DNA of 64,000 nt from positions 1-64,000 of the forward strand of contig JAFTRX010000054.1 of assembly GCA_017462015.1 (NCBI GenBank), read 5' to 3'. The number at the start of each line of letters is the position of its first letter. Position 1 is the first letter of the stretch. Made by a program: the position numbers and the translations under genes. The notes under the pieces were generated by a model. That model did not search any database, had not been told where the DNA came from, and saw only the letters and a list, made by a program, of their open reading frames with translations. Below are positions 1-64,000 of the stretch, piece after piece. The stretch is from Lentisphaeria bacterium. Lineage in GTDB: Bacteria > Verrucomicrobiota > Lentisphaeria > Victivallales > Victivallaceae.

Positions 1-428
1 TGCTCAATGCCATCATCGTTTCCCGCTCTTCTTCCGGCTGCAAACTCGATCTTGACGGCTTTATTGAATTCACCTGCCGCCGCTCATCCCCCCGGCAGCT
101 CGCCATTCCCTGCGCTGACCTCGACGTCCTTGACTACTTTCAGCCTCTCCACGAAACCTTGCGCGACTTCATGAAACGTATCAGCGTCGACCATTTTACC
201 ACCTCTCTTCCCGCTAACTCCTGCGCTTTTTCCATCAGTAATCCCCGCCTTTCCAATGAGCTGCAACTCCCCATCAACAGCATCATCATCGTCAACGGCG
301 ATAAACCCGCCAAAGCCCACGAAATGGCCCTCTACCAATACCGCAACAAATCCCTCGGCCTCGGTACCATCCTTTCTCTCTCCCGTCTCCGCTGGACCGC
401 CCCCATTCTCCAGATTTACATGCGCTGA
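1..428 (+). CDS. Unrecognised protein, C-terminal part only (starts before the window)
   Basis: An open frame is already running at position 3 and ends with TGA at 426-428, giving at least 141 residues. The visible part has no transmembrane segment or signal peptide. It has an alternating hydrophobic and charged pattern with short beta-like stretches (for example LPINSIIIVNG) and ends in a basic LRWTAPILQIYMR tail. I do not recognise the family. Codon use is rich in C-ending codons, like the other cytoplasmic genes here, which supports real coding. A strong hairpin follows 13 bases after the stop and probably ends or protects the transcript. Confidence 0.55.
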   Translation, partial: LNAIIVSRSSSGCKLDLDGFIEFTCRRSSPRQLAIPCADLDVLDYFQPLHETLRDFMKRISVDHFTTSLPANSCAFSISNPRLSNELQLPINSIIIVNGDKPAKAHEMALYQYRNKSLGLGTILSLSRLRWTAPILQIYMR

Positions 429-440
429 GTTTTTGGCGTT

Positions 441-492
441 GGGGGAAGGAGGGGGCTTCTTTTCACGGGAAAAGAAGCCCCCTCCTTCCCCC
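441..492. terminator. Perfect 24-bp inverted repeat with 4-base loop downstream of the first gene
   Basis: Bases 441-464 are an exact reverse complement of 469-492 around the loop ACGG. The arm is purine-rich (GGGGGAAGGAGGGGG followed by CTTCTTTTC). No T run follows, so it is not a textbook intrinsic terminator. It could be a 3-prime-end stabiliser, a bidirectional block, or a processing site. Confidence 0.6.
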
Positions 493-502
493 AAACCCCC
501 AT

Positions 503-768
503 CCTCCCGCAAGAAAAGCGGAGTATGGCGGCTCCCGTTGGTCGCCGCTTGGGGAAAGTTTGGTACTTTTCCTCCCGCAAGAAAAGCGGGGTATGCTGCT
601 CCCGTTGGTCGCCGCTTGGGGCAGTTTGGTACTTTTCCTCCCGCAAGAAAAGCGGGGTATGCTGCTCCCGTTGGTCTCCGCTTGGGGCAGTTTGGTACTT
701 TTCCTCCCGCAAGAAAAGCAGGATATGCTGCTCCCGTTGGCCGCCGTTTGGGTCAGTTTGGGATTTTT
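503..768. repeat. Four tandem copies of a 66-68 bp unit
   Basis: Copies start at 503, 571, 637 and 703, each opening with CCTCCCGCAAGAAAAGC and containing CTCCCGTTGG and a GTTTGG-type motif. The middle two are nearly identical; the first has a two-base length difference and the last is degraded at its end. Open frames cross this array in several frames on both strands, as expected of a repeat, and none looks like a gene. The rest of 429-921 holds only the hairpin at 441-492. Confidence 0.8.
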
Positions 769-921
769 TCTGAGGAAAATACTTTATCAGGCTTGAATTT
801 TTCCATTTGCGATGTATATTTTTCTGCAGTTTAGAAGTTAGGGAATTATTCCCAAAATTCAATCTGCAATGTCAAAATTGGCATTGTAAGTTAAAAGGTG
901 TGTTTTTTAAAGGGGATTTTT

Positions 922-1431
922 ATGAAAAATTATGTCATCATGTCCATGGTCGTCGCCGCAATGGTATTTACCGGCTGCAGTTCTGTTGTTACCAGTGATG
1001 GAGCTACTAAAGTGCCGTTGGTTGACAGTTCTGCTCCGGGGTATACTGCGGAATTCAAACACAGCACTGCCAGAGTTTCCGGCTCATCTCAGTTGAATGT
1101 TTTATTCGGAGTGATAACCTGGGGCATCCACGGTTATGCGGAAAATTCCGACATCGGTACTTTCAGTTTGAGGCCTTCTTTTGAAAATTTTGTAAAAAGT
1201 GCGGCAGTGTTCAACGCTTGCAGAGCCAACAGTGCTGACATCCTGCTTGGAACCCGTTATACCATTACCACGACCAACTATTTCTTTGTTTTCAAAAAGA
1301 TAAAATGCGAAATTTCCGGATTTCCGGCTTATATGACCGGAGTTGTCAAAAACAAACCTTACTTTGTCAGCGATAAAAACGGCAACGGTCAGATCGTCTG
1401 GCTTCCGGAAAAGCCGATCGTGTTAAAATAA
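922..1431 (+). CDS. Small lipoprotein, possibly TRL-like family
   Basis: A 169-residue protein starts at ATG 922 behind AAAGGGG; an upstream in-frame GTG at 898 has no good ribosome site. The N-terminus is a lipoprotein signal with lipobox FTGC, so Cys19 should be lipidated and the protein anchored in an envelope membrane. The mature part has a motif VLFGVITWGIHGYA, then a Cys-containing helix and a segment ADILLGTRYTI, an arrangement resembling the TRL-like lipoprotein family (from memory, not searched). Function is unknown. It stands alone, convergent with the amidase gene that follows. Confidence 0.75.
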   Translation: MKNYVIMSMVVAAMVFTGCSSVVTSDGATKVPLVDSSAPGYTAEFKHSTARVSGSSQLNVLFGVITWGIHGYAENSDIGTFSLRPSFENFVKSAAVFNACRANSADILLGTRYTITTTNYFFVFKKIKCEISGFPAYMTGVVKNKPYFVSDKNGNGQIVWLPEKPIVLK

Positions 1432-1532
1432 TTTGAGCCGAACCGACACTGTTTTTATAAAATTTCAAGGGCGCAGGATTTTATATTTTGCGCTCTTTGA
1501 TTTTGCGAAATTCGTTGCTCATTTGCAGCAAA

Positions 1533-2219
1533 TCATCGTTGTCCGTTTGACTTTATCTCTTCAAAATATTGGGAGTCCAGGCATGCTTCCGGCATGATGA
1601 TGTTGTCAATACGCGGTAACCTGATTGCCGGAAAGGATTTTTGCAGAGAAAGTTCAATCAACTCTGTACAGTAGATAGCGGAATGGTCAGTGGAGTCAAA
1701 TTTCCAGTCAAAAGGTTTGCTCAGAAAGGCTCTGGCGTTTTCTGCGATGAATGCGGCATCCCCATGTCTCCAGCGGCTGATGCCGATGGAATCGGATTCG
1801 CGGACAAAATCTTCCAGAGAGATGATTTGCACTTCGCCATTCCCGGAAATATCGTTCCCCTCTGAATGAATGACTTGAAACTTTCCCCCGGAATTTATCC
1901 ACACGATCCCGACATGAGAAAAACGTTTGTCCACGGCGTTTTTATTGCGGAAAAGATTTGACCACATGCCAATTCCGGAGCGCAGGATGATATCACCGTT
2001 TTTCACATGTTTCCGGATATCACTGACCGGAGGAGGCTGTGCCGTCTTCCGGCGGTGACAGCTCAGCCACACATAAGTTCCGGCGGCGGTTGCAAGCAAT
2101 GTCATCAGCAGTAAAAAAAAGAAAAAGCTGCGTTTCCACAGCTTTTTTGAGAATATTTTCCCGGATTCCTCCCGGAATTGAAAGAATATCCGGAGATGTT
2201 TTAAATTACTTTTCAACAT
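1533..2219 (-). CDS. YiiX/YebB-type permuted papain-like amidohydrolase, membrane-anchored
   Basis: A 228-residue protein. The start chosen is ATG at 2219, with GGAAGG just upstream and a 14-base overlap with the preceding lipoprotein gene; an in-frame start at 2240 lies deeper inside that gene. One transmembrane segment (about residues 33-54, SFFFFLLLMTLLATAAGTY) precedes the catalytic domain. The domain opens with KNGDIILRSG, carries a FSHVGI histidine, and has a late YCTELI cysteine. This His-then-Cys order is that of the circularly permuted NlpC/P60-like YiiX family (peptidoglycan or lipid amide substrates). Inference: an envelope hydrolase co-transcribed with the upstream lipoprotein. 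Confidence 0.75.
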   Translation of the reverse strand: MLKSNLKHLRIFFQFREESGKIFSKKLWKRSFFFFLLLMTLLATAAGTYVWLSCHRRKTAQPPPVSDIRKHVKNGDIILRSGIGMWSNLFRNKNAVDKRFSHVGIVWINSGGKFQVIHSEGNDISGNGEVQIISLEDFVRESDSIGISRWRHGDAAFIAENARAFLSKPFDWKFDSTDHSAIYCTELIELSLQKSFPAIRLPRIDNIIMPEACLDSQYFEEIKSNGQR

Positions 2220-2562
2220 TGACCTTCCAGTCGCCGTCAACTTTCTTGAGGGTTATGGTGTTGTTTTTGTCGTCATCAATGATAACTTTGGCAGTATCTC
2301 CGTTGATTTCTTCTTTGGCATTTTTGAGTTTTGCCTGGGCATCTTTGATCTCCTGACTTTCTTTGTCGTTTTTCTTGGCAGTGTTAATCAGAATGGCGTT
2401 GATCAACTTTACATTGTCAGTTGAATATTTGTTGGCAGTTTCAGCATCGCCTTCGACGATAGCAGAGATCCACTTTCCCGCGACATCTTTCGGGGAATCG
2501 GAACAACCGGTGAGGAGAAACATGCCGGCAGCGGCAACCAATAGAGCGAACAATTTTTTCAT
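2206..2562 (-). CDS. DUF4878-like (NTF2-fold) lipoprotein
   Basis: A 118-residue protein starting at ATG 2562 behind AAAAAGGG; an open frame continues upstream but has no signal. The N-terminus MKKLFALLVAAAGMFLLTGC is a lipoprotein signal with lipobox LTGC. The mature domain reads DVAGKWISAIVEGDAETANKY and ends with a WKV-type strand, the pattern of DUF4878/lumazine-binding-like NTF2 folds, which usually bind small ligands or serve as accessory domains. It is first in a two-gene unit with the YiiX-type amidase, behind a promoter at 2642-2669. Confidence 0.75.
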   Translation of the reverse strand: MKKLFALLVAAAGMFLLTGCSDSPKDVAGKWISAIVEGDAETANKYSTDNVKLINAILINTAKKNDKESQEIKDAQAKLKNAKEEINGDTAKVIIDDDKNNTITLKKVDGDWKVNVEK

Positions 2563-2641
2563 AAAAGATACCCTTTTTTCTGATGGGAGAATATACAAAC
2601 CACAACCCCGAACTCTCCCTTTCAATCGGAGCAATGTTTGT

Positions 2642-2669
2642 AATATATCCCGTGAAAAAGTTTTTTCAA
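2642..2669 (-). promoter_or_regulatory. Sigma-70-type promoter for the 2562 lipoprotein unit
   Basis: On the minus strand TTGAAA (2664-2669) is followed after 16 bases by TATATT (2642-2647), about 80 bases before the start codon. Confidence 0.6.
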
Positions 2670-2793
2670 GTGATTTCATGGAAAATTTTTATGACTGCTG
2701 TCTCTGGCTGTGCCGGATTTCACTGCCATTTCACCGCAAGTTTGAGTGTGCTCAAAATGGTCCATCCGCCGGTCGTCTTTTATGAGAGAGCTG

Positions 2794-2821
2794 TTGTATT
2801 ATTTGTCAAACGTGCTATATT
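2794..2821 (+). promoter_or_regulatory. Promoter for the ymdB-type gene
   Basis: TTGTAT (2794-2799), 16-base spacer, TATATT (2816-2821) preceded by GTGC. The start codon follows 35 bases later. Confidence 0.6.
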
Positions 2822-2856
2822 ATAGTGTAAGAGTATAAATGAAAGGATGTATCCTG

Positions 2857-3654
2857 ATGAATCTGATATTTTTGGGTGATGTTGTCGGCAAGGGCGGGCG
2901 TAATGCAGTCCGTCAGCATCTGCCGGAACTGCGCCGGATTTATAATGCCCAGTTCGCTGTCGTCAACGGGGAAAACTCCGCTGCCGGAAACGGTTTGACC
3001 GGAAGCTGTGTCAAAGAGCTGCTGGAAGTTGCTGATGTCATAACCTGCGGCGATCATGTTTGGGATCAGAAGGGGTTTGAAAACGAGATCCACCTCTTCC
3101 CGCAAGTTGTGCGTCCTGCTAATTTGTCCGATCTTCAACCGGGCAAAGGTTACGGTATTTACCGGAATCCGGCGGGAGGCGAGATCGCTGTCATTTCGCT
3201 TATGGGTAAAGTTTTTATGCGGGACTCCGCGTATTGTCCTTTTGAGACCGTGGAAAAAATTCTGGAAAAACTTCCTTCCACCGTCAAGACTATCGTTGTT
3301 GATTTTCACGCTGAAGCCACCAGCGAAAAGCTCGCTATGGGGCGGTTCCTTGACGGTAAAGTCACTGCTGTTCTCGGCACCCATACCCATGCTCAGACCG
3401 CAGATGCCAAAGTGCTGCCCGGTGGTACGGCGGTTATCACCGATGCCGGAATGTGCGGTGCTGAATACAGCGTGCTCGGACGTGAGGTTCCGGCGGTGTT
3501 GAAAAAATTCCGTACCGGCATGGCAACGCGTCTGCCGGTGGTCGAAGATGGCGAAATCCGGGTGGACGGTGTATGCGTCTCCTTTGATGCTTCCAGCGGA
3601 CGGGCGACCGGGATCACCGCATTTTCGCCGCTGATAATTCCGGAGAAACGTTGA
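2857..3654 (+). CDS. YmdB-family metallophosphoesterase
   Basis: A 265-residue protein. ATG 2857 is preferred over the in-frame ATG at 2839 because AAAGGA sits nine bases before it. It has the metal-binding blocks of the YmdB/TIGR00282 family: GDVVGKGG near the N-terminus, VVNGENSAAGNG, TCGDHVWDQ, VDFHAEATSEK and GTHTHAQTAD, then TDAGMCG. Family members are cytoplasmic dimetal phosphodiesterases that act on cyclic nucleotides (2',3'-cAMP and similar) and link to RNA turnover in Firmicutes. Length fits the family. It has its own promoter and is followed after three bases by a short membrane protein gene. Confidence 0.92.
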   Translation: MNLIFLGDVVGKGGRNAVRQHLPELRRIYNAQFAVVNGENSAAGNGLTGSCVKELLEVADVITCGDHVWDQKGFENEIHLFPQVVRPANLSDLQPGKGYGIYRNPAGGEIAVISLMGKVFMRDSAYCPFETVEKILEKLPSTVKTIVVDFHAEATSEKLAMGRFLDGKVTAVLGTHTHAQTADAKVLPGGTAVITDAGMCGAEYSVLGREVPAVLKKFRTGMATRLPVVEDGEIRVDGVCVSFDASSGRATGITAFSPLIIPEKR

Positions 3655-3657
3655 TAT

Positions 3658-4095
3658 ATGATTCTTGGGACGATGAAATTTTTCCGGCAGATGAAAGTAT
3701 ATCTGCCATTACTCTTTCCGGTGGTATGTCTGCTGCTGAGTTTGGGTGCGGGAGGCTTTTATCGTTCCACGGTGGAAGTTCATCCGGAGTATATTTCGGT
3801 TCAATACCGGCAGGAAGCGCCGCCGCTTACGGCGCCGGATCATGAAGAAGTCCCCCGGCACGCGGAAAGATTGGGGCGGCAGCTGCCCGGAACTTTGCCG
3901 CAGATGTTGCGTTCCGGGCGGGACGAAGGGAATGGGTTGTCGTGGCGGCTGGAAAATGCGGAATTTCAACGTCCGTCTTGGCAGATTTCTCCTGATCTTG
4001 TTCCGGATACATATTTGGTCAACGCCCGTAATTTTACTTTCCTGAATTTTTTCCGTCGGGCGTTGCCGGTGCGTGCCGGACCGATTTTTTGCTGA
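3658..4095 (+). CDS. Hypothetical membrane-anchored or secreted protein
   Basis: A 145-residue protein starting three bases after the ymdB stop, with GGAGA eleven bases upstream; an internal ATG at 3673 is an alternative. One hydrophobic segment (about residues 14-32, VYLPLLFPVVCLLLSLGAG) is followed by a Pro/Arg-rich soluble part ending in a Phe-rich segment and a terminal Cys. I recognise no domain. Tight spacing suggests co-transcription with ymdB. Confidence 0.6.
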   Translation: MILGTMKFFRQMKVYLPLLFPVVCLLLSLGAGGFYRSTVEVHPEYISVQYRQEAPPLTAPDHEEVPRHAERLGRQLPGTLPQMLRSGRDEGNGLSWRLENAEFQRPSWQISPDLVPDTYLVNARNFTFLNFFRRALPVRAGPIFC

Positions 4096-4176
4096 AGTAT
4101 ATTTTCTTGCCGCCATTGTTGCGTTTCTGCGGCGGCGATTGAAACATTTCAGTAAAAAATTGGAGAATTATTTATT

Positions 4177-4278
4177 ATGAGTTTTGTCAAAAAACATTGG
4201 GAAGATATTCTTGTTTACGGTTTCTGCGTACTGATGGTTGTCGGCGGAGTGATGGTTTACTACACCTTCGTAGCATAA
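4177..4278 (+). CDS. 33-residue single-pass membrane peptide
   Basis: ATG 4177 follows GGAGAA (4162-4167) and the frame ends at TAA 4276. The peptide starts MSFVKKHWEDI and then has one hydrophobic helix (about residues 12-33, containing CVLMVVGGVMVYY). A strong intrinsic terminator follows at once, which supports a real short gene. Function is unknown; such peptides often bind and modulate larger membrane complexes. Confidence 0.65.
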   Translation: MSFVKKHWEDILVYGFCVLMVVGGVMVYYTFVA

Positions 4279-4294
4279 TGATATAAAATTGGGA

Positions 4295-4333
4295 GGGCAG
4301 TCCGGGGCAAATGCTTCGGGCTGTCCTTTTTTT
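4295..4333 (+). terminator. Intrinsic terminator after the 33-residue peptide gene
   Basis: GGGCAGTCCGGGGC (4295-4308) pairs with GCTTCGGGCTGTCC (4313-4326), with several G-T pairs and a loop of AAAT, then TTTTTTT at 4327-4333. Confidence 0.8.
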
Positions 4334-4453
4334 CGCGGGACGGTTGGGAAAATTTGCACTTTTTCTTTTGGGAAACTTGAATTGTTTATTCCGGCAGGTT
4401 ATTTTTTAAAGTAGAATAAATGCGTTGACACAGAATGAAGGAGATTATAAGCT

Positions 4454-5725
4454 ATGTCTGAGATAAAAAACATTCTGGCAAGAGAGATACTGGATTCCCG
4501 GGGGAATCCCACTCTTGAAGTTGATGTCATACTCAAATCCGGTGCTATGGGCAGGGCGAGCGTACCCTCCGGGGCATCGACCGGCTCCCGGGAGGCAATA
4601 GAACTTCGGGACGGAGAGAAAAAGCGTTTCCGGGGAATGGGCGTACGCAAAGCAGTTGCCAATGTCGAAGAGAAAATTTTTTCCGTATTGGAAAACCGGG
4701 AAGCCTGCGACCAGTTGGCAATCGACCGCGCCATGTTGACCATCGATGATACCCGGGATAAAAGCAAACTCGGTGCCAACGCCATGCTCGGTGTTTCCAT
4801 CGCAGTTGCGCGGGCGGCGGCAAATGAACTTGATATTCCGCTGTACCGTCATCTGGGCGGTTTCAATGCGAAAGTGCTGCCGGTACCGATGTTCAACATC
4901 TTCAACGGCGGCAAGCATGCCGATTCCGGCAGTGCGATACAGGAATTTATGATCCGTCCGGTCGGGGCGACATGTTTTGCTGATGCAATTCAGATGGGAT
5001 ATGGAGTTTTTCAAAGCCTGAAAGAGTTGTTGAAAGCAAAAGGTTTTTCCACTGCGGTTGGCGACGAAGGCGGTTTCGCGCCGAAAATGCCCGGAGGTCC
5101 CAGAGCTGTTCTGGATACGATAATGGAGTCAATCAGCGATGCCGGATTCAAACCGGGGAACGATATAACGCTGGCGCTGGATTGTGCCGCAAGTGAAATT
5201 TACCAGAAGGGCGAGTACAATTACGGCTTGATGGAAAAAGATGGCGTTTGCCGTAATATGGAAGAGCAGGTGGCGTTTCTTGAGCAGTTGAGTGAAGATT
5301 ATCCCATCGACTCCATCGAGGATGGAATGGCTGAGAATGATTGGAACGGCTGGAAACTGCTGACCGAGCGGCTTGGCGACCGTTGCCAGTTGGTCGGTGA
5401 TGATCTTTTTGTCACCAATGTCGAGATGATCCGGCGGGGGATAGAATTGAAAATTGCCAACGCCATATTGATAAAGCCGAATCAAATCGGTACGCTTACG
5501 GAAACCTTTGATGCCATCGAGTTGGCTCGGCGTACAGGGTATGCTCCCATAATCAGTCACCGTTCCGGGGAGACTGCGGATACGGTTATTGCTGACATTG
5601 CTGTTGCGGTCAATGCCGGGCAGATCAAATCCGGTTCATTGTCGCGTATCGACCGCGTTGAAAAGTACAATCAGCTCCTCCGCATTGAAGAGCAGCTTGG
5701 GGATCTGGCACTTTACGGAGTGTAA
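4454..5725 (+). CDS. eno: Enolase (phosphopyruvate hydratase)
   Basis: A 423-residue protein starting at ATG 4454 behind AAGGAG. It converts 2-phosphoglycerate to phosphoenolpyruvate (EC 4.2.1.11) in the cytoplasm. Family landmarks are all present: [15 protein letters not shown] at the N-terminus, [40 protein letters not shown] with the catalytic glutamate, [11 protein letters not shown] and GDDLFVTN metal ligands, [10 protein letters not shown] with the catalytic lysine, and [11 protein letters not shown]. Length is typical. It stands alone, after the terminator at 4295-4333. Confidence 0.98.
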
Positions 5726-5821
5726 GTCGCAACGGTTCTCTTTAGCAGGAACAAACTGCGGCGGCAATCACGCGACTGCAACGTAGCGGTACGGTGCAAG
5801 ACGATAGGATAATTTTGTATT

Positions 5822-6028
5822 CACAGCTGTCCCATAAAATCAGTAAAATGCTTGTTTTTCAATTTTTTTCAGCGGAAGAAAATTGGAGTTGAAAAAAGTG
5901 ATTTTGTAAGATTTGGTTTTGCGCGAGCAAAAAGCGCGTGCGCAATGCGCCGCGCCACCAGTGACACTGCGTTCAAAGTGGTCTGTTCGTGACCGGTGCC
6001 GCAGGTAGTTTTTTATGAGACAACTGTG
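5822..6028. repeat. Interspersed repeat bounded by 18-bp inverted ends (copy A)
   Basis: The left end CACAGCTGTCCCATAAAA (5822-5839) matches the reverse complement of the right end (6011-6028) at 16 of 18 positions. Similar ends occur at 62459-62633, and a single end at 26876. The interior has no gene. Most of the 389-base gap between eno and the ATPase gene is this element; 5726-5821 shows nothing else. Confidence 0.65.
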
Positions 6029-6035
6029 TTTTGTA

Positions 6036-6074
6036 TTTGTGAAAATCTCAACTTTTACTTGAGATTTTCACAAA
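6036..6074. promoter_or_regulatory. Perfect 16-bp palindrome overlapping the promoter of the AAA ATPase gene
   Basis: TTTGTGAAAATCTCAA (6036-6051) is the exact reverse complement of 6059-6074, with a seven-base spacer. The right arm includes the -35 box of the promoter at 6059-6086, so a bound repressor would block transcription. It could also be a hairpin. Confidence 0.6.
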
Positions 6075-6086
6075 TCGTGCTATATT
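6059..6086 (+). promoter_or_regulatory. Promoter of the AAA ATPase gene
   Basis: TTGAGA (6059-6064), 16-base spacer, TATATT (6081-6086) with upstream GTGC; the start codon follows 28 bases later. Confidence 0.65.
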
Positions 6087-6114
6087 ACTCCTGAAACCAT
6101 ACGGAGAAAACAAG

Positions 6115-7272
6115 ATGATACAGCGAAAAATTCAAACAGAACTGGCGCAGTTAGCACAGGAATATAAGGTCGTTACCATTACCGGACCAAGACAGTCAGG
6201 AAAAACCACCTTGGCAAAGATGCAGTTCCCGGATTATGATTATGTCAATCTGGAAGATCCCGAAACCAGAAGTTTGGCAGAAAAAGATGCCAGAGAATTT
6301 CTGCATCGGCATCCGGCACCAATTATTATTGATGAAATCCAAAGATTGCCGATGCTGTTGAGTTACATCCAGGTCGAATGTGACAAAAGCAATAAAAAAG
6401 GTCAATATATCTTGACCGGCAGCCATCAACCCGCTTTAAAAGCAGGGATTTCCCAATCCCTGGCAGGTCGTACTGCCGTACTGCAGCTGTTGCCACTTTC
6501 CATCGAAGAGTTGAACGAAGCGGGAATCGTTCTTGACCGTGATGAGTATATTTTCAAAGGGTTCATGCCGCAGCTTTATGAAGAAAATATCGACATCACC
6601 CGCTTTTATCGCAACTACTACATGACCTATGTGGAACGGGATGCAAGGCAGTTGGTGAATATTCGCAATTTCACAGCGTTTGAAACCTTTATCAAACTGC
6701 TGGCGGGCAGAGTCGGGCAGTTGGTCAATATGCAAAGCCTTGCCAATGATGTAGGCGTATCTTCGACCACGATCTCTGAATGGCTCTCCATATTGGAAGC
6801 AAGTTACATTATTTTCCGTTTGCCCCCTTACTTTGAAAACTTCGGCAAACGGCTGACCAAATCGTCAAAAATCTATTTTACTGAAGTCGGTCTGGCGGCA
6901 TACTTGTTGGAGTTGGAAAATTCAGGCATGGTGACGCGCGACCCGTTGATGGGTAATTTATTTGAAAATATGGTCATCGTTGAAGCATTGAAAGCCCGGT
7001 ACAATGCCGGTAAGGATGCCGGGTTGTATTTCTTCCGCGATTCGCATGGCATGGAAATAGATTTGCTGCAATCTTCCGGACGGAAACTTTATCCGTTTGA
7101 GATCAAAGCGGCAAGGACATACAGCAGAGAATTTGCCAAAAATATCAAGATATTCAGTAAGCTCAATGATAAAACTGCGGATGGCTGTGTGATCTATTCC
7201 GGAGAGCAGGAACAGAAAGTGGAAGAAGTTGAACTGGTGAACTTTACATCAACTGCAAAGAAAATTCATTAA
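6115..7272 (+). CDS. AAA-family ATPase with DUF4143 C-terminal domain
   Basis: A 385-residue protein starting at ATG 6115 behind CGGAGAA. Walker A is GPRQSGKTT (about residues 24-32), Walker B is IIIDEIQ, followed by a sensor-like LTGSHQ motif: the AAA_14 arrangement. The C-terminal half has a winged-helix-like stretch (SLANDVGVSSTTISEWLSILE) and DUF4143 features near KIYFTEVGLAAYLL and a nuclease-like EIDLL...FEIKA segment. Such proteins are common accessory genes in gut bacteria and behave like mobile or addiction-type genes; function is not established. It is a single gene with a palindromic control region and a hairpin at its end. Confidence 0.9.
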   Translation: MIQRKIQTELAQLAQEYKVVTITGPRQSGKTTLAKMQFPDYDYVNLEDPETRSLAEKDAREFLHRHPAPIIIDEIQRLPMLLSYIQVECDKSNKKGQYILTGSHQPALKAGISQSLAGRTAVLQLLPLSIEELNEAGIVLDRDEYIFKGFMPQLYEENIDITRFYRNYYMTYVERDARQLVNIRNFTAFETFIKLLAGRVGQLVNMQSLANDVGVSSTTISEWLSILEASYIIFRLPPYFENFGKRLTKSSKIYFTEVGLAAYLLELENSGMVTRDPLMGNLFENMVIVEALKARYNAGKDAGLYFFRDSHGMEIDLLQSSGRKLYPFEIKAARTYSREFAKNIKIFSKLNDKTADGCVIYSGEQEQKVEEVELVNFTSTAKKIH

Positions 7273-7292
7273 AAAAATAGAAATAATGAGAA

Positions 7293-7330
7293 GGAGGCTG
7301 TTGCAAAACATCAATTTTGCAACAGCCTCC
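7293..7330. terminator. Perfect 16-bp hairpin between convergent genes
   Basis: GGAGGCTGTTGCAAAA (7293-7308) pairs with 7315-7330 across the six-base loop CATCAA. It lies between the convergent ATPase and trpS genes and could end both transcripts. The core GGCTGTTGCAAAA recurs in the terminator at 49687. Confidence 0.65.
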
Positions 7331-7413
7331 GTTGCTACACAAAAAGCTTATTCAAATCATTATTCTCCGTTTCCATCAACGGGATTTATTGAGGAATGCG
7401 GGTGATAATGATC

Positions 7414-8376
7414 TTATCTCAAGCCGACTGCGCGGCGGACGCGATCGAGGAGGATATTGGCTTCGGCGCGGGCGCGTTCACCGTTTTTACGGAGAATTTC
7501 TTCAACGTAATCAAGGTTGGCCGCGAGTTCTTCGCGTTTTTTGCGCATGGGTTCAAAGAAGGACCACATTTTGTCGAAGAGAGCCTTCTTGGCGTGACCG
7601 TAACCGTAGTTTCCGGCACGGTAGTTGGCTTCCATTTCTGCAACCTCTTCCGGCGTGGCAAACAGCTTGTAAATGGCAACCACGTTGCAGTTGGCCGGAT
7701 CTTTGGGTTCTTCCAGACCTTTGCAGTCGGTGACGATGCTCATGACCTGCTTTTTGATCTCTTTTTCCTTGCCGAAAATGGGGATGGTGTTGTTGTAGCT
7801 CTTGGACATCTTCTGACCGTCGATACCGGGGACGATCGCGACCTGATCGGGAATGTAACCCTCAGGAATGGTCAGGATGTCGCCGTATTCGTTGTTGAAT
7901 TTGATGGCGATATCGCGGGTGATCTCAAGATGCTGTTTCTGGTCTTTACCGACCGGAACGAGGTTGGCGCTGTAAAGCAGAATATCTGCCGCCATAAGAA
8001 CCGGATAGGAAAACAGACCGTTGTTGGGGGCAAAACCTTTGGCAATTTTATCTTTGTAACTGTGGGCGCGTTCGAGGAATCCGACCGGGGTGACGGTGGA
8101 GAGGATCCACGACAGTTCGCACACTTCGGGAACTGCGGACTGCCGGAAGAAGCAGGTTTTTTCCAAATCGACACCGCAGGAGATGAAGTCGAGCGCGAGG
8201 TTGACGACACGGGCGCGCAAGTCATCTGCTTTGGGATTGGTGGTAAGTGAGTGGTAGTCGGCGATAAAGAGGAAGCTTTCACCTTTGCTCTGCAAATCGC
8301 AGACCTGACGCATGGCACCGAAATAGTTACCCAGATGGGGGATGCCTGAGGGTTGGATACCGGTTAAAATACGCAT
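7414..8376 (-). CDS. trpS: Tryptophanyl-tRNA synthetase
   Basis: A 320-residue class I aminoacyl-tRNA synthetase that charges tRNA-Trp (EC 6.1.1.2). The N-terminus reads MRILTGIQPSGIPHLGNYFGA, with PHLGN as the HIGH-type motif, and QKMSKSYNN is the KMSKS loop. FIADYHSLTT is also typical. GGAG lies about 11 bases before ATG 8376. It is the last gene of a five-gene minus-strand run (dapA, MBL hydrolase, lpxK, galK, trpS), 39 bases after galK. Confidence 0.97.
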   Translation of the reverse strand: MRILTGIQPSGIPHLGNYFGAMRQVCDLQSKGESFLFIADYHSLTTNPKADDLRARVVNLALDFISCGVDLEKTCFFRQSAVPEVCELSWILSTVTPVGFLERAHSYKDKIAKGFAPNNGLFSYPVLMAADILLYSANLVPVGKDQKQHLEITRDIAIKFNNEYGDILTIPEGYIPDQVAIVPGIDGQKMSKSYNNTIPIFGKEKEIKKQVMSIVTDCKGLEEPKDPANCNVVAIYKLFATPEEVAEMEANYRAGNYGYGHAKKALFDKMWSFFEPMRKKREELAANLDYVEEILRKNGERARAEANILLDRVRRAVGLR

Positions 8377-8415
8377 GACAGAATATACTCCATTGTAAAG
8401 ATTATTGATTATAGA

Positions 8416-9570
8416 TCACAGAAAAATTTTTGCCCCGTCACCGATGGAACAGATGAAGTGTTCGGCATCGATGCCGGTTTGCAGTTTGTAAGCAGTACAT
8501 ACTCTTGACGCGTACTCTTTTGCCGCGTCAGCTTCCACCAGATGAATGGAGATGCCACCGAAGCCGCCGCCGGAGAGTCGGGCGCCGATACAGCCGGGAA
8601 CGGTACGGGAAAGTTCAACCAGATAATCGAGTTCCGGAGTGCTGTTTTCAAAATTGACCCGGCTGGACTCGTGTGAGGCGTAAAGCAGCCTTCCGAACGC
8701 TTTCATATCACCGGCACGGAGAATGGCTGCCGCAGCTTTCACACGGTCACATTCGTTGACCACATGGCGGGCGCGGAGGAGTTCCATACGGGAAAGTTTA
8801 TCAGCGGCAGATTCCAGCATTGCAGGAGTTACATCGCGCAGCGTTGAAACGCCGGGATAGATTGCGGCAAGTTTCCGGGCGGCACTTTCACAGTTTTCCC
8901 GGCGGACGTTGTAATCAGAATCCACCAGATGATGTTTCTTCATTGAGTTGATGACGACAAAAACGTAACCGGAAGCCAAGGGAAGCGTGTCGATCACCTC
9001 CACCGTGCGGAAGTCACTCATAATTATGGCATCGCGTTTGCCGAAGATAGAACTGAACTGGTCAAGGAGACCGGTTTTCAGTCCGAGAAAGTTGTTTTCA
9101 ACGCCCTGACCGGCGCGCGCCCATTCCGCTTTGTCCAGAGAGAAGTTGAAGAGCTTGCCCAAGGCAAAACCGGCGGCAGTTTCCAGCGCTGCAGAACTGG
9201 ACATCCCTGCGGAGAGAGGAACACTGCTTTCCAAACCGGCGGCAAAACCGTGGTTGAAAACACAGCCGCGTTTGCGCATTTCATTCATCATACCGATGAT
9301 GTAGGCACAGCCGTTGCGCGGCGGAGGGGCATCCATATCGGCAAGATCAAAAGTCATCTCGCAATTTTCCCGGAAATCCATCACCCGGCACTGAGTTCCC
9401 GGCAGCGGAGATAATACGATAGCAGTATTCTGACCTACTGCACAGGAGAGGACAAAACCTTCATTGTAATCAGTGTGGTTGCCCAGAACTTCCAATCTCC
9501 CGGGGGCGGCGGCACCGGCAGCCGGTGTCAGATGGAAGTACTCAGAAAATTTTTCAGCAAGCTGGTTCAT
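8416..9570 (-). CDS. galK: Galactokinase
   Basis: A 384-residue GHMP kinase that makes galactose 1-phosphate from galactose and ATP (EC 2.7.1.6), the entry to the Leloir pathway. The galactokinase signature APGRLEVLGNHTDYNEGFVL is followed by the ATP-binding PLSAGMSSSAALE and the C-terminal GARLSGGGFGG motif. The classical E. coli signature has GRVNLIGEHTDY; the variant here (GRLEVLGNHTDY) is as seen in other PVC and spirochaete proteins. No other gal gene is adjacent; it sits between lpxK and trpS, 20 bases after lpxK. Confidence 0.94.
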   Translation of the reverse strand: MNQLAEKFSEYFHLTPAAGAAAPGRLEVLGNHTDYNEGFVLSCAVGQNTAIVLSPLPGTQCRVMDFRENCEMTFDLADMDAPPPRNGCAYIIGMMNEMRKRGCVFNHGFAAGLESSVPLSAGMSSSAALETAAGFALGKLFNFSLDKAEWARAGQGVENNFLGLKTGLLDQFSSIFGKRDAIIMSDFRTVEVIDTLPLASGYVFVVINSMKKHHLVDSDYNVRRENCESAARKLAAIYPGVSTLRDVTPAMLESAADKLSRMELLRARHVVNECDRVKAAAAILRAGDMKAFGRLLYASHESSRVNFENSTPELDYLVELSRTVPGCIGARLSGGGFGGISIHLVEADAAKEYASRVCTAYKLQTGIDAEHFICSIGDGAKIFL

Positions 9571-9590
9571 AAATATAAACTTTCATAATG

Positions 9591-10766
9591 TTACATAAAG
9601 CAGATACGGGATATACACTGGTCGAAACTCTCTTTGCCGCTGAGAATGTCGATCTGGATACGCAGATAATAGATAGGAACATCACACCGTTCCAGATGCG
9701 GTATCCTGACCGCATCCTTTTCGGTGGTGACCACCATTTCCGCTCCGGCAGCTTTTGCGGCGTTGACAAAGTCGATGATCTCCTGCCGGGAGTAGCGGTG
9801 ATGGTCGGCAAAGTGGTCCTTTGCCACCAGTTCGGCTCCGAGCTGTTCCAGGAAGTTTTCAAAACTTTCCGGACGCGCGATGGCGGAGAGGGCGGCGACT
9901 TTACGGCCGTTGAGAAAGGAGAGTTCTTCGCGCTCGCGGTCGGTAAAGAGTTTTACCAGATACTGCGGACGGTGACAACACTCGATGATCTCCGCGCGGC
10001 GGGTATGGCGGCGGATGAAGCGCTTGAGGTGGCGGAGCTTGTTGCTGCCGTCGGATTTGGTGAGAAAAATATAGTCCGCACGGCGGATGTTCTTTATCGG
10101 TTCGCGCAAAATTCCCCGGGGCAGGACATGACCGTTGCCGAAGGGGTCAGTGGAATCGACCAGAACGATGTTGATGTGCGGTTTTAACTTGAGATACTGG
10201 AACCCGTCATCCAGAATTATGATATCGGTCTGGAATTCATCAATGGCATGGATGCCGGATTTTACCCGGTCTTTGTCCACGATAACCGCAACATCCTGCA
10301 AATTGGAGGCGAGCATAAACGGCTCGTCACCGGCGTGTTCGCTGTCCATGAGCAGATTTTCACCGTCGGAGACGACCTGGGGTGGAAGTTCCATCTCTCC
10401 GGAGTGGAAAGCGTGACAGAGTTTCTCCCAGAAAGAACGTTTTTTTCTCCGGTATCCCCGGCTGAGAATGGCAACTTTGCGTCCTTTGGCGGAAAGGGAG
10501 CGGGCGAAGACTTCCACCACCGGAGTTTTTCCCGTACCGCCGCAGCTCAAGTTGCCGATGCTGACCACGAGACAACCGAGAGCCTGGTTGCGGATGACCC
10601 GCTTGTCGTAGAGCCAGATACGGAACTGCACCACCATGCGGTAAACGCGGGACGCGGCAAAAAGCAGACAGGTGATGACCCGGTCATACCAGCGTTTCCG
10701 CCGTCCCGCCATCAAGTCAAGAAAGTATTGTTCCAGCTCTTCGGCACTGAGTTTGAATTTGTGCAT
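9591..10766 (-). CDS. lpxK: Tetraacyldisaccharide 4'-kinase (lipid A biosynthesis)
   Basis: A 391-residue inner-membrane-associated kinase that phosphorylates the 4' position of the lipid A disaccharide (EC 2.7.1.130). The P-loop is SIGNLSCGGTGKTPVVEVFA, followed by AILSRGYRRK, and DEFQTDIIILDDGFQYLKLK and TTEKDAVRIP further on, all diagnostic of LpxK. Its presence shows that the organism makes lipid A and has an outer membrane. The start at 10766 has GGGGGCG upstream. Gaps of 15 and 20 bases to its neighbours fit one operon. Confidence 0.95.
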   Translation of the reverse strand: MHKFKLSAEELEQYFLDLMAGRRKRWYDRVITCLLFAASRVYRMVVQFRIWLYDKRVIRNQALGCLVVSIGNLSCGGTGKTPVVEVFARSLSAKGRKVAILSRGYRRKKRSFWEKLCHAFHSGEMELPPQVVSDGENLLMDSEHAGDEPFMLASNLQDVAVIVDKDRVKSGIHAIDEFQTDIIILDDGFQYLKLKPHINIVLVDSTDPFGNGHVLPRGILREPIKNIRRADYIFLTKSDGSNKLRHLKRFIRRHTRRAEIIECCHRPQYLVKLFTDREREELSFLNGRKVAALSAIARPESFENFLEQLGAELVAKDHFADHHRYSRQEIIDFVNAAKAAGAEMVVTTEKDAVRIPHLERCDVPIYYLRIQIDILSGKESFDQCISRICFM

Positions 10767-10781
10767 CTGCGCCCCCGGTAC

Positions 10782-11558
10782 TCAAAGTTCAAAAGTTGAA
10801 CCATCGGAAGCTACGCGCAGCGGCGCGCCCCATGCTGCTTCAGCCCGGGCAAGGGCGTTGTTGTAATCGTTGAGCAGTTCGCGCCCGGAATGGACAAAGA
10901 TGATGTCCCGGATATTGCGCTGTTCCCGGCGCAAAGCTGCGCAGACTTCAGAACTTTTGTGATGTCCGGTCTCCATCAGCAATAAATCGCAGCCGTCGAG
11001 AAAATCGCCCATGTCAGCGTAACTTTTTACATCGCCGGAAAAAACGATCACCTTGCCGTCAACTTTTATCCGGAACGAAAAAGAACGGAACACTCCATCT
11101 TCCGGAACTCCGAGATGGAAGTTGTGCCGCGCTTCGATCGAGACTTTGCCGTCGTCAAAAATAACTCCATCAGCAATACGGTGAGGAGCTACGTCGTAGG
11201 GGAAGCCGCGCCACTTGTCAAAGGTGGAGAGCCAGTTCTCCACCCCGGAAAGAATTTTCATATCCGGCAGAAAAAGTTCCAGAGGCTCAGATTTTGACCG
11301 GGCGGTGACCTGCATGATTTTAGTCATCGCCCAGAGCAGATTGGGAAGCCCGCCGCAATGGTCGATGTGCGGATGGGAGATGCAGAGCGTTTTGATGGAG
11401 AGCAGATCCAGCCCCATTTCCGAAGCGGTATGGTAACAGCTCTCTCCGGCATCGAACCAGTAAAGTTTTCCGTCAAACTCCAAAGCCCAGGAGGTGTGAT
11501 GCCGCCCGGGCTGGGGTTCAGTACCGGCACTGCTGCCGAAAACGTGGAGTTTGACCAT
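10782..11558 (-). CDS. MBL-fold metallohydrolase (RNase Z-like)
   Basis: A 258-residue cytoplasmic protein. The metallo-beta-lactamase motif is SHPHIDHCGGLPNLL (about residues 61-75), preceded by WFDAGESCYH and followed by VIFSGDVKSY and a late HSGRE histidine: the order of metal ligands in the RNase Z-like branch. Near its C-terminus it has LARAEAAWG. The substrate cannot be told; it lacks the long exosite arm typical of true tRNase Z. It lies between dapA and lpxK in the operon. Confidence 0.82.
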   Translation of the reverse strand: MVKLHVFGSSAGTEPQPGRHHTSWALEFDGKLYWFDAGESCYHTASEMGLDLLSIKTLCISHPHIDHCGGLPNLLWAMTKIMQVTARSKSEPLELFLPDMKILSGVENWLSTFDKWRGFPYDVAPHRIADGVIFDDGKVSIEARHNFHLGVPEDGVFRSFSFRIKVDGKVIVFSGDVKSYADMGDFLDGCDLLLMETGHHKSSEVCAALRREQRNIRDIIFVHSGRELLNDYNNALARAEAAWGAPLRVASDGSTFEL

Positions 11559-11583
11559 GGAGATTTTTCCTTGAAAACAGTTG

Positions 11584-12453
11584 TCAGAGAATACCGCAGT
11601 CGATCAGGGTTTTCTTCAGGACTTCCGCATGGGCAGCACTCATTTCGCAAAGGGGCAGCCGGTATTCCGGAGTGATAGCGCCGGTCATACCCATAGCCGC
11701 TTTGACCGGAATGGGGTTGCTCTCAATGAAGAGGTTGCGAAAGAGCGGATAGTATTTGCGGTGCGCGGCGCGTGCGGAAGCAAAATCGCCGTTAAGGGCA
11801 GCTTCGACCATGGCGGAAAGTTCGCCGGGGATGAGGTTGGAAGCAACGCTGATGATACCTTTGGCACCGACGGAGATCATGGGAAGCGTGAGGGAATCAT
11901 CGCCGCTTAAGACGGTGATGTCGCACTGATCGAGGATCTCGGAGACGCGGTCAACGCTGCCGCCGGCTTCTTTTACTGCGACCATCAACGGATTTTTGGA
12001 CAAACGGGCGATGGTTTCAGTAGCAATGGGGACACCGGCACGACCGGGAACGTTGTAAAGAACCACGGGGAGTCCGGTCTTTTCCGCAACTGTGGAGAAG
12101 TGGCGGTAGATGCCTTCCTGAGTGGGTTTGTTGTAGTAGGGGGTCACCTGCAAAGTGGCATCGGCACCGGCGGCTTTGGCTTCGCGGGTGAGATGAATAG
12201 CTTCTTCGGTGGAGTTGGCGCCGGAACCGGCGATGACCTGACAGCGGCCGTTGATTATCTCAACGGTTCTGGCGATGACTTCGATATGCTCTTCCGTGGA
12301 AAGCGTCGGAGATTCACCGGTAGTGCCGACGGGGACGACCCCGGCGACTTTGCCTGCGACCTGAGCTTCCAGCAGAGCTTCAAAAGCCTTCCAATCCACA
12401 CTTCCGTTGCAGAACGGAGTGACCAACGCCGTGTAAACACCTTGTAAAACCAT
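11584..12453 (-). CDS. dapA: 4-hydroxy-tetrahydrodipicolinate synthase
   Basis: A 289-residue TIM-barrel aldolase condensing pyruvate with aspartate semialdehyde (EC 4.3.3.7) in lysine and diaminopimelate synthesis. Visible are GVYTALVTPF, GVVPVGTTGESPTLS, the tyrosine of VLYNVPGRAG, the Schiff-base lysine in MVAVKEAGG, and LSGDDSLTLP. Length is standard. GAGGAT precedes ATG 12453. First gene of the five-gene minus-strand operon, behind the promoter at 12499-12527. Confidence 0.96.
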   Translation of the reverse strand: MVLQGVYTALVTPFCNGSVDWKAFEALLEAQVAGKVAGVVPVGTTGESPTLSTEEHIEVIARTVEIINGRCQVIAGSGANSTEEAIHLTREAKAAGADATLQVTPYYNKPTQEGIYRHFSTVAEKTGLPVVLYNVPGRAGVPIATETIARLSKNPLMVAVKEAGGSVDRVSEILDQCDITVLSGDDSLTLPMISVGAKGIISVASNLIPGELSAMVEAALNGDFASARAAHRKYYPLFRNLFIESNPIPVKAAMGMTGAITPEYRLPLCEMSAAHAEVLKKTLIDCGIL

Positions 12454-12498
12454 TTGTTATCCTCTTGATAAAGGGTTGAAATAATATTGTCCACTTAT

Positions 12499-12527
12499 AA
12501 TTTACCACCAAATGACATTAAAATCAA
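12499..12527 (-). promoter_or_regulatory. Promoter of the dapA operon
   Basis: On the minus strand TTGATT (12522-12527), 17-base spacer, TAAATT (12499-12504). It is back to back with the plus-strand promoter at 12537-12564. Confidence 0.55.
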
Positions 12528-12536
12528 TACTTGAAT

Positions 12537-12564
12537 TTGAAAAAAAACACATCCGTGTTAAATT
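12537..12564 (+). promoter_or_regulatory. Promoter of the 12603 lipoprotein gene
   Basis: TTGAAA (12537-12542), 16-base spacer, TAAATT (12559-12564), 38 bases before the start codon. Confidence 0.5.
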
Positions 12565-12602
12565 ATATGGTGAACCAATAAAAATAATGGAGAATATCTA
12601 CG

Positions 12603-13073
12603 ATGATGAAAAATATCTTTGCCGTTGCTGTGATGCTGATTTTTGCCGGATGCGTCTCTTACTCTTACACCGGAAAATACGATACTCCGGTCAAAGAGGA
12701 AAAGGATATGCGGATTTTTACTGATCCGGCAAAAATCACCCGCAAGTACACAGTTCTGGGCAAGGCGACCGTTTCCGGAAATTGTCAGGATGTGAGCCGC
12801 GACCGATTGGTTGCCAGACTCAAAAGTGAAGCGCACGATGCCGGAGCAAGTGCCATTCTTATCACCGATCAGCAGGTTATGACAGAGAGTGAAGATTCCG
12901 GAAGCAGTCCTTTTTTCACCGCCTTTGATGCGGACGACACCAGTTCCAACTGGAGCCAGCTCCAGCGGGATGTCGATGAGAACTTCGCCAATACCCGCCG
13001 GATGAAAAATGCCAACTCTCCCGGAGCTTCCCGGCGGATAATCCACGCCGAATTCATCCGTTACACTGAATAA
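12603..13073 (+). CDS. Hypothetical lipoprotein
   Basis: A 156-residue protein with two adjacent ATGs (12603, 12606) behind GGAGA. The signal MMKNIFAVAVMLIFAGC ends in lipobox FAGC. The mature part has a segment DRLVARLKSEAHDAGASAILI, reminiscent of oligomeric small-protein folds in which a helix leads into an A-I-L-I strand, followed by an acidic, Ser-rich C-terminus. I do not recognise the family. It is transcribed divergently from dapA. Confidence 0.7.
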   Translation: MMKNIFAVAVMLIFAGCVSYSYTGKYDTPVKEEKDMRIFTDPAKITRKYTVLGKATVSGNCQDVSRDRLVARLKSEAHDAGASAILITDQQVMTESEDSGSSPFFTAFDADDTSSNWSQLQRDVDENFANTRRMKNANSPGASRRIIHAEFIRYTE

Positions 13074-13149
13074 AGGCGTTCGCGTGGGTACATCGGCGCG
13101 CTTTTGGGGTACAGATTGAAAATATTTGTAAAATCAGGTCCGGATACTA

Positions 13150-13178
13150 TTGCATTTGAAAAATTTTTGTGTTATACT
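13150..13178 (+). promoter_or_regulatory. Promoter of the 13227 pseudopilin gene
   Basis: TTGCAT (13150-13155), 17-base spacer, TATACT (13173-13178). The gap 13074-13226 holds nothing else that I can see. Confidence 0.55.
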
Positions 13179-13226
13179 GAAATCGTGTTACTGCTGAACT
13201 ATAAACAAATCAACAGGAGGGGTACG

Positions 13227-14018
13227 ATGAAAACAGAACGCGGAATCCGTAAAAATCATTTCTCTTTTACTTTGATCGAATTGCTGGTGGTTATCGCAAT
13301 TATTGCCATTTTGGCGGCGATTTTGCTGCCGGCACTGCAGAGTGCGCGGGAACGCGGCAAGGCTTCAGGGTGTGTCAACAATCTCAAGCAAATCGGCACA
13401 GCGTTCAACATGTACAGCGATGATTTCGGCGATTGGGTGCTGCCTGCCACCCAGCCGGGAGCTTCTAACTATGAACGCGACTGGTACAAGCATATCAGTA
13501 ATTACAATGGCATTATTGGAAAAAGTTACGGCTTGATTTATTATAAGAACAAAACCGTCGGAACCTTTGTCTGTCCCTCCGAAGGAGTGGCGTTCAACGT
13601 GGATGACACCAATAATTTCTACGGTCACACCCACTACATCATCAACGCGCACTTCTGCGGCGGAAGCTATTCCGGCAATATTCCCAGTTACATGAGAAAA
13701 GCGCGCAAACGTTCTGCCGCACAGAAGCCCTCTCAGGTCATGCTTGTCATGGACAGTAAAACCGGCAACAATTACCGCATCCCCGGCAGCGAAGGTTTCG
13801 CCTACCGCCACGGCAGACCGGATACCCGCAAGCTGAACGCTTCGACCAGTGCTGACGGTGTCGGCAGAGGCAAAATGAATTCGGTCGCCCTTGCCGGAAA
13901 TGTTGTTACTGCCGACTGGAACGAGGTTTTTGATAACTCAGGTTCCCGTTTTTACTGGCAGCAGCGCGGTTATATCCCGACTGATAAACCCGGAGATATG
14001 GGAACTCCTTTGTACTGA
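13227..14018 (+). CDS. Prepilin-type N-terminal cleavage/methylation domain protein
   Basis: A 263-residue protein; ATG 13227 follows AGGAGG, so the in-frame upstream extension is not used. Near the start is a type IV prepilin signal, [18 protein letters not shown], whose glycine-like cleavage position is replaced by Ser before F (HFSFTLIE), followed by [25 protein letters not shown]. This module is multiplied in Lentisphaerota and Planctomycetes as a type II secretion pseudopilin or S-layer-like surface protein. Two Cys and Trp/Tyr-rich loops make up the rest. It stands alone with its own promoter. Confidence 0.88.
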
Positions 14019-14040
14019 GCATTAGATAACAACGTTTGAA

Positions 14041-14081
14041 TACAGGGGGTTTGCAACTGTACTTCTGTTGCAAACCCTGTA
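14041..14081 (+). terminator. Hairpin after the 13227 gene
   Basis: TACAGGG..GTTTGCAAC (14041-14057) pairs with GTTGCAAACCCTGTA (14067-14081) with a two-base bulge. There is only a short T-rich stretch afterwards, so termination is likely but not certain. The GTTTGCAAC core resembles the hairpins at 7293 and 49687. Confidence 0.55.
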
Positions 14082-14164
14082 TCTTGTAAGCGGTTTTGCC
14101 GATACATCGTCTGTTTTTCAGAGTACAGTTCAAAAAAATATTCCGCAAATGACCGTTCCGGCAG

Positions 14165-14193
14165 TTGCATTTTTCCACGATGTATGGTATAAT
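14165..14193 (+). promoter_or_regulatory. Promoter of the 14.2-23.3 kb glycan operon
   Basis: TTGCAT (14165-14170), 17-base spacer, TATAAT (14188-14193), 44 bases before the first start codon. This is the closest to consensus in the window. Confidence 0.7.
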
Positions 14194-14237
14194 TTGAAGC
14201 AGAATCAAATTGGTCAAAGATATAAGGAGCCGTATTG

Positions 14238-17200
14238 ATGAGCAAAAAAGGTGTTTTTATTGCATTGTTGGCAACGCTGGGGTTTGTGCTGTCCGGAGCC
14301 ACCGCTGAACGCAAAGGGGATAAAATCGTACTTTCCAGCAACCGTATGCTGGTGGAAATAGATTTGACCCGCGGCGGCAGAGTGAGCAAACTTTTTGACA
14401 AAAAAATCCAAAAAGATCTTGCGGTATTGGATAACGCTCCCGGCGGAAGCGGTATTTTTGCTGACAGTCTCTTTTATCCGGACAGCCGCCGGGTCGACCG
14501 CCGCTATGAAAAAGGGGTGTATTCCGCCGGAGATTTGAAATCCGGCAGCAAGGCAAGTGTCACTCTTACTTCGCCCAAAGGTTTGCCGCTGACCATAAAA
14601 AAGACCATCTCTCTTGCTGATGATTCTGAGTTGCTCGTCGCTGATTTTGAGATCACCAATCCCGGAGAAGCCGATGTCATCGCCGCTTACCGGGGCGGAA
14701 ATACCTTCCGCTTTGCCGGAGAAAAATCTTACAAAATCAGCTTCCCGGAAGCCAAGCGGAACAACTCCTGGAATGAACCCGATACTGCGCCGGTGAAAAA
14801 TCACTTCACCTATAATCCCGGTGAACTCAAGGGCGCAGACCTTTTCTTCTATCAGCCCAAGCGGGATTATGTCTCCGTTACCGGAAGTCAGGCGGGAATC
14901 GTATTTGAAGTGCCGTTTCCGTTGTTGAGCTTCTTTTACAGCTGGATGTCCAACAAAAGTGACGGTTATCCGGTGGTCGACTTCTTTACCACCCGTTTTC
15001 TGCTGCCGCCGTTGAGCAAGGGGGAAAAAGAGGCGGTACTGCTGACGGTTCTGGATGACCCGCTTGCCAGATACAAGTACCGTTTCCGGACGCAGGTTCG
15101 TCTGATTTCTCCTGCAAACTTTGCTTACGAAAAGTTCCGCGCCCCTTCCACGGCGGCTAAAGATACCGCGTTTTTGCCGGTTTACACTCCGGATACCATG
15201 TTCAGTAAATTCAAGACTCCGGCACTGGTCTTTGCGCCTGTTCCGGCAAAACCGCTCTCCATTCTTGCTGTCGGCATGGTTCCCGGCAATCACGAAATGG
15301 GTGAGTTTATCCGCCGCAGCGGAGTGAATATGGATGTTGTCGATGCCGGAAGAGCATTCAACGCTTCGCCGTATTGGGGATGGAATTGTCCTGATCCGCA
15401 GATGCTTATCGAAAATCTCATTACCAAAAAACCGCAGATCATTCTGGTGTGCGGTCACAACGGAAAGAGTTTGAAACCGGCACTGCTCAAAAAAATCACT
15501 TCACTGGTCGAAAATGGTGCATCTTTTGTCTATGTCGGACACCGCAACAACTTCCCGTCACTTATTCCGCAAAGCGGCGGCAGGGAACTTGATCCCAAAC
15601 TTTTTGCCGGAAACAGCTGGGAGAAGTTCCCGGTCAAAGGCAAAATTCTGGAATTTACGCGCGGAAAGGGCAAAGTTATTCAGGTTCGCTTCAACATGGA
15701 ACCTGCGAATACCGAATGGGTGCGTGAGGCGCGCAACCTTGTTCCGCACATCGTTGGTAAGCCCGGGGAGGCTTTCTGGGAATATTACTTTGCTTTTTAC
15801 GGTAAACTTTTCAACTACGCTGCCGGAAATCAGGCTTCCGCCAAAATTGAAAGTGCCGTTTTCGATTTAAATAAATTCACTGCCAGAATCAGCGGCAAAG
15901 CGGGCAGTTACACCGTGAAAGCGATCACGACTTGCGGGGTTGCCGCCTCCGCTTCCGGCGCTGTCGGTGAGGTGTCCGGAAACTTTGCCGGAACACGCGT
16001 TTCCGGAAAAGAATTGATGATGCTCCAACTGTGGGAAAACGGCAAGGTCATCGACTATTGTTTCGCTGACTATGCCGGTAAAAAACTGCCGGAATGTGAA
16101 ATCGCTTTTGCCAAAGAAAATTTTGCCGCCAATGAAAAGGTGACTGGCACATTGGATGTGGATTTTTCGGGCAAAGTTTCTCTGCTTTTGCGCGAAGCCG
16201 CCTCCCGCCGGGTGATTGCCCAGGCGGAAATTTCCGTCAAGCCCGGGCGGAATGATTTTGCTCTCAAGCGGCAGATTTCCTCTCCGGAATCGCTCTTTTA
16301 TCTTGAAGCAAGTTCCGGTTCTGTGAGGGCGGGAAAATATATTTTCGCCAAGGCGGATGCGGTCGAACATCGCAACATTTTCCCGCTGATCTGGGGCGCG
16401 CATTTTTCCAGCTGGCGCGATAAGATGTTCAATACCGAACTCTACGATGCCGGATTTGAAATTTACATGGCACCGATGGCGTACACCAAACAGCCCGGCG
16501 AATTGAGAGCCGAAGCGTTGAGCGTTATGGCATCCGGCATGGAATATGCCCCGCTCGGCGTGGAACACATCAAAGCCGGTAACGCCCGCAACAGCATGGC
16601 GCGTGTCCGTACTCCATGTCTTTCGGCTGCAAAGTATAAGGAACGCATTGCCCGGAAATCCGCTGATATCGCTGATAAAATGGCGGCGACCAACAGCAAA
16701 TGGGCGTTTATTTCCGACGAAATAACATTGGGTACGTACTTTAATACGCCGCACAACTTTTGTTTCTGCGGCGATTGCATGACGGATTTCCGCAAAGAGA
16801 TGCAGGCGTTGTACAAAGGTGACTTGAAACTGCTCAACACCAAATGGGGGACCGGTTTTTCCAGTTGGGACAAGGTTGTTCCGCCGACTGCGCTTGAAGC
16901 CGGGAAGAGCAAAAACTACGCCGGATTCATCGCCCACCGCATCTTCATGTACAGTCGCATCGACAATATCTGCAAACTTATTGCCGATACGATAAAAGTC
17001 CGGTGCGGCGGAGAGACCGGTGTTTCCGGAATGGGCATCCGCGGAATCTATCAGGGTTTCGACTTGATGAAAAACAGTGCATGGCTGAAGAGCAGTGCGT
17101 TTTATCACGATGCCTTCGGACTTGACGCGATCCGTTCTTCGATGGTGCCGGGGTCCCGGACGGGGTCGTTCTCCGATTATGGTATGCGGTACGCGCTCTG

Positions 17201-18566
17201 GGAACAGGTCATTTCCGGTCTGCGCGCGCCTTCGGTGTGGTGGTACGGTCATCTCGTGCGCCGGGGAGACGGTGTGTTGAGCAGCGAGGGTGAACAGTGC
17301 AAAAAAATCTTCCGCAATATGCGCGATTCCGGAGCGATGGAAGTTCTCGGTTTCGGCAAGCGCAAAGCGGCAAAAGCGGCGCTGGTCTGGTCGATCCCCA
17401 GTTTGGTCGCTTGCGCCGGAGCATCTTATCCCTCGCCTGCAAATGAGGCTCTTTATCAGCAGGTCATGCTTACATGGAGTTCACTTTTCCGCGATCTGGG
17501 AATGGATTCTCCGGACGTGATAACTCCGAAGCAGTTTGCCGCCCTTGATCCCAAACGTTATCCGCTGGTCATCCTTCCTCTGACCCGGATGTTGAGTGCC
17601 GCCGATGCCGCGCATCTGGAACGATTTGTCCGCAACGGTGGAACGTTGATCGCTGATTACGCTCCGGGCATCGTCGATGAGTATGGAGCGCTCGTTAAAA
17701 CCAGTCCGCTGTCCAAGGTTTTCGGTGTGGAGATCGCGCCTGCGGCGGCACCGGGAACGGGTGAATTTTATTTTGGCAAGAGCCGTCTGGCGGCTGCTGT
17801 TCCCGGACAGCCGGTGAAGGTTTATCCCGGAGCTGAAGTGCGCGGTTCGCTGAAGCGTACCATTCAAGGCATGATGATCGGCAGCATCCGGATGAATCCC
17901 AGCGTAAAAACGGTGGCTCCGGCGATGATCGTCAACCGCTGCGGCAGGGGTAAAGCCATCTACTTCAATGCGATCCTGCCTGCATACGATACTTCCAGTG
18001 AGGAAAAAGGAGCGACACTCCGCGCCGCCGCCAGAGAGATTTTCACCATTGCCGGAGTGGATATGAAACCGGCGCACACTCTTCCCAACGGCGCCAATTA
18101 CGCTGAATATGAGTACGAGGGTGTCCGTTACCTCTTTGTTTCCAGGAGAAACAATCAGAGTTCCGGAAAGTTCAACTTGAAACTCGGCAGAAACTATCAC
18201 GTCTATGAAATGATTTCCGGAAAATATGCCGGATATACCGCCAATGTCAAAGGTGTGCTTAAAGCCGGTGATGTCCGGATGTTCGCCTTGAGCGAAAAGC
18301 GTCTTCCCGCAGCGTACCGCAGTGAAATCAGTTGTGACGGCAGAAATTTCAAAGTCGGTTTCAACCAGTCTGGTGCGCCGGGAACGTTGTTCCAGATAAA
18401 GGTGTTCCATAACGGTAAAGATTTGCGCAAGCTCGGCAGGGTGACAGCCGTCGGAAAAGGACAGAGTATCTCCATCGACGGCGGACTCAAACTCTCCGGC
18501 ACTTACCGTATCGAACTCATCCGTATCGCTGACCGCAAAACGGTTGCCAAAACGTTTAAATTTTAA
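14238..18566 (+). CDS. Giant secreted GH42-like glycoside hydrolase (multidomain)
   Basis: A 1442-residue protein; ATG 14238 follows AAGGAG. Residues 1-23 are a signal peptide ending ATA. About 25-300 look like a galactose-mutarotase-type beta sandwich. About 340-520 contain a Rossmann-like glutamine-amidotransferase-like part (IILVCGHNGKSL). About 700-1080 resemble the GH42 beta-galactosidase barrel: FISDEITLGTY (near residue 826) and the Cys cluster FCFCGDCMTDF, then SVWWYGHL near 1000. About 1090-1300 match the GH42 trimerisation fold (PLVILPLTRMLSAADAAHLE, FVRNGGTLIADY). It should act outside the cytoplasm on a galactoside-type glycan. GH42 is by motif memory; catalytic residues are not proved. 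Confidence 0.75.
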   Translation: MSKKGVFIALLATLGFVLSGATAERKGDKIVLSSNRMLVEIDLTRGGRVSKLFDKKIQKDLAVLDNAPGGSGIFADSLFYPDSRRVDRRYEKGVYSAGDLKSGSKASVTLTSPKGLPLTIKKTISLADDSELLVADFEITNPGEADVIAAYRGGNTFRFAGEKSYKISFPEAKRNNSWNEPDTAPVKNHFTYNPGELKGADLFFYQPKRDYVSVTGSQAGIVFEVPFPLLSFFYSWMSNKSDGYPVVDFFTTRFLLPPLSKGEKEAVLLTVLDDPLARYKYRFRTQVRLISPANFAYEKFRAPSTAAKDTAFLPVYTPDTMFSKFKTPALVFAPVPAKPLSILAVGMVPGNHEMGEFIRRSGVNMDVVDAGRAFNASPYWGWNCPDPQMLIENLITKKPQIILVCGHNGKSLKPALLKKITSLVENGASFVYVGHRNNFPSLIPQSGGRELDPKLFAGNSWEKFPVKGKILEFTRGKGKVIQVRFNMEPANTEWVREARNLVPHIVGKPGEAFWEYYFAFYGKLFNYAAGNQASAKIESAVFDLNKFTARISGKAGSYTVKAITTCGVAASASGAVGEVSGNFAGTRVSGKELMMLQLWENGKVIDYCFADYAGKKLPECEIAFAKENFAANEKVTGTLDVDFSGKVSLLLREAASRRVIAQAEISVKPGRNDFALKRQISSPESLFYLEASSGSVRAGKYIFAKADAVEHRNIFPLIWGAHFSSWRDKMFNTELYDAGFEIYMAPMAYTKQPGELRAEALSVMASGMEYAPLGVEHIKAGNARNSMARVRTPCLSAAKYKERIARKSADIADKMAATNSKWAFISDEITLGTYFNTPHNFCFCGDCMTDFRKEMQALYKGDLKLLNTKWGTGFSSWDKVVPPTALEAGKSKNYAGFIAHRIFMYSRIDNICKLIADTIKVRCGGETGVSGMGIRGIYQGFDLMKNSAWLKSSAFYHDAFGLDAIRSSMVPGSRTGSFSDYGMRYALWEQVISGLRAPSVWWYGHLVRRGDGVLSSEGEQCKKIFRNMRDSGAMEVLGFGKRKAAKAALVWSIPSLVACAGASYPSPANEALYQQVMLTWSSLFRDLGMDSPDVITPKQFAALDPKRYPLVILPLTRMLSAADAAHLERFVRNGGTLIADYAPGIVDEYGALVKTSPLSKVFGVEIAPAAAPGTGEFYFGKSRLAAAVPGQPVKVYPGAEVRGSLKRTIQGMMIGSIRMNPSVKTVAPAMIVNRCGRGKAIYFNAILPAYDTSSEEKGATLRAAAREIFTIAGVDMKPAHTLPNGANYAEYEYEGVRYLFVSRRNNQSSGKFNLKLGRNYHVYEMISGKYAGYTANVKGVLKAGDVRMFALSEKRLPAAYRSEISCDGRNFKVGFNQSGAPGTLFQIKVFHNGKDLRKLGRVTAVGKGQSISIDGGLKLSGTYRIELIRIADRKTVAKTFKF

Positions 18567-18588
18567 CCCCTAAAAAAAGGAGATTGTT

Positions 18589-19458
18589 ATGTTTAAAAAA
18601 GTTTTAACCCTGATTTGCGCCATCAGTGCGCTGATCTCATCTGCCGCCGTAACGGTTCAGCTTATTGAACTCAAACCCGGTGACGAAGCCGCAAAAAAAG
18701 CCTATTTTGCCCTGCCGCGCAACTGTCGGCTCTGGGGAACTAACGGCTACAAACCCAGTGACAAACAGTACAATGCGATTCTGGTCATGCGCAACGACAA
18801 AGTCAACTTTGCTTTCCATCTGCGCGGCAATATGGTCGATGGCGCACCGCGCGGTGTGCAGATCGGTATGATCTCCCCCACGCACTTCAACTGGTATGCC
18901 GGCGGCTTTGTGGATATCAAATCCGGCAAAAAGCTGCTCAACTCCGGAAAATTTTCTGTCAAAGAGACCAAATCCGGTGATGCCGGTATCGCCATTCTGG
19001 ATTACAGTGAAGGCGCTTTCAACGGTACGATCACTCTGGCTCTGGCGGACAACGATGACAAGGTCGGCTTTGTCTTCACCCCCGCCGACAAGACTCTTCG
19101 TTTCAGTGTCCAGCTCACTGCTTATCCCGGCGAATACGGCAATGCCAAACTGCGTAAGCGCGTGGTTTACACCAACACCGGCAAGGGAGAGAATCCCAAA
19201 AAACTTACTCCGCAGGATTTCTACTGCGTTTTCGGTGATGAATATTACGACATCGCCCAGAAACGCGGTCGCGGCTGCTGCGCATTTTTGTTCAATCCCA
19301 AAGAGATCATCCCCGGCAGCACCATCCGTTGCGGTTATGCCTGTACCGCTTATTTGTACTTCAACAAAGGTTCCAACGCCAGCTTTGTTTTCTGGGATTT
19401 TGCCGGAAAGTCACTGGCTCAGGCGCTTGACTACATGAAGAACATCCAACTTCAGTAA
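18589..19458 (+). CDS. Secreted protein of unknown function
   Basis: A 289-residue protein starting at ATG 18589 with AAGGAG upstream. It has a signal peptide (MFKKVLTLICAISALISSAA). The rest is rich in beta-type segments and has paired Cys residues near GCCAFLF. I do not recognise the family. Its position, 22 bases after the giant hydrolase and 12 before the regulator, suggests a periplasmic glycan-binding or accessory role in the same operon. Confidence 0.7.
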   Translation: MFKKVLTLICAISALISSAAVTVQLIELKPGDEAAKKAYFALPRNCRLWGTNGYKPSDKQYNAILVMRNDKVNFAFHLRGNMVDGAPRGVQIGMISPTHFNWYAGGFVDIKSGKKLLNSGKFSVKETKSGDAGIAILDYSEGAFNGTITLALADNDDKVGFVFTPADKTLRFSVQLTAYPGEYGNAKLRKRVVYTNTGKGENPKKLTPQDFYCVFGDEYYDIAQKRGRGCCAFLFNPKEIIPGSTIRCGYACTAYLYFNKGSNASFVFWDFAGKSLAQALDYMKNIQLQ

Positions 19459-19470
19459 GGTTCTCTTTTT

Positions 19471-20811
19471 ATGTGCGCAGCGGAAAAAGATTCCTCCAGA
19501 ATAAATGAGATATTCTCCTGTTTGCTGGAGGAGTACGACCTCCCCAAGCTGACGAAAAAATTTCCGTCAGTACGGGAGATCCGTACTGCATTCCGCTGCG
19601 GACAAAACACCGCCACCACTGTACTTAACATGCTGGCGGAACACTTTCATTTCAAGCGCATACCCCGCAGTAAAAGCCGGTTGTCTCTCGATGTTTCCGG
19701 TACGCTCGGGATATCGGTGTGGAATGATTTTCTCTATCAGAAACGCGAGTGTACGCTCGTGGTTCCCCAAACCTCCGCCTTCTGCTGGCAGCCCATGGTC
19801 GATGAGTACAACAAACATCACCGTTTCCGGCTGAAGCTTCAGCTTATCTGCCATCTGGAAGAGTATTTCGACATAATTTCCGGCGGTTCTGCGGATCTAC
19901 TGCTTTTGCCCAACCACCCGGTGCTGACCGGCATCCCCGGCGGGCTTTCCCGCTTTATGGAATTGGATGCTCTGATTGGCAACTTCCCGATTTCCAACTT
20001 TTACAACTCAACCTTTTTGCGCGATGCAGACGGCCGCTGCCGCGGAATAGCTCCGGCACTGGTGCCGAAACTGCTCATTGCTCACAATGAGATTTCCGGT
20101 ATGCCGGAGGAGGCATTGACGGTATCCACTCTGCCGTCACTGCTGCAGAATATAAAACAGCGCAATCCTGAACTTGATTACAGTGCGATCTTCGATTCCT
20201 ACATCAACTTTTTCGGCAACTGCGGCCTTGACATCGCGGCTCTTGCGCAGGATTGCCGGAGTGAGCTTGATAAATGGAAATATTACATAGACATCTTCAA
20301 AACGTTGTATAACGGCAAACTTGTTCCGGCGATAAGCGAACTTCTTGACTTCGGTTATCCCCACTTTTTCAATCATAAAACTGCCATGATGGAGTCGTTT
20401 TACAGCAAAATTCCCCGTTCTTCGGAACAGCATTACAGTTTGCGCCCGTGTCCGGTCGAAACCGGTGTCGCGCACAGCGTTATCAGCGAAATACTGGTCA
20501 TTTGTCCGGGCAGTATCCGTTATGAACAGGCGTGGGAATTTATCAAATACACTCTCTCTCCGCCGGGACAGCAGCTTTTGCTCAGCCGGATGAATGCGTT
20601 TTCGGTTCTGCCGAATTTGAAACCCATCGGTATGCCGCAGGCGATTTTTGATATGATTTCCCCGCTTCTTGCGCATGCGGTGCGCCGTCCGTGTGACAAT
20701 CTTTTGACTCCGGAGCTTTTCCGCTTTTTTGAAAGCGGCATTGACCGTTTGATAAAATACGGCGGCGATGTGGAGAGTTTTCTTTATGATTTCAAGCAAC
20801 AATGCAACTGA
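19471..20811 (+). CDS. HTH plus solute-binding-domain fusion, likely sugar-sensing transcription regulator
   Basis: A 446-residue protein without a signal peptide. Residues about 25-65 (LPSVREIRTAFRCGQNTATTVLNMLAEHF) read as a GntR-like winged helix-turn-helix, where PSVREIR and the following TAT helix are typical. From about residue 95 the protein resembles a bacterial extracellular solute-binding protein: QPMVDEYNKHH near the start, a hinge-like middle, and a closing AWEFIKYTLSPPGQQLLLSRMNAF block, which is the usual C-terminal motif of ABC sugar-binding proteins. Inference: a cytoplasmic repressor that senses its sugar through a captured binding-protein domain. It lies in the operon it probably controls. 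Confidence 0.7.
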   Translation: MCAAEKDSSRINEIFSCLLEEYDLPKLTKKFPSVREIRTAFRCGQNTATTVLNMLAEHFHFKRIPRSKSRLSLDVSGTLGISVWNDFLYQKRECTLVVPQTSAFCWQPMVDEYNKHHRFRLKLQLICHLEEYFDIISGGSADLLLLPNHPVLTGIPGGLSRFMELDALIGNFPISNFYNSTFLRDADGRCRGIAPALVPKLLIAHNEISGMPEEALTVSTLPSLLQNIKQRNPELDYSAIFDSYINFFGNCGLDIAALAQDCRSELDKWKYYIDIFKTLYNGKLVPAISELLDFGYPHFFNHKTAMMESFYSKIPRSSEQHYSLRPCPVETGVAHSVISEILVICPGSIRYEQAWEFIKYTLSPPGQQLLLSRMNAFSVLPNLKPIGMPQAIFDMISPLLAHAVRRPCDNLLTPELFRFFESGIDRLIKYGGDVESFLYDFKQQCN

Positions 20812-20826
20812 ATATACGAGGATGCA

Positions 20827-21636
20827 ATGATGAAAATATCCATGTGGAGTTCATTCCTTTACGGGCGCAAATTTGAGACCATCATTCCGTCGATGCACAA
20901 TGCCGGTTTTGACAGTATGGATTTGTCCACTGAACACTTGGACGAACTTGTCGCTTCCGACAACGCAGCCAAGCGTGCGATCGAGTGGCGCGATATGGGT
21001 TGGGAATACAATGTACCTCTTTTGCAGACCCATCTGCCTTTGGACTCCGATCTTTCGGTTGCCGGTCTCTCCCGCGATAAACAGCTTGATTATCTCAAAC
21101 GTGAACTGGAACTGGTCATGTTGATGGATATTCCGGCGGCAGTCATTCATGCCCGGATGGAAAACAACGGCAATGAAGATAATATCGTGGACGCTCTGCT
21201 TGAGTTGTGTGATTTTCTCAAAGGCAGTAAAACTTCTCTCGCACTGGAAAACCTCTTTCGCTGCGATACCCGCGCCAAAGATTTGATCTCTCTCATCAAT
21301 CTCGCGGATAATCATCCCAAGCTCGGCATTTGTCTTGATACCGGACACTTGAACTGGACGGGCGGCGATCCGGTGGAATTTCTTGAAGATGCCGGCACTC
21401 GGCTTACGGCACTGCATATTGCCGACAACACCGGCATCGGCGATTATCACATGCTGCCGCTGGGACGGGGAACGGTTCCTTGGCGTGCGTTTATGCGCAA
21501 GCTCAAATCCATGGATTACAAAGGTATTTTCAACTATGAAGCATCCGGCGAGAATTCCGCAGAATACCCGGAAATGCTGGATGCCAAACTGCTTTACTCA
21601 GCTCAACTTGCCCGCATTTTGCTGGCATTGGAATAA
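20827..21636 (+). CDS. Xylose-isomerase-like TIM barrel (sugar phosphate isomerase/epimerase)
   Basis: A 269-residue protein starting at ATG 20827 (a second ATG follows directly). Metal-binding motifs of the AP-endonuclease-2 superfamily are present: HLPLDSD, AAVIHAR, LALENLF, GICLDTGHLNW, ALHIADN and GRGTVPW, ending with NYEASGE. The substrate is not deducible. It is 15 bases after the regulator and 21 before the GH123 gene, so it probably processes the sugar released by the operon hydrolases. Confidence 0.85.
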   Translation: MMKISMWSSFLYGRKFETIIPSMHNAGFDSMDLSTEHLDELVASDNAAKRAIEWRDMGWEYNVPLLQTHLPLDSDLSVAGLSRDKQLDYLKRELELVMLMDIPAAVIHARMENNGNEDNIVDALLELCDFLKGSKTSLALENLFRCDTRAKDLISLINLADNHPKLGICLDTGHLNWTGGDPVEFLEDAGTRLTALHIADNTGIGDYHMLPLGRGTVPWRAFMRKLKSMDYKGIFNYEASGENSAEYPEMLDAKLLYSAQLARILLALE

Positions 21637-21657
21637 TGATGACGAAAGGTTTGTATC

Positions 21658-23316
21658 GTGCGTGATCTTAAACTTATCTATTTGAGTTCTCTGGCGAAAA
21701 TTCCGCCGTACATGAAAAAACTTCCCAAAGGTATCAAATCCGGGAAAATGCTGCAAGGGGAACGCTTCAATTTTCAGCTCCTCTTCCACTCTCCCGTGAT
21801 GCACAACCGCAAGACCGAAGTTGAACTTATCACCGATTTCCCCGGCGCAATATCCATCCGGGAAGTCGCTTATACTCCCGTGTCATTCACCGGTTTTGAA
21901 ATGTGTGATGACGACGTCATCTCCGATATGGCAGGTGTTTATCCCGACCGGTTGATACCGCTGGAAAATAATTGTACCCGTATCGTCATCCGCCAGACCA
22001 AAACCTTGTGGATATCCGCCGATGCTCCTGCTGATACCAGGCCGGGAAAATATTCCGTCAAACTCCACCTCACCATTTACCCCGATGATGCCGATGAAGG
22101 CGCACGGCTTACCCAGAAGATCGAGCATGTCGAAACTGATGAGTTCCAGTTGGAGATTTTACCGTTCAAACTCCCGGAACAGCGCTTGAAAGTCACTCAG
22201 TGGTTCCATCCGGATTCTCTTTCTTCGCACTATCAGCTCCCCATGTGGAGCGAAGAACACTGGACAGTTGTTGCGGACTGGCTCGCCGATCTTGCGGCAC
22301 ACGGAACCAATATGATACTGGTTCCGGCGCTGTCGCTCATCCTCAACGTTGCAGAAAATTCCCGGCGCGAAATCTCTCAGCTTCTGATTATCAGCGGTAA
22401 TGATACCGATGGTTACACCTTCGATTTTTCCCGCTTTGACCGCTATATAAACATCGCCCGTCAGTGCGGATTCAAATACTTTGAGATCAGCCACCTCTTT
22501 TCCCAATGGGGCGCCGCTTACGCTCCTCCGGTGGTGGTCAATGGCGAATTGCTCTTTGACGGTACTGTCCCCGGCGATTCTCCAGCGTACCGCAACTTCC
22601 TTTCCGCGATGCTGACCGCTCTGCGCGAACATCTGGAAGAACTCAATATCAGCCATTGCACCGTCTTCCATTGTTCCGATGAACCGCCTGCCAACCGCAT
22701 TGCCCAATACCGCAATGCGATGGATTTTATCAAATCTCTGCTTCCGGGTTTCCAAATCATCGATGCCCTCAACAATGCCGATATCTTTGATGCCAGCGGT
22801 GTCGATACTCCCGTGCCGCTTATCAGTCAGCTTGACCGTTTCAAAAAGATCAAGCTTCGGGAAAAATGGTGTTACTACTGCTGCGCTCCCGCCCGGAAAA
22901 TGCCCAACCGCTTCATCCATTTCCCCTCATCACGCAACCGTATTTTCGGTATGCTGCTGTGGAAACACAATATGGACGGCTTCCTGCACTGGGGTTACAA
23001 CTTCTACTTTGAAGCTCTCTCCCGCTTCAAAATCGATCCGATGCTCGACCCCGGCTGTGACCGCTTCTATCCCCCCGGTGACGGCTTTCTGGTCTATCCC
23101 GGCCGTGATGGCAAGCCGGACAGTTCCATCCGTCACGAAGTCTTTACTGAAGCTCTTCAGGATTTCCGTCTCTTGGATCTGCTTGCTCAAAAGTATGGCA
23201 GAACCAAAGTCAAAAAGATGCTTTCCCGCTGGTGTGGCAAGATTTCCATGTCCTCTTATCCCCGCGGCGAATCCGCCGTGCTTGCACTGCGCAAACACCT
23301 GCTTTCTTTGCTTTAG
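21658..23316 (+). CDS. GH123/DUF4091-type glycoside hydrolase
   Basis: A 552-residue protein with a GTG start at 21658 (GAAAGG upstream; no ATG in a good place). There is no signal peptide, so it is cytoplasmic. An N-terminal beta domain (about 1-175) leads into a TIM barrel whose HCSDEPP motif (about residues 336-341) matches the Asp-Glu catalytic pair of GH123 (beta-N-acetylgalactosaminidase type); the GFLHWGYNFY and DGFLVYPGRDG motifs are the usual C-terminal marks of DUF4091. Last gene of the five-gene operon. Confidence 0.82.
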   Translation: MRDLKLIYLSSLAKIPPYMKKLPKGIKSGKMLQGERFNFQLLFHSPVMHNRKTEVELITDFPGAISIREVAYTPVSFTGFEMCDDDVISDMAGVYPDRLIPLENNCTRIVIRQTKTLWISADAPADTRPGKYSVKLHLTIYPDDADEGARLTQKIEHVETDEFQLEILPFKLPEQRLKVTQWFHPDSLSSHYQLPMWSEEHWTVVADWLADLAAHGTNMILVPALSLILNVAENSRREISQLLIISGNDTDGYTFDFSRFDRYINIARQCGFKYFEISHLFSQWGAAYAPPVVVNGELLFDGTVPGDSPAYRNFLSAMLTALREHLEELNISHCTVFHCSDEPPANRIAQYRNAMDFIKSLLPGFQIIDALNNADIFDASGVDTPVPLISQLDRFKKIKLREKWCYYCCAPARKMPNRFIHFPSSRNRIFGMLLWKHNMDGFLHWGYNFYFEALSRFKIDPMLDPGCDRFYPPGDGFLVYPGRDGKPDSSIRHEVFTEALQDFRLLDLLAQKYGRTKVKKMLSRWCGKISMSSYPRGESAVLALRKHLLSLL

Positions 23317-23700
23317 TGGCGGCGATCTCGCTTGCTGCTGCGAGCCTTGCCGTTGGTTTTAGGGGCGACGATCTCGCTTGCTCCTGTGAGCCTTTCCGGC
23401 GGACGGCGGCTCGGTTGAGGACAATAGTCCACGCCCTCGCCGCCGCCTTGGAAAAACTCGCATTAGCGGCGCGATATCGCCGCCTACGGGCTGGGTTGGC
23501 GTATGTGTCGCCTGACGGCGACCAATGTAGTGGTGAGTTGCGCCGCTTGCGCGGCTTATGAACGCCTTGCGGCGTTTTTTTTCGGCGTGTGCGGGCTGGG
23601 TTGGCGTATGTGTCGCCTGTCGGCGACCAATGTAGTGATGAGTTGCGCCGCTTGCGCGGCTTATGTAACGCCTTGCGGCGTTTTTTTCGGCGCGCACCAA
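23317..23700. repeat. Repeat-rich spacer with a 105-bp tandem duplication
   Basis: Two near-identical units start at 23488 and 23593 (GGGCTGGGTTGGCGTATG), each ending in a hairpin built on ACGCCTTGCGGCGT followed by a T run (near 23562-23582 and 23667-23687). Upstream, a shorter GATCTCGCTTGCT-type motif is duplicated near 23325 and 23370. Open frames across it are repeats of short peptides and look non-coding. Confidence 0.75.
23562..23582 (+). terminator. Terminator-like hairpin in repeat unit 1
   Basis: ACGCC-TTG-CGGCGT followed by seven or more T. A second copy is at about 23667-23687. These probably end the GH123 operon transcript. Confidence 0.55.
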
Positions 23701-23734
23701 CCTCCAGTCCACTCCGCTACTCACTCCAGTCGGC

Positions 23735-23771
23735 TGTCCTACACGTCCTACTTGTCCTACACGTCCTACAC
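23735..23771. repeat. Four copies of a 9-bp microrepeat
   Basis: TGTCCTACACGTCCTACTTG and its continuation repeat the unit GTCCTACAC with one or two changes. It lies in non-coding sequence between the tandem repeats and the pseudopilin terminator; the rest of 23700-23865 shows nothing else. Confidence 0.6.
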
Positions 23772-23867
23772 TCCTCTTCCGTTCCACGTGGCACTTGGCA
23801 GTGCGCCAGCCGCCAGTCCCATCCGCCGTTCATCGGCTGTCCCCCCCCTGAAAAAAGACAAAAAAAA

Positions 23868-23901
23868 TGCGGAGCTTTCGCTCCGCAATTTTTTTCCAAC
23901 T
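23868..23901. terminator. Intrinsic terminator of the pseudopilin gene, possibly bidirectional
   Basis: TGCGGAGC-TTTC-GCTCCGCA with A run on the left and T run on the right, just after the stop of the minus-strand gene at 23912. Confidence 0.75.
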
Positions 23902-23911
23902 GATTGCTGAA

Positions 23912-24577
23912 TTATTCGGCAATGGTGTTGGTGAGGGTGTAGTTAGCATCCTTGCCGGCGAGAACAAAACCAGTGTTGGCTTTGCTGAACCACTTGGCAC
24001 CGTTGAAGCCGCGGGTGGAACCGTCAGCGAACAGGATGTTACCATAGTTGGTGTGGTTGCTCTTGCTGGAAGCAGCGGCGACAGTACCGTCAAGGTCGAA
24101 GGCGATGGCGGATTCAGAACCGTAGTTACCAGCGATGTATCCGGGGATGTAACCGAAAGCCAAGGTGGCAGCGGCGCCGCCGGAAGCATAGGTCAGAGCG
24201 GTGGTACCGGTACCGGCGGAAACGGTGCTGCTCGGGCAGGTGTAGACGCCGTAGTCGGTGAGGTATTCGTTAGCCATCAGGGCGTTCATACCGGCTTCAG
24301 CACCGGCGACTGTACCGATAGCATCTTCGCCGGAGGGGGAGCCAAGAGCGAGGGTACCAGTAGAGATACGGACTTTTCCGGTCGGCGTTTTTTCACGGTT
24401 GTCCTGAGCATACTGGATCAGGGCGTTACCGATCTGTTTCAGGTTGCTGATGCAGGAGCCGCGACGGCCGCGTTCACGTGCAGACTGGAGGGCGGGGAGC
24501 AGCATGGCAGCGAGGATGGCGATGATCGCGATCACGACCAGCAGCTCGATGAGGGTAAAACCACGGGTTTTCTTCAT
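23912..24577 (-). CDS. Prepilin-type pseudopilin with H-X9-DG motif
   Basis: A 221-residue protein. ATG 24577 follows AAAGGAAT, so the longer frame is not used. The start is [20 protein letters not shown], a classical class III signal cleaved after Gly6, then [16 protein letters not shown]. Near the C-terminus [14 protein letters not shown] fits the H-X9-DG signature of PVC surface pseudopilins. The middle is Ala/Gly/Thr/Ser-rich. With its own promoter region, 5-prime hairpin and strong terminator it looks like an abundantly expressed surface subunit. Confidence 0.88.
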
Positions 24578-24600
24578 TTTTTTATTCCTTTCTTTTATTT

Positions 24601-24621
24601 TGCACATGCCTTTGATGTGCA
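24601..24621 (-). promoter_or_regulatory. Inverted repeat in the leader of the pseudopilin gene
   Basis: TGCACAT (24601-24607) and ATGTGCA (24615-24621) form a 7-bp arm with a seven-base loop, 24 bases before the start codon. A TATAAT-like box lies further upstream near 24650. Could be a leader hairpin or an operator. Confidence 0.4.
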
Positions 24622-24753
24622 TATTTTACGTCAAATCCTCTTTGACATGGCTTTATTATACACCTTTAGATGTAAATCGGAATATCTTTTTTATCGACAA
24701 GCTCGTTTTTTTCAACAAAGTTTCATAATGTGAAAGTTTGCCGTATTTTTTGG

Positions 24754-26796
24754 TCATTTTCGCAACACCGTCTGAAAGTTTTTTACTCCCAACGCCACCT
24801 CGCCGCCGGAACAATGCAGAATGAGTTTCCACTCACCTGCCGCGGCGTTTTTCACGCTCACTTCACCTGCAAACACAACTCCGCTTCCATCGCGGTTGAC
24901 ATCTTCAGCATAATATCTTCTTCCCTCCGGGGAAATTGCCGTGAGCTTTGCCCTTTCTCCTTTGCCCATCGCCCGCAGCAGGAAGGTCAGTTCCTTCTGC
25001 TTTTCCGGCACATCTACTGTAAATATTTCCGGTGCTTCGATCGAAAATATTCTCATTTTTTCACTTAACGGCAGTTTGATGCGGCATTGCGACATATCGT
25101 TTATCCGGATACAGCTCATTTTATCTCCGGGTACACTCAACTTACATCCATTTACCGGTATACGTATATAATACAGCTCCTCCTGCCCGGCATACCGGAA
25201 CGCAACCTGCCGGGAATTATGGTCCTCAACTGCCAATTTGCCATTCCGGCACTCCACGCAAATTTCACCATTGCCCACCGGTTCAACTTTCATCTTTTCT
25301 CCGGGATAGAGGTGGAATCCGACTGCTCCCCGGGATTTTTTCTCTCCATTAAAAAGGAATCCGGCGACATCAATATTTTTCTCAGCTCCGGAGTGGCGCT
25401 TTACATACTCCCGCGTCCGGTCGATAAGCCGGAACACCGCCTCCGTAGTGATAACTTCGTCAACAATACCGTCACTCAATATCCGGTTCAGCGCCCTGAG
25501 TCCAATTTCTCCATACCGTTTTTCCTGCGTGATTTTTGCCATTTCAAACATCACGGCACTGCACCGGATGTTGTCCGCCACGGAGAGCAATTTTCTTCTC
25601 CGGGCTTTTCCGGAATCATCCACTTGTGTGAACCACCGTCCGGAAGTGTGATCGAATCTCCCTGCCAATATTTCTCCGTATTGCAGAAACTTCTCCATTT
25701 TTTCCGGTGTGCCAACACTCATTTTGCTCAATTCCCGGCACAACAGCACCGTTGACATAACAGATTTTGCTGTATTTGACGAAAAATCACACTCCGTCTG
25801 CCAACGGAGATGTCCGGCGGAAAATCCCTGCAGCCACGCCGCTTCGCTCCGGGAAAGTTTTCCATTCAGCTGCTTCAACGCCGCATGGATGAATCTCACA
25901 TCTCCGGTACGGAAAAATCCCTGTAACAGCGCTTCCACCGGCACTGCGCTCATCTTGCTTCGCATCCGGGAGATAAGCTCCTCCTCAAAGCGGTTCAATA
26001 CCGCGCTGATCCTGTCTCCGGGAACCAGAATGCCGCACTTTTCATAATACCACTCCGGTATCACTCCAATTACCGGCGGCGGCAAATTTGCACTTTTCCC
26101 GTCAAAACGGAAAACCTGCCAGTTTCCCCTGATTCCGGATGACTGGATTTTGTTGTTCCGGGAAAACGTCACTTGCGGAATCGGCTTTTTCAACCACTCC
26201 ACCGCTATCCACGGTTCATTGTAGAAAAAGTGTACCCGGCAATTTGTCATCTGGATTACTGCATGCAGTGAATCGGATTCCACCGCCTGATATACAATTG
26301 ACTCTTTTTCTGCCGGAAATGGAGCAAAACCGCCGCACTGCACCTTGTTCAATCTGATAACCGACGGTAAAGAAAGTTTTTTGAGATCGAACTCCGCACT
26401 CAACACTCCGGCTTCCACCAGCATCCGGTCATTGCTTCGGGCAATGAGTATTCCCGGATAAACCGCCTGCAACACCTTATCGCCGTACTCTACAAAAATC
26501 TTGCGCTTTTCCTTTGCTTTCATCGGTGCCAAACCGCAGATCCGCACCAGTTTCAATGAACCATCCTGCCATCGGTCGACCACCGTGAACTGCGCGGCAC
26601 ATTCACTGCCGTCAGCATTGGTCAACTGGATGTTTTCCACTTTCTGCACAGCTCCCGTTGGCAACGGCAGTGCCACAAAAAACACCCGCCGCCCGGCACT
26701 GTTACTGCTGTTCTTCAACTCCACCGGAACCTGCACCGTGCGCGCCAGCATCGGCAAAAATGAACATGCCGCTATAAAAAACGCTATAAATCTCAT
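24754..26796 (-). CDS. Secreted RIFT-barrel (exo-polysaccharide lyase-like) protein
   Basis: A 680-residue protein; ATG 26796 follows AGAGGTG and is preferred over an in-frame start at 26814. Signal peptide MRFIAFFIAACSFLPMLA. The N-terminal domain begins VQVPVELKNSS and has the duplicated strand pattern RRVFFVALPLPTGAVQ, as in the PcRGLX/YetA exo-rhamnogalacturonan lyase-like RIFT barrels; a central beta sandwich (NEPWIAVEW) and an alpha-helical region with KRYGEIGLRALNRI follow. Substrate uncertain; family call by eye. It stands alone. Confidence 0.6.
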   Translation of the reverse strand: MRFIAFFIAACSFLPMLARTVQVPVELKNSSNSAGRRVFFVALPLPTGAVQKVENIQLTNADGSECAAQFTVVDRWQDGSLKLVRICGLAPMKAKEKRKIFVEYGDKVLQAVYPGILIARSNDRMLVEAGVLSAEFDLKKLSLPSVIRLNKVQCGGFAPFPAEKESIVYQAVESDSLHAVIQMTNCRVHFFYNEPWIAVEWLKKPIPQVTFSRNNKIQSSGIRGNWQVFRFDGKSANLPPPVIGVIPEWYYEKCGILVPGDRISAVLNRFEEELISRMRSKMSAVPVEALLQGFFRTGDVRFIHAALKQLNGKLSRSEAAWLQGFSAGHLRWQTECDFSSNTAKSVMSTVLLCRELSKMSVGTPEKMEKFLQYGEILAGRFDHTSGRWFTQVDDSGKARRRKLLSVADNIRCSAVMFEMAKITQEKRYGEIGLRALNRILSDGIVDEVITTEAVFRLIDRTREYVKRHSGAEKNIDVAGFLFNGEKKSRGAVGFHLYPGEKMKVEPVGNGEICVECRNGKLAVEDHNSRQVAFRYAGQEELYYIRIPVNGCKLSVPGDKMSCIRINDMSQCRIKLPLSEKMRIFSIEAPEIFTVDVPEKQKELTFLLRAMGKGERAKLTAISPEGRRYYAEDVNRDGSGVVFAGEVSVKNAAAGEWKLILHCSGGEVALGVKNFQTVLRK

Positions 26797-26875
26797 TTTT
26801 ACACCTCTTTCCACTCAAATATAACTCCGGTAAAGAGATTTTTCAATAAATATCTTGCAGAACTGTGCTAAAATC

Positions 26876-26912
26876 CACAGCTGTCCCATAAGAAACAACC
26901 TGCGGCGGCGCA
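26876..26912. repeat. Single end of the CACAGCTGTCCCATAA repeat family
   Basis: CACAGCTGTCCCATA (26876-26890) followed by a CTGCGGCGGCGC block, as at the left of the 62459 copy. No matching right end was seen. The rest of the gap 26797-27019 holds the hairpin at 26946. Confidence 0.55.
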
Positions 26913-26945
26913 GAAGGCGTGATGATCGCACGATAAAAACAAGGA

Positions 26946-26987
26946 AACGGCAGGCGACGTGAACTTCTGTTCACGCGACCTGCCGTT
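26946..26987 (-). terminator. Hairpin downstream of rpe
   Basis: AACGGCAGG...CGTGAAC (26946-26964) pairs with GTTCACG...CCTGCCGTT (26969-26987) with a four-base internal mismatch and a TTCT loop. In the minus direction it is followed by a T-rich stretch. Confidence 0.6.
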
Positions 26988-27019
26988 GATGCCGTCAGCG
27001 CGCACGAGCGCACTCCGCC

Positions 27020-27697
27020 TTACCGGAGGGCGGCGATTCCGGCGGCCATACCCTCGGGGTGGCGGAAGACTGCTGTACCGGCAACAAGAACGTTGGCACC
27101 GGCAGCGAGGACTTGCGGAGCGGTCTTGCCGCCGATACCGCCATCGACTTCGATGTGGACGTTGAGGTTGCGGCGGGCGATCTCAGCTTTGAAAGCGGCG
27201 ATTTTGGCAACCTGATCTGCCATGAAACTCTGTCCGCCGAATCCCGGTTCGACCGTCATGACCAGAACCATTTCGAGATCATCGAGGTAGGGAAAGAGTG
27301 CTTCTGCGGGGGTGGCAGGTTTGAGTGACATACCGGCAGTAACGCCGAGGCGGTGAATTTCTTTGATCGTTTCGGCGGGATCATCGGAGCTTTCAACGTG
27401 GAAAGTCAGGTGATCGGCACCGGCGTTGACAAACTTTTCGGCGTAAAAGAGGGGACGGTCGATCATCAGATGGACATCAAAGAGCAACTCTGAAGACGGA
27501 CGCAGGGATTCAATGACCGGAACGCCGAAGGAGATGTTCGGTACCAGTTTGCCATCCATGACATCGAGGTGGAGCAGCTCAGCGCCGCCGCGGTAAACTT
27601 CATCAATTTCGCTGCCGAGCTTGCGGAAATCGGCTGCCAGCAGTGACGGAGAAATCAATATTTTTTCTGTGGAAAATTTTCTCAAATCCTGTTTCAT
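27020..27697 (-). CDS. rpe: Ribulose-phosphate 3-epimerase
   Basis: A 225-residue TIM barrel interconverting ribulose 5-phosphate and xylulose 5-phosphate (EC 5.1.3.1) in the pentose phosphate pathway. All family motifs are visible: ISPSLLAADF, LHLDVMDGKLVPNISFG, FDVHLMIDRP, TFHVES, MTVEPGFGGQSFM, and EVDGGIGGKTAPQVLAAGAN. AGGAAAC precedes ATG 27697. The N-terminus has about ten extra residues relative to E. coli Rpe. Confidence 0.97.
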   Translation of the reverse strand: MKQDLRKFSTEKILISPSLLAADFRKLGSEIDEVYRGGAELLHLDVMDGKLVPNISFGVPVIESLRPSSELLFDVHLMIDRPLFYAEKFVNAGADHLTFHVESSDDPAETIKEIHRLGVTAGMSLKPATPAEALFPYLDDLEMVLVMTVEPGFGGQSFMADQVAKIAAFKAEIARRNLNVHIEVDGGIGGKTAPQVLAAGANVLVAGTAVFRHPEGMAAGIAALR

Positions 27698-27747
27698 AAC
27701 TGTTGTTTCCTGAAATTAGTTGGAAGGTTATGGTATAAAAAAGCAAA

Positions 27748-27784
27748 CGTCCGTTGCCAACATGTGCCATGCCGGGAACGGACG
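27748..27784 (-). terminator. Terminator of the AURKAIP1/COX24-type peptide gene
   Basis: CGTCCGTT (27748-27755) pairs with AACGGACG (27777-27784); in the minus direction the hairpin is followed by TTTGCTTTTTT. Confidence 0.65.
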
Positions 27785-27823
27785 ATACAACTTTTTCCCG
27801 GAAGATTTTCCGGAAAACTGTCA

Positions 27824-27913
27824 TCACTTGTTTTTGTGACGCAACAGTTTCAGCTGTTTTTTACGTTTGTGCTTGGCGATTTTTTTCCGCCGTTTCTTTT
27901 TCAGGTTGCCCAT
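27824..27913 (-). CDS. AURKAIP1/COX24-domain small basic protein
   Basis: A 29-residue peptide, MGNLKKKRRKKIAKHKRKKQ followed by LKLLRHKNK, starts at ATG 27913 behind GAGGAT. The KKRRKKIAKHKRKK pattern is the hallmark of the bacterial AURKAIP1/COX24-like family, small basic proteins found in Bacteroidetes and PVC genomes and related to a mitochondrial small-subunit ribosomal protein. It is too short for routine gene finders. It has its own terminator and lies upstream of rpe on the same strand. Role at the ribosome is inference. Confidence 0.85.
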   Translation of the reverse strand: MGNLKKKRRKKIAKHKRKKQLKLLRHKNK

Positions 27914-28079
27914 TTTTCAATCCTCATAAGTTTTGATTATACGACAATGCGTTTCTTTTAAGATATCACTTTTTTTTATAAAATTCAACCCTTTAATCTA
28001 AAAAAGTTGACATTTTTGCTGATTATTTCCCCTTCGGGCGTTGAAAACCCTTATCTTCGTCCTCCGGTGACGGAAAATT

Positions 28080-28682
28080 TCACTTGATGGAACCGGGCTT
28101 TTTCGTGGTACTTTTGATGATGCGCCAGGATTTTTTCACTTTGACCAGATCCCAGGTGATTTCGTCGGGGACTTTGGAGGAGGAGGTCATGGTGAATACC
28201 ACTTGCGAAGAGTTGCCGTTGACCGAAACGGAGACGATTTTTAAAGTACTCCATGAATCAGACATTTTCTTGAACTGGACATCCCAGAGCTGCTGGAGCT
28301 CTTTGCGCAGAGCATCGGCGCGGGTCTTGCCGATTTCGCTGTCCTGAATGGCGAGTACGGTTTTTTTATCTTCGTCGGAGAGTTTTTTTCTGCGGACATA
28401 GGAGTAAAAGTTGACGATATCCAGCAATTTTGAATCCGGTTTGATCGCCTGCTGGAAGCGTTTGTGGGTGTTGACCGCGCTGCGGAGATGACGGATATTG
28501 GTCTTTTTGCCTTTGCTGTCGATGGAGATAAAGTTTTTGTGGTAATATTTGACGGCATTTTGAAGGTTGCCGGCAAGGATATTTTTCTGAACATCCAGCA
28601 CGGTTTGCCGTACCGCTTTGGCATCGGCAAAGAGTGAGCAGGAAAAGCAGAGTGACAGCAGCAATACAAGTAAGCGTTTCAT
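28080..28682 (-). CDS. Secreted hypothetical protein
   Basis: A 200-residue protein; AAGGAAA precedes ATG 28682. Signal peptide MKRLLVLLLSLCFSCSLFADA. The mature part is Lys-rich with a helix-then-sheet order: QTVLDVQKNILAGNLQNAVKYYH at the start and ITWDLVKVKKSWRIIKS at the end, as in NTF2/SnoaL-like folds. No catalytic pattern is seen. It stands alone between non-coding stretches. Confidence 0.7.
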   Translation of the reverse strand: MKRLLVLLLSLCFSCSLFADAKAVRQTVLDVQKNILAGNLQNAVKYYHKNFISIDSKGKKTNIRHLRSAVNTHKRFQQAIKPDSKLLDIVNFYSYVRRKKLSDEDKKTVLAIQDSEIGKTRADALRKELQQLWDVQFKKMSDSWSTLKIVSVSVNGNSSQVVFTMTSSSKVPDEITWDLVKVKKSWRIIKSTTKKPGSIK

Positions 28683-28861
28683 GATGATTTTTCCTTAATT
28701 TAAATAGTGATTTTCCATTTACAATAATCTTCTTTGTTGTTAATGTCCCAAATTTTGTGAAACTAAATATTCTCTGAAAGAATTATTTTAAAAATATACA
28801 ACAGAGAGTGTGATTTGTCAAGAAAAAAACAGTCGTTTGCAATCGGCGGATGGATCGTGCG

Positions 28862-28971
28862 GCAAGGTTGCTGGTAAATCAAGGCGAAGCTGAAGGAGTG
28901 GACTATTGTCCTCGACTGAAGATGAGTCCGCAGATTTGCCGGTAAGATTGCCCACGAGGCGCCGCCGCAGT
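28862..28971 (-). repeat. Second copy of the 110-bp core of the interspersed repeat (copy C)
   Basis: The reverse complement of this stretch is nearly identical to 62483-62592 (both contain GACTCATCTTCAGTCGAGGA and TCCTTCAGCTTCGCCTTGAT). Outer ends differ. It accounts for the middle of the 425-base gap 28683-29107; the flanks are AT-rich and show only the weak promoter at 29054. Confidence 0.75.
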
Positions 28972-29053
28972 TTAGATGTCTCACAAAAAATAAGACAACA
29001 CGAAAATGCAAGCAAAAGATATTGAAAACAGTGGTTTTTTCAAAAAAATGCGC

Positions 29054-29059
29054 TATATT
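29054..29059 (+). promoter_or_regulatory. -10 box of the malic enzyme gene
   Basis: TATATT after GCGC, matching the other promoters; no convincing -35 box at the right distance. Confidence 0.4.
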
Positions 29060-29107
29060 ACAAATACGTCAATAATATAAACCATACTTTTATGAAAGAA
29101 GTGCATT

Positions 29108-30445
29108 ATGACTCAGGAAGAACTCAAACAGCAGGCGTTGAATTATCACGCTTCCGGCCGTCCCGGAAAAATTACCGTTGTCCCGACCAAACCGTGCCGT
29201 ACCGGCAGCGATCTCAGTCTGGCATATACCCCCGGTGTGGCGCAGCCCTGCCTCGCCATCAAAGAAAATCCGGCAGATGTCTGGAAATACACCACCCGCG
29301 GCAATATGGTCGCTGTGGTCAGTGACGGCACCGCCGTCCTCGGTTTGGGTAATATCGGTGCTGAAGCCGGTTTGCCGGTTATGGAAGGTAAAGCTGTTTT
29401 GTTCAAGCATTTTGCCGACATCGATGCCGTTGCCATCTGTCTGGATAAAGTTGCCAACGCCGAAGGCCGCACCGATGCGGATAAACTCATCGCAGCAACG
29501 GCGTGTCTGGAACCCAGTTTCGGCGGCTTCAACCTCGAAGATATTGCCGCTCCCGCCTGTTTCAAAGTCGAGCGCGAGCTGAAAAAGATGCTGAAAGTTC
29601 CGGTTTTCCACGACGACCAGCACGGTACGGCGATCATTTCACTTGCGGCGATCCTCAACGGTCTCAAAGTTGTCGGCAAAAAGATCGAAGATGCGAAATT
29701 TGTCGTCAACGGTGCCGGTGCCGCCGGATTGGCTTGCAGCAGATTCTATCTCACTGCGGGCGCGAAATTGGAAAATATGACATTGTGCGACATCAACGGC
29801 GTGCTTCATACCGGCCGTACTGATTTGAGTGAAGAGCAGAAACTTTTTGCCAAAGATACCGATATGCGGACTTTGAGCGAAGCGATCAAAGGTGCGGATA
29901 TTTTCCTCGGATTCTCTGCTCCCAACTGCGTGACTCCGGAGATGGTTTCCTCCATGAATAAAGATGCCATCGTCTTTGCTATGGCGAATCCCACACCGGA
30001 AATTTTCCCCGATGCGGCGATCGCCGCCGGAGCAAAACTCGCCGGAACCGGACGCAGTGACTTCCCGAACCAGATCAACAATGTTTTGGGTTTCCCCGGT
30101 ATTTTCCGTGGAGCGCTCGATGTCCGCGCCAGCGATATCAATGAAGAGATGAAACTTGCCGCCAGTGCCGCGCTGGCAGAGTTGGCTGTTTCCGCCATCC
30201 CCGAAGATGTGAAAGCTGAACTCAAAGCGGCGTATCCCGCCGATGCCGCCAATGGTATGTTTGACCGCGCGCCCGGACTTTACGCCGATATGGTCATCCC
30301 CAAACCCTTTGACCCCCGTGTGGTTCCGCACGTTGCCCGCATGGTGGCTGAGGCGGCGATGAAAACCGGTGTCGCTCAAATCATGATCGATGACCTTGAT
30401 GCATACGAGGCTGAAGTTACTGCCCGTATCAAAAAGAACCGGTAA
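29108..30445 (+). CDS. Malic enzyme (oxaloacetate-decarboxylating malate dehydrogenase)
   Basis: A 445-residue cytoplasmic enzyme converting malate to pyruvate and CO2 with NAD(P) reduction. Motifs: TKPCRTGSDLSLAYTPGVAQPC, MVAVVSDGTAVLGLGNIG (catalytic loop), FKHFADIDAV, VFHDDQHGTAI metal site, and the Rossmann VVNGAGAAGLACSRF. Length corresponds to the malic-enzyme part of MaeB without the phosphotransacetylase domain. Cofactor preference cannot be decided by eye. The following small membrane protein gene is 10 bases downstream. Confidence 0.95.
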   Translation: MTQEELKQQALNYHASGRPGKITVVPTKPCRTGSDLSLAYTPGVAQPCLAIKENPADVWKYTTRGNMVAVVSDGTAVLGLGNIGAEAGLPVMEGKAVLFKHFADIDAVAICLDKVANAEGRTDADKLIAATACLEPSFGGFNLEDIAAPACFKVERELKKMLKVPVFHDDQHGTAIISLAAILNGLKVVGKKIEDAKFVVNGAGAAGLACSRFYLTAGAKLENMTLCDINGVLHTGRTDLSEEQKLFAKDTDMRTLSEAIKGADIFLGFSAPNCVTPEMVSSMNKDAIVFAMANPTPEIFPDAAIAAGAKLAGTGRSDFPNQINNVLGFPGIFRGALDVRASDINEEMKLAASAALAELAVSAIPEDVKAELKAAYPADAANGMFDRAPGLYADMVIPKPFDPRVVPHVARMVAEAAMKTGVAQIMIDDLDAYEAEVTARIKKNR

Positions 30446-30455
30446 TTTGCAGCTG

Positions 30456-30632
30456 ATGCAAATGGTGATACCTTCTTATGACATACCGGAAATTATCCGG
30501 ATCGCAATATATGTATTATTGGCGGTCGCGGGGTTCATCATTTGCATCAAATTGCTTAAATTTCTGCTGGGTGTCATCCTCGGTTTTATATTGACACTGG
30601 TTTTGGCATACTTCTATTTTTTTCAAATGTGA
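30456..30632 (+). CDS. 58-residue membrane protein
   Basis: ATG 30456 (or 30462) lies just after the malic enzyme stop; the ribosome site is weak, which suggests translational coupling. Two hydrophobic stretches (IIRIAIYVLLAVAGFIICI and FLLGVILGFILTLVLAYFYF) make up most of the protein. Function unknown; whether it has any link with malate metabolism is open. Confidence 0.5.
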   Translation: MQMVIPSYDIPEIIRIAIYVLLAVAGFIICIKLLKFLLGVILGFILTLVLAYFYFFQM

Positions 30633-30658
30633 AGCTGCCGAAACTGATGTGTTCCCGC

Positions 30659-32488
30659 TCAGTGTAAATCGGTCAGGTGCAGTATGCCGGGGGCAATATT
30701 GCCGAGGGTCATCCGGTTGGTTATTTTTCCGGCTTCGGTGAATGATTCCGGAGCATCGTGCAGTTCAAGTTTATCCACATTGCCTGCGCACAAGGCGGCG
30801 AACCATGCCGGAACACAGCCGTTGCCGTGAGCTTCGAGAGTAATGCGGTCAACACCGAAAGATTGCAAGAGCTGCAATGCTGAAAGAATATCTTTGATCT
30901 TTCCGCCGAGGATGGTTTCTCCGGTGAGAAATCCCAGTGAAGCGTAGTGGTATTCCGCCTGATAGGGGGCATAGTAATCCTTGAATGCCGGTTGATCGGT
31001 CCCGTCCGGGCGCAGTGCGCCGATGGTACGCATATCAAGGGCATAAACTTCCTCGTCGGTCGGCATCTCGCGGGTGCTGAACTCCTGAATAGTATCCAGA
31101 TTCGGTATGACCAGCCGGACATTGGCGGCGTGTTTCGTGCTGAAGTGGTAATAATCTTTGTCGCCCATGCGGTAGAGAATCGCCATTATCCGGTCTTTTT
31201 CTGTTTCCAGAGCGAAGCGGGACATGATTTTTTCTTCGGTGATACAGATACAGCGCAATACCCGGTAGTGCGGGATGTGATCGTTGAGATGGAAGAACTC
31301 TTTTACCGCCTGCGCCAGTTCCGTTTTACTGCGCTGAGGGCGGGCGGCGGCGATTTTTGCGGCATTTTCAGCGGCGATTTCATGGATGAAGCGGTTGCCG
31401 GGGATGTTGCTGACAGAGTTGTTGCAAACCAGAGTCGTGTCAGCGTGCGGCAGTTCAAAATCCGGTTCTTTTCCGGAAATCTCATTGGAGAAGTGACGGG
31501 TGAGAAATTCATACGTCGCCTCGCGGTCTTCCAGATGATAACCGTGCGGATATTTGCCGATGAACAACTTGGCATCATAGCCCAGAAGTGAGTTTATCTT
31601 TTGCACATCGGCAAAACTTTCCCGGGTTCCCCGGTGGTCAAATACATCATCGATCTGCCCGATGATAAGCGTGTGCCGCGGGTGTGCCAGCAATAAATCT
31701 GTCATTTCCAGACCGTAATGCATCGCCAATGGCGGCACTTGTTCGATGTCCACGGGAAGTTCATTTTCAATATTGCTCTTCCAGGTGGTGATGTAACAGC
31801 AGGGGATCGCCGCCTTCGGGCGCGGGTCACAGGCGGCAGTTAAAGCGGTGAGAGTGCCGCCGCCGGAGTTGCCGGAAATAATCAGGTTCTCAGCATCGAC
31901 TTCCGGGCGGCTCTCAAGATAATCCAACGCGCGTATGCCATCCCACACCCGCCAGGAGCCCAGCCAGTCGCCGTTGAGTGCGAGCTGCCGTCCCATCAGG
32001 TTGTGATTTCCGCACAAACTGCGCAGTACCGGGTTTTTGAACTGAGTATACTGGCGGCGCTCGCCCTGTTCCACCGGGTCGATGATCATGGCGACAAAAC
32101 CTTTCAACGCCAGACCGATGCAGACACTGCGGTATTGGAAAGTGGCTTTGCCGCCGCGGTCATGACCGCAGAAAAAGAGCAGAGTCGGAAGTTTTCCGGA
32201 GAATTTTTCCGGCAGATAAAAGTTGGCAGTGACTGGAAATCCCGGACGGCTGTAAAAGTAGAGATTTTCCACCGTGTAACCGGGGAAGTGATTTATTTTG
32301 ACCGTGACCGCATCCAGCGGAGTCCGTTCCGGAAAGGAGAATATTTTCTGCCACTTCGCCCTGACCGAATCCACATATTTCTGAGCATCTTCTTTTGAAT
32401 TGATACCGGCGATGATCTCCCGGCGTTTCCGGAAATTTTCCCGCGCCAGAGAGACAAAAAATTCATTTACACAATTCCCGTAATGCAT
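30659..32488 (-). CDS. Alpha/beta hydrolase, acetylxylan-esterase-like
   Basis: A 609-residue protein; GAGGAG precedes ATG 32488. No signal peptide. Triad candidates: Ser in the nucleophile elbow IISGNSGGGTL (about residue 208), Asp in IGQIDDVFDHRG, and His in KYPHGYHLED. The substrate-side motif TLLFFCGHDRGGK and the large size resemble the acetyl-esterase (CE-type) multidomain family. The C-terminal 230 residues are a second helix-rich domain with no clear match. Last gene of the minus-strand run from 36022. Confidence 0.75.
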   Translation of the reverse strand: MHYGNCVNEFFVSLARENFRKRREIIAGINSKEDAQKYVDSVRAKWQKIFSFPERTPLDAVTVKINHFPGYTVENLYFYSRPGFPVTANFYLPEKFSGKLPTLLFFCGHDRGGKATFQYRSVCIGLALKGFVAMIIDPVEQGERRQYTQFKNPVLRSLCGNHNLMGRQLALNGDWLGSWRVWDGIRALDYLESRPEVDAENLIISGNSGGGTLTALTAACDPRPKAAIPCCYITTWKSNIENELPVDIEQVPPLAMHYGLEMTDLLLAHPRHTLIIGQIDDVFDHRGTRESFADVQKINSLLGYDAKLFIGKYPHGYHLEDREATYEFLTRHFSNEISGKEPDFELPHADTTLVCNNSVSNIPGNRFIHEIAAENAAKIAAARPQRSKTELAQAVKEFFHLNDHIPHYRVLRCICITEEKIMSRFALETEKDRIMAILYRMGDKDYYHFSTKHAANVRLVIPNLDTIQEFSTREMPTDEEVYALDMRTIGALRPDGTDQPAFKDYYAPYQAEYHYASLGFLTGETILGGKIKDILSALQLLQSFGVDRITLEAHGNGCVPAWFAALCAGNVDKLELHDAPESFTEAGKITNRMTLGNIAPGILHLTDLH

Positions 32489-32505
32489 TGTTTTAACTCC
32501 TCATA

Positions 32506-33810
32506 TTACATGTAAAGTACCGGTTCAACGATCCCGATATGTGGAATATCAAAAGCGATCATGCCTTTTTCGTTGGTATAGGCCTGGGCTCTGGAGGCAA
32601 AAATCAAAGTTCCGGCATCTTTCAGTTTGAGGTCAAAGTTCTCTGCCGGAGAACCCGGACCGAAGCGATGCTCCGCCTGCCGGATGCCGCCATACTCCAT
32701 GTCGAGCGAAAAATTTTCCTGCCACTTGGGGGATGTTTCCACGGAAAAATCCAAGTCGATATGGGGCAGAAAACTCGTTTTGTGCGCCGCCAAACCGGCG
32801 GTGAAGGTCAAACGGGAAAATATTCCGCCGGTAAAAAATTTCATCCCGGAGTGACCGGTAAGTCCGAAACCGTTGAGAAAATCCTGTTCGCCATCTTGGG
32901 TCAGAAGTCGCAATTTCTGCATGGTTCCGTCAAAACAGAAGCCATCATTGCCGCAGTGGGCGTAAATATCCGGGTGGTGATAGGCACAATAAAGTTCCGT
33001 CAACGGTATTGCTTGCAACGCGTCAACTTCACTGGCATTGAATTTGCCGTAAGCTATGGAAAATGCGGTGTGCCACGCCTGAGCCGTAAGCTCCACCGCC
33101 TGCCGGGCCGGAGTTCTCAAGATTTCGCGGCACAGTTCCCGGTCTTTTGCGTATCCGGCGGCCATCAACTGCGGTATCAAACTCCGGGAGGCATGAGCAT
33201 ATTTCAATGCGGTATTGGCAAGGTGAAATGCGGCAGTGGCAATATCACATCCGGCAATGACCGGAACTTTCCCGCCGAGGTCAGCGGCAATTTCGTAACC
33301 GGATGCTGCACCGCCGAAATGTCCGGCTTCCGGGTGGGGAAAGAGCTGATAACGTTCCACACTGCCGAGGTTGTGTGACGGCGGAAGCAGATCCTGAAGA
33401 AAATGGCCCAGCACTCCGGCGCGGCGGCAGAAGCCGGGAATATTGTTGTTGCGCAGTTCATTTACCGCATTTTGCAGAAGATACGCGGTCAGGGTGACAC
33501 ACATTTCCGGGTCGACCGGATTTCCCGACTGGTATGCGCCGTCACCGTTGCGATCCGGCAGCATGTGCGGCAGAAGTCTGCCGTTTTCTGCCAATGCCAG
33601 ATGACGGAAACGCGGGTCGTAAAGCCAATCCATCAGCAGACAATCGTATGCCAGTTGTTCTGCGGAATTTGCACACGGCGGAAGCAGCGGCAGTTCTTCG
33701 CCTTGCGGCGAAGAACTCAACAGCTGCTGTTCCCATTCCGGAAGCAGAGCTGCTGCCTGTATCCCCAGACGGGCATGGCTGAAAAAACGGTCATCGCAAC
33801 AAAAACGCAT
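32506..33810 (-). CDS. Zinc-dependent phospholipase C / P1-nuclease-like protein (paralogue 1)
   Basis: A 434-residue protein without signal peptide, starting eight bases after the preceding stop with no good ribosome site (coupled translation). The motif GHFLQDLLPPSH places His136, Asp140 and His146 in the H-x3-D-x5-H order of zinc phospholipase C and P1 nuclease metal sites, and FSHARLG near the N-terminus supplies another His. A region AWHTAFSIAYG is shared with the protein at 34715. The C-terminal part is beta-rich. The family is reported mostly for secreted enzymes, so a cytoplasmic copy in a sugar operon is unusual. Confidence 0.6.
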   Translation of the reverse strand: MRFCCDDRFFSHARLGIQAAALLPEWEQQLLSSSPQGEELPLLPPCANSAEQLAYDCLLMDWLYDPRFRHLALAENGRLLPHMLPDRNGDGAYQSGNPVDPEMCVTLTAYLLQNAVNELRNNNIPGFCRRAGVLGHFLQDLLPPSHNLGSVERYQLFPHPEAGHFGGAASGYEIAADLGGKVPVIAGCDIATAAFHLANTALKYAHASRSLIPQLMAAGYAKDRELCREILRTPARQAVELTAQAWHTAFSIAYGKFNASEVDALQAIPLTELYCAYHHPDIYAHCGNDGFCFDGTMQKLRLLTQDGEQDFLNGFGLTGHSGMKFFTGGIFSRLTFTAGLAAHKTSFLPHIDLDFSVETSPKWQENFSLDMEYGGIRQAEHRFGPGSPAENFDLKLKDAGTLIFASRAQAYTNEKGMIAFDIPHIGIVEPVLYM

Positions 33811-33818
33811 ATCAGGAT

Positions 33819-34697
33819 TCAGTCTGCCAGCAGTTTGTTGAAAGTTTCGACCAGACGGCGCACGGAGTAGCCGTGGCGGAACATGCTGACTTCACTTTGC
33901 ATGGTAAGCAGACGCGGCGCGCTCTTGATTTTGGCAATAAGCTCTTTCCATTCGATACGGCCGTCACCGGGCATCTTGTGGGCATCGGAATAGCCGTCAT
34001 TGTCGTGCAGATGGCAGGTGACGATGTGCGGAAGCAGATCACCGATGGCATCCGGGTAGCATTCGACCACATCGCCCCAGGCTTCATCCATGGCAGCAAA
34101 ATATTTCTCCCGGCTCTTGCCGGGGAAGTCCGCCATCAGACAGGCGTGACCGGAATCGTAACACACGCCCAGATGGGGGTTGTCGAAACAACTCATGTAA
34201 TAAAGTACCTCTCCGGGGGTGTTGGAGCGTTCATAACTGTTTTCGATGGCAAGGATGATGTCCAGTTGTTCGGCTTCTTCCAGCAAAATACCGATGGAAT
34301 CGACAACGTAGGGGCGCAGAACATCGTTGGGAGTTTTGTAAACAACGCTTTCGTAAGCGCCCATGTGAACGGTGCAGGTCTTACAGCCGAGTTCGGCGGC
34401 GTATGCCATGGCGCGCTTCTGATCTTCCAGCATCCATTTGCGGCGCCCCTTTTCCGCGCAGCAGAGGTCGTAAGGCTGACCGAAAGGAAGGTGCGCATCC
34501 CCGAAGGTGATACCGTGTACCCGGGAGAGCCGCTTGAATTTGGTGAATTCCCACGGTTCTGTGAGTGCTTTTTTGAGGGTGGTTTCGGTGAGGACAAAGT
34601 TGGAAAAACCGTTGTCCTTGAATTCGTTGATCAAATTGGTATAGGTATTTTCCGGCAGAGCCATCCAGTCGTAATAGTGTGAAAGCGGTACAGACAT
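33819..34697 (-). CDS. Xylose-isomerase-like TIM barrel (sugar phosphate isomerase/epimerase)
   Basis: A 292-residue cytoplasmic protein. Landmarks: CKTCTVHMGAYES, IILAIENSYERSN, GVCYDSGHACLM (metal site), VTCHLHDNDG, KMPGDGRIEWKEL and LTMQSEVSMFRHG. Between the two phospholipase C-like genes (gaps 8 and 17 bases), in the same unit. Substrate unknown. Confidence 0.85.
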   Translation of the reverse strand: MSVPLSHYYDWMALPENTYTNLINEFKDNGFSNFVLTETTLKKALTEPWEFTKFKRLSRVHGITFGDAHLPFGQPYDLCCAEKGRRKWMLEDQKRAMAYAAELGCKTCTVHMGAYESVVYKTPNDVLRPYVVDSIGILLEEAEQLDIILAIENSYERSNTPGEVLYYMSCFDNPHLGVCYDSGHACLMADFPGKSREKYFAAMDEAWGDVVECYPDAIGDLLPHIVTCHLHDNDGYSDAHKMPGDGRIEWKELIAKIKSAPRLLTMQSEVSMFRHGYSVRRLVETFNKLLAD

Positions 34698-34714
34698 GAT
34701 TTATCTCCTGCTGA

Positions 34715-36022
34715 TTAAAGTTTTGATTTTAAAACCGGGTTGAGCCAAACGGAGGAAGATTTTCCGTCACCACCGGCAGTGAGCAAAGAGAGGGTGCGGC
34801 ACTCCGGCGGCAAGGCAGTTTTGAAGCGGATAACCCCTCCGTCTCTTGTCGTTTTCCCGGAGGCGAGAAGCTGGACATCGCTGTCACAGCACCAGATGGC
34901 AAAGACCGCTTCACAATTATTTACCGATGCCGGATGGATACCGGCAGTAACTTCCAGTTCGCCATAAATATCTCCGGGAACAGTAAACGAGATAACGCTG
35001 TATGCTCCGGCGGCAAAGCCGTTGCCGGTAAGTTCGGTCTCTCCATCGCGCAGAACCAGCGGCAGCGGATCGCCGTTGGCATCGTATGCACAATTGACCG
35101 ATGCTTCAAACGGATACGGATTGGTAGACATATTGGCGCGCGGCGGATCGCCTTCGGGATAGAGATTCTTGTAAAACGGGATTCCGGCGGCAATATATTT
35201 CAGCCGGTCAAAGCGTTCATCGTAAGCGGTGATGACCGGATGTTTGACCAAACTTATTTCATTGAAGCGATCATGGCACCATGACGGTATCCGGTTTGAA
35301 GCAATGACAAATGCCGTGTGCCAGAAACTGGCAGTAAGATGGATGGCACGGGCGTTCCACTTTTGCATTATCCGGCTGACTTTACGGTCATGACCGGCGA
35401 TGATGCCCTGACACAATGGAATCATATCGGCAGTGATTTTGTCCATATTGGCGAGAATTTTTTCACCCAGCAAATATGCCGCTTCATCCACCGTCCGTCC
35501 CAGAAGTTCCGGTGGAGCTTTGACGGCGGCGAGGTCAATGGGCCAACTGTCCATTATCCGGTGCATGAAGACAAGTTTTTTGCCATTGGCAGGAAAGAGA
35601 CGGTTGAGCAGAAGATTGTTGAAGACATGCCCGGGATTGGAACAATCCTGAATGACATGGGCGCCACTTCCGGCAAAGCGTACTGATTCAGTAACATCTT
35701 GCTTTGCAATAAAGTGGACGACTTTCTCCATGTAGTAACGCAAAGCGTAGTGGAGTTTTTCCGGATCGGGCACATCGCCGAAGGTGGCTCCGCGCCAATC
35801 TTTATCCTGCGGTCCATGGGGGGCAACACGACCGTTTGCCATTACGCAGTAACGGGCGTAGAACGGTTCTTTCTCCGGGGCTTCCCATTGGGAACCGAGG
35901 TGCAGATCCGGGTAATCGCAGCAATGAGCGAGTTCCGCTTCGGCATCTTTCCAGAACTTTTGTTCACCGGGTTTCAAGAGTTGAAAGGCGCGTGCGCCCA
36001 TTTTATCATGCAGACCGGACAT
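34715..36022 (-). CDS. Zinc phospholipase C / P1-nuclease-like protein with NPCBM-like C-terminus (paralogue 2)
   Basis: A 435-residue protein; GGAGG precedes ATG 36022. GSGAHVIQDCSNPGH gives His122, Asp126 and His132, the same H-x3-D-x5-H spacing as in the 32506 protein, and FWHTAFVIASNRIP aligns with its AWHTAFSIAYG. No signal peptide. From about residue 325 a beta-sandwich (YSVISFTVPGDIYGELEVTA, AVFAIWCCDSDVQLL) resembles NPCBM-type carbohydrate-binding modules. First gene of its transcription unit, behind a promoter at 36062-36089. Confidence 0.6.
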   Translation of the reverse strand: MSGLHDKMGARAFQLLKPGEQKFWKDAEAELAHCCDYPDLHLGSQWEAPEKEPFYARYCVMANGRVAPHGPQDKDWRGATFGDVPDPEKLHYALRYYMEKVVHFIAKQDVTESVRFAGSGAHVIQDCSNPGHVFNNLLLNRLFPANGKKLVFMHRIMDSWPIDLAAVKAPPELLGRTVDEAAYLLGEKILANMDKITADMIPLCQGIIAGHDRKVSRIMQKWNARAIHLTASFWHTAFVIASNRIPSWCHDRFNEISLVKHPVITAYDERFDRLKYIAAGIPFYKNLYPEGDPPRANMSTNPYPFEASVNCAYDANGDPLPLVLRDGETELTGNGFAAGAYSVISFTVPGDIYGELEVTAGIHPASVNNCEAVFAIWCCDSDVQLLASGKTTRDGGVIRFKTALPPECRTLSLLTAGGDGKSSSVWLNPVLKSKL

Positions 36023-36061
36023 ATTTTTTCCTCCGAGATAACAGTTGACAGTACAGTATTG

Positions 36062-36089
36062 AATATACCTTTGAAAATTATGTTTGCAA
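36062..36089 (-). promoter_or_regulatory. Promoter of the 36.0-30.7 kb unit
   Basis: On the minus strand TTGCAA (36084-36089), 16-base spacer, TATATT (36062-36067). Separates this unit from the GH36 gene upstream. Confidence 0.6.
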
Positions 36090-36137
36090 CAAAAGCAACT
36101 GATTTTTTCCGGGATATTGTCAAACTGTACTCAAATG

Positions 36138-37700
36138 TTAAAAGTTGGTACTTCCCGGCGCCACGTCAATGCCGTCGACGGTGACACTCTCAGAAGAGAT
36201 ATTCAACACCGTAAGTTTCCGGTCGGCGGCGGCTTTTATCACCCGGTCAAACATGGTGCTGTCGTTGAGGATGACCAGCACTTCTGACTCGTTTTCAACC
36301 GTGGCGGCGCCGACGTCGCAGGAGTTGAAGTAAAATTGCCAGTGACCGTGGTTGAGAAGCTGCTTTTTGGCGTGATAAAGGTCAAGGTAATATTTGACAA
36401 TGGAAATGTGTTCCGCCGGAAGCGTGTTGACATCCATTGAAAGCATGGGGACGGCCAGCATCATCACCATCATGTGGCGCGCCACATTTTCCGGGTATTC
36501 ATCCTCTGCCCAGTATGCCGGATCGGCGTGGACGGGAACACCGTCACCCAGCGACAGACGGATGTCCGCCAACCGCCGGAAGTTGAACGCCCAGTCAAAG
36601 GGAACGTCTCCGGCGCGGAACTGAGTGGCAAAAGGAAGCATACCGATAGTGGCGTATCCCTGACGGAATTCGATCAGAGTTTCCGGAGCTTTATCGCGCA
36701 GACCGGAGCTGAGTTTTTCGATTAGATACCCGGTATTGCGCCCGATGGGGGCTTCGACGGAGGGGTGCACCACATCGAGAAAGTCGATCTTCAATCCGTC
36801 CAGACCGTTATCTTTGGCAAGCGCTATCAGTTTTTCCGAGATGTGATCCACCGCATCGCGGTGTGACACATCCAGATGAGAACATCCTTCGTGAACACGC
36901 TCAAACACCCACTCCGGATGGTTGCGGTAAAGTTCGCTGTCCACGCCGGCAAAGTGCGGAGCGACCCAGAGCAGATACTTCAAACCGATTTGTTGAACGG
37001 TTTTGACATGCTCTTTGAAGTTGGGAAACTTGCGCGGGGAAATATTCCAGTCGCCGATGGTATTGTACCAGTTGGGCAGAGTTTCCGGAGTTACCCGCTT
37101 GTCCTCATCGTAACACCATCCGTCATCGACGATAAGGGTGGAGAATCCCAGCGCCTTGACTTTGCGCATTTGTTTTTCTATCCATTTGCTGTTCACTTCG
37201 CCGTGGACAGCGTACCAGGTGCAGAATACCGGTTCCCACGCTCCGGCAGGAAAGTTCAGTTTTTCCGGCATGACACTTTTCCGCCAATCGGCAACGCTCT
37301 CCTGAAGCGAAACATCTTCCCGGCGGTCAACGGTCAACACAAACGGGGTCTCCCCGGTCACGGTGAACGTTATATCGTAAGTGCAGTTCTGCTGGTTGAG
37401 CGCCGCAGAAAAACAGGTGTCATCACGCAGATTGTCCGTGGCGACGGAACAACGCAGTTCCCGGGCGCGGTTGAAGAAGGCGAGGAACGGCATCCCCCGG
37501 TTGAAAGCGGAGGTGTACTCCACTTTCCACGGCAGACGGAGCTGAAACTCCGACATGTTGCAGTACCACACGCCGTGGATATCGACGATGGGCAGTGCCA
37601 TTTTGATTACGGTTTTGTTTCCGGCGGGGGTGATGTTGAAAAGATTCAACGCTCCGTACGCAGCTTCAAAACATTCGGCATTATTGACAAAAATTTTCAT
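36138..37700 (-). CDS. GH36-family alpha-galactosidase-like enzyme
   Basis: A 520-residue cytoplasmic protein; ATG 37700 lies five bases after the upstream stop. The barrel carries TWYAVHGEVNSKWIEKQ, STLIVDDGWCYDED, the nucleophile in GLKIDFLDVVHPS, EFRQGYATIGM and the RAGDVPFDWAFNFRR acid/base region, the order of GH36/GH27-type enzymes. The N-terminal domain is a beta sandwich. Without a signal peptide it should hydrolyse an imported galactoside or related sugar. Second gene of a two-gene unit. Confidence 0.78.
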   Translation of the reverse strand: MKIFVNNAECFEAAYGALNLFNITPAGNKTVIKMALPIVDIHGVWYCNMSEFQLRLPWKVEYTSAFNRGMPFLAFFNRARELRCSVATDNLRDDTCFSAALNQQNCTYDITFTVTGETPFVLTVDRREDVSLQESVADWRKSVMPEKLNFPAGAWEPVFCTWYAVHGEVNSKWIEKQMRKVKALGFSTLIVDDGWCYDEDKRVTPETLPNWYNTIGDWNISPRKFPNFKEHVKTVQQIGLKYLLWVAPHFAGVDSELYRNHPEWVFERVHEGCSHLDVSHRDAVDHISEKLIALAKDNGLDGLKIDFLDVVHPSVEAPIGRNTGYLIEKLSSGLRDKAPETLIEFRQGYATIGMLPFATQFRAGDVPFDWAFNFRRLADIRLSLGDGVPVHADPAYWAEDEYPENVARHMMVMMLAVPMLSMDVNTLPAEHISIVKYYLDLYHAKKQLLNHGHWQFYFNSCDVGAATVENESEVLVILNDSTMFDRVIKAAADRKLTVLNISSESVTVDGIDVAPGSTNF

Positions 37701-37705
37701 GCAAC

Positions 37706-38515
37706 TCAAAGCGCTTTCATTTTAATAAAGTTTTCTTCGATCGCGGCAAGACACTCCGCGGCGGGGGCGTTGAAACGGCTGGTTTCGTAGTTGAATGGCC
37801 CCGTGTAACCGATCTCACGCAGCGCCTGAATGGCGGCTTTGAAGTCGATCACACCCTTGAACGGCATCCAGTGGCGCTCATCAACACCGTCATAATCGCA
37901 GATATGGAGCGTGAAAAGTTTTTCACCCAGTTCGCGGATGATGGCAGGTATCTGCGGATACTGATCCATGATGTGATTGACATCCAGACAGACACCGAAG
38001 CGGTCGCTCATGCCGTCCAGCATTCTGTTCATATCCGACATGGTGTTACCCATGCACAACCGGGGAAGAAATTCCAGTGCGATTTTCATGTCGTGCAAAG
38101 CAAGTTCTCCTTCGATTTCCAGCATGCTTTTGCGGAGCTGGGCGATGTAGACATCCCGTTTGGTCTGGTCGATGGGTTCGGTACTGGGGTGGATTATCAA
38201 CAGTTTTGAACCGAGCCGGGACGCTTCGTGGATATGGACACGCAAACGGCTCATCGCCCGGAGCCGGATGACCTCATCAGGATCGGCGATGTCGTCGATC
38301 TGTTTGAAAGGGACATGGTAGGAGATCACTTTTTTCCCGGTACGATCCAGCATTTTGATGAAGGCAGTGCGGATTTCGCCGTCATAATCGGTCCAGAAGC
38401 ACCACGGACTCCATTCAAAGGTCGAAACGGAAGATTTTTCCAGAAGTTCAATGGTCTCGTAATCCATCACACCGGTGATGGCATCGAGTGAAACGCCAAG
38501 TCCAAGATCAAACAT
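37706..38515 (-). CDS. Xylose-isomerase-like TIM barrel (sugar phosphate isomerase/epimerase)
   Basis: A 269-residue cytoplasmic protein. Landmarks: KLLIIHPSTEP, IALEFLPRLCMGN, GVCLDVNHIMDQ (metal site), TLHICDYDG, HWMPFKGVIDF, and a late FNYETSRF. It precedes the GH36 gene by five bases and is the third member of this fold in the window. Confidence 0.83.
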   Translation of the reverse strand: MFDLGLGVSLDAITGVMDYETIELLEKSSVSTFEWSPWCFWTDYDGEIRTAFIKMLDRTGKKVISYHVPFKQIDDIADPDEVIRLRAMSRLRVHIHEASRLGSKLLIIHPSTEPIDQTKRDVYIAQLRKSMLEIEGELALHDMKIALEFLPRLCMGNTMSDMNRMLDGMSDRFGVCLDVNHIMDQYPQIPAIIRELGEKLFTLHICDYDGVDERHWMPFKGVIDFKAAIQALREIGYTGPFNYETSRFNAPAAECLAAIEENFIKMKAL

Positions 38516-38617
38516 TTTTTCAATTCCCGATTTAAAACGTTGTTTTGTTTGTATATCTGCTATAATTTATACCGGAATCGCCGGGAAATCAAATACTTTT
38601 TTCAAAAAAAAGCTGTA

Positions 38618-38646
38618 TTGCAAATCTGTTTTTTTTGTGCTATATT
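38618..38646 (+). promoter_or_regulatory. Promoter of the secreted histidine phosphatase gene
   Basis: TTGCAA (38618-38623), 17-base spacer, TATATT (38641-38646) preceded by GTGC; 43 bases before the start codon. Confidence 0.65.
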
Positions 38647-38689
38647 TTCTGCAAAACGTGCAATTATTACAACAGGGAGTAAATCATCA

Positions 38690-39433
38690 ATGAAAAAATC
38701 GTTTTTTCTGTTTGTCTTGGTATTGATTTTGTCCGGTTCGTTTCTGACTGCCGGAGAAAATGGCACTTTGAGCAAGCACGCCGGGAGGGTCTTTATCACC
38801 CGGCATGGTCAGAGGGATAAAGGCAAGGCTCCTGATTATGATCCACCTTTGACTGAAGATGGCAGAAAACAGGCTCATTTAGTGGCAGGAGAACTTGCCG
38901 GAAGAAAATTCAAAGGGGTCATTTACGCTTCCCCGTACCGCAGAACTCTGGAGACTGCCGCGATAATTGCTGCCAAAACCGGTTCCAGACTCTATCTTGC
39001 TCCTCTTGCTCAGGAGTATGCCAGACGTCCCGGAAAACCCCGGACTCTGGCACGTCCTTTGAGTGAATTGAAAAAAGAGTTCCCGCTTATTGCAACGGAA
39101 CATCTGCCGGATGACTGGCTGATCCGGGGGCCGGAAACGTTTTTATCGGTCAAAGAACGGGTGAATAAGATGCTGGCATCAATGCCGCCGAAACCGCAGA
39201 ATGAAGATTGGTTGTTTGTCACTCACGGAGCTGTTATCAAAGGTTTTCATCTGCTTTGCGTGGATTACCGGAGCGGCAAAGAGCCGGAAATGCCGGTACA
39301 CTGGAACTGCTGTTTGTCGGAATACCACTTTCTGCCGGGCGGAAAGTTGAAAATGATCTCTCTCTTTGATGTTTCATTTATCCCTGAAGAACTTATAACT
39401 TCCAATTCCCGCCGCAAAATTCCGGCAAAGTAA
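38690..39433 (+). CDS. Secreted histidine phosphatase (phosphoglycerate mutase superfamily)
   Basis: A 247-residue protein; ATG 38690 follows AGGGAG. Signal peptide MKKSFFLFVLVLILSGSFLTA. The catalytic motif FITRHGQRDKG has the RHG histidine, followed by LTEDGRKQAHLVAGEL, the SPYRRTLETA arginine motif, and the second histidine in FVTHGAVIKGFH. A periplasmic phosphatase rather than a glycolytic mutase. Convergent with rmuC downstream. Confidence 0.88.
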   Translation: MKKSFFLFVLVLILSGSFLTAGENGTLSKHAGRVFITRHGQRDKGKAPDYDPPLTEDGRKQAHLVAGELAGRKFKGVIYASPYRRTLETAAIIAAKTGSRLYLAPLAQEYARRPGKPRTLARPLSELKKEFPLIATEHLPDDWLIRGPETFLSVKERVNKMLASMPPKPQNEDWLFVTHGAVIKGFHLLCVDYRSGKEPEMPVHWNCCLSEYHFLPGGKLKMISLFDVSFIPEELITSNSRRKIPAK

Positions 39434-39461
39434 CGCTCCTGCTCCTGAGAGTACCGCGTTT

Positions 39462-40850
39462 TCAGGATTCCTCTGAAATGTCGGTGTCGTCAAGTTCGAG
39501 GCGTTTGGGGGATTTGCGCTGTTTGTTCATGCGGACACCGAGACGTTTGAGTTTTTCTCCGGTGTTGACGATACTGTGGTTGCGTTCACCCTGTTTGAGA
39601 CGGTGGAGTGCTTTATCGTAGGTGGCGTGCAGCTTATCCAGCTCTGAGCCGATCTGATCGAAATCTTCGTAAAAAGCGTAGAGCCGGTCAAGCATGACGG
39701 CGGCGGTATCAAGGATATCCTGCTGGTTGCGGGATTGTTCTTCCCGGGTCCAGGAGATGTGGATTATTTTGAGCAGAGCCATCAGATTTACCGGGCTGAC
39801 GATCATGACCTTGCTTTTGAATGCTTCCCCCCACAGATTGGGGTCGGAGATCATTGCCAGCTGATAAGGGCCTTCGTTGGGGATGAACATGATGACAAAA
39901 TCGACGGTGTCGCGTCCGGATTTGTTGTTGTAAGAGGAATAATCCTTGCGGGCAAGCTCATTGACGTGGTTGCGGACACTGCGGATGTGGCGGTCGAGAG
40001 CATCCTGACGGGAAACATCGTCGGTGGAGTTCATATAATCGACGTAGGCGGACAAACTGACTTTGCTGTCGATGATGACATCCTTGCCGTCGGGATAATG
40101 AATAATGACATCCGGGCGCATTTTTTTCTCTTTATCGCCGGCGACGGCGTTGCCGTCGGTGTCGCGGATGGTTTCCTGCCGTTCATAATGGACACCGGCA
40201 ATCAGACCGGAACGGTTGAGAATATCTTCCAGAATAAGTTCGCCCCAGTTGCCCTGAGTTTTCTGTTCGCTTTTGAGAGCGTTGGCAAGGGAACGGGCTT
40301 CAGTGCCGATGCGGCAGGTCTCCTCCATCATTTTGCCGAGCTGGGTGGTGAGTGAAGCGGCAAGTTCGATACCTTTGTTCTTGGATTCTTCGACGGCGGT
40401 TTTAAATTCTCCCATCTTCTCCCGGAGGGGGGAAAGCAGGATTTCGAGCTGTTCTTTGTTGGCAGCTTGAAGTTTGCCGGATTTTTCTTCCAGAATTTTA
40501 TTGGAGAGGGCATTGCACTCTTCTTTGAGCTGGGCGAGGCGCGCCTGATGGGTTTTTTCCAGTTCAGAAAAACTGCGTTCGTGGTGCTGTTGAAGCATTT
40601 TCAGCTTTTGGGAATGGCTTTCATCGAGGAGAAGTTTTTCCCGTTCAAAGGATTCTTTGAGCAGTTGTTTTTCCACTTCATACTGCTGTTGTTGAGCGGT
40701 GATGGTGGTTTGCATTTCAATATTTTTGATTTTGAGTGTATCGCGTTCACCGGTGATGGCGCGCAAATTTTTGAGAGAGAGGATGCGGAGCAGCACTGCG
40801 CCTGCGGCGGCACCGGTAAAGAGTGCCAGAATAAGAATGAGATACTGCAT
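39462..40850 (-). CDS. rmuC: DNA recombination protein RmuC
   Basis: A 462-residue protein. An N-terminal membrane helix (YLILILALFTGAAAGAVLL) is followed by a long coiled coil (about 30-160, Gln/Glu/Lys-rich) and the RmuC nuclease-like domain: LANALKSEQKTQGNWGELIL, RSGLIAGVHYERQ, MRPDVIIHYPDGKDVIIDSK and FVIMFIPNEG. RmuC limits inverted-repeat recombination in E. coli. The C-terminal tail is basic then acidic. Alone on the minus strand. Confidence 0.94.
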   Translation of the reverse strand: MQYLILILALFTGAAAGAVLLRILSLKNLRAITGERDTLKIKNIEMQTTITAQQQQYEVEKQLLKESFEREKLLLDESHSQKLKMLQQHHERSFSELEKTHQARLAQLKEECNALSNKILEEKSGKLQAANKEQLEILLSPLREKMGEFKTAVEESKNKGIELAASLTTQLGKMMEETCRIGTEARSLANALKSEQKTQGNWGELILEDILNRSGLIAGVHYERQETIRDTDGNAVAGDKEKKMRPDVIIHYPDGKDVIIDSKVSLSAYVDYMNSTDDVSRQDALDRHIRSVRNHVNELARKDYSSYNNKSGRDTVDFVIMFIPNEGPYQLAMISDPNLWGEAFKSKVMIVSPVNLMALLKIIHISWTREEQSRNQQDILDTAAVMLDRLYAFYEDFDQIGSELDKLHATYDKALHRLKQGERNHSIVNTGEKLKRLGVRMNKQRKSPKRLELDDTDISEES

Positions 40851-40914
40851 GGAAAATCCTTTCTGAAATCTTATTTATAACATAGCGCCGGAACGGGACT
40901 TTTGCAACCGGATT

Positions 40915-41673
40915 TCATGTTCCGGCGGGGATTTGTATAAGTTCCAAGCCGGAACCGGTCAGGTTATTGGCATCGTCCGGGGAGATGCCGTCATCGGTGA
41001 CTAAGAGATCGATGTCATCCAATGTCGCAAAACGGGTGAGCGCGCGGCGGCCGAACTTGCTGCTGTCGGTGATGATCGCGGCATGGGAGGCGATGCGGAG
41101 GGATTTCTTTTCCAGATTGGAAACGCTGATGTCCGAGGTGTAAAAACCGTAATCGCTCAATGCCGCATCACAGCCGGAAATCAGCCAGTCAACGTGGTAT
41201 TCCTCCAGATTTTTTTCCGCGATGGGACCAACGAGATCGAGGGAGTTGCTCCGCAATTCGCCTCCGAGAAGTATCACCTTGCAGCAGGAGCGGAAAAGGG
41301 TCGATGCCGCCGGAAGCGAGTTGGTTATCACCGTGAGCGGCAGACGGTTGCAGCGGGCGATCACTTTGGCAAAGGCGAGGCTGGTGCTTCCGGCACTGAT
41401 AAAAATCGACTCCGCAGGCATTATCCGCTGGTAGAGGGCGTTGGCAATGGCGAACTTGCAATCAGTCATTTCGGAGGCGGCACTTTCCGGTTCGTACTTC
41501 GCCGGGTAAGGGATCGCACCGCCTTTTACGCACAAAATCAGCTTGCGTTCCTCTAAGAGTTTGAGGTCGCGCCGCAGTGTCATTTCGGTGACTCCGAGTT
41601 CCACTGCCGCCTCGCGGATAAGCAGTTTTCCGCGTTGAAGCATATCCAAAATTTTCCGTTGACGCTGATGCAT
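40915..41673 (-). CDS. DeoR-family transcriptional regulator
   Basis: A 252-residue protein; GGAGGGAAT precedes ATG 41673, so the longer frame is not used. The N-terminal DeoR helix-turn-helix reads RQRKILDMLQRGKLLIREAA, then ELGVTEMTLRRDLKLLEERK, followed by the sugar-phosphate-sensing domain with ESIFISAGSTSLAFAKVI, VITNSLPAAS, VILLGGELR and DSSKFGRRAL. Likely represses itself and the divergent operon; two TGTTA-N5-TAACA operators lie between them and one covers its own -10 box. Confidence 0.93.
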   Translation of the reverse strand: MHQRQRKILDMLQRGKLLIREAAVELGVTEMTLRRDLKLLEERKLILCVKGGAIPYPAKYEPESAASEMTDCKFAIANALYQRIMPAESIFISAGSTSLAFAKVIARCNRLPLTVITNSLPAASTLFRSCCKVILLGGELRSNSLDLVGPIAEKNLEEYHVDWLISGCDAALSDYGFYTSDISVSNLEKKSLRIASHAAIITDSSKFGRRALTRFATLDDIDLLVTDDGISPDDANNLTGSGLELIQIPAGT

Positions 41674-41684
41674 ATTCCCTCCTG

Positions 41685-41699
41685 TGTTATAAATTAACA
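41685..41699. promoter_or_regulatory. Operator TGTTA-N5-TAACA at the deoR promoter
   Basis: TGTTA (41685-41689), TAAAT, TAACA (41695-41699). It covers the -10 box (AAATTA on the plus strand, 41691-41696) of a minus-strand TTGCGT-17-TAATTT promoter (-35 at 41714-41719). TGTTA/TAACA half-sites are characteristic of DeoR-family operators. Confidence 0.65.
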
Positions 41700-41805
41700 T
41701 TGTTGGGAGCAAAACGCAAGTGGAATTAATGGTATTTTTTAAAAATTGTGCGGAAAAATCCAAATTATACACTTTTTTCCCGGAATGGAGGAGAGGGGGG
41801 GCGAA

Positions 41806-41820
41806 TGTTAAAAAATAACA
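41806..41820. promoter_or_regulatory. Operator TGTTA-N5-TAACA upstream of the aminotransferase operon
   Basis: TGTTA (41806-41810), AAAAA, TAACA (41816-41820), with the flanking A/T also matching to give AATGTTA/TAACATT. Same architecture and spacing as the site at 41685; centre-to-centre distance 121 bases. Confidence 0.65.
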
Positions 41821-41860
41821 TTTTCTTTCAGATAAAATGCAGTTGGAAGCGTTTTTGCGC

Positions 41861-41888
41861 TTGCGAAAAATAAAAACCGGGCTATTTT
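41861..41888 (+). promoter_or_regulatory. Promoter of the aminotransferase operon
   Basis: TTGCGA (41861-41866), 16-base spacer, TATTTT (41883-41888), about 40 bases downstream of the operator. Confidence 0.45.
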
Positions 41889-41938
41889 AATACATGGTAA
41901 CCCGAAAGGTATTGTCTAAACATCGAAAGGAATGAAAA

Positions 41939-43306
41939 ATGGGCAAATACAATCCAGCTCCTTACCAGCTCGATCTTAATGCGGTCCCCAAGATCGTCAG
42001 CAGCACCATCCCCGGACCCAAAAGCAATGCGCTTCACAGCCGTGCCGCTAAATATTATCGCGGTCTCTCCGGTCAGGTGAAGCTGTTCCCGGTCGCGTTT
42101 GAACGCGGTCAGGGCTGCATGCTCGAAGACGTCGACGGCAACCAGTACATCGACTTTTCCAGCGGTATCTACGTCACCACCCTCGGACACTGCCATCCGC
42201 GCATTTCCGAACAGGTTGCTTACTATGCCAAGCAGTTGATGAACTGCCACGACTTCACCACCGAGATCAAAGTCCGGTTGCTGGAAAAGATGGCGGCGAC
42301 TCTGCCCGCTGATTTGAAGAGCTTCCAGCTTTATGACTGCGGTACTGCGGCGGTCGAAGCCGGTCTGCGCACCTGCCGTGCCGCCACCGGCAAACATGAA
42401 TTCATCAGCTGCTTCATGGACTTCCACGGCAAGAGCGGTCACTCCATCGGCTGCGCCCGTATGACCAAGTTCAGCGGCCCGACCCGTCCCTCCGGATTCT
42501 ACATGGTTCCCCGCCCGGACACCTACCGTCCCTGGTGGACCCGCGAAGACGGTGCGCTTGATACCGAAAAGTATCTGGAATTTTATGACACCTTTATCAA
42601 AGAATCCACCACCGGTCAGGTCGCGGCATTCGTTCTTGAACCCATCCAGGGCTGGGGCGGTTCCATCATGCCGCCGGATGACTTCTTCCCGAAACTCCGC
42701 AAGTTCCTTGATGAACGCGGCATCCTGCTCTTTGCTGACGAAGTTCTGACCAGCATGGGCCGTACCGGTAAGATCCTCTGCTGCGAACACTGGGGCGTCA
42801 CTCCGGACGTGGTCACCCTCGGTAAGGGCTTCGGTAACGGCTTCCCTGTCACCTGCATGGCGGTGCGTACTCCGTATGCTGATGCGGTCGATAAAATTTC
42901 CGCTTCCACCAGTTACGGCGGCAACCCGATGGCTTGCGCGGCGGCTCTCGCCTGCTTTGAAGTCATCGAAGAAGAAGGTCTGCTCGAACACGCTCAGGAA
43001 CTCGAACAGCTCTTCAAGAACCGCATGGCTGACTGGACTTCCAAATACAAAATCGTCGGCGACACCCGCTGCAAAGGCTGTCTGCTCGGTATTGAACTGG
43101 TCAAAGACAAAGCGCTCAAAACTCCCTTCGACGAAGCCGGTAAGATGGTTTACCAGAAGGCGTTTGCCAAAGGTCTTGCCTGGGTTCCTGCCGGTCACAT
43201 CCTGCGCATGAGCCCGCCGATCGTCATGCCCAACGAGGTCGCTCTCAAAGGTATGGACATCATCGAAGAAGCCATTGCTGAAACTGAAAAAGAACTGCTT
43301 GGCTGA
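41939..43306 (+). CDS. Class III PLP-dependent aminotransferase
   Basis: A 455-residue cytoplasmic enzyme; GAAAGGA precedes ATG 41939. It matches the ornithine/4-aminobutyrate aminotransferase branch: EDVDGNQYIDFSSGIYVTTL, GTAAVEAGLRTCRAATGKHE, AFVLEPIQGWGGSIMPP, LLFADEVLTSMGRTGK, and the PLP-lysine motif VVTLGKGFGNGFPVTC. First gene of the operon behind the DeoR operators. In a sugar-type operon it may transaminate a keto-sugar or amino-sugar derivative; substrate unknown. Confidence 0.92.
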   Translation: MGKYNPAPYQLDLNAVPKIVSSTIPGPKSNALHSRAAKYYRGLSGQVKLFPVAFERGQGCMLEDVDGNQYIDFSSGIYVTTLGHCHPRISEQVAYYAKQLMNCHDFTTEIKVRLLEKMAATLPADLKSFQLYDCGTAAVEAGLRTCRAATGKHEFISCFMDFHGKSGHSIGCARMTKFSGPTRPSGFYMVPRPDTYRPWWTREDGALDTEKYLEFYDTFIKESTTGQVAAFVLEPIQGWGGSIMPPDDFFPKLRKFLDERGILLFADEVLTSMGRTGKILCCEHWGVTPDVVTLGKGFGNGFPVTCMAVRTPYADAVDKISASTSYGGNPMACAAALACFEVIEEEGLLEHAQELEQLFKNRMADWTSKYKIVGDTRCKGCLLGIELVKDKALKTPFDEAGKMVYQKAFAKGLAWVPAGHILRMSPPIVMPNEVALKGMDIIEEAIAETEKELLG

Positions 43307-43318
43307 TGTTAAATATCG

Positions 43319-43345
43319 CTTCCGGGGAGTTTTTCTCCCCGGAAG
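43319..43345 (+). other. Intercistronic hairpin between the aminotransferase and MBL genes
   Basis: CTTCCGGGGAG (43319-43329) and CTCCCCGGAAG (43335-43345) form a perfect 11-bp stem with a TTTTT loop. No T run follows, so it more likely sets mRNA stability than ends transcription. Confidence 0.6.
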
Positions 43346-43372
43346 ATAATTTGTTGCTCTGGAGAAGATGAA

Positions 43373-44134
43373 GTGAATCCTGTCTCTGTCAAATGGTACG
43401 GTATAAATGCTCTGGAGTTCCGGCACAGCGGCGGTTCATTTATGATCGACCCGTATGTCAGCCGTGACCGGGAGAAATTGTACATTCCGTCCGAGGTGGA
43501 TAAATACATCACCTCAACTCCGGATTTTATCCTGATGACCCACGCCCACTGGGATCATCTGCCGGATATGCCGCATATCCTGAAAAAAAGCGGCGCTGTG
43601 CTTTATGCTTCGCGCACGGCATGTAATATCATGCGTGCATGCGGAGTGCCGGAAGCGCAGCTTCATGAGCTTGCTTATGGAGAAACTCTCCAGCTTCCCG
43701 GTAATGTCAAAGTTACCGCCTTGGAATCCCGCCACATGGGTATTGAAGGTGAACCTGAAGGATACAAAGAACCCCCGCCGCGCGAAGTGCTTGATTCCCG
43801 TCCCGGCTGGAAGTGCGGAGAGACCTTCGCATTTCTGATCGAAGTCGATGGACAGAAGATATTGGATCTCGGTACTGCCAACATGCTTGAAGAGGTTATA
43901 CACGGGACGGAATGTGATTATCTTTTTTGCGGTATCAGCCGGTGGAAAGATGGATTCCCGGAGATGCTTATGCGCAACCTCAAATTCCGTTATCTCATCC
44001 CGGTTCACCACGATGAGTTTACTTTGCCGCTGGATAAATTTTATCTGCGCAACGATCTGCAGCGGCTGATTGCCGAACTGCCTGACTTGAAATATTTTGA
44101 AATTCCGGTTCTGCAATGGACCGATTTACCGTGA
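43373..44134 (+). CDS. UlaG-like MBL-fold metallohydrolase
   Basis: A 253-residue protein with a GTG start at 43373 behind GGAGA. The core is MIDPYV, then the metal motif THAHWDHLPD and a downstream ESRHMG, DLGTAN and PVHHDEF ligand set, as in the UPF0173/UlaG (ascorbate-6-phosphate lactonase) branch. Inference: a lactonase or phosphodiesterase acting on a sugar intermediate of this operon. Confidence 0.82.
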   Translation: MNPVSVKWYGINALEFRHSGGSFMIDPYVSRDREKLYIPSEVDKYITSTPDFILMTHAHWDHLPDMPHILKKSGAVLYASRTACNIMRACGVPEAQLHELAYGETLQLPGNVKVTALESRHMGIEGEPEGYKEPPPREVLDSRPGWKCGETFAFLIEVDGQKILDLGTANMLEEVIHGTECDYLFCGISRWKDGFPEMLMRNLKFRYLIPVHHDEFTLPLDKFYLRNDLQRLIAELPDLKYFEIPVLQWTDLP

Positions 44135-44170
44135 CAACATATCAACGTATATATAACAAAGGTGTGAATT

Positions 44171-45313
44171 ATGAAAACAGTTAAATTCGGAATTATCGGC
44201 GCCGGTCTCATGGGGCGCGAATTCGCCTCCGCCTGCGCCCGCTGGTGCCATCTTACTGAAATCAGTGCCAAACCGGAACTGGTCGCAGTTTGTGACAAGA
44301 ACCCGGCACTTTACCCCTGGTATCAGGACAACTTCCCCTCCATCAAACAGGTGACGGATGATTATACCCAGCTCCTTGCCAATCCGGAAGTGGAAGCGGT
44401 CTACTGTGCGGTTCCGCATAATCTGCACGAACAGATTTACTGTGACATCATCAAAGCCGGTAAACATTTGCTCGGTGAAAAACCCTTCGGTATCGACAAG
44501 AAAGCCAACGATGCCATCATGGCGTGCATCAAAGCGCATCCGGAAGTTACCGTCCGCTGCAGCTCGGAGTTTCCCTTCTATCCGCCCATGCAGCGCATCG
44601 GTCAGCTGTTGGAAACCGACTTTTTCGGTCCGCTGATTGAAGTCAACTCCGGCTTTCTGCACTCTTCTGACCTGAACCCGATGAAGCCGATCAACTGGAA
44701 ACGCATGATCGAATTCAACGGCGAATACGGCTGCATGGGTGATTTGGGTATGCACGCGTGCCACTTCCCGTTCCGCGCCGGATTCATCCCCAAGAACGTG
44801 CGTGCGATCTTGTCCAAATTGGTCAAAGAGCGCCCCGGCAAAGACGGAAATATGGTTCCCTGCCTTACCTGGGACAACGCCACGCTGCTCTGCGAAGCTG
44901 ACGATCCCAAAACCGGCAGCACCTTCCCGCTGACCATCAAGACCCAGCGCATCGCTCCGGGCGAAACCGATACCTGGTATTTTGAAGTCAAGGGTATGAA
45001 TGGCTGTGCCAAGTGGACAAGCAAGAATCCCCGCCGTCTGGAACTGCTGGAATACAAAGGCGGCGATCAGGCGCTTCAGCAGATCGACATGGGCTATGAA
45101 ACTGCGTTCAAAACCATCACCGGCGGCATCTTTGAATTCGGCTTTACCGACAGCATCCTCCAGATGTGGGCGTCTTTTATCACCGAGATCACCGAAGGCA
45201 AACCCAAAGGTAAATTTGTCTCCTGCGTGACCCCGGACGAAGCGGCGTTGAGCCACAAGCTCTTCACTGCCGCGTTGAAGAGCTGGAAAAACGGAACTCT
45301 TGAAACTCTTTAA
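44171..45313 (+). CDS. Gfo/Idh/MocA-family sugar oxidoreductase
   Basis: A 380-residue NAD(P)-dependent dehydrogenase. Rossmann motif KFGIIGAGLMGREFAS, then VYCAVPHNLHEQIY and the family motif GKHLLGEKPFGIDKKAND with the active-site lysine. MGDLGMHACHFPFR carries the conserved histidine. Third gene of the operon; likely oxidises a hydroxyl of a sugar or cyclitol, which the upstream aminotransferase could use. Confidence 0.9.
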   Translation: MKTVKFGIIGAGLMGREFASACARWCHLTEISAKPELVAVCDKNPALYPWYQDNFPSIKQVTDDYTQLLANPEVEAVYCAVPHNLHEQIYCDIIKAGKHLLGEKPFGIDKKANDAIMACIKAHPEVTVRCSSEFPFYPPMQRIGQLLETDFFGPLIEVNSGFLHSSDLNPMKPINWKRMIEFNGEYGCMGDLGMHACHFPFRAGFIPKNVRAILSKLVKERPGKDGNMVPCLTWDNATLLCEADDPKTGSTFPLTIKTQRIAPGETDTWYFEVKGMNGCAKWTSKNPRRLELLEYKGGDQALQQIDMGYETAFKTITGGIFEFGFTDSILQMWASFITEITEGKPKGKFVSCVTPDEAALSHKLFTAALKSWKNGTLETL

Positions 45314-45331
45314 TCTACATGAGGTGATATT

Positions 45332-46807
45332 ATGAATGAAAAACTTATGATCGGTTGGAGTGAAGCGGACATCACTCCGGATTCTCTCGGCAAGAAAATT
45401 CCGCTTTATGGTCAGTATTACACCCGTCTCGCCACCGGTATCCATTCCCGGCTCAAAACTGTTGCCTGCGCGATGAGTTCCGGCGACCACTCCTTTATCA
45501 ACCTCTCCATTGACACCGCCGGATGCCCCCGGCAGTTCGTCGACCGTTTGAAAGAGGACGTGGCGAAGCTGGACAGCTCCATTGATACTTCTAAAATCTT
45601 TGTCAATGCCATTCACACGCACAGTGCGCCGAGTCTGGCGTTCCGCGTTTCACCTGCTCCCGGAACCGGAGTTGCCGCCAGCGCATGGGACAAACTCCGC
45701 GACCAGATGCTCACCCCGGAAGAGTACGCAGATTTTGCCATTCCCATCATCGCGCAGAACATCGTCAATGCCTGGCAGAACCGCGCTGAGGGCGGTATCG
45801 CCACCGGCTTCGGCGAAGCCCGTATCGGTCACTGCCGCCGCGCGGTTTACAGCAACGGCAAAGCGGAGATGTACGGAGATACCACCCGTCCGGACTTTAT
45901 CGGTATGGAAGCCGGAGAAGACACCGGTGTTGAAATGCTCTTTACCTACGATGCCAACGGCAAAAAGACCGGTATGCTGCTCAACGTTGCCTGCCCGTCC
46001 CAGAATATGGAATCCACCTATCAGGTTTCTTCCGACTTCGCCGGTGCCACCCGTGAACTTCTGAAAGCTGAATACGGTGAAGATTTCCACACCATCTATC
46101 AGATCTCTCCTGCCGGATGCCAGTCCCCGCGTGACCTTGTCCGCCACTACACCACCGAACCGGATTTCTGGCACGCTGACGGAGTCCCCGTCCTTGCCGC
46201 TCGTCTGCTTGCGGCGGTAAAATCCGCCACTCCGGGCGAAATCGACTACGCTCCGGTTATGAAAAGCGAAGTCATGGAAGTGGTTCTGCCCCGCCGCCGC
46301 GCCTCCTATGTCGATTACAAGGAAGCCCAGGCGGAACTTGCCCGCCTGACCGCCATCATGCCGGAAGATCAGGCGTTTGAAGCATTCTGCGCCGAAACCC
46401 ACGCCAACGAAAAAATCGACGGCCCCGGACCTTACGACAGCAAACTGCACCACTTCGTGCTGATCAAAAACGCTCAGGCGGTCATCCGCCGCTATGAAGA
46501 TCAGGATGCCAGTCCCAACTACATCTTCACGATGAACGTTGTCCGTCTTGGCAATATTGCCATCGCCAACAACCCCTTTGAACTCTACCTCTACTACGGT
46601 CAGAATATCAAAGCGCGTTCCAAAGCTTTCCAGACTTTCCTCGTCCAGCTTTCCGGCAACGGCAACTATCATGCAGGTTATCTGCCCAGTCCTGATGCGG
46701 AAAAGTTCGGCGGTTACGGCGGCTTGATCATCAACGGTCAGGTCGGCAGTGATGGCGGTTACAAACTTTGCGACATCACGGTCGATGCGATCAACAAGCT
46801 CTTTTGA
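45332..46807 (+). CDS. Neutral/alkaline ceramidase-like protein without signal peptide
   Basis: A 491-residue protein; GAGGTGA precedes ATG 45332. It resembles the N-terminal domain of neutral ceramidase (PF04734): GWSEADITPD at the start, NLSIDTAGCPRQFVD, the zinc/active-site NAIHTHSAPSLAF, and later NVACPSQNMES with ISPAGCQSPRDL. Bacterial ceramidases are usually exported, about 600-700 residues and carry a C-terminal domain; this one is shorter and cytoplasmic. In a sugar operon it may be an amidohydrolase or lactonase-type enzyme rather than a ceramidase. Confidence 0.8.
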   Translation: MNEKLMIGWSEADITPDSLGKKIPLYGQYYTRLATGIHSRLKTVACAMSSGDHSFINLSIDTAGCPRQFVDRLKEDVAKLDSSIDTSKIFVNAIHTHSAPSLAFRVSPAPGTGVAASAWDKLRDQMLTPEEYADFAIPIIAQNIVNAWQNRAEGGIATGFGEARIGHCRRAVYSNGKAEMYGDTTRPDFIGMEAGEDTGVEMLFTYDANGKKTGMLLNVACPSQNMESTYQVSSDFAGATRELLKAEYGEDFHTIYQISPAGCQSPRDLVRHYTTEPDFWHADGVPVLAARLLAAVKSATPGEIDYAPVMKSEVMEVVLPRRRASYVDYKEAQAELARLTAIMPEDQAFEAFCAETHANEKIDGPGPYDSKLHHFVLIKNAQAVIRRYEDQDASPNYIFTMNVVRLGNIAIANNPFELYLYYGQNIKARSKAFQTFLVQLSGNGNYHAGYLPSPDAEKFGGYGGLIINGQVGSDGGYKLCDITVDAINKLF

Positions 46808-46819
46808 TAAGGAGTTTAC

Positions 46820-48304
46820 ATGAACTTTTATCTCGGATTGGATATGGGCACTACCGGTGTGAAAGCGGCGGTGTTCGATGCTTCCGGAAATATGGCAGGA
46901 GCCGGGTTGACAGAGTATACTCTGGAGACACCGGCTCCGGATATTGTGGAACTTGATGCGGAAGTTTATTGGGAATCCGCCAAATCTGCGATAGCTGAAG
47001 CGGTCAAAAAAGCGGCAGTTGCTCCGGAAAATATCGTTTCCATTGCCATCACCGGACAGGCGGAAACGCTCATCATGGTCGATAGCAAAGGAAAACCGTT
47101 GCGCAAGGCGATAGTGTGGCTGGATAACCGCGCCGCCGATGAAGCGCGGGAACTGGATGCGCGTTTCGGTACGGAAGAGCTTTTCCGGATGTCCGGGCAG
47201 ACGGAGATGCTCCCCTGCTGGCCCGCGCCCAAGATCTTGTGGTTCAAAAAGCATGAGCCGGAGCTTTTTGCCAAAACGGCAAAATATCTGATGGTGGAAG
47301 ATTTCATCGCCTTCCGGCTTACCGGGAAGTATGCCACCTGTTCCGGATTGATGCCGTCAGCACTTTACTACGACATCCGGACGGATAAATATGATCCTGC
47401 TATGCTCGAAGCGCTCGGCATTACTGAAGCGCAGCTGCCGGAGTTGAAAGGAGCCGGAGGCATGGTCGGACGGGCGCTTGCCAACGATTCAGTTGTGGCG
47501 CCGGGAACACTGGTTGCCGCAGCTCCCATTGACCATGTGTGTGGCAATCTGGGCAGCGGTTGTGCCGGAAGCGGCATGATTTCGGAGACCACCGGTTGTA
47601 CGCTGGCGCTCTGTGCCGCGTTTGACCATCTGGTTTACGATGAGGAAAAACGTTTGAGCACCTATCTTGGTTTTGCGCCGGGATCGTTTGTTCTGCTGCC
47701 GTGGGCGCCGACGGCGGGGATGCTGCTGAAGCATTTCCGTGATGAGTTTACTTCCGGAATGGATTTTAAAGCGTTTGATGCTGCTGCGGCGGCAGTCGCG
47801 CCGGGAAGTGAAGGATTGGTATTGCTTCCGCACTGTGCCGGGGCGATCTCTCCTGATTGCAACCCCAATGCGCGCGGTGTGGCGTGGGGTATCACCCTTG
47901 CCCATAAACGCGGACACTGGGCGCGTGCCATCATGGAGTCTGTGGCGTATTTGTTGAAAGACAATGTCGAAGCACTGCGTTCCATGGGCGCAACGATCAC
48001 GGAGATCCGTTCTCTGGGAGGTGCTTCCAAGAGCAAACTCTGGCTGCAGATCAAAGCTGATGTGTTGAATTTGCCTGTGACCGTGACCGAATGTGCTGAA
48101 GCCACCAGTCTCGGTGCCGCCATTCTGGGAGCTGTTGCGTGCGGGGATTTCCCCGATGCCGCAACGGCGGTCAAAGCCATGGTCAAAATCGCGTTCCGGG
48201 TCGAACCCGGCGAGGCGGTCGCGGCGTATAAAAAAACTTTTGAACAATATCGTATGTTGAATAAATTATTGATGCCAACTTTTGGAGGAAAAAGCAATGA
48301 GTGA
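46820..48304 (+). CDS. FGGY-family carbohydrate kinase (xylulokinase-like)
   Basis: A 494-residue kinase; AAGGAG precedes ATG 46820. Phosphate-binding motif LGLDMGTTGVKAAVFD, the second motif AITGQAETLIMVD, IVWLDNRAADEA, and the C-terminal EIRSLGGASKSKLWLQIKAD that closes the FGGY fold. The sugar is probably a ketopentose or ketohexose made by the isomerase encoded next. Overlaps the isomerase gene by eight bases. Confidence 0.9.
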   Translation: MNFYLGLDMGTTGVKAAVFDASGNMAGAGLTEYTLETPAPDIVELDAEVYWESAKSAIAEAVKKAAVAPENIVSIAITGQAETLIMVDSKGKPLRKAIVWLDNRAADEARELDARFGTEELFRMSGQTEMLPCWPAPKILWFKKHEPELFAKTAKYLMVEDFIAFRLTGKYATCSGLMPSALYYDIRTDKYDPAMLEALGITEAQLPELKGAGGMVGRALANDSVVAPGTLVAAAPIDHVCGNLGSGCAGSGMISETTGCTLALCAAFDHLVYDEEKRLSTYLGFAPGSFVLLPWAPTAGMLLKHFRDEFTSGMDFKAFDAAAAAVAPGSEGLVLLPHCAGAISPDCNPNARGVAWGITLAHKRGHWARAIMESVAYLLKDNVEALRSMGATITEIRSLGGASKSKLWLQIKADVLNLPVTVTECAEATSLGAAILGAVACGDFPDAATAVKAMVKIAFRVEPGEAVAAYKKTFEQYRMLNKLLMPTFGGKSNE

Positions 48305-49667
48305 TGCACTCAAGATCCGTGCCGGATTCGTCGGTTTCGGCGAAGTAAACACCCCGCGTGAATTTATTGATACCCGTTGCAAAGCAGCCGCAGACGAGCT
48401 GAGAAAGCGCGGTATCGAACTCTTTGAAACTGCTCCTGTGAGTGATGACCCCGCCGGTGAACAGGCGGCGCGTGCCGTTGCCGAACTCAAAAAAGGCGAC
48501 TTTGATGCGCTGGTGGTCTGCATCGCCGGATGGATCCCCACCTGGGCGGTGATCAAAGTTATCGAACCGTTCAAACACAAACCGATGCTGCTCTGGGGCT
48601 TGAGCGGCTGGCGTGAAAACGGTCACTTTGTGACCACCGCCGATCAGGCGGGAACCACTGCGCTGCGTGCGCCCATGCAGGAAATGGGTTTCAACTTCAA
48701 GTATCTGGTCAACAAAAAAGATGCCGAACCGCGTTATGATGAAGCGGCGAGCTATCTGCGTGCCGCCAGTGCCGCCGCGCGGATGCGTTCTGCGTTTATC
48801 GGCATGAGCGGTTACCGCGATATGCGTTTGTTCGGAACCTTGTACGATGGCAATCTGCTCAAGAATGTTATCGGTGCTGAAATCGAGCATTTTGATTTGC
48901 TGGAGATCCAGGAGCTTGCCAACTCCATCACCGATGAAGAGATTGCTGCCGGTGCCGAAAAGATCCGCAAGAACTGGAAGTTTGTCCGCGATCCCCAGCC
49001 CGGAACCGTGGAAAACTCCGTGCGTTTGTCCCTTGCGTTCCAGAAGAAAATCAAAGAGCGCAACTATGATGCGTTCTCCTTCTGCGACGTTGACGGTGTC
49101 AAAAAGCTGCTCAAATTTGCGCCTGCCGGTGCGTTGACTCTGCTTCATGACGAAATGGATATCCCCACGGTGCCGGAAAACGACTCCTACGGTGCGGTGA
49201 CTGAGCTTATCATGAAGTACCTGACCGGTGTCAGTCCTGCCTACATGGAATTCTATGAATTTACTGAAAACAGTGCATTCATGGGTGTGCCGGACTATGT
49301 GCCTGCATCCGTGACCGACGGCGGCATCACGGTCATGCCCAATGCATTCGGTTCATTTGGAGAAGGTTTGCTCAACGTTTCCAAGGTCAAGACTGGTCCG
49401 GTCACCATCGTGCGTCTGGCGCAGGTCGACGGAGAACTGGTACTGCACGCTGTGCGCGGCGAAGCCAAGACTCCGGAAACCTGGGAAGAAGCCGGTTGGG
49501 CGCCTCCGGCTCCGCAGCTGCCCAGTCTGGAAGTCTTCTTTGAGTGCGGATGCTCGGAATGTTTCATTCAGAACGTGATGAGCCAGCACTACATCGTCAC
49601 CTATGGCGACAACATGGAATTGATTGAAAACTTTGCTCAGATCGTGGGAATCCCTGTGATCTATTGA
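48297..49667 (+). CDS. L-fucose/L-arabinose isomerase-like protein
   Basis: A 456-residue protein; ATG 48297 follows GGAGG and overlaps the kinase end. It resembles the FucI/AraA fold: GFVGFGEVNTPREFID at the start, DALVVCIAGWIPTW, a central FIGMSGYRDMRLFG, and C-terminal YDAFSFCDVDG and GYGDNME-type segments. It is shorter than typical FucI (about 590) and lies in the range of AraA-like members. Likely makes the ketose used by the FGGY kinase. Last gene of the operon. Confidence 0.75.
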   Translation: MSDALKIRAGFVGFGEVNTPREFIDTRCKAAADELRKRGIELFETAPVSDDPAGEQAARAVAELKKGDFDALVVCIAGWIPTWAVIKVIEPFKHKPMLLWGLSGWRENGHFVTTADQAGTTALRAPMQEMGFNFKYLVNKKDAEPRYDEAASYLRAASAAARMRSAFIGMSGYRDMRLFGTLYDGNLLKNVIGAEIEHFDLLEIQELANSITDEEIAAGAEKIRKNWKFVRDPQPGTVENSVRLSLAFQKKIKERNYDAFSFCDVDGVKKLLKFAPAGALTLLHDEMDIPTVPENDSYGAVTELIMKYLTGVSPAYMEFYEFTENSAFMGVPDYVPASVTDGGITVMPNAFGSFGEGLLNVSKVKTGPVTIVRLAQVDGELVLHAVRGEAKTPETWEEAGWAPPAPQLPSLEVFFECGCSECFIQNVMSQHYIVTYGDNMELIENFAQIVGIPVIY

Positions 49668-49686
49668 AGTTGAAGTATTCTGTCAT

Positions 49687-49722
49687 GGGCTGTTGCAAAA
49701 TGTTTTGCAACAGCCCTTTTTT
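49687..49722 (+). terminator. Intrinsic terminator of the aminotransferase operon
   Basis: GGGCTGTTGCAAAA (49687-49700) pairs with TTTTGCAACAGCCC (49703-49716) then TTTTTT. The rest of 49723-49909 shows nothing I can name. Confidence 0.8.
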
Positions 49723-49909
49723 CATAAAAAACGCTCTGCTGCCATTCCAGGGAGATAATATTTTTTCAATAACTGCGTTTGATCATGCCGCGACAATCCG
49801 CCGTCGCTCTGCGAGCTATGGCGTAACAAGCGGAGAAAACAAAATACTTCGCTTTTCCTGACAAGGTATGAGTGTTCGGGAGAAGGGAATAGAGTGATAA
49901 AAAAAGCCT

Positions 49910-50905
<996 letters not shown>

Positions 50906-50924
50906 CTTTCGTCTCTCCATTTTT

Positions 50925-51839
50925 TCAGTTGGCGGCAGAATAATTGGCATTTTCCACCAGATACAGCACCATTTTATCTGCGGTGTACCAATGGACATCA
51001 AAGTTGAGTTTCCGCATGAAACGCCGGAAACTTACAAACGCTTCAAACGAATCCGGGGCAACTATTATCCACACAAAATGACGTTTGCGATTGAATCCCG
51101 GCAGCACATCCTCTCCGCGTTCCATCATCAAACTCCGGATGGAAACGCCCTGTACCGGTGTCAGCAGCAGCAGATTGCCCTCCCGGCGGACAGAGACCTC
51201 GCGGGAAGATTCAAATGCCTTGTAGCCGAGGCGGTAGACCCGGTCATTTTTGATGATGATATGGTACGGTATGGAACTGGTACGTTTGTTGCGGGCAAAG
51301 TGGATACTCCGGGGCGGGATTTGGGCAAGTGTACTGCGTAATCTGCCGTTTTCCTCCTGCAATTCAGCGTAACGTTTTTCCAGTTTGTCTTTTCCCTCAA
51401 CATACTTCTGTTTATCTGCCGCAAGTTTTTTCGCGTTCCGGTCGTTGTCAGCGCTGAGTTTCCGGTTTTCTTCAGTAACTTTTTCCAGCTGTTTTTTCAA
51501 CCGCTGTTTCTGCCGTTCCCGGTGGCGTTTGAGCATTTCAAGCTGAGCCACCTGTTCTGCCAATTCTTCAGAGACATCCGGTTTGACCACCGGTTGTTTT
51601 CGCAACTCATCCATCCGTTTGTCCAGATTTTTCTGTTTATTCTGCAATTGGATGTTCTCTTTTTGCAGCTCTTGTAACTGTTCTTTTGCCTGCTCTTCCA
51701 TCTCTTTGGGGTCGAGCTTGCTCTGGCACAACGAGATGGTAAGTGCCATGCTTATGGCGATGAACATAACACCGCCGAAAGTGTTGCACATGGTATCAAG
51801 CAGCAAATCCATGCTGCCGGGAAGTTCACCTTTTGCCAT
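50925..51839 (-). CDS. MotB-like membrane coiled-coil protein 2
   Basis: A 304-residue protein whose ATG 51839 overlaps the preceding stop as TGATG, with GAGGAG upstream. DLLLDTMCNTFGGVMFIAISM is a single N-terminal membrane helix with a charged residue at its start, the topology of MotB/ExbD/ZorB partners. Residues about 45-170 are coiled coil. The C-terminal domain (about 180-304: SIPYHIIIKNDRVYRLG to FVWIIVAPDSFEAFVSFRRF) is similar in plan to that of the next protein. No OmpA/peptidoglycan-binding motif is visible. Confidence 0.7.
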   Translation of the reverse strand: MAKGELPGSMDLLLDTMCNTFGGVMFIAISMALTISLCQSKLDPKEMEEQAKEQLQELQKENIQLQNKQKNLDKRMDELRKQPVVKPDVSEELAEQVAQLEMLKRHRERQKQRLKKQLEKVTEENRKLSADNDRNAKKLAADKQKYVEGKDKLEKRYAELQEENGRLRSTLAQIPPRSIHFARNKRTSSIPYHIIIKNDRVYRLGYKAFESSREVSVRREGNLLLLTPVQGVSIRSLMMERGEDVLPGFNRKRHFVWIIVAPDSFEAFVSFRRFMRKLNFDVHWYTADKMVLYLVENANYSAAN

Positions 51840-52678
51840 CAGAAAAGCTCCTCGTTTTCCAGTATCGGTTCCTTACCGTACTCCATTTTGGGAAAAGCTC
51901 CGTGCAACTTTTTCAACATGAAATAGGAGTATGGGACTGCACTTGGCTTTATCAGCATAATGTAATAGTTTATACTTGCCGGGAAGGTGCGTATGTAACG
52001 CATCGACTCATTTATCATATCGGAAGAAACCGGTGTTCTGCGTTCAAACTTGCGTATGCGTGTTTTGTCTTTCGGGATGACCCGGATGAAATCGCCGGAA
52101 CACTCAATGACCAGCGGCAGTTTATTGGTGTCTCTGCCGGTAGTGATGGTGATAGAGTTACGTGCTTCCTTGATTTTCCGGTGAAGTTCCTTGCTTTTAT
52201 TTTTTTGAACATCAATACGCTTTTTGATGGTGGCCAAATCTTTTTTCTGCAGTTCAAGTTCGCTGTGCTGGCGGGCAAGTTCCTGCTGGCGCCGGTTCAG
52301 TTTCTCTCTCTTTTTCTGCTGTTCAGCAATTTTTCCCTTCAGCACGTCAAGGTCGTGTTTCTGCTGTTTCATCTGTTGTTCCAGCGTGAATTTTTCCAGT
52401 TTCAACTGGGCATTATCCCGCTTTTGCAGTTCGCGTTTCCGCTTGCGCAGCGATGAAATTTCCTGTTCTGTCTGAGTGATATCAGCTTTCAGCGCATTGT
52501 TTTCTTTGCGCGCCTGCTGCAACTGCTCGTAAACCGGAGAATCTTTTTGCAATTCCGAGTTCACCTGAATCATTATCAGAGCCATCACCAGCAGAAAGAG
52601 CAGCATAATGCCGGTCAACGTGGTGATGATGTCCTGAAAGGAAAACAGGGAAACCGGGGCGTCGTTATTCTTGAACAT
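51839..52678 (-). CDS. MotB-like membrane coiled-coil protein 1
   Basis: A 279-residue protein. The start MFKNNDAPVSLFSFQDIITT, then LTGIMLLFLLVMALIMI is one membrane helix preceded by an Asp, as in MotB/ExbD/ZorB. Residues about 45-170 are Gln/Lys/Glu-rich coiled coil. The C-terminal domain (about 175-279: LPLVIECSGDFIRVIP and NYYIMLIKPSAVPYSYFML) aligns in order with that of the 50925 protein. It follows the MotA/TolQ-like channel gene by 13 bases, as a motor partner should. No peptidoglycan-binding motif. Confidence 0.72.
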   Translation of the reverse strand: MFKNNDAPVSLFSFQDIITTLTGIMLLFLLVMALIMIQVNSELQKDSPVYEQLQQARKENNALKADITQTEQEISSLRKRKRELQKRDNAQLKLEKFTLEQQMKQQKHDLDVLKGKIAEQQKKREKLNRRQQELARQHSELELQKKDLATIKKRIDVQKNKSKELHRKIKEARNSITITTGRDTNKLPLVIECSGDFIRVIPKDKTRIRKFERRTPVSSDMINESMRYIRTFPASINYYIMLIKPSAVPYSYFMLKKLHGAFPKMEYGKEPILENEELF

Positions 52679-52691
52679 GATTCAAGTTCTC

Positions 52692-53552
52692 TCACTCTCC
52701 GGTGTCGATCATCTTCAATCTGGCGACCACGTTGCGGTAACAGTAGTCCGCACATTCGTTCATCAAGTCCTCCTCTTTCTGCATGATGATCGTCATGTAC
52801 AACTGCAGAAAAAGTGCTGCCACCAGCGCGATAAGTGTCGTTTCAAACGCCACTGCCAGACCGCTGGTAACACCGCTCAGGGAGTTCTTCATAACTTCGA
52901 TGTCAACACCCTGAGAGATGACCTGACCGAAACCGCCGACCGCATCCGAAAGACCGAGAACGGTTCCCACAAATCCGGTGACCGGAATCGCCCAGATCAG
53001 ACCTTTGACGACGGTGTAGGTTCCTTCGGTATACTTTTCATCGGCAATGGCGAAATCATTCAGCACGGATGAGACATCGGAGACCCGTCCGATGTTTTTC
53101 AAGTTGGCAAGAGTCTTCTGAATCCGGTTCAACGCGATAAAACCGCTTGCCATGTAGACCTGTTCTTCAATGCGTTTGAGAATCGTGGATGAGTTGTCCG
53201 GTGAGAGGATAAAACCGGGATCATCCGGCAGAATTTCCACGTTTACCGCCATGCGCTGGATACTGATTTTTTTCTGCTTTTGAATCAATATTGCCATGCA
53301 CCACATGGTCAGGAGTACGGTGGCGTAGGGAATATAACTGCGGTTTTCTGCACCGCCGTGAAAAAACATGTCAATAAACTGGCTGGAGACAAAATATTTC
53401 ACCGGATAGAGCAGAAGGTAAAATATCAATGTATAAACCGCGCCGAGTATGAATGATACGATGCCGTTGACACCGGTGAATTTTTTGGTTTTCAAGCCGA
53501 ATTTGGCTTCCGGGTCAAGTTTCTTCCAATTAAGTGTGTAGCTGGAATTCAT
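52692..53552 (-). CDS. MotA/TolQ/ExbB-family proton channel subunit
   Basis: A 286-residue protein. ATG 53552 (TGATG with the protease stop, AGGAG upstream) is preferred over an in-frame start at 53573. Membrane segments: about 25-50, 75-95, and the channel pair WAIPVTGFVGTVLGLSDAVGG and SGLAVAFETTLIALVAALFLQ, whose spacing and GTVLGL and AFETTL motifs are the signature of this family. Partners are the two MotB-like proteins encoded next. It should use the proton or sodium gradient to move or load envelope components. Confidence 0.88.
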   Translation of the reverse strand: MNSSYTLNWKKLDPEAKFGLKTKKFTGVNGIVSFILGAVYTLIFYLLLYPVKYFVSSQFIDMFFHGGAENRSYIPYATVLLTMWCMAILIQKQKKISIQRMAVNVEILPDDPGFILSPDNSSTILKRIEEQVYMASGFIALNRIQKTLANLKNIGRVSDVSSVLNDFAIADEKYTEGTYTVVKGLIWAIPVTGFVGTVLGLSDAVGGFGQVISQGVDIEVMKNSLSGVTSGLAVAFETTLIALVAALFLQLYMTIIMQKEEDLMNECADYCYRNVVARLKMIDTGE

Positions 53553-54928
53553 CAGTCGTTTTCTCCTGTCCAATCTTTGAGGTGATATATACTTTCCTGA
53601 CGGACGACATCAAGAGAGTCGATACGTACCGCCATATTGTGCTGAACTGCGGATGCCACGCGGGCGCCGCTGTTGCTCTTTCCGGTGTGGGTAACGCCCC
53701 AGAGGACTGCAACGACCTGACCGTCCGGAAGGAAGATCGGACTGCCGCTGGCACCACCGGCAGCCGGTATGTCATGAATTATCGACCGGTTGAACTCCGG
53801 CGTGGAAAAGACATTGTGGAAGTCGGTGATCTTGTTGATGGTTCCTTCTTTGAAAATGGCTTCCGGATTGTTGATGTCCAAATTTCCGGAATCGCGCAGC
53901 CCCTCCATCGGGAATCCCATGTAAGCGATCTTCTGACCGGCGGCGAGGCTGTGCAGGAGCTTCTTTTCGGCGATCGGGAAGTAGACATCGGACTGCCCTT
54001 TGGTGTGCAGGATGGCGACATCAAATTCACCGTTGCGGTACTCGTTTTCCGGATTGGCATTGTAGCGCGGATGGATTTGAACACCGGAAATCTTGAGCGC
54101 CTTGCCGTTGCTGTGAGCGAGCCGGATCTCCACACCGCGCACGCGCACCTGTTTTTTCAGCTTTTCGGCGACATCCTGGATTGCAGCTTTATTTTTCTTG
54201 ATGTACTTTTCCAGTTCGTCCCTGGTCTTGACACCGTCCTTTTTGGCAGCTTCAATAACCAGAGACCAGAGCCAGTTGTCAATGATACCGCTCTTGCGCT
54301 CTTTGATGCCGTAGGCGACGTGGCAGTTTGTGACGAATTGATCCGGCGCAATGGCGAAAGCGGTACCGATGGGATGTTCCGGAGAGAGGGTGAAATTTCC
54401 GACTTGGCCGGAGAGCAGTTTCCCGTCGGGATCTTCCAGAATCACTGTAACCAGACCGACCGCAGATTGGTACTGCTGACACACCTGGCGGAAATCTGTG
54501 ACTTCCGGCTGTTTAAAGAAGAGGAAATATCCTCCGGTACAAGCCAGTACCACCACCAGAAGTGCGCCGACGATGGCAAAGAAAACCTTGCCGCCTCCTC
54601 CGGAACGGGGCTGCGGCGGGGGCTGCGGCGTGGGTTGCGGCGTGGGTTGCGGCACGGCAAACGGCGCATTGTTAAATGAGGCAGCAGGTTGGTCATTACC
54701 GGAAACAGGCTGTTTTATTGCCGGCATTTGCTCAACCGGAGCTGCAGTGGATTGGCTCACCGGACGTATGGCGGCGTTGGGCATGACCTGACGGAAGAGC
54801 AGCCAATCTTTGCGATCCGGAGAGAGCATACAGCTTTGAGAAAAAAATCCATCTGAAATGGCATTCACGATTTTCGCCGCTTCGATCGGCCCGTAGGTTT
54901 TGCCATTGTCTTTTACATAGTATTTCAT
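53552..54928 (-). CDS. Membrane-anchored trypsin-like serine protease with N-terminal GYF_2 domain
   Basis: A 458-residue protein; ATG 54928 overlaps the previous stop by one base (TAATG). Residues 1-45 (YYVKDNGKTYGPIEAAKI) match a GYF_2 domain. A Pro/Gln linker (about 90-110) leads to a membrane helix (about 114-138, VFFAIVGALLVVVLACTGGY). The protease domain has H203 (TNCHVAYG), D303 (FDVAILH) and S394 (GGASGSPIF), a complete trypsin/HtrA-like triad, but no PDZ domain. Cytosolic GYF and protease on the other side of the membrane suggest signal transfer across the membrane. Confidence 0.82.
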   Translation of the reverse strand: MKYYVKDNGKTYGPIEAAKIVNAISDGFFSQSCMLSPDRKDWLLFRQVMPNAAIRPVSQSTAAPVEQMPAIKQPVSGNDQPAASFNNAPFAVPQPTPQPTPQPPPQPRSGGGGKVFFAIVGALLVVVLACTGGYFLFFKQPEVTDFRQVCQQYQSAVGLVTVILEDPDGKLLSGQVGNFTLSPEHPIGTAFAIAPDQFVTNCHVAYGIKERKSGIIDNWLWSLVIEAAKKDGVKTRDELEKYIKKNKAAIQDVAEKLKKQVRVRGVEIRLAHSNGKALKISGVQIHPRYNANPENEYRNGEFDVAILHTKGQSDVYFPIAEKKLLHSLAAGQKIAYMGFPMEGLRDSGNLDINNPEAIFKEGTINKITDFHNVFSTPEFNRSIIHDIPAAGGASGSPIFLPDGQVVAVLWGVTHTGKSNSGARVASAVQHNMAVRIDSLDVVRQESIYHLKDWTGEND

Positions 54929-57900
54929 TATTCATCTCCCTTGAGATTTTGCGGCCAGAACTCCGGCCATTTGATGACAGGAAATTTATCTTTGTTATTT
55001 TTGAAAGCCCGGGTTTGCGCGCTCATATTACCGCAGGGGGCGGTGGTGAAGAGCAGGCGGTTTACAACTTTACTGCGGTATTTCTCATCGATGATGATTC
55101 CGTTGGAAGAGTATCTTCCGACCAGAATACACTGGTTGGAACTGTCATCAAAGCAGAGCAGATCGCAGGATTGGTTCTTCAGAGACGGGTTGATGGAGAA
55201 TTTCACCCGGTTGTTGTCCTGAATGGCGATGCCGAAGAATTGGTATTTGGTCTGGGCAAGTGTCAGGAAAACCTTGCGGTTGAATTCAATCTGCTTTCCG
55301 GTGGCGATCAGCTGGGTGGAGGTGTTGTAAGTGGCGAGGAAATCCCGTATTTTCTGAGTGAGAAACTCGTTGTAGACCGGATTGTTGGAGGTGTCGAGAT
55401 CTTTGAGCCGATCCAGTTCAGACTGCAGATGATGCAGTGATTTGAGCAAAGAGGTATCCAACGGGGAAATCGCCTGAAGTATCCGGGATGCCAGCAGGAT
55501 CTTCCAGTATTCCACACAATATTGGTCGTTGAGGATCATGTGCAGATAACCGATGCTCTTGGTCAGAACATTATCCGGAGTAAGTGCCGGCAGTTCCTGC
55601 GTGATCTTCTGAAACAGCTTCTGATGAGCTGCGGCTGTCTGCCGCACAGAGCTTATACTGAGATTGGCGGGGTAAACCAACGTGCACATGGAGTAGATTT
55701 TTTCATCCTCGACCTTGTCGCCGATAACGACCTGGTATTTGCGGGGATTGTGGGGATTGGGATGGATGACGACATTTGTACCGTCCTCACGGACAACGTA
55801 AACCGAATTGTCTTCACCGTGGATACTGTCGCGGGGGAGTAGTTTGATGAGCAAGTCGATGTTCTTGCCGGATTGATCCTGGAAGCGGAGGAAGCCCAGA
55901 CGCTGGCGGTTGATGCTTTTGTTCAGCCCGGCAAAGGTAGTGCGCAAATCGGCACAGGCTTTCTCGGCGATTTTACGGTCGCGCTGAATCTGCTGCATAT
56001 CGCGGAGGTAAGCGTTGGAGGCGGACGGCGTGTCGCTGTCCTGCCAGTTGAAGATAGCTTTCAGCGCATCCACATCGTTTTTGAGCAGCATGAATTGTTC
56101 CGGGGTTTTTCCATTGCGGTTTTTCTGATAGGTGGAGATGTAACTGCGCAAAGCTTCATCCAGTTCGGAGAGGGAAACGGCGGTGAACATGCTTCGGAAA
56201 GATTCCTGCAGTTCCGCCTGATTTGCGCGGTGATTGGCAAGCATGTCATCCAGCGCGAAAGCGCAGGAGAGAAGTTCGTTGTTTTCGGAAAGCAGTTCCG
56301 GTTTCAGGAACTGCATTTTGCGGATCTCATCGATCAGATTTTTGAGTTCGATAAGCTCTTTTTCGGCGCGGATAAAGTTCTGTTCTTCAATGCTGCCGAT
56401 GATCCGGTTGCGCAGTTCTTTGAGAGTTGCAAGTTTGGCATGGAACTTATCTTCGCACTCCGCAGTGTAACGTGCGATTGCATCATCATACCACTTTTTG
56501 ATAGCGGCATACTGCTGCTTTTCAGTATCGGTCTGAACCAGACTGCCGATTTCAGAGAGTTTTCCGGCAATGGAAAAATCGGGCGGCCAAACTTTTTTCA
56601 AAGCATCGATCTCGGCAAAAAGTTTGGACAGAGTCTCCTGGCGCACTTTGCTTTCGGCCTCAAGTTTGGCGATATCAGCGCGAACTGCCGTGATTTTGGC
56701 ACCTTTGGCAAGACCGGGATATTTCTGCTCGATGTCGGCGAGCATCCGGGTGGCGCCGGTCAGATCTTTCTGGCTGATTTTTTCGCGGAGGCTGGTGACG
56801 AGGCGGTTTTCGCTGATGGACTGGGTTATCCATCTGGCGCCGCCGACGATAACAACGATCACCACCGCGGAACAGGCGACAATGCGGCAGGCTTTGAGAA
56901 TGGAACGGATGCGGATCTCCCGTTCCACATCTTCGCGGTATTGTTCGACCCGGCGGGTGAGGTGAAGCGGGATCTCATGTTCGGTGGATTTGACCGCACT
57001 GAAGACCTTGTCGATCTCCGGCAGGGGGGCGTTGTCATCCAGAAGCTGATTGAGCGTGGAGATACCCCGGTGGAAATCCTGCAGAACTTCCTGTTTTTTC
57101 TTCTCTTCGCTGAGAAACTTTTCAGCTTCGCGCAGCTGAATGAGTTCATTTTTCTCCGGTTCATAACCGGAGGTGCTGCAATGGTCATTATAACAGAAAA
57201 TCGCATCTTCCAGAGCCGTCACATCGAAAGTAGCCAGAGCATTGTTGACTTCGTGGAGCAGTTCCATGGCACGCTGTTTGCGCATTTCCAGACGGTAATC
57301 ATTGACGACCTTGCTTATCTTCTGCATGACGACCGTGGGAATGGAGACGACCCAGGTGGAGTTTTTCAGTTCGCCATGAATGGTTTCCAATTCACCGTAA
57401 CGCTTGTCGATGATCGCCTGCTGCGCCTGATCGATAAGCTTGGTGAGGTATTGGTTTTCCACTTCGCGCAGGGGACGTTCCCACTCCTGATTGTTGCGGT
57501 CGCGCCGGGTGATTTCGCGGAGCAGACGCAACTTGTTTTCCAATTGGTTGGAACGGGCGATACGCCGGAATTCCGCCAGCAGCGGGCGCAGATCGTTCAT
57601 TTCGGAGAGCGCTTTGTTGATATCTTCCATCAGCGCGGAGTTGATTTCAGCGGGGAGTTCCCAGCTGTACAACGCGGCAAGACGGAGCAGGAGCTTGCGT
57701 TCAGGGAACATGATGGCATCGTAGATATTGCTGAGCGACGGTTCCTGTTGAGCCAAAGTGACAGCTTCGATCTTCTGCTGGTTTTGAAGCAGAGAACTGC
57801 AATTTATCATGCGCGAACTCAAAAGATTGTTGATCTGCAGAAAGCTGGCATAAAGTGAACGCGCTGTCTGCGAATCGGTCAGGTCGGCAGAAGAGAGAAA

Positions 57901-57957
57901 TGTCTTCAACCGGATGGCGAGTTGCCTGGGATTGATGTTTTGTATATCGGTATTCAT
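54928..57957 (-). CDS. Large membrane coiled-coil protein of the GTPase system
   Basis: A 1009-residue protein overlapping the previous gene by four bases (ATGA). The first 350 residues are helical and charged. One membrane segment (about 356-376, ACRIVACSAVVIVVIVGGA) divides it; the remainder continues as long coiled coil (about 385-700, Leu/Glu/Lys-rich) and a C-terminal beta-rich region (KFSINPSLKNQSCDLLCFDD). I recognise no catalytic domain. Likely the structural scaffold linking the GAP1-like protein to the protease and motor. Confidence 0.7.
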   Translation of the reverse strand: MNTDIQNINPRQLAIRLKTFLSSADLTDSQTARSLYASFLQINNLLSSRMINCSSLLQNQQKIEAVTLAQQEPSLSNIYDAIMFPERKLLLRLAALYSWELPAEINSALMEDINKALSEMNDLRPLLAEFRRIARSNQLENKLRLLREITRRDRNNQEWERPLREVENQYLTKLIDQAQQAIIDKRYGELETIHGELKNSTWVVSIPTVVMQKISKVVNDYRLEMRKQRAMELLHEVNNALATFDVTALEDAIFCYNDHCSTSGYEPEKNELIQLREAEKFLSEEKKKQEVLQDFHRGISTLNQLLDDNAPLPEIDKVFSAVKSTEHEIPLHLTRRVEQYREDVEREIRIRSILKACRIVACSAVVIVVIVGGARWITQSISENRLVTSLREKISQKDLTGATRMLADIEQKYPGLAKGAKITAVRADIAKLEAESKVRQETLSKLFAEIDALKKVWPPDFSIAGKLSEIGSLVQTDTEKQQYAAIKKWYDDAIARYTAECEDKFHAKLATLKELRNRIIGSIEEQNFIRAEKELIELKNLIDEIRKMQFLKPELLSENNELLSCAFALDDMLANHRANQAELQESFRSMFTAVSLSELDEALRSYISTYQKNRNGKTPEQFMLLKNDVDALKAIFNWQDSDTPSASNAYLRDMQQIQRDRKIAEKACADLRTTFAGLNKSINRQRLGFLRFQDQSGKNIDLLIKLLPRDSIHGEDNSVYVVREDGTNVVIHPNPHNPRKYQVVIGDKVEDEKIYSMCTLVYPANLSISSVRQTAAAHQKLFQKITQELPALTPDNVLTKSIGYLHMILNDQYCVEYWKILLASRILQAISPLDTSLLKSLHHLQSELDRLKDLDTSNNPVYNEFLTQKIRDFLATYNTSTQLIATGKQIEFNRKVFLTLAQTKYQFFGIAIQDNNRVKFSINPSLKNQSCDLLCFDDSSNQCILVGRYSSNGIIIDEKYRSKVVNRLLFTTAPCGNMSAQTRAFKNNKDKFPVIKWPEFWPQNLKGDE

Positions 57958-60614
57958 TTTTTGGCCTCTGATTTATCTGACAGGAGATATTGTTTGAATT
58001 TTTCACCGTTTATGTCGATGAAAAGAGTGAATTCACGATTTTTAAAATCGTTGATACAGCGCGTGAGTTCAGCTGCAATGAACTCCGCTTCCTGCTTGAT
58101 GGTGCGGGAGGATTCTGCAAATTCCTTGACGGGAGATTTTTTCAGAATATATTTCAGCTGGCAAGCCTTATGATCGCGCATCATGTCAACGACATCTTCA
58201 TAATCGCTGAGGAATTTCTTGACCTCCTTCAACCAGGGGGCAACAGCGCCGTTGAGTTCGCAATGGGTATCCTTTCTGGCGGCGTGGTAAAACACTTCAA
58301 GCGGCGAATCTTCGTTGACCCGGTCAATGAAATCAATGATAACTTTCTTCGCTTTATAATTGTTGTTGATCCGGTTGTAGGCTGTCGTGAACTCTTTGAT
58401 TCGTTTTTTGTCATTGGAAAGAACTTTATCCAGCAGATTTTTGTTCCGGGCGAGGTGAAAGAGCCAATCCGATTCAAGTCTGTTGAACGCACGTTGCCGG
58501 GCTTGGATTTTCTGCAATTCGCTCAGTTCGGTAACTGTGGTATATTTTTCAATTCCCTTCTCAACACGTTTCTCCAGATGGTATTCCTGATTGCCGATTT
58601 GGAGAAAGAACCTGATTCGAGAAGAATCAATTACCCTTTTTCCGAGGAAAATCTTATCCGGCAGGGCAAGGGCGGCGGTGGGATAGGTGATAAATATGCG
58701 GCCGTTGGAACGCGTCGTGATCGTGAGTTCGTCCTTGGTAATGGGGACGATGGTTGAATAATCCGCCCGGAAGAACATCGGATATAACTTGTCTTTGACC
58801 TTGAGAGACATCGTAAGATGCTGTGAAGGAGGACGTCTTTTGTGAGAAATAATCAAAACGCCGTTTCGCACTTGACTGTAAATGATGACATCGTTTCCGA
58901 AGTCGTCACCGCCGACGATCTTCAAATCAGCACCGATACGGGAGGTATTGCCGTCAACGACCAGACGGACATCTTCCGGTTTTATTTCGGTACCCAGAAC
59001 GATTCTGATCTCATCGCCCTTTTTCCGGAGAGAACTCAAGGGTTTCTTCCACAGGAATTTGAAATTTTCTGCCGGGATCTGTTTGACTGGCACTGCCGGT
59101 TTTTTCGGCGGAGCTTTTTTCTTCTCCTCTTTCTTCACCGGGGGAGCTTTTTTCTTCTGTTCTTTCTTTTCTTCTTTCTTTGCCGGCGGAGCTTTTTTTC
59201 TGGCCTCTTCTTTGGCAGAAAGTTCTGATTTCTTCTGCCGCAAACTCCGGATATCGCTTTCAAGTTCACCGATCAAAGTGACACAAAGGGTGTTCAGATC
59301 CTCCGGGTGGGTGATGGGGGTGCGGGAACGGAAGACTCTCTCATATATATCCAGAAGTCCGAGATTATTCTTTATTGAATTGGTGTAATCGATCAACTCC
59401 CTGAGTTCGGTCAGCAGAATATCACATCCTTTGGAGGAAGTGATATTTTTCACTCGGGAATTTATATCCAAACGGCGCGCCCGGACACTCTCCAGCATGG
59501 CTGAAAACTCCTTGCATTTGGCATTTCCTTCGACAAATTTCTGATTCTGCCGGTAGGAGATATACCATGCGCCGCCGCCGCCGAGCAGAATGAGGCACAG
59601 TACCGGGATAATGATCCACAGCAACTTGGATCTCCCTCCGGACGTGGAACGGGGCGGAGTTGCCGGCGGAAGCATGATGGCATCATCGATGATGACCGGT
59701 TTCTGCTGAACCGGGGAATTGGACTGAAGAGCCATCGGGCGCAGTGTGATTTCCACCTCTTCCGGCAACTTGCGGACAGTTTCCGCAGCGGGGGCAGCCG
59801 GCAGGATGCCGGTTCGGGCGGCATCGATCAACGCTCCTTCGGCAGTCAGTTCGCCGGGGGAGTTCAGTTCAATGACGATGTTCAGCGGGGAACGGCGGGC
59901 GCTTATCATCGCCTCGCTGTCTGCCGGACAGGCGCGCCAGAGGCAGTTCACTCCGGCGGGCAGGGTGACAAAATAGGTGTTGAAAGATACTTCCCAGCGC
60001 TTATCTTCCGGCAGGAGGTTCAATGCTTCATTTATCAGATGGATGATCTTATCATGCTGGGAGGGCAGATAGGATATATACACCCGCTTATTGGGGTTTT
60101 CCAGATAACTCTGAGCGAGGAATCCGCCCCATCCGGCATCACCGGTGAGCTGTTCCCAGGTGGAACACTTGACCGAAGATACTTGAGTTTTCGGGATGGG
60201 ACGCTGTTGGACAAAGTGTTCAACGTTGATCTCCCACGAAGCATCTTTGAACAAACCGTCCTGAAGAAAAAGGGATGCCGGACCTGCGGCGGCAGTTGCA
60301 GTTTCCTGCGTGGAGAGAACCAGATGGGATGCCAGCTTGTTTGACCGTCCGGTATAATCCACTCCATTGAAACATATCCGGCTCAAAATGTGCTGACGGG
60401 TTCCGTTGCCGTCAAAGGTGCAGTGAGAATGGGAGACCGGATTGTCCCAGGCATTATCAGCGTAATGCGGATAGAGTGGTTTGTAGGCACTCATTGCTTC
60501 CAGCTGACGGGTCAGCCGGAGATTCATACCTTTGGTACAGGCAACGACACAGAAACCGGAACTGCCCTGAGCCAGTCCGGAAGGAGCTGAGGTATAAATC
60601 AGTTCGTATGCCAT
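57954..60614 (-). CDS. GAP1-N2-like protein with membrane anchor
   Basis: An 886-residue protein; GGAGA precedes ATG 60614, 15 bases after the GTPase gene. Residues 1-250 match the GTPase-associated protein 1 N-terminal type 2 pattern: ELIYTSAPSGLAQGSSGFCV, ACTKGMNLRLTRQLEAMSAY, LSRICFNGVDYTGRSNKLAS and LPEDKRWEVSFNTYF. A membrane helix lies at about 331-354 (LLWIIIPVLCLILLGGGGAW). A Lys/Glu/Pro-rich linker (about 468-510) and a C-terminal helical and beta region follow. The name is from memory of the Pfam family; in other bacteria it sits next to GTPases in predicted conflict systems. Confidence 0.72.
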   Translation of the reverse strand: MAYELIYTSAPSGLAQGSSGFCVVACTKGMNLRLTRQLEAMSAYKPLYPHYADNAWDNPVSHSHCTFDGNGTRQHILSRICFNGVDYTGRSNKLASHLVLSTQETATAAAGPASLFLQDGLFKDASWEINVEHFVQQRPIPKTQVSSVKCSTWEQLTGDAGWGGFLAQSYLENPNKRVYISYLPSQHDKIIHLINEALNLLPEDKRWEVSFNTYFVTLPAGVNCLWRACPADSEAMISARRSPLNIVIELNSPGELTAEGALIDAARTGILPAAPAAETVRKLPEEVEITLRPMALQSNSPVQQKPVIIDDAIMLPPATPPRSTSGGRSKLLWIIIPVLCLILLGGGGAWYISYRQNQKFVEGNAKCKEFSAMLESVRARRLDINSRVKNITSSKGCDILLTELRELIDYTNSIKNNLGLLDIYERVFRSRTPITHPEDLNTLCVTLIGELESDIRSLRQKKSELSAKEEARKKAPPAKKEEKKEQKKKAPPVKKEEKKKAPPKKPAVPVKQIPAENFKFLWKKPLSSLRKKGDEIRIVLGTEIKPEDVRLVVDGNTSRIGADLKIVGGDDFGNDVIIYSQVRNGVLIISHKRRPPSQHLTMSLKVKDKLYPMFFRADYSTIVPITKDELTITTRSNGRIFITYPTAALALPDKIFLGKRVIDSSRIRFFLQIGNQEYHLEKRVEKGIEKYTTVTELSELQKIQARQRAFNRLESDWLFHLARNKNLLDKVLSNDKKRIKEFTTAYNRINNNYKAKKVIIDFIDRVNEDSPLEVFYHAARKDTHCELNGAVAPWLKEVKKFLSDYEDVVDMMRDHKACQLKYILKKSPVKEFAESSRTIKQEAEFIAAELTRCINDFKNREFTLFIDINGEKFKQYLLSDKSEAKK

Positions 60615-60629
60615 AGTGTTTTTCTCCAG

Positions 60630-62315
60630 TTATACGTTCCAGAAATCGTTGTCGATCTGCTCATCAAGCGAAGCTGCTTTGCAGGTGACTTCGCGGGAGT
60701 AACCTTCCGGTACGGGCAGGGTGTAGTAAGAGTTGTTTTCACGGCAGAAGAGGGACATTCCCCAATAAACCTTGGGCAGCTCGCAGCGGATACCGGTTCC
60801 CGGGAAGGAGAAGATGATGGTATCCTTGGTGAATTTATAATTTTGTATGGGATTTGCCGAAGGAATATTTTTGTAACTGCCGTGGATAAGCCCGTGCAGG
60901 TAGAACTGCATGAGCAAAGGCACTTCGATCCACTTGGGTTTCATGTCATTGGGAACGATACCCAGCACCGGACGCTGTTTTTCGTTGTCGTAGCTTATGA
61001 ACTGCGGGGAACAGCCGAAGGCGCTGACCGGGATGAAGTAGACATTGTTGGAAAAACCTTCCGCCGCACCGACAAATTCCGGAGCGATCTCCAGAAGTTT
61101 GCGGCGGATCTGGAAGGAGATGTCGGCAATATTCTGGACATCGATGGAGTATTCAAGAGTTTCCTCGTTGTAATAAAGGAAATCATTGGCATTGAATGGG
61201 ATGTTGAATTTCTCTTCCAGAACATCGAATTTGGCGACAGCTACGATCAGAGGCTGATTGTATTTTTCGGAAGCGGAAAGGTTGGAAAATTTCCGGATAC
61301 GGGTCGCCATCTCGTAGAACAAAGCAAGCTGATTGGTCGATTCCAATTGATACTGGGGATCTTTTTCGTTGCAGAACTTCTGCATGCGGGCATCGCGGAG
61401 GGGGTCGTAGATGAAGATGATACCGTCTGAGAAAGCGAGGTGGTTGGTCGCCATGTTGTTGACCGATTCCTGACCGGGTTGGAAATGTTCACCGGCGTTA
61501 TCGTAAAGGATGATGTTGCGCTGGAGATTTTTGCGGTCTTTTTCATAGTCGGGATGTCCCTGCATGGGGGTCATGGCAAAGACAAACGGCTTGGGGAGGT
61601 CAACGGGGAAACCGTTCATCGTGATCTGGTTGGTGAAACCGCCACCCTGAAGTTCGGTTTTGGGCAGCGCGACCAGCTCATCGGGGTGGTTGTTCATAAA
61701 GAGGAGTTTTTCGTAGTTGTTGACCACCATGTTAAAGGAAGAGTCGACATCGGCGAGGTTGAATTCAAAGTGGTTCGGCAAAGTTTTGCGTGCCTGCCAG
61801 AGCATAGAAGTGAGGAAGTAAGATTTTCCGCTGGATGGGGCGCCGACGATGGAGAAGATACTGGAGGGCAGTTCGACCACCGCTTCCGGAATGGGAAGGT
61901 GGCAATTCGGACAAGCCATTTCCGGACATTCCATGCCGCGGGCATCGATAGCCAGACCGCGGGCGGAATATTTTACCGGAGTGAAACGGAGCTGGGCATC
62001 CTCGCCGAGAACGGCATCTCCCTGCAATTCCGGGTGGCGGGCAATATATTTGATTTCGCGGAGGTCAAAGTGCTGCCAGCAATGGGGGCAGGTGACCCAG
62101 GTGGCGGGGCCTTCGTTAAACGCAGGTTCTGCGGGCGCGGGTTCTTCCGGGATTTCCGGCATTACCGGAGGCGGAACCGGTTCTACTGCCGGCGGCGGCG
62201 GTTGTATTGGAACGTGGAAGCGGAAATCGCAAACACTGCATGCAACTTTTTTTCCCTGAAATTCTTCGCCGAGTTCATATTCAGTGCCGCAGTTCGGACA
62301 TTGAAAGATACACAT
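60630..62315 (-). CDS. Zinc-ribbon TRAFAC-type GTPase (double-GTPase/GAP1-associated class)
   Basis: A 561-residue protein; GGAG precedes ATG 62315. An N-terminal zinc ribbon has C6-C9 and C26-C29, then a Pro/Glu linker (36-70) and two more CxxC knuckles (C76-C79, C135-C138). The GTPase core has the P-loop GAPSSGKS (158-165), G3 DNAG (272-275) and, in the G4 position, AKFD (361-364) in place of NKxD, so base specificity may be relaxed. The C-terminal 150 residues are an all-beta cap. First gene of the operon, behind a strong promoter. Likely the switch of the system. Confidence 0.75.
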   Translation of the reverse strand: MCIFQCPNCGTEYELGEEFQGKKVACSVCDFRFHVPIQPPPPAVEPVPPPVMPEIPEEPAPAEPAFNEGPATWVTCPHCWQHFDLREIKYIARHPELQGDAVLGEDAQLRFTPVKYSARGLAIDARGMECPEMACPNCHLPIPEAVVELPSSIFSIVGAPSSGKSYFLTSMLWQARKTLPNHFEFNLADVDSSFNMVVNNYEKLLFMNNHPDELVALPKTELQGGGFTNQITMNGFPVDLPKPFVFAMTPMQGHPDYEKDRKNLQRNIILYDNAGEHFQPGQESVNNMATNHLAFSDGIIFIYDPLRDARMQKFCNEKDPQYQLESTNQLALFYEMATRIRKFSNLSASEKYNQPLIVAVAKFDVLEEKFNIPFNANDFLYYNEETLEYSIDVQNIADISFQIRRKLLEIAPEFVGAAEGFSNNVYFIPVSAFGCSPQFISYDNEKQRPVLGIVPNDMKPKWIEVPLLMQFYLHGLIHGSYKNIPSANPIQNYKFTKDTIIFSFPGTGIRCELPKVYWGMSLFCRENNSYYTLPVPEGYSREVTCKAASLDEQIDNDFWNV

Positions 62316-62400
62316 GATAACAACATCTCCAACAAATAAAAAATTTTGTAAAACCCTGATATATGGAATAAATTCCCCACAAAAATACTATATACACTAT

Positions 62401-62429
62401 AATATAGTTATACCAGATATAAATTTCAA
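62401..62429 (-). promoter_or_regulatory. Promoter of the GTPase/GAP1/motor operon
   Basis: On the minus strand TTGAAA (62424-62429), 17-base spacer, TATATT (62401-62406), about 86 bases before the GTPase start. This is among the best promoters in the window and supports one transcript of about 12.4 kb. Confidence 0.7.
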
Positions 62430-62458
62430 GTGAAAAATATATTGCTATTAAAAAAAAC

Positions 62459-62633
62459 CACAACTGTCCCATAAAAAACAGACTGCGGCGGCGCCTCGTG
62501 GGCAATCTTACCGGCAAATCTGCGGACTCATCTTCAGTCGAGGACGTAAGTCCACTCCTTCAGCTTCGCCTTGATTTACCGGCAACCTTGCCCACGCGGC
62601 GCCGCCGCAGGTCATCTTTTTATGAGACAGCGG
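62459..62633. repeat. Interspersed repeat with inverted ends (copy B)
   Basis: Left end CACAACTGTCCCATAAAA (62459-62476); right end TTTTTATGAGACAG (62617-62630). The interior is an imperfect palindrome (CTGCGGCGGCGCC...). The 110-bp core is shared with 28862-28971. It lies between the GTPase operon promoter and the rarA stop and fills that gap. Confidence 0.7.
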
Positions 62634-63932
62634 CTAATTTTTCTTGGAACGGAGGTTCTCCCAGTAGGCGAGGCGGCGGGAGATCTCGCGTTCAAAGCCG
62701 CGTTCAACCGGGCGGTAGAAGCGTTTTCTGCCCATCGCTTCCGGGAAATAATTCTGACCGGAAAATCCGTCCGGGGTGTCGTGGTCGTAGATATAACCTT
62801 TACCGTAACCGAGATCTTTCATCATTTTGGTCGGTGCATTGAGGATGTGAGCCGGGGGAGTGAGTGAAGAAAACTCTTTGGCAGCTCGCTTTGCAGCGTA
62901 CCAGGCGGTCTCCGCGGCATTGGATTTTGGGGCAGTTCCGAGATAGATGATAAGTTCAGCTATGGCGAGTTCGCCTTCGGGAGAGCCGAGGCGGTCATAG
63001 GAATCCCAGGCGGCGATAGCGAGGGAGAGGGCGTTGGGGTCGGCAAGTCCGACATCTTCGGAGGCGAAGCGGGTGAGGCGGCGGAGGATGTAAGCGGGAT
63101 CTTCGCCGCTTTCAAGCATGCGTGCCGCCCAGTAGAGCGCGGCATCGGTGTCTGATCCGCGAAGAGATTTATGCAGTGCGCTGATAAGATTGTAGTGACC
63201 GTCACGGTCTTTGTCGTAAATGGGGGCGCGGCGTTGAACGACTTTGAGCAGAGCATCGGTATCGAGTATCTCGTTCATGCCGGTGAGATCGTAAACGGTT
63301 TCGAGGAGGTTGATAAAATATCTGCCGTCACCGTCCGCAAGATCGATAAGGGTTTGACGGGCATCGGGAGTCACGGGCAGTGGACGTGCCATGATGTTTT
63401 CGGCACGGGCGGTGAGCTGTTCGAGCGCAGACGCGGAAAGCGGTTTGAGCGTAAAAATCTTACAGCGGCTGAGCAGTGCGCTGTTGAGTTCAAAAGAGGG
63501 GTTTTCGGTAGTGGCGCCGACGAGGACGACCGTACCGTTTTCGACAAAGGGAAGAAAACCGTCCTGCTGTGCGCGGTTGAAGCGGTGTATCTCATCGACA
63601 AAAAGGAGGGTGCCTTCGCCGTACTGGTGATATTTTGCTGCATCATCAAAGGCTTTACGCAGATCGGCTACACCGGAAAAGACGGCTGAGAGCGCCGTAA
63701 AACGCAAATTGGTGCGGGAGGCAAGGATGCGTGCCAGTGTGGTTTTTCCGCAGCCGGGAGGCCCCCAGAGGATAAAGCTGGACAACTTGCCCGAATCGAT
63801 CATGCGGCGCAACGGCGCACCTTCGCCGAGCAATTCATCCTGACCGACGATATCTTCGATCGCTGTCGGGCGCATCCGGTCGGCAAGCGGGCGGGTGACC
63901 ATGGAGTCGGAGAAAAGTGAATTTTGTTCCAT
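62634..63932 (-). CDS. rarA: Replication-associated recombination protein A (RarA/MgsA)
   Basis: A 432-residue AAA+ ATPase; GGAG precedes ATG 63932. Motifs: PLADRMRPTAIEDIVGQDEL, Walker A LWGPPGCGKTTLARILA, Walker B LFVDEIHRFN, VGATTENPSFELNSALLSR, and the C-terminal SDTDAALYWAARMLESGEDP of MgsA. It acts at stalled replication forks. The upstream gene ends only three bases before it. Confidence 0.95.
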   Translation of the reverse strand: MEQNSLFSDSMVTRPLADRMRPTAIEDIVGQDELLGEGAPLRRMIDSGKLSSFILWGPPGCGKTTLARILASRTNLRFTALSAVFSGVADLRKAFDDAAKYHQYGEGTLLFVDEIHRFNRAQQDGFLPFVENGTVVLVGATTENPSFELNSALLSRCKIFTLKPLSASALEQLTARAENIMARPLPVTPDARQTLIDLADGDGRYFINLLETVYDLTGMNEILDTDALLKVVQRRAPIYDKDRDGHYNLISALHKSLRGSDTDAALYWAARMLESGEDPAYILRRLTRFASEDVGLADPNALSLAIAAWDSYDRLGSPEGELAIAELIIYLGTAPKSNAAETAWYAAKRAAKEFSSLTPPAHILNAPTKMMKDLGYGKGYIYDHDTPDGFSGQNYFPEAMGRKRFYRPVERGFEREISRRLAYWENLRSKKN

Positions 63933-63935
63933 AAC

Positions 63936-64000
63936 TTATTCTCCGTCAGATGTTTTGTCCCAGGTGGAATATGGTTCGCGGCTCAACGCGCGGTTGGTGT
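63936..64000 (-). CDS. C-terminal end of an unrecognised protein
   Basis: Reading back from TAA at 63936-63938 gives about 20 residues ending SREPYSTWDKTSDGE. The rest lies beyond the window. It is three bases before the rarA start, so it probably shares its operon. Confidence 0.5.
   Translation of the reverse strand, partial: TNRALSREPYSTWDKTSDGE

Follow-up and report, generated by a model that had tools for sequence, protein, structure and literature searches.

The question raised by this locus is what two paralogous proteins of a phospholipase C (PLC)/P1-nuclease type, encoded on either side of a sugar isomerase, do inside the cell. The known enzymes of the PLC/P1 type are secreted, and their maturation exposes a metal-binding N-terminal residue. 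The window analysed here, a 64,000-nucleotide stretch of contig JAFTRX010000054.1 from a gut Lentisphaeria bacterium, carries a tightly packed minus-strand cluster of six genes in the order iso2, GH36-like glycosidase, B, iso1, A, and esterase. The GH36, esterase, and two TIM-barrel neighbours named in a first-pass annotation were all recovered by Pfam as one GH36-like, one AXE1-like, and two AP_endonuc_2 proteins, and all six genes are kept in the nearest relative, L024, a Lentisphaeria MAG from sheep colon. The cluster in the window contains no HAD phosphatase and no transporter. Its features are as follows:

30659-32488, minus strand: acetyl-xylan-esterase-like alpha/beta hydrolase of 609 aa, closing the cluster (AXE1, 2.2e-08; PDB match)
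32506-33810, minus strand: protein A, 434 aa, paralogue of B, with the two-domain fold common to both
33819-34697, minus strand: iso1, cytoplasmic xylose-isomerase-like TIM barrel (Pfam AP_endonuc_2, 3.3e-24; nearest solved structure 3wqo)
34715-36022, minus strand: protein B, 435 aa, PLC/P1-fold domain (residues ~1-255) and CBM51/NPCBM-like sandwich (~320-433)
36008-36022, minus strand: start region of B, M-S-G-L-H, with the start codon 4 codons ahead of the first ligand His
36138-37709, minus strand: GH36-like alpha-galactosidase-type glycosidase with a Melibiase domain (Pfam, 9.5e-19; PDB matches are alpha-galactosidases)
37706-38515, minus strand: iso2, TIM-barrel isomerase/epimerase related to IolO/IolI (Pfam AP_endonuc_2, 1e-32; PDB match)

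The IolO model matched iso2 at 2.8e-15, which is under its cut-off. By eye, the C-terminal part of the esterase, past the AXE1-like domain, resembles a second alpha/beta-hydrolase-type segment.

The open reading frames of A and B lie exactly where the first-pass annotation had placed a pair of paralogues around a sugar isomerase, and their relationship was borne out by 24% identity over ~310 residues (E=2e-15) and by a tree of the 40 family members gathered here, in which the A and B clades are sisters (support 96/91). Searched singly, A and B gave no usable match in Pfam, NCBIfam, PHROGs, or PDB sequences and fell below every Pfam and NCBIfam cut-off; neither matched NPCBM (PF08305) or Zn_dep_PLPC (PF00882), a PF00882 search of their own genome returned none, and a search of a plasmid collection gave no match. 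A hit of B to Stealth_CR2 (E 0.0043, far below cut-off) was dismissed as chance.

Confident AlphaFold2 models were obtained for both proteins (pLDDT 90.9 for A and 91.5 for B; pTM 0.92 each), with residues 1-4 of A below a pLDDT of 50. Foldseek found the all-helical PLC/P1 fold in each, the N-terminal half matching Bacillus cereus and clostridial PLC and the C-terminal half CBM51 (NPCBM). For A, the matches were CBM51 7js4 (3.6e-8), clostridial PLC 1ca1 (6.8e-6), and B. cereus PLC 2huc (9e-4); for B, they were CBM51 2vmh (2.4e-5) and B. cereus PLC 1ah7 (9.6e-4, TM 0.59 on target). Against 2vmg, the C-terminal domain gave a TM of 0.74-0.79 on target. The PLC/P1 fold had been proposed beforehand, with an unrelated fold named as its refutation, and it is PLC that Foldseek returned and the ligand motif of PLC that the family profile aligned. 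The NPCBM-like sandwich had been assigned to one of the two proteins; the sandwich itself stands, but the models place the CBM51/NPCBM type in both. Sequence and models together thus support A and B as a putative zinc domain of PLC/P1-nuclease fold fused to a CBM51 (NPCBM)-like domain of sugar-binding type. In fold, this C-terminal domain is like the CBM51/NPCBM modules of C. perfringens GH95, of ZmpB, and of S. pneumoniae GH98; those modules sit on glycosidases or proteases, whereas the module of A and B sits on an intracellular PLC-fold domain.

The 40 members were the basis for the tree and the ligand counts. A single-protein search of the phylum gave matches in 18/289 genomes, and the family profile matched far more, although the weaker of these hits extend over the CBM domain only. 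Among PDB sequences, the profile matched CBM51 2vmh at 3.9e-11 and B. cereus PLC weakly (E ~0.01) in the motif region only, where H-x3-D-x5-H is in register with PLC H118/D122/H128. In Pfam searches at E up to 0.1, NPCBM (PF08305) was matched in the C-terminal domain of 26 of the 40 members (best 1.9e-23) and Zn_dep_PLPC (PF00882) in the N-terminal domain of 15, the best of these at E 1.1e-4 and 22.6 bits, where the cut-off is 26.8. In the profile search suggested at first pass, PF00882 thus reaches 15/40 members below cut-off, A and B not among them, and S1-P1 nuclease (PF02265) reaches 0/40. No description of a PLC-CBM51/NPCBM fusion, or of a Lentisphaerota PLC, was found in the literature, and this family of Lentisphaerota/Verrucomicrobiota proteins is undescribed. 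It represents a branch, probably one that cleaves phosphodiesters, of a fold already known from enzymes, and not an enzyme of a new kind.

The H-x3-D-x5-H motif and the WHTAF helix reported earlier are present in both proteins, the motif at H136/D140/H146 in A and H122/D126/H132 in B. Across the 40 members both His residues of the motif are invariant, and the Asp is present in 38 and replaced by Glu in two. The pair with Glu (L058:14749-16035 and L059:9399-10754) is sister to the A clade and retains HxxxD. The side chains that bind zinc in PLC/P1 enzymes are, in order, H, D, H, H, D, H, H, and E/D, and each of the eight has an equivalent at the expected place in B, namely H5, D39, H69, H122, D126, H132, H154, and D158. 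A retains H12, D61, H82, H136, D140, and H146, and the Glu of HxxxE is present as well, but Ala stands in place of the zinc-2 His (H154 in B). The alignment supports a predicted ligand set of PLC/P1 type, which B has in full and A only in part. The same His is Ser, Lys, and Thr in the A-type genes from L024, L054, and L075, respectively, and it is also gone from a separate clade (L073, L081, L082, L085, L086, L090, L091, and L023), indicating that the zinc-2 site was lost at least twice; the ligands of zinc sites 1 and 3 were retained where this happened. Although the 40 members share only ~20% identity, essentially every one of them has equivalents of H5, D39, H69, H122, D126 (or E), and H132; that of H69 is shifted in the alignment of some members yet present in nearly all, with L080 as the clear exception. 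In the motif the two proteins match, as noted at first pass, but they are not two equivalent enzymes, because the predicted zinc cluster of A is incomplete, and paralogues A and B, judged by their residues, have no single intact metal site in common. Compared with L024, both genes show purifying selection (dN/dS 0.15 for A and 0.085 for B). A third paralogue in the source genome (L073:9820-11001, plus strand, contig C52) belongs to the clade that lacks the zinc-2 HxxxE pair.

An N-terminal hydrophobic segment was looked for in A and B and was absent, in agreement with the earlier statement that they lack a signal peptide, and a GGAGG Shine-Dalgarno sequence lies directly upstream of the ATG of B. 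The sequences therefore support a cytoplasmic location for both. The Trp at the mature N-terminus of S1 nuclease and of Listeria PLC touches the metal cluster (PMC5201275, PMC10576769), and in the Listeria enzyme the exact position of the N-terminus is essential (PMC10576769). In a secreted sister clade of the family, the predicted signal-peptide cut falls directly before WGEPH or a close variant, which leaves four residues between the end of the leader and the first ligand His. Of the 31 non-secreted members, 27, B included, have a start codon 4-6 codons ahead of this His, and a Shine-Dalgarno-like sequence was found at 19 of these 27 starts. The four exceptions are A, in which the start is 11 codons before its first ligand His, its orthologues in L024 and L054, and L059. 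This correlation fits a model in which the N-terminal ligand would be produced by the translation start instead of by removal of a signal peptide. A tight N-terminus by itself is not rare among cytoplasmic proteins, and other causes for it exist.

Given its complete predicted ligand set and a start codon at the Trp1 position, B is most likely an active zinc phosphodiesterase. The best explanation overall, to which we assign a probability of roughly 0.55, is that B works inside the cell as a zinc-dependent enzyme that cleaves a phosphodiester containing a sugar, with A as a metal-depleted partner or an enzyme of altered specificity. Phosphodiester hydrolysis by B, a sugar in its substrate, and the role of A as a partner are all inferred under this reading. 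In the proposed mechanism, the C-terminal domain would hold a galactose-type or related sugar, while the zinc cluster, in which Asp39 would correspond to Asp55 of PLC, would hydrolyse the phosphodiester of an imported sugar-containing compound. The esterase may remove acyl groups and the GH36-like enzyme alpha-galactosyl groups, and the TIM barrels could isomerise the sugar set free. A would most likely be a metal-depleted partner of B, as suggested by its lost zinc-2 His, its extra N-terminal residues, and the purifying selection on it, or else an enzyme with altered specificity. A fuller version, in which a cytoplasmic PLC/P1-fold family takes its zinc-binding N-terminus from the translation start, holds sugar phosphodiesters with its CBM51-like domain, and works as a catalytic/metal-depleted A/B heterodimer, is offered tentatively and is doubtful as a whole.

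The alternative that survives best, although we consider it unlikely, is that these are non-catalytic glycan-binding proteins in which the PLC fold is a scaffold and the CBM51-like domain the active part; they might then sense sugars or help to assemble the enzymes encoded next to them. The presence of a CBM-like domain in most members is consistent with this, as is the absence of the zinc-2 HxxxE His from A and the L073/L023 clade, which shows that loss of a metal site is tolerated in parts of the family. A scaffold, however, needs none of the six ligands that persist in essentially every member despite such low identity, and both the complete ligands of B and its low dN/dS argue against this alternative.

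An intracellular S1/P1-type nuclease or nucleotidase is a distinctly poorer candidate. The S1/P1 family shares with A and B the superfamily fold and the type of zinc ligands, its principle of an N-terminal zinc ligand (PMC5201275) may hold for them too, and P1 nuclease appeared in the profile search at E 0.49. The A/B family differs from it in matching PF02265 in none of the 40 members and in having glycosidases, isomerases, and esterases as neighbours with no nucleotide enzymes; Foldseek prefers PLC, and a sugar-binding-type domain is fused on. Comparably improbable is a genuine phospholipase C with lipids, either of the cell itself or taken up, as its substrates; in favour of it, PC-preferring PLCs are the closest solved structures of the N-terminal domain. 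The B. cereus enzyme (1AH7) and PF00882 resemble A and B in N-domain fold, in H-x3-D-x5-H, and in the early His, Asp, and His, and share the HxxxE/D ligands with B, while A has no His there; unlike A and B, which are cytoplasmic, lie below PF00882 detection, and are fused to a CBM51-like domain within sugar clusters, they are secreted and N-terminally processed. The clostridial two-domain PLC has the same layout, a PLC domain followed by a beta-sandwich, but its C-terminal domain is of the membrane-binding PLAT/C2 type, whereas that of A and B is CBM51/NPCBM-like and secretion is lacking. A cytosolic lipase would, moreover, endanger the cell's own membrane, and the surrounding genes are sugar-related.

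Elsewhere, genes for GH2, GH123, enolase-superfamily, TIM-barrel, and HAD proteins and, by eye, GH29-like proteins lie near other members. The glycoside-cleaving option raised at first pass gained nothing beyond this neighbourhood and the GH36-like gene of the cluster, and it is very improbable, as the ligand set is of phosphoesterase type and we know of no glycosidase with a PLC/P1 fold. The preferred reading of B as a sugar phosphodiesterase would fit the enrichment of HAD phosphatase-type genes near members (9/257 near versus 1/204 distant genes, p=0.025), with the product then dephosphorylated, a modest enrichment that is no more than suggestive, as the loci are partly related. In G270, A-type and B-type genes are directly adjacent, 19 bp apart. 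In G321, which belongs to a different family of the same order (L074, L075), B adjoins an iso1 homologue (46%) and the A-type gene adjoins iso1-like and esterase homologues (35-36%). Homologues of iso1 elsewhere are mostly not beside family members, so the isomerase link is limited to certain lineages, and iso1 neighbourhoods in 14 other genomes indicated no single substrate. An alkaline phosphatase gene (L119:8342-9673) adjoins an iso1 homologue in G031. A conserved gene neighbour was sought across 38 loci and none was found, with pseudopilins alone recurring (28 genes in 20 regions); the window itself has pseudopilin-like genes at 23912-24622 and 13104-14018.

Under the phosphodiesterase reading, the locus points to breakdown of sugar phosphodiesters in gut Lentisphaerota that current annotation would miss, since proteins of the A/B type reach no family model. 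The start codon at the cut position suggests a simple way to move this fold into the cell with the metal site kept. A second, secreted family, which starts with WGxGHEDH and has H-x3-D-x5-H (L069:10419-12113, L089:4844-6541, and L068:10907-12490), adjoins the main-family members in L068, L069, and L089, and its N-terminal half aligns to the PLC-like domain (hhalign probability 93.6, E 2.1e-7).
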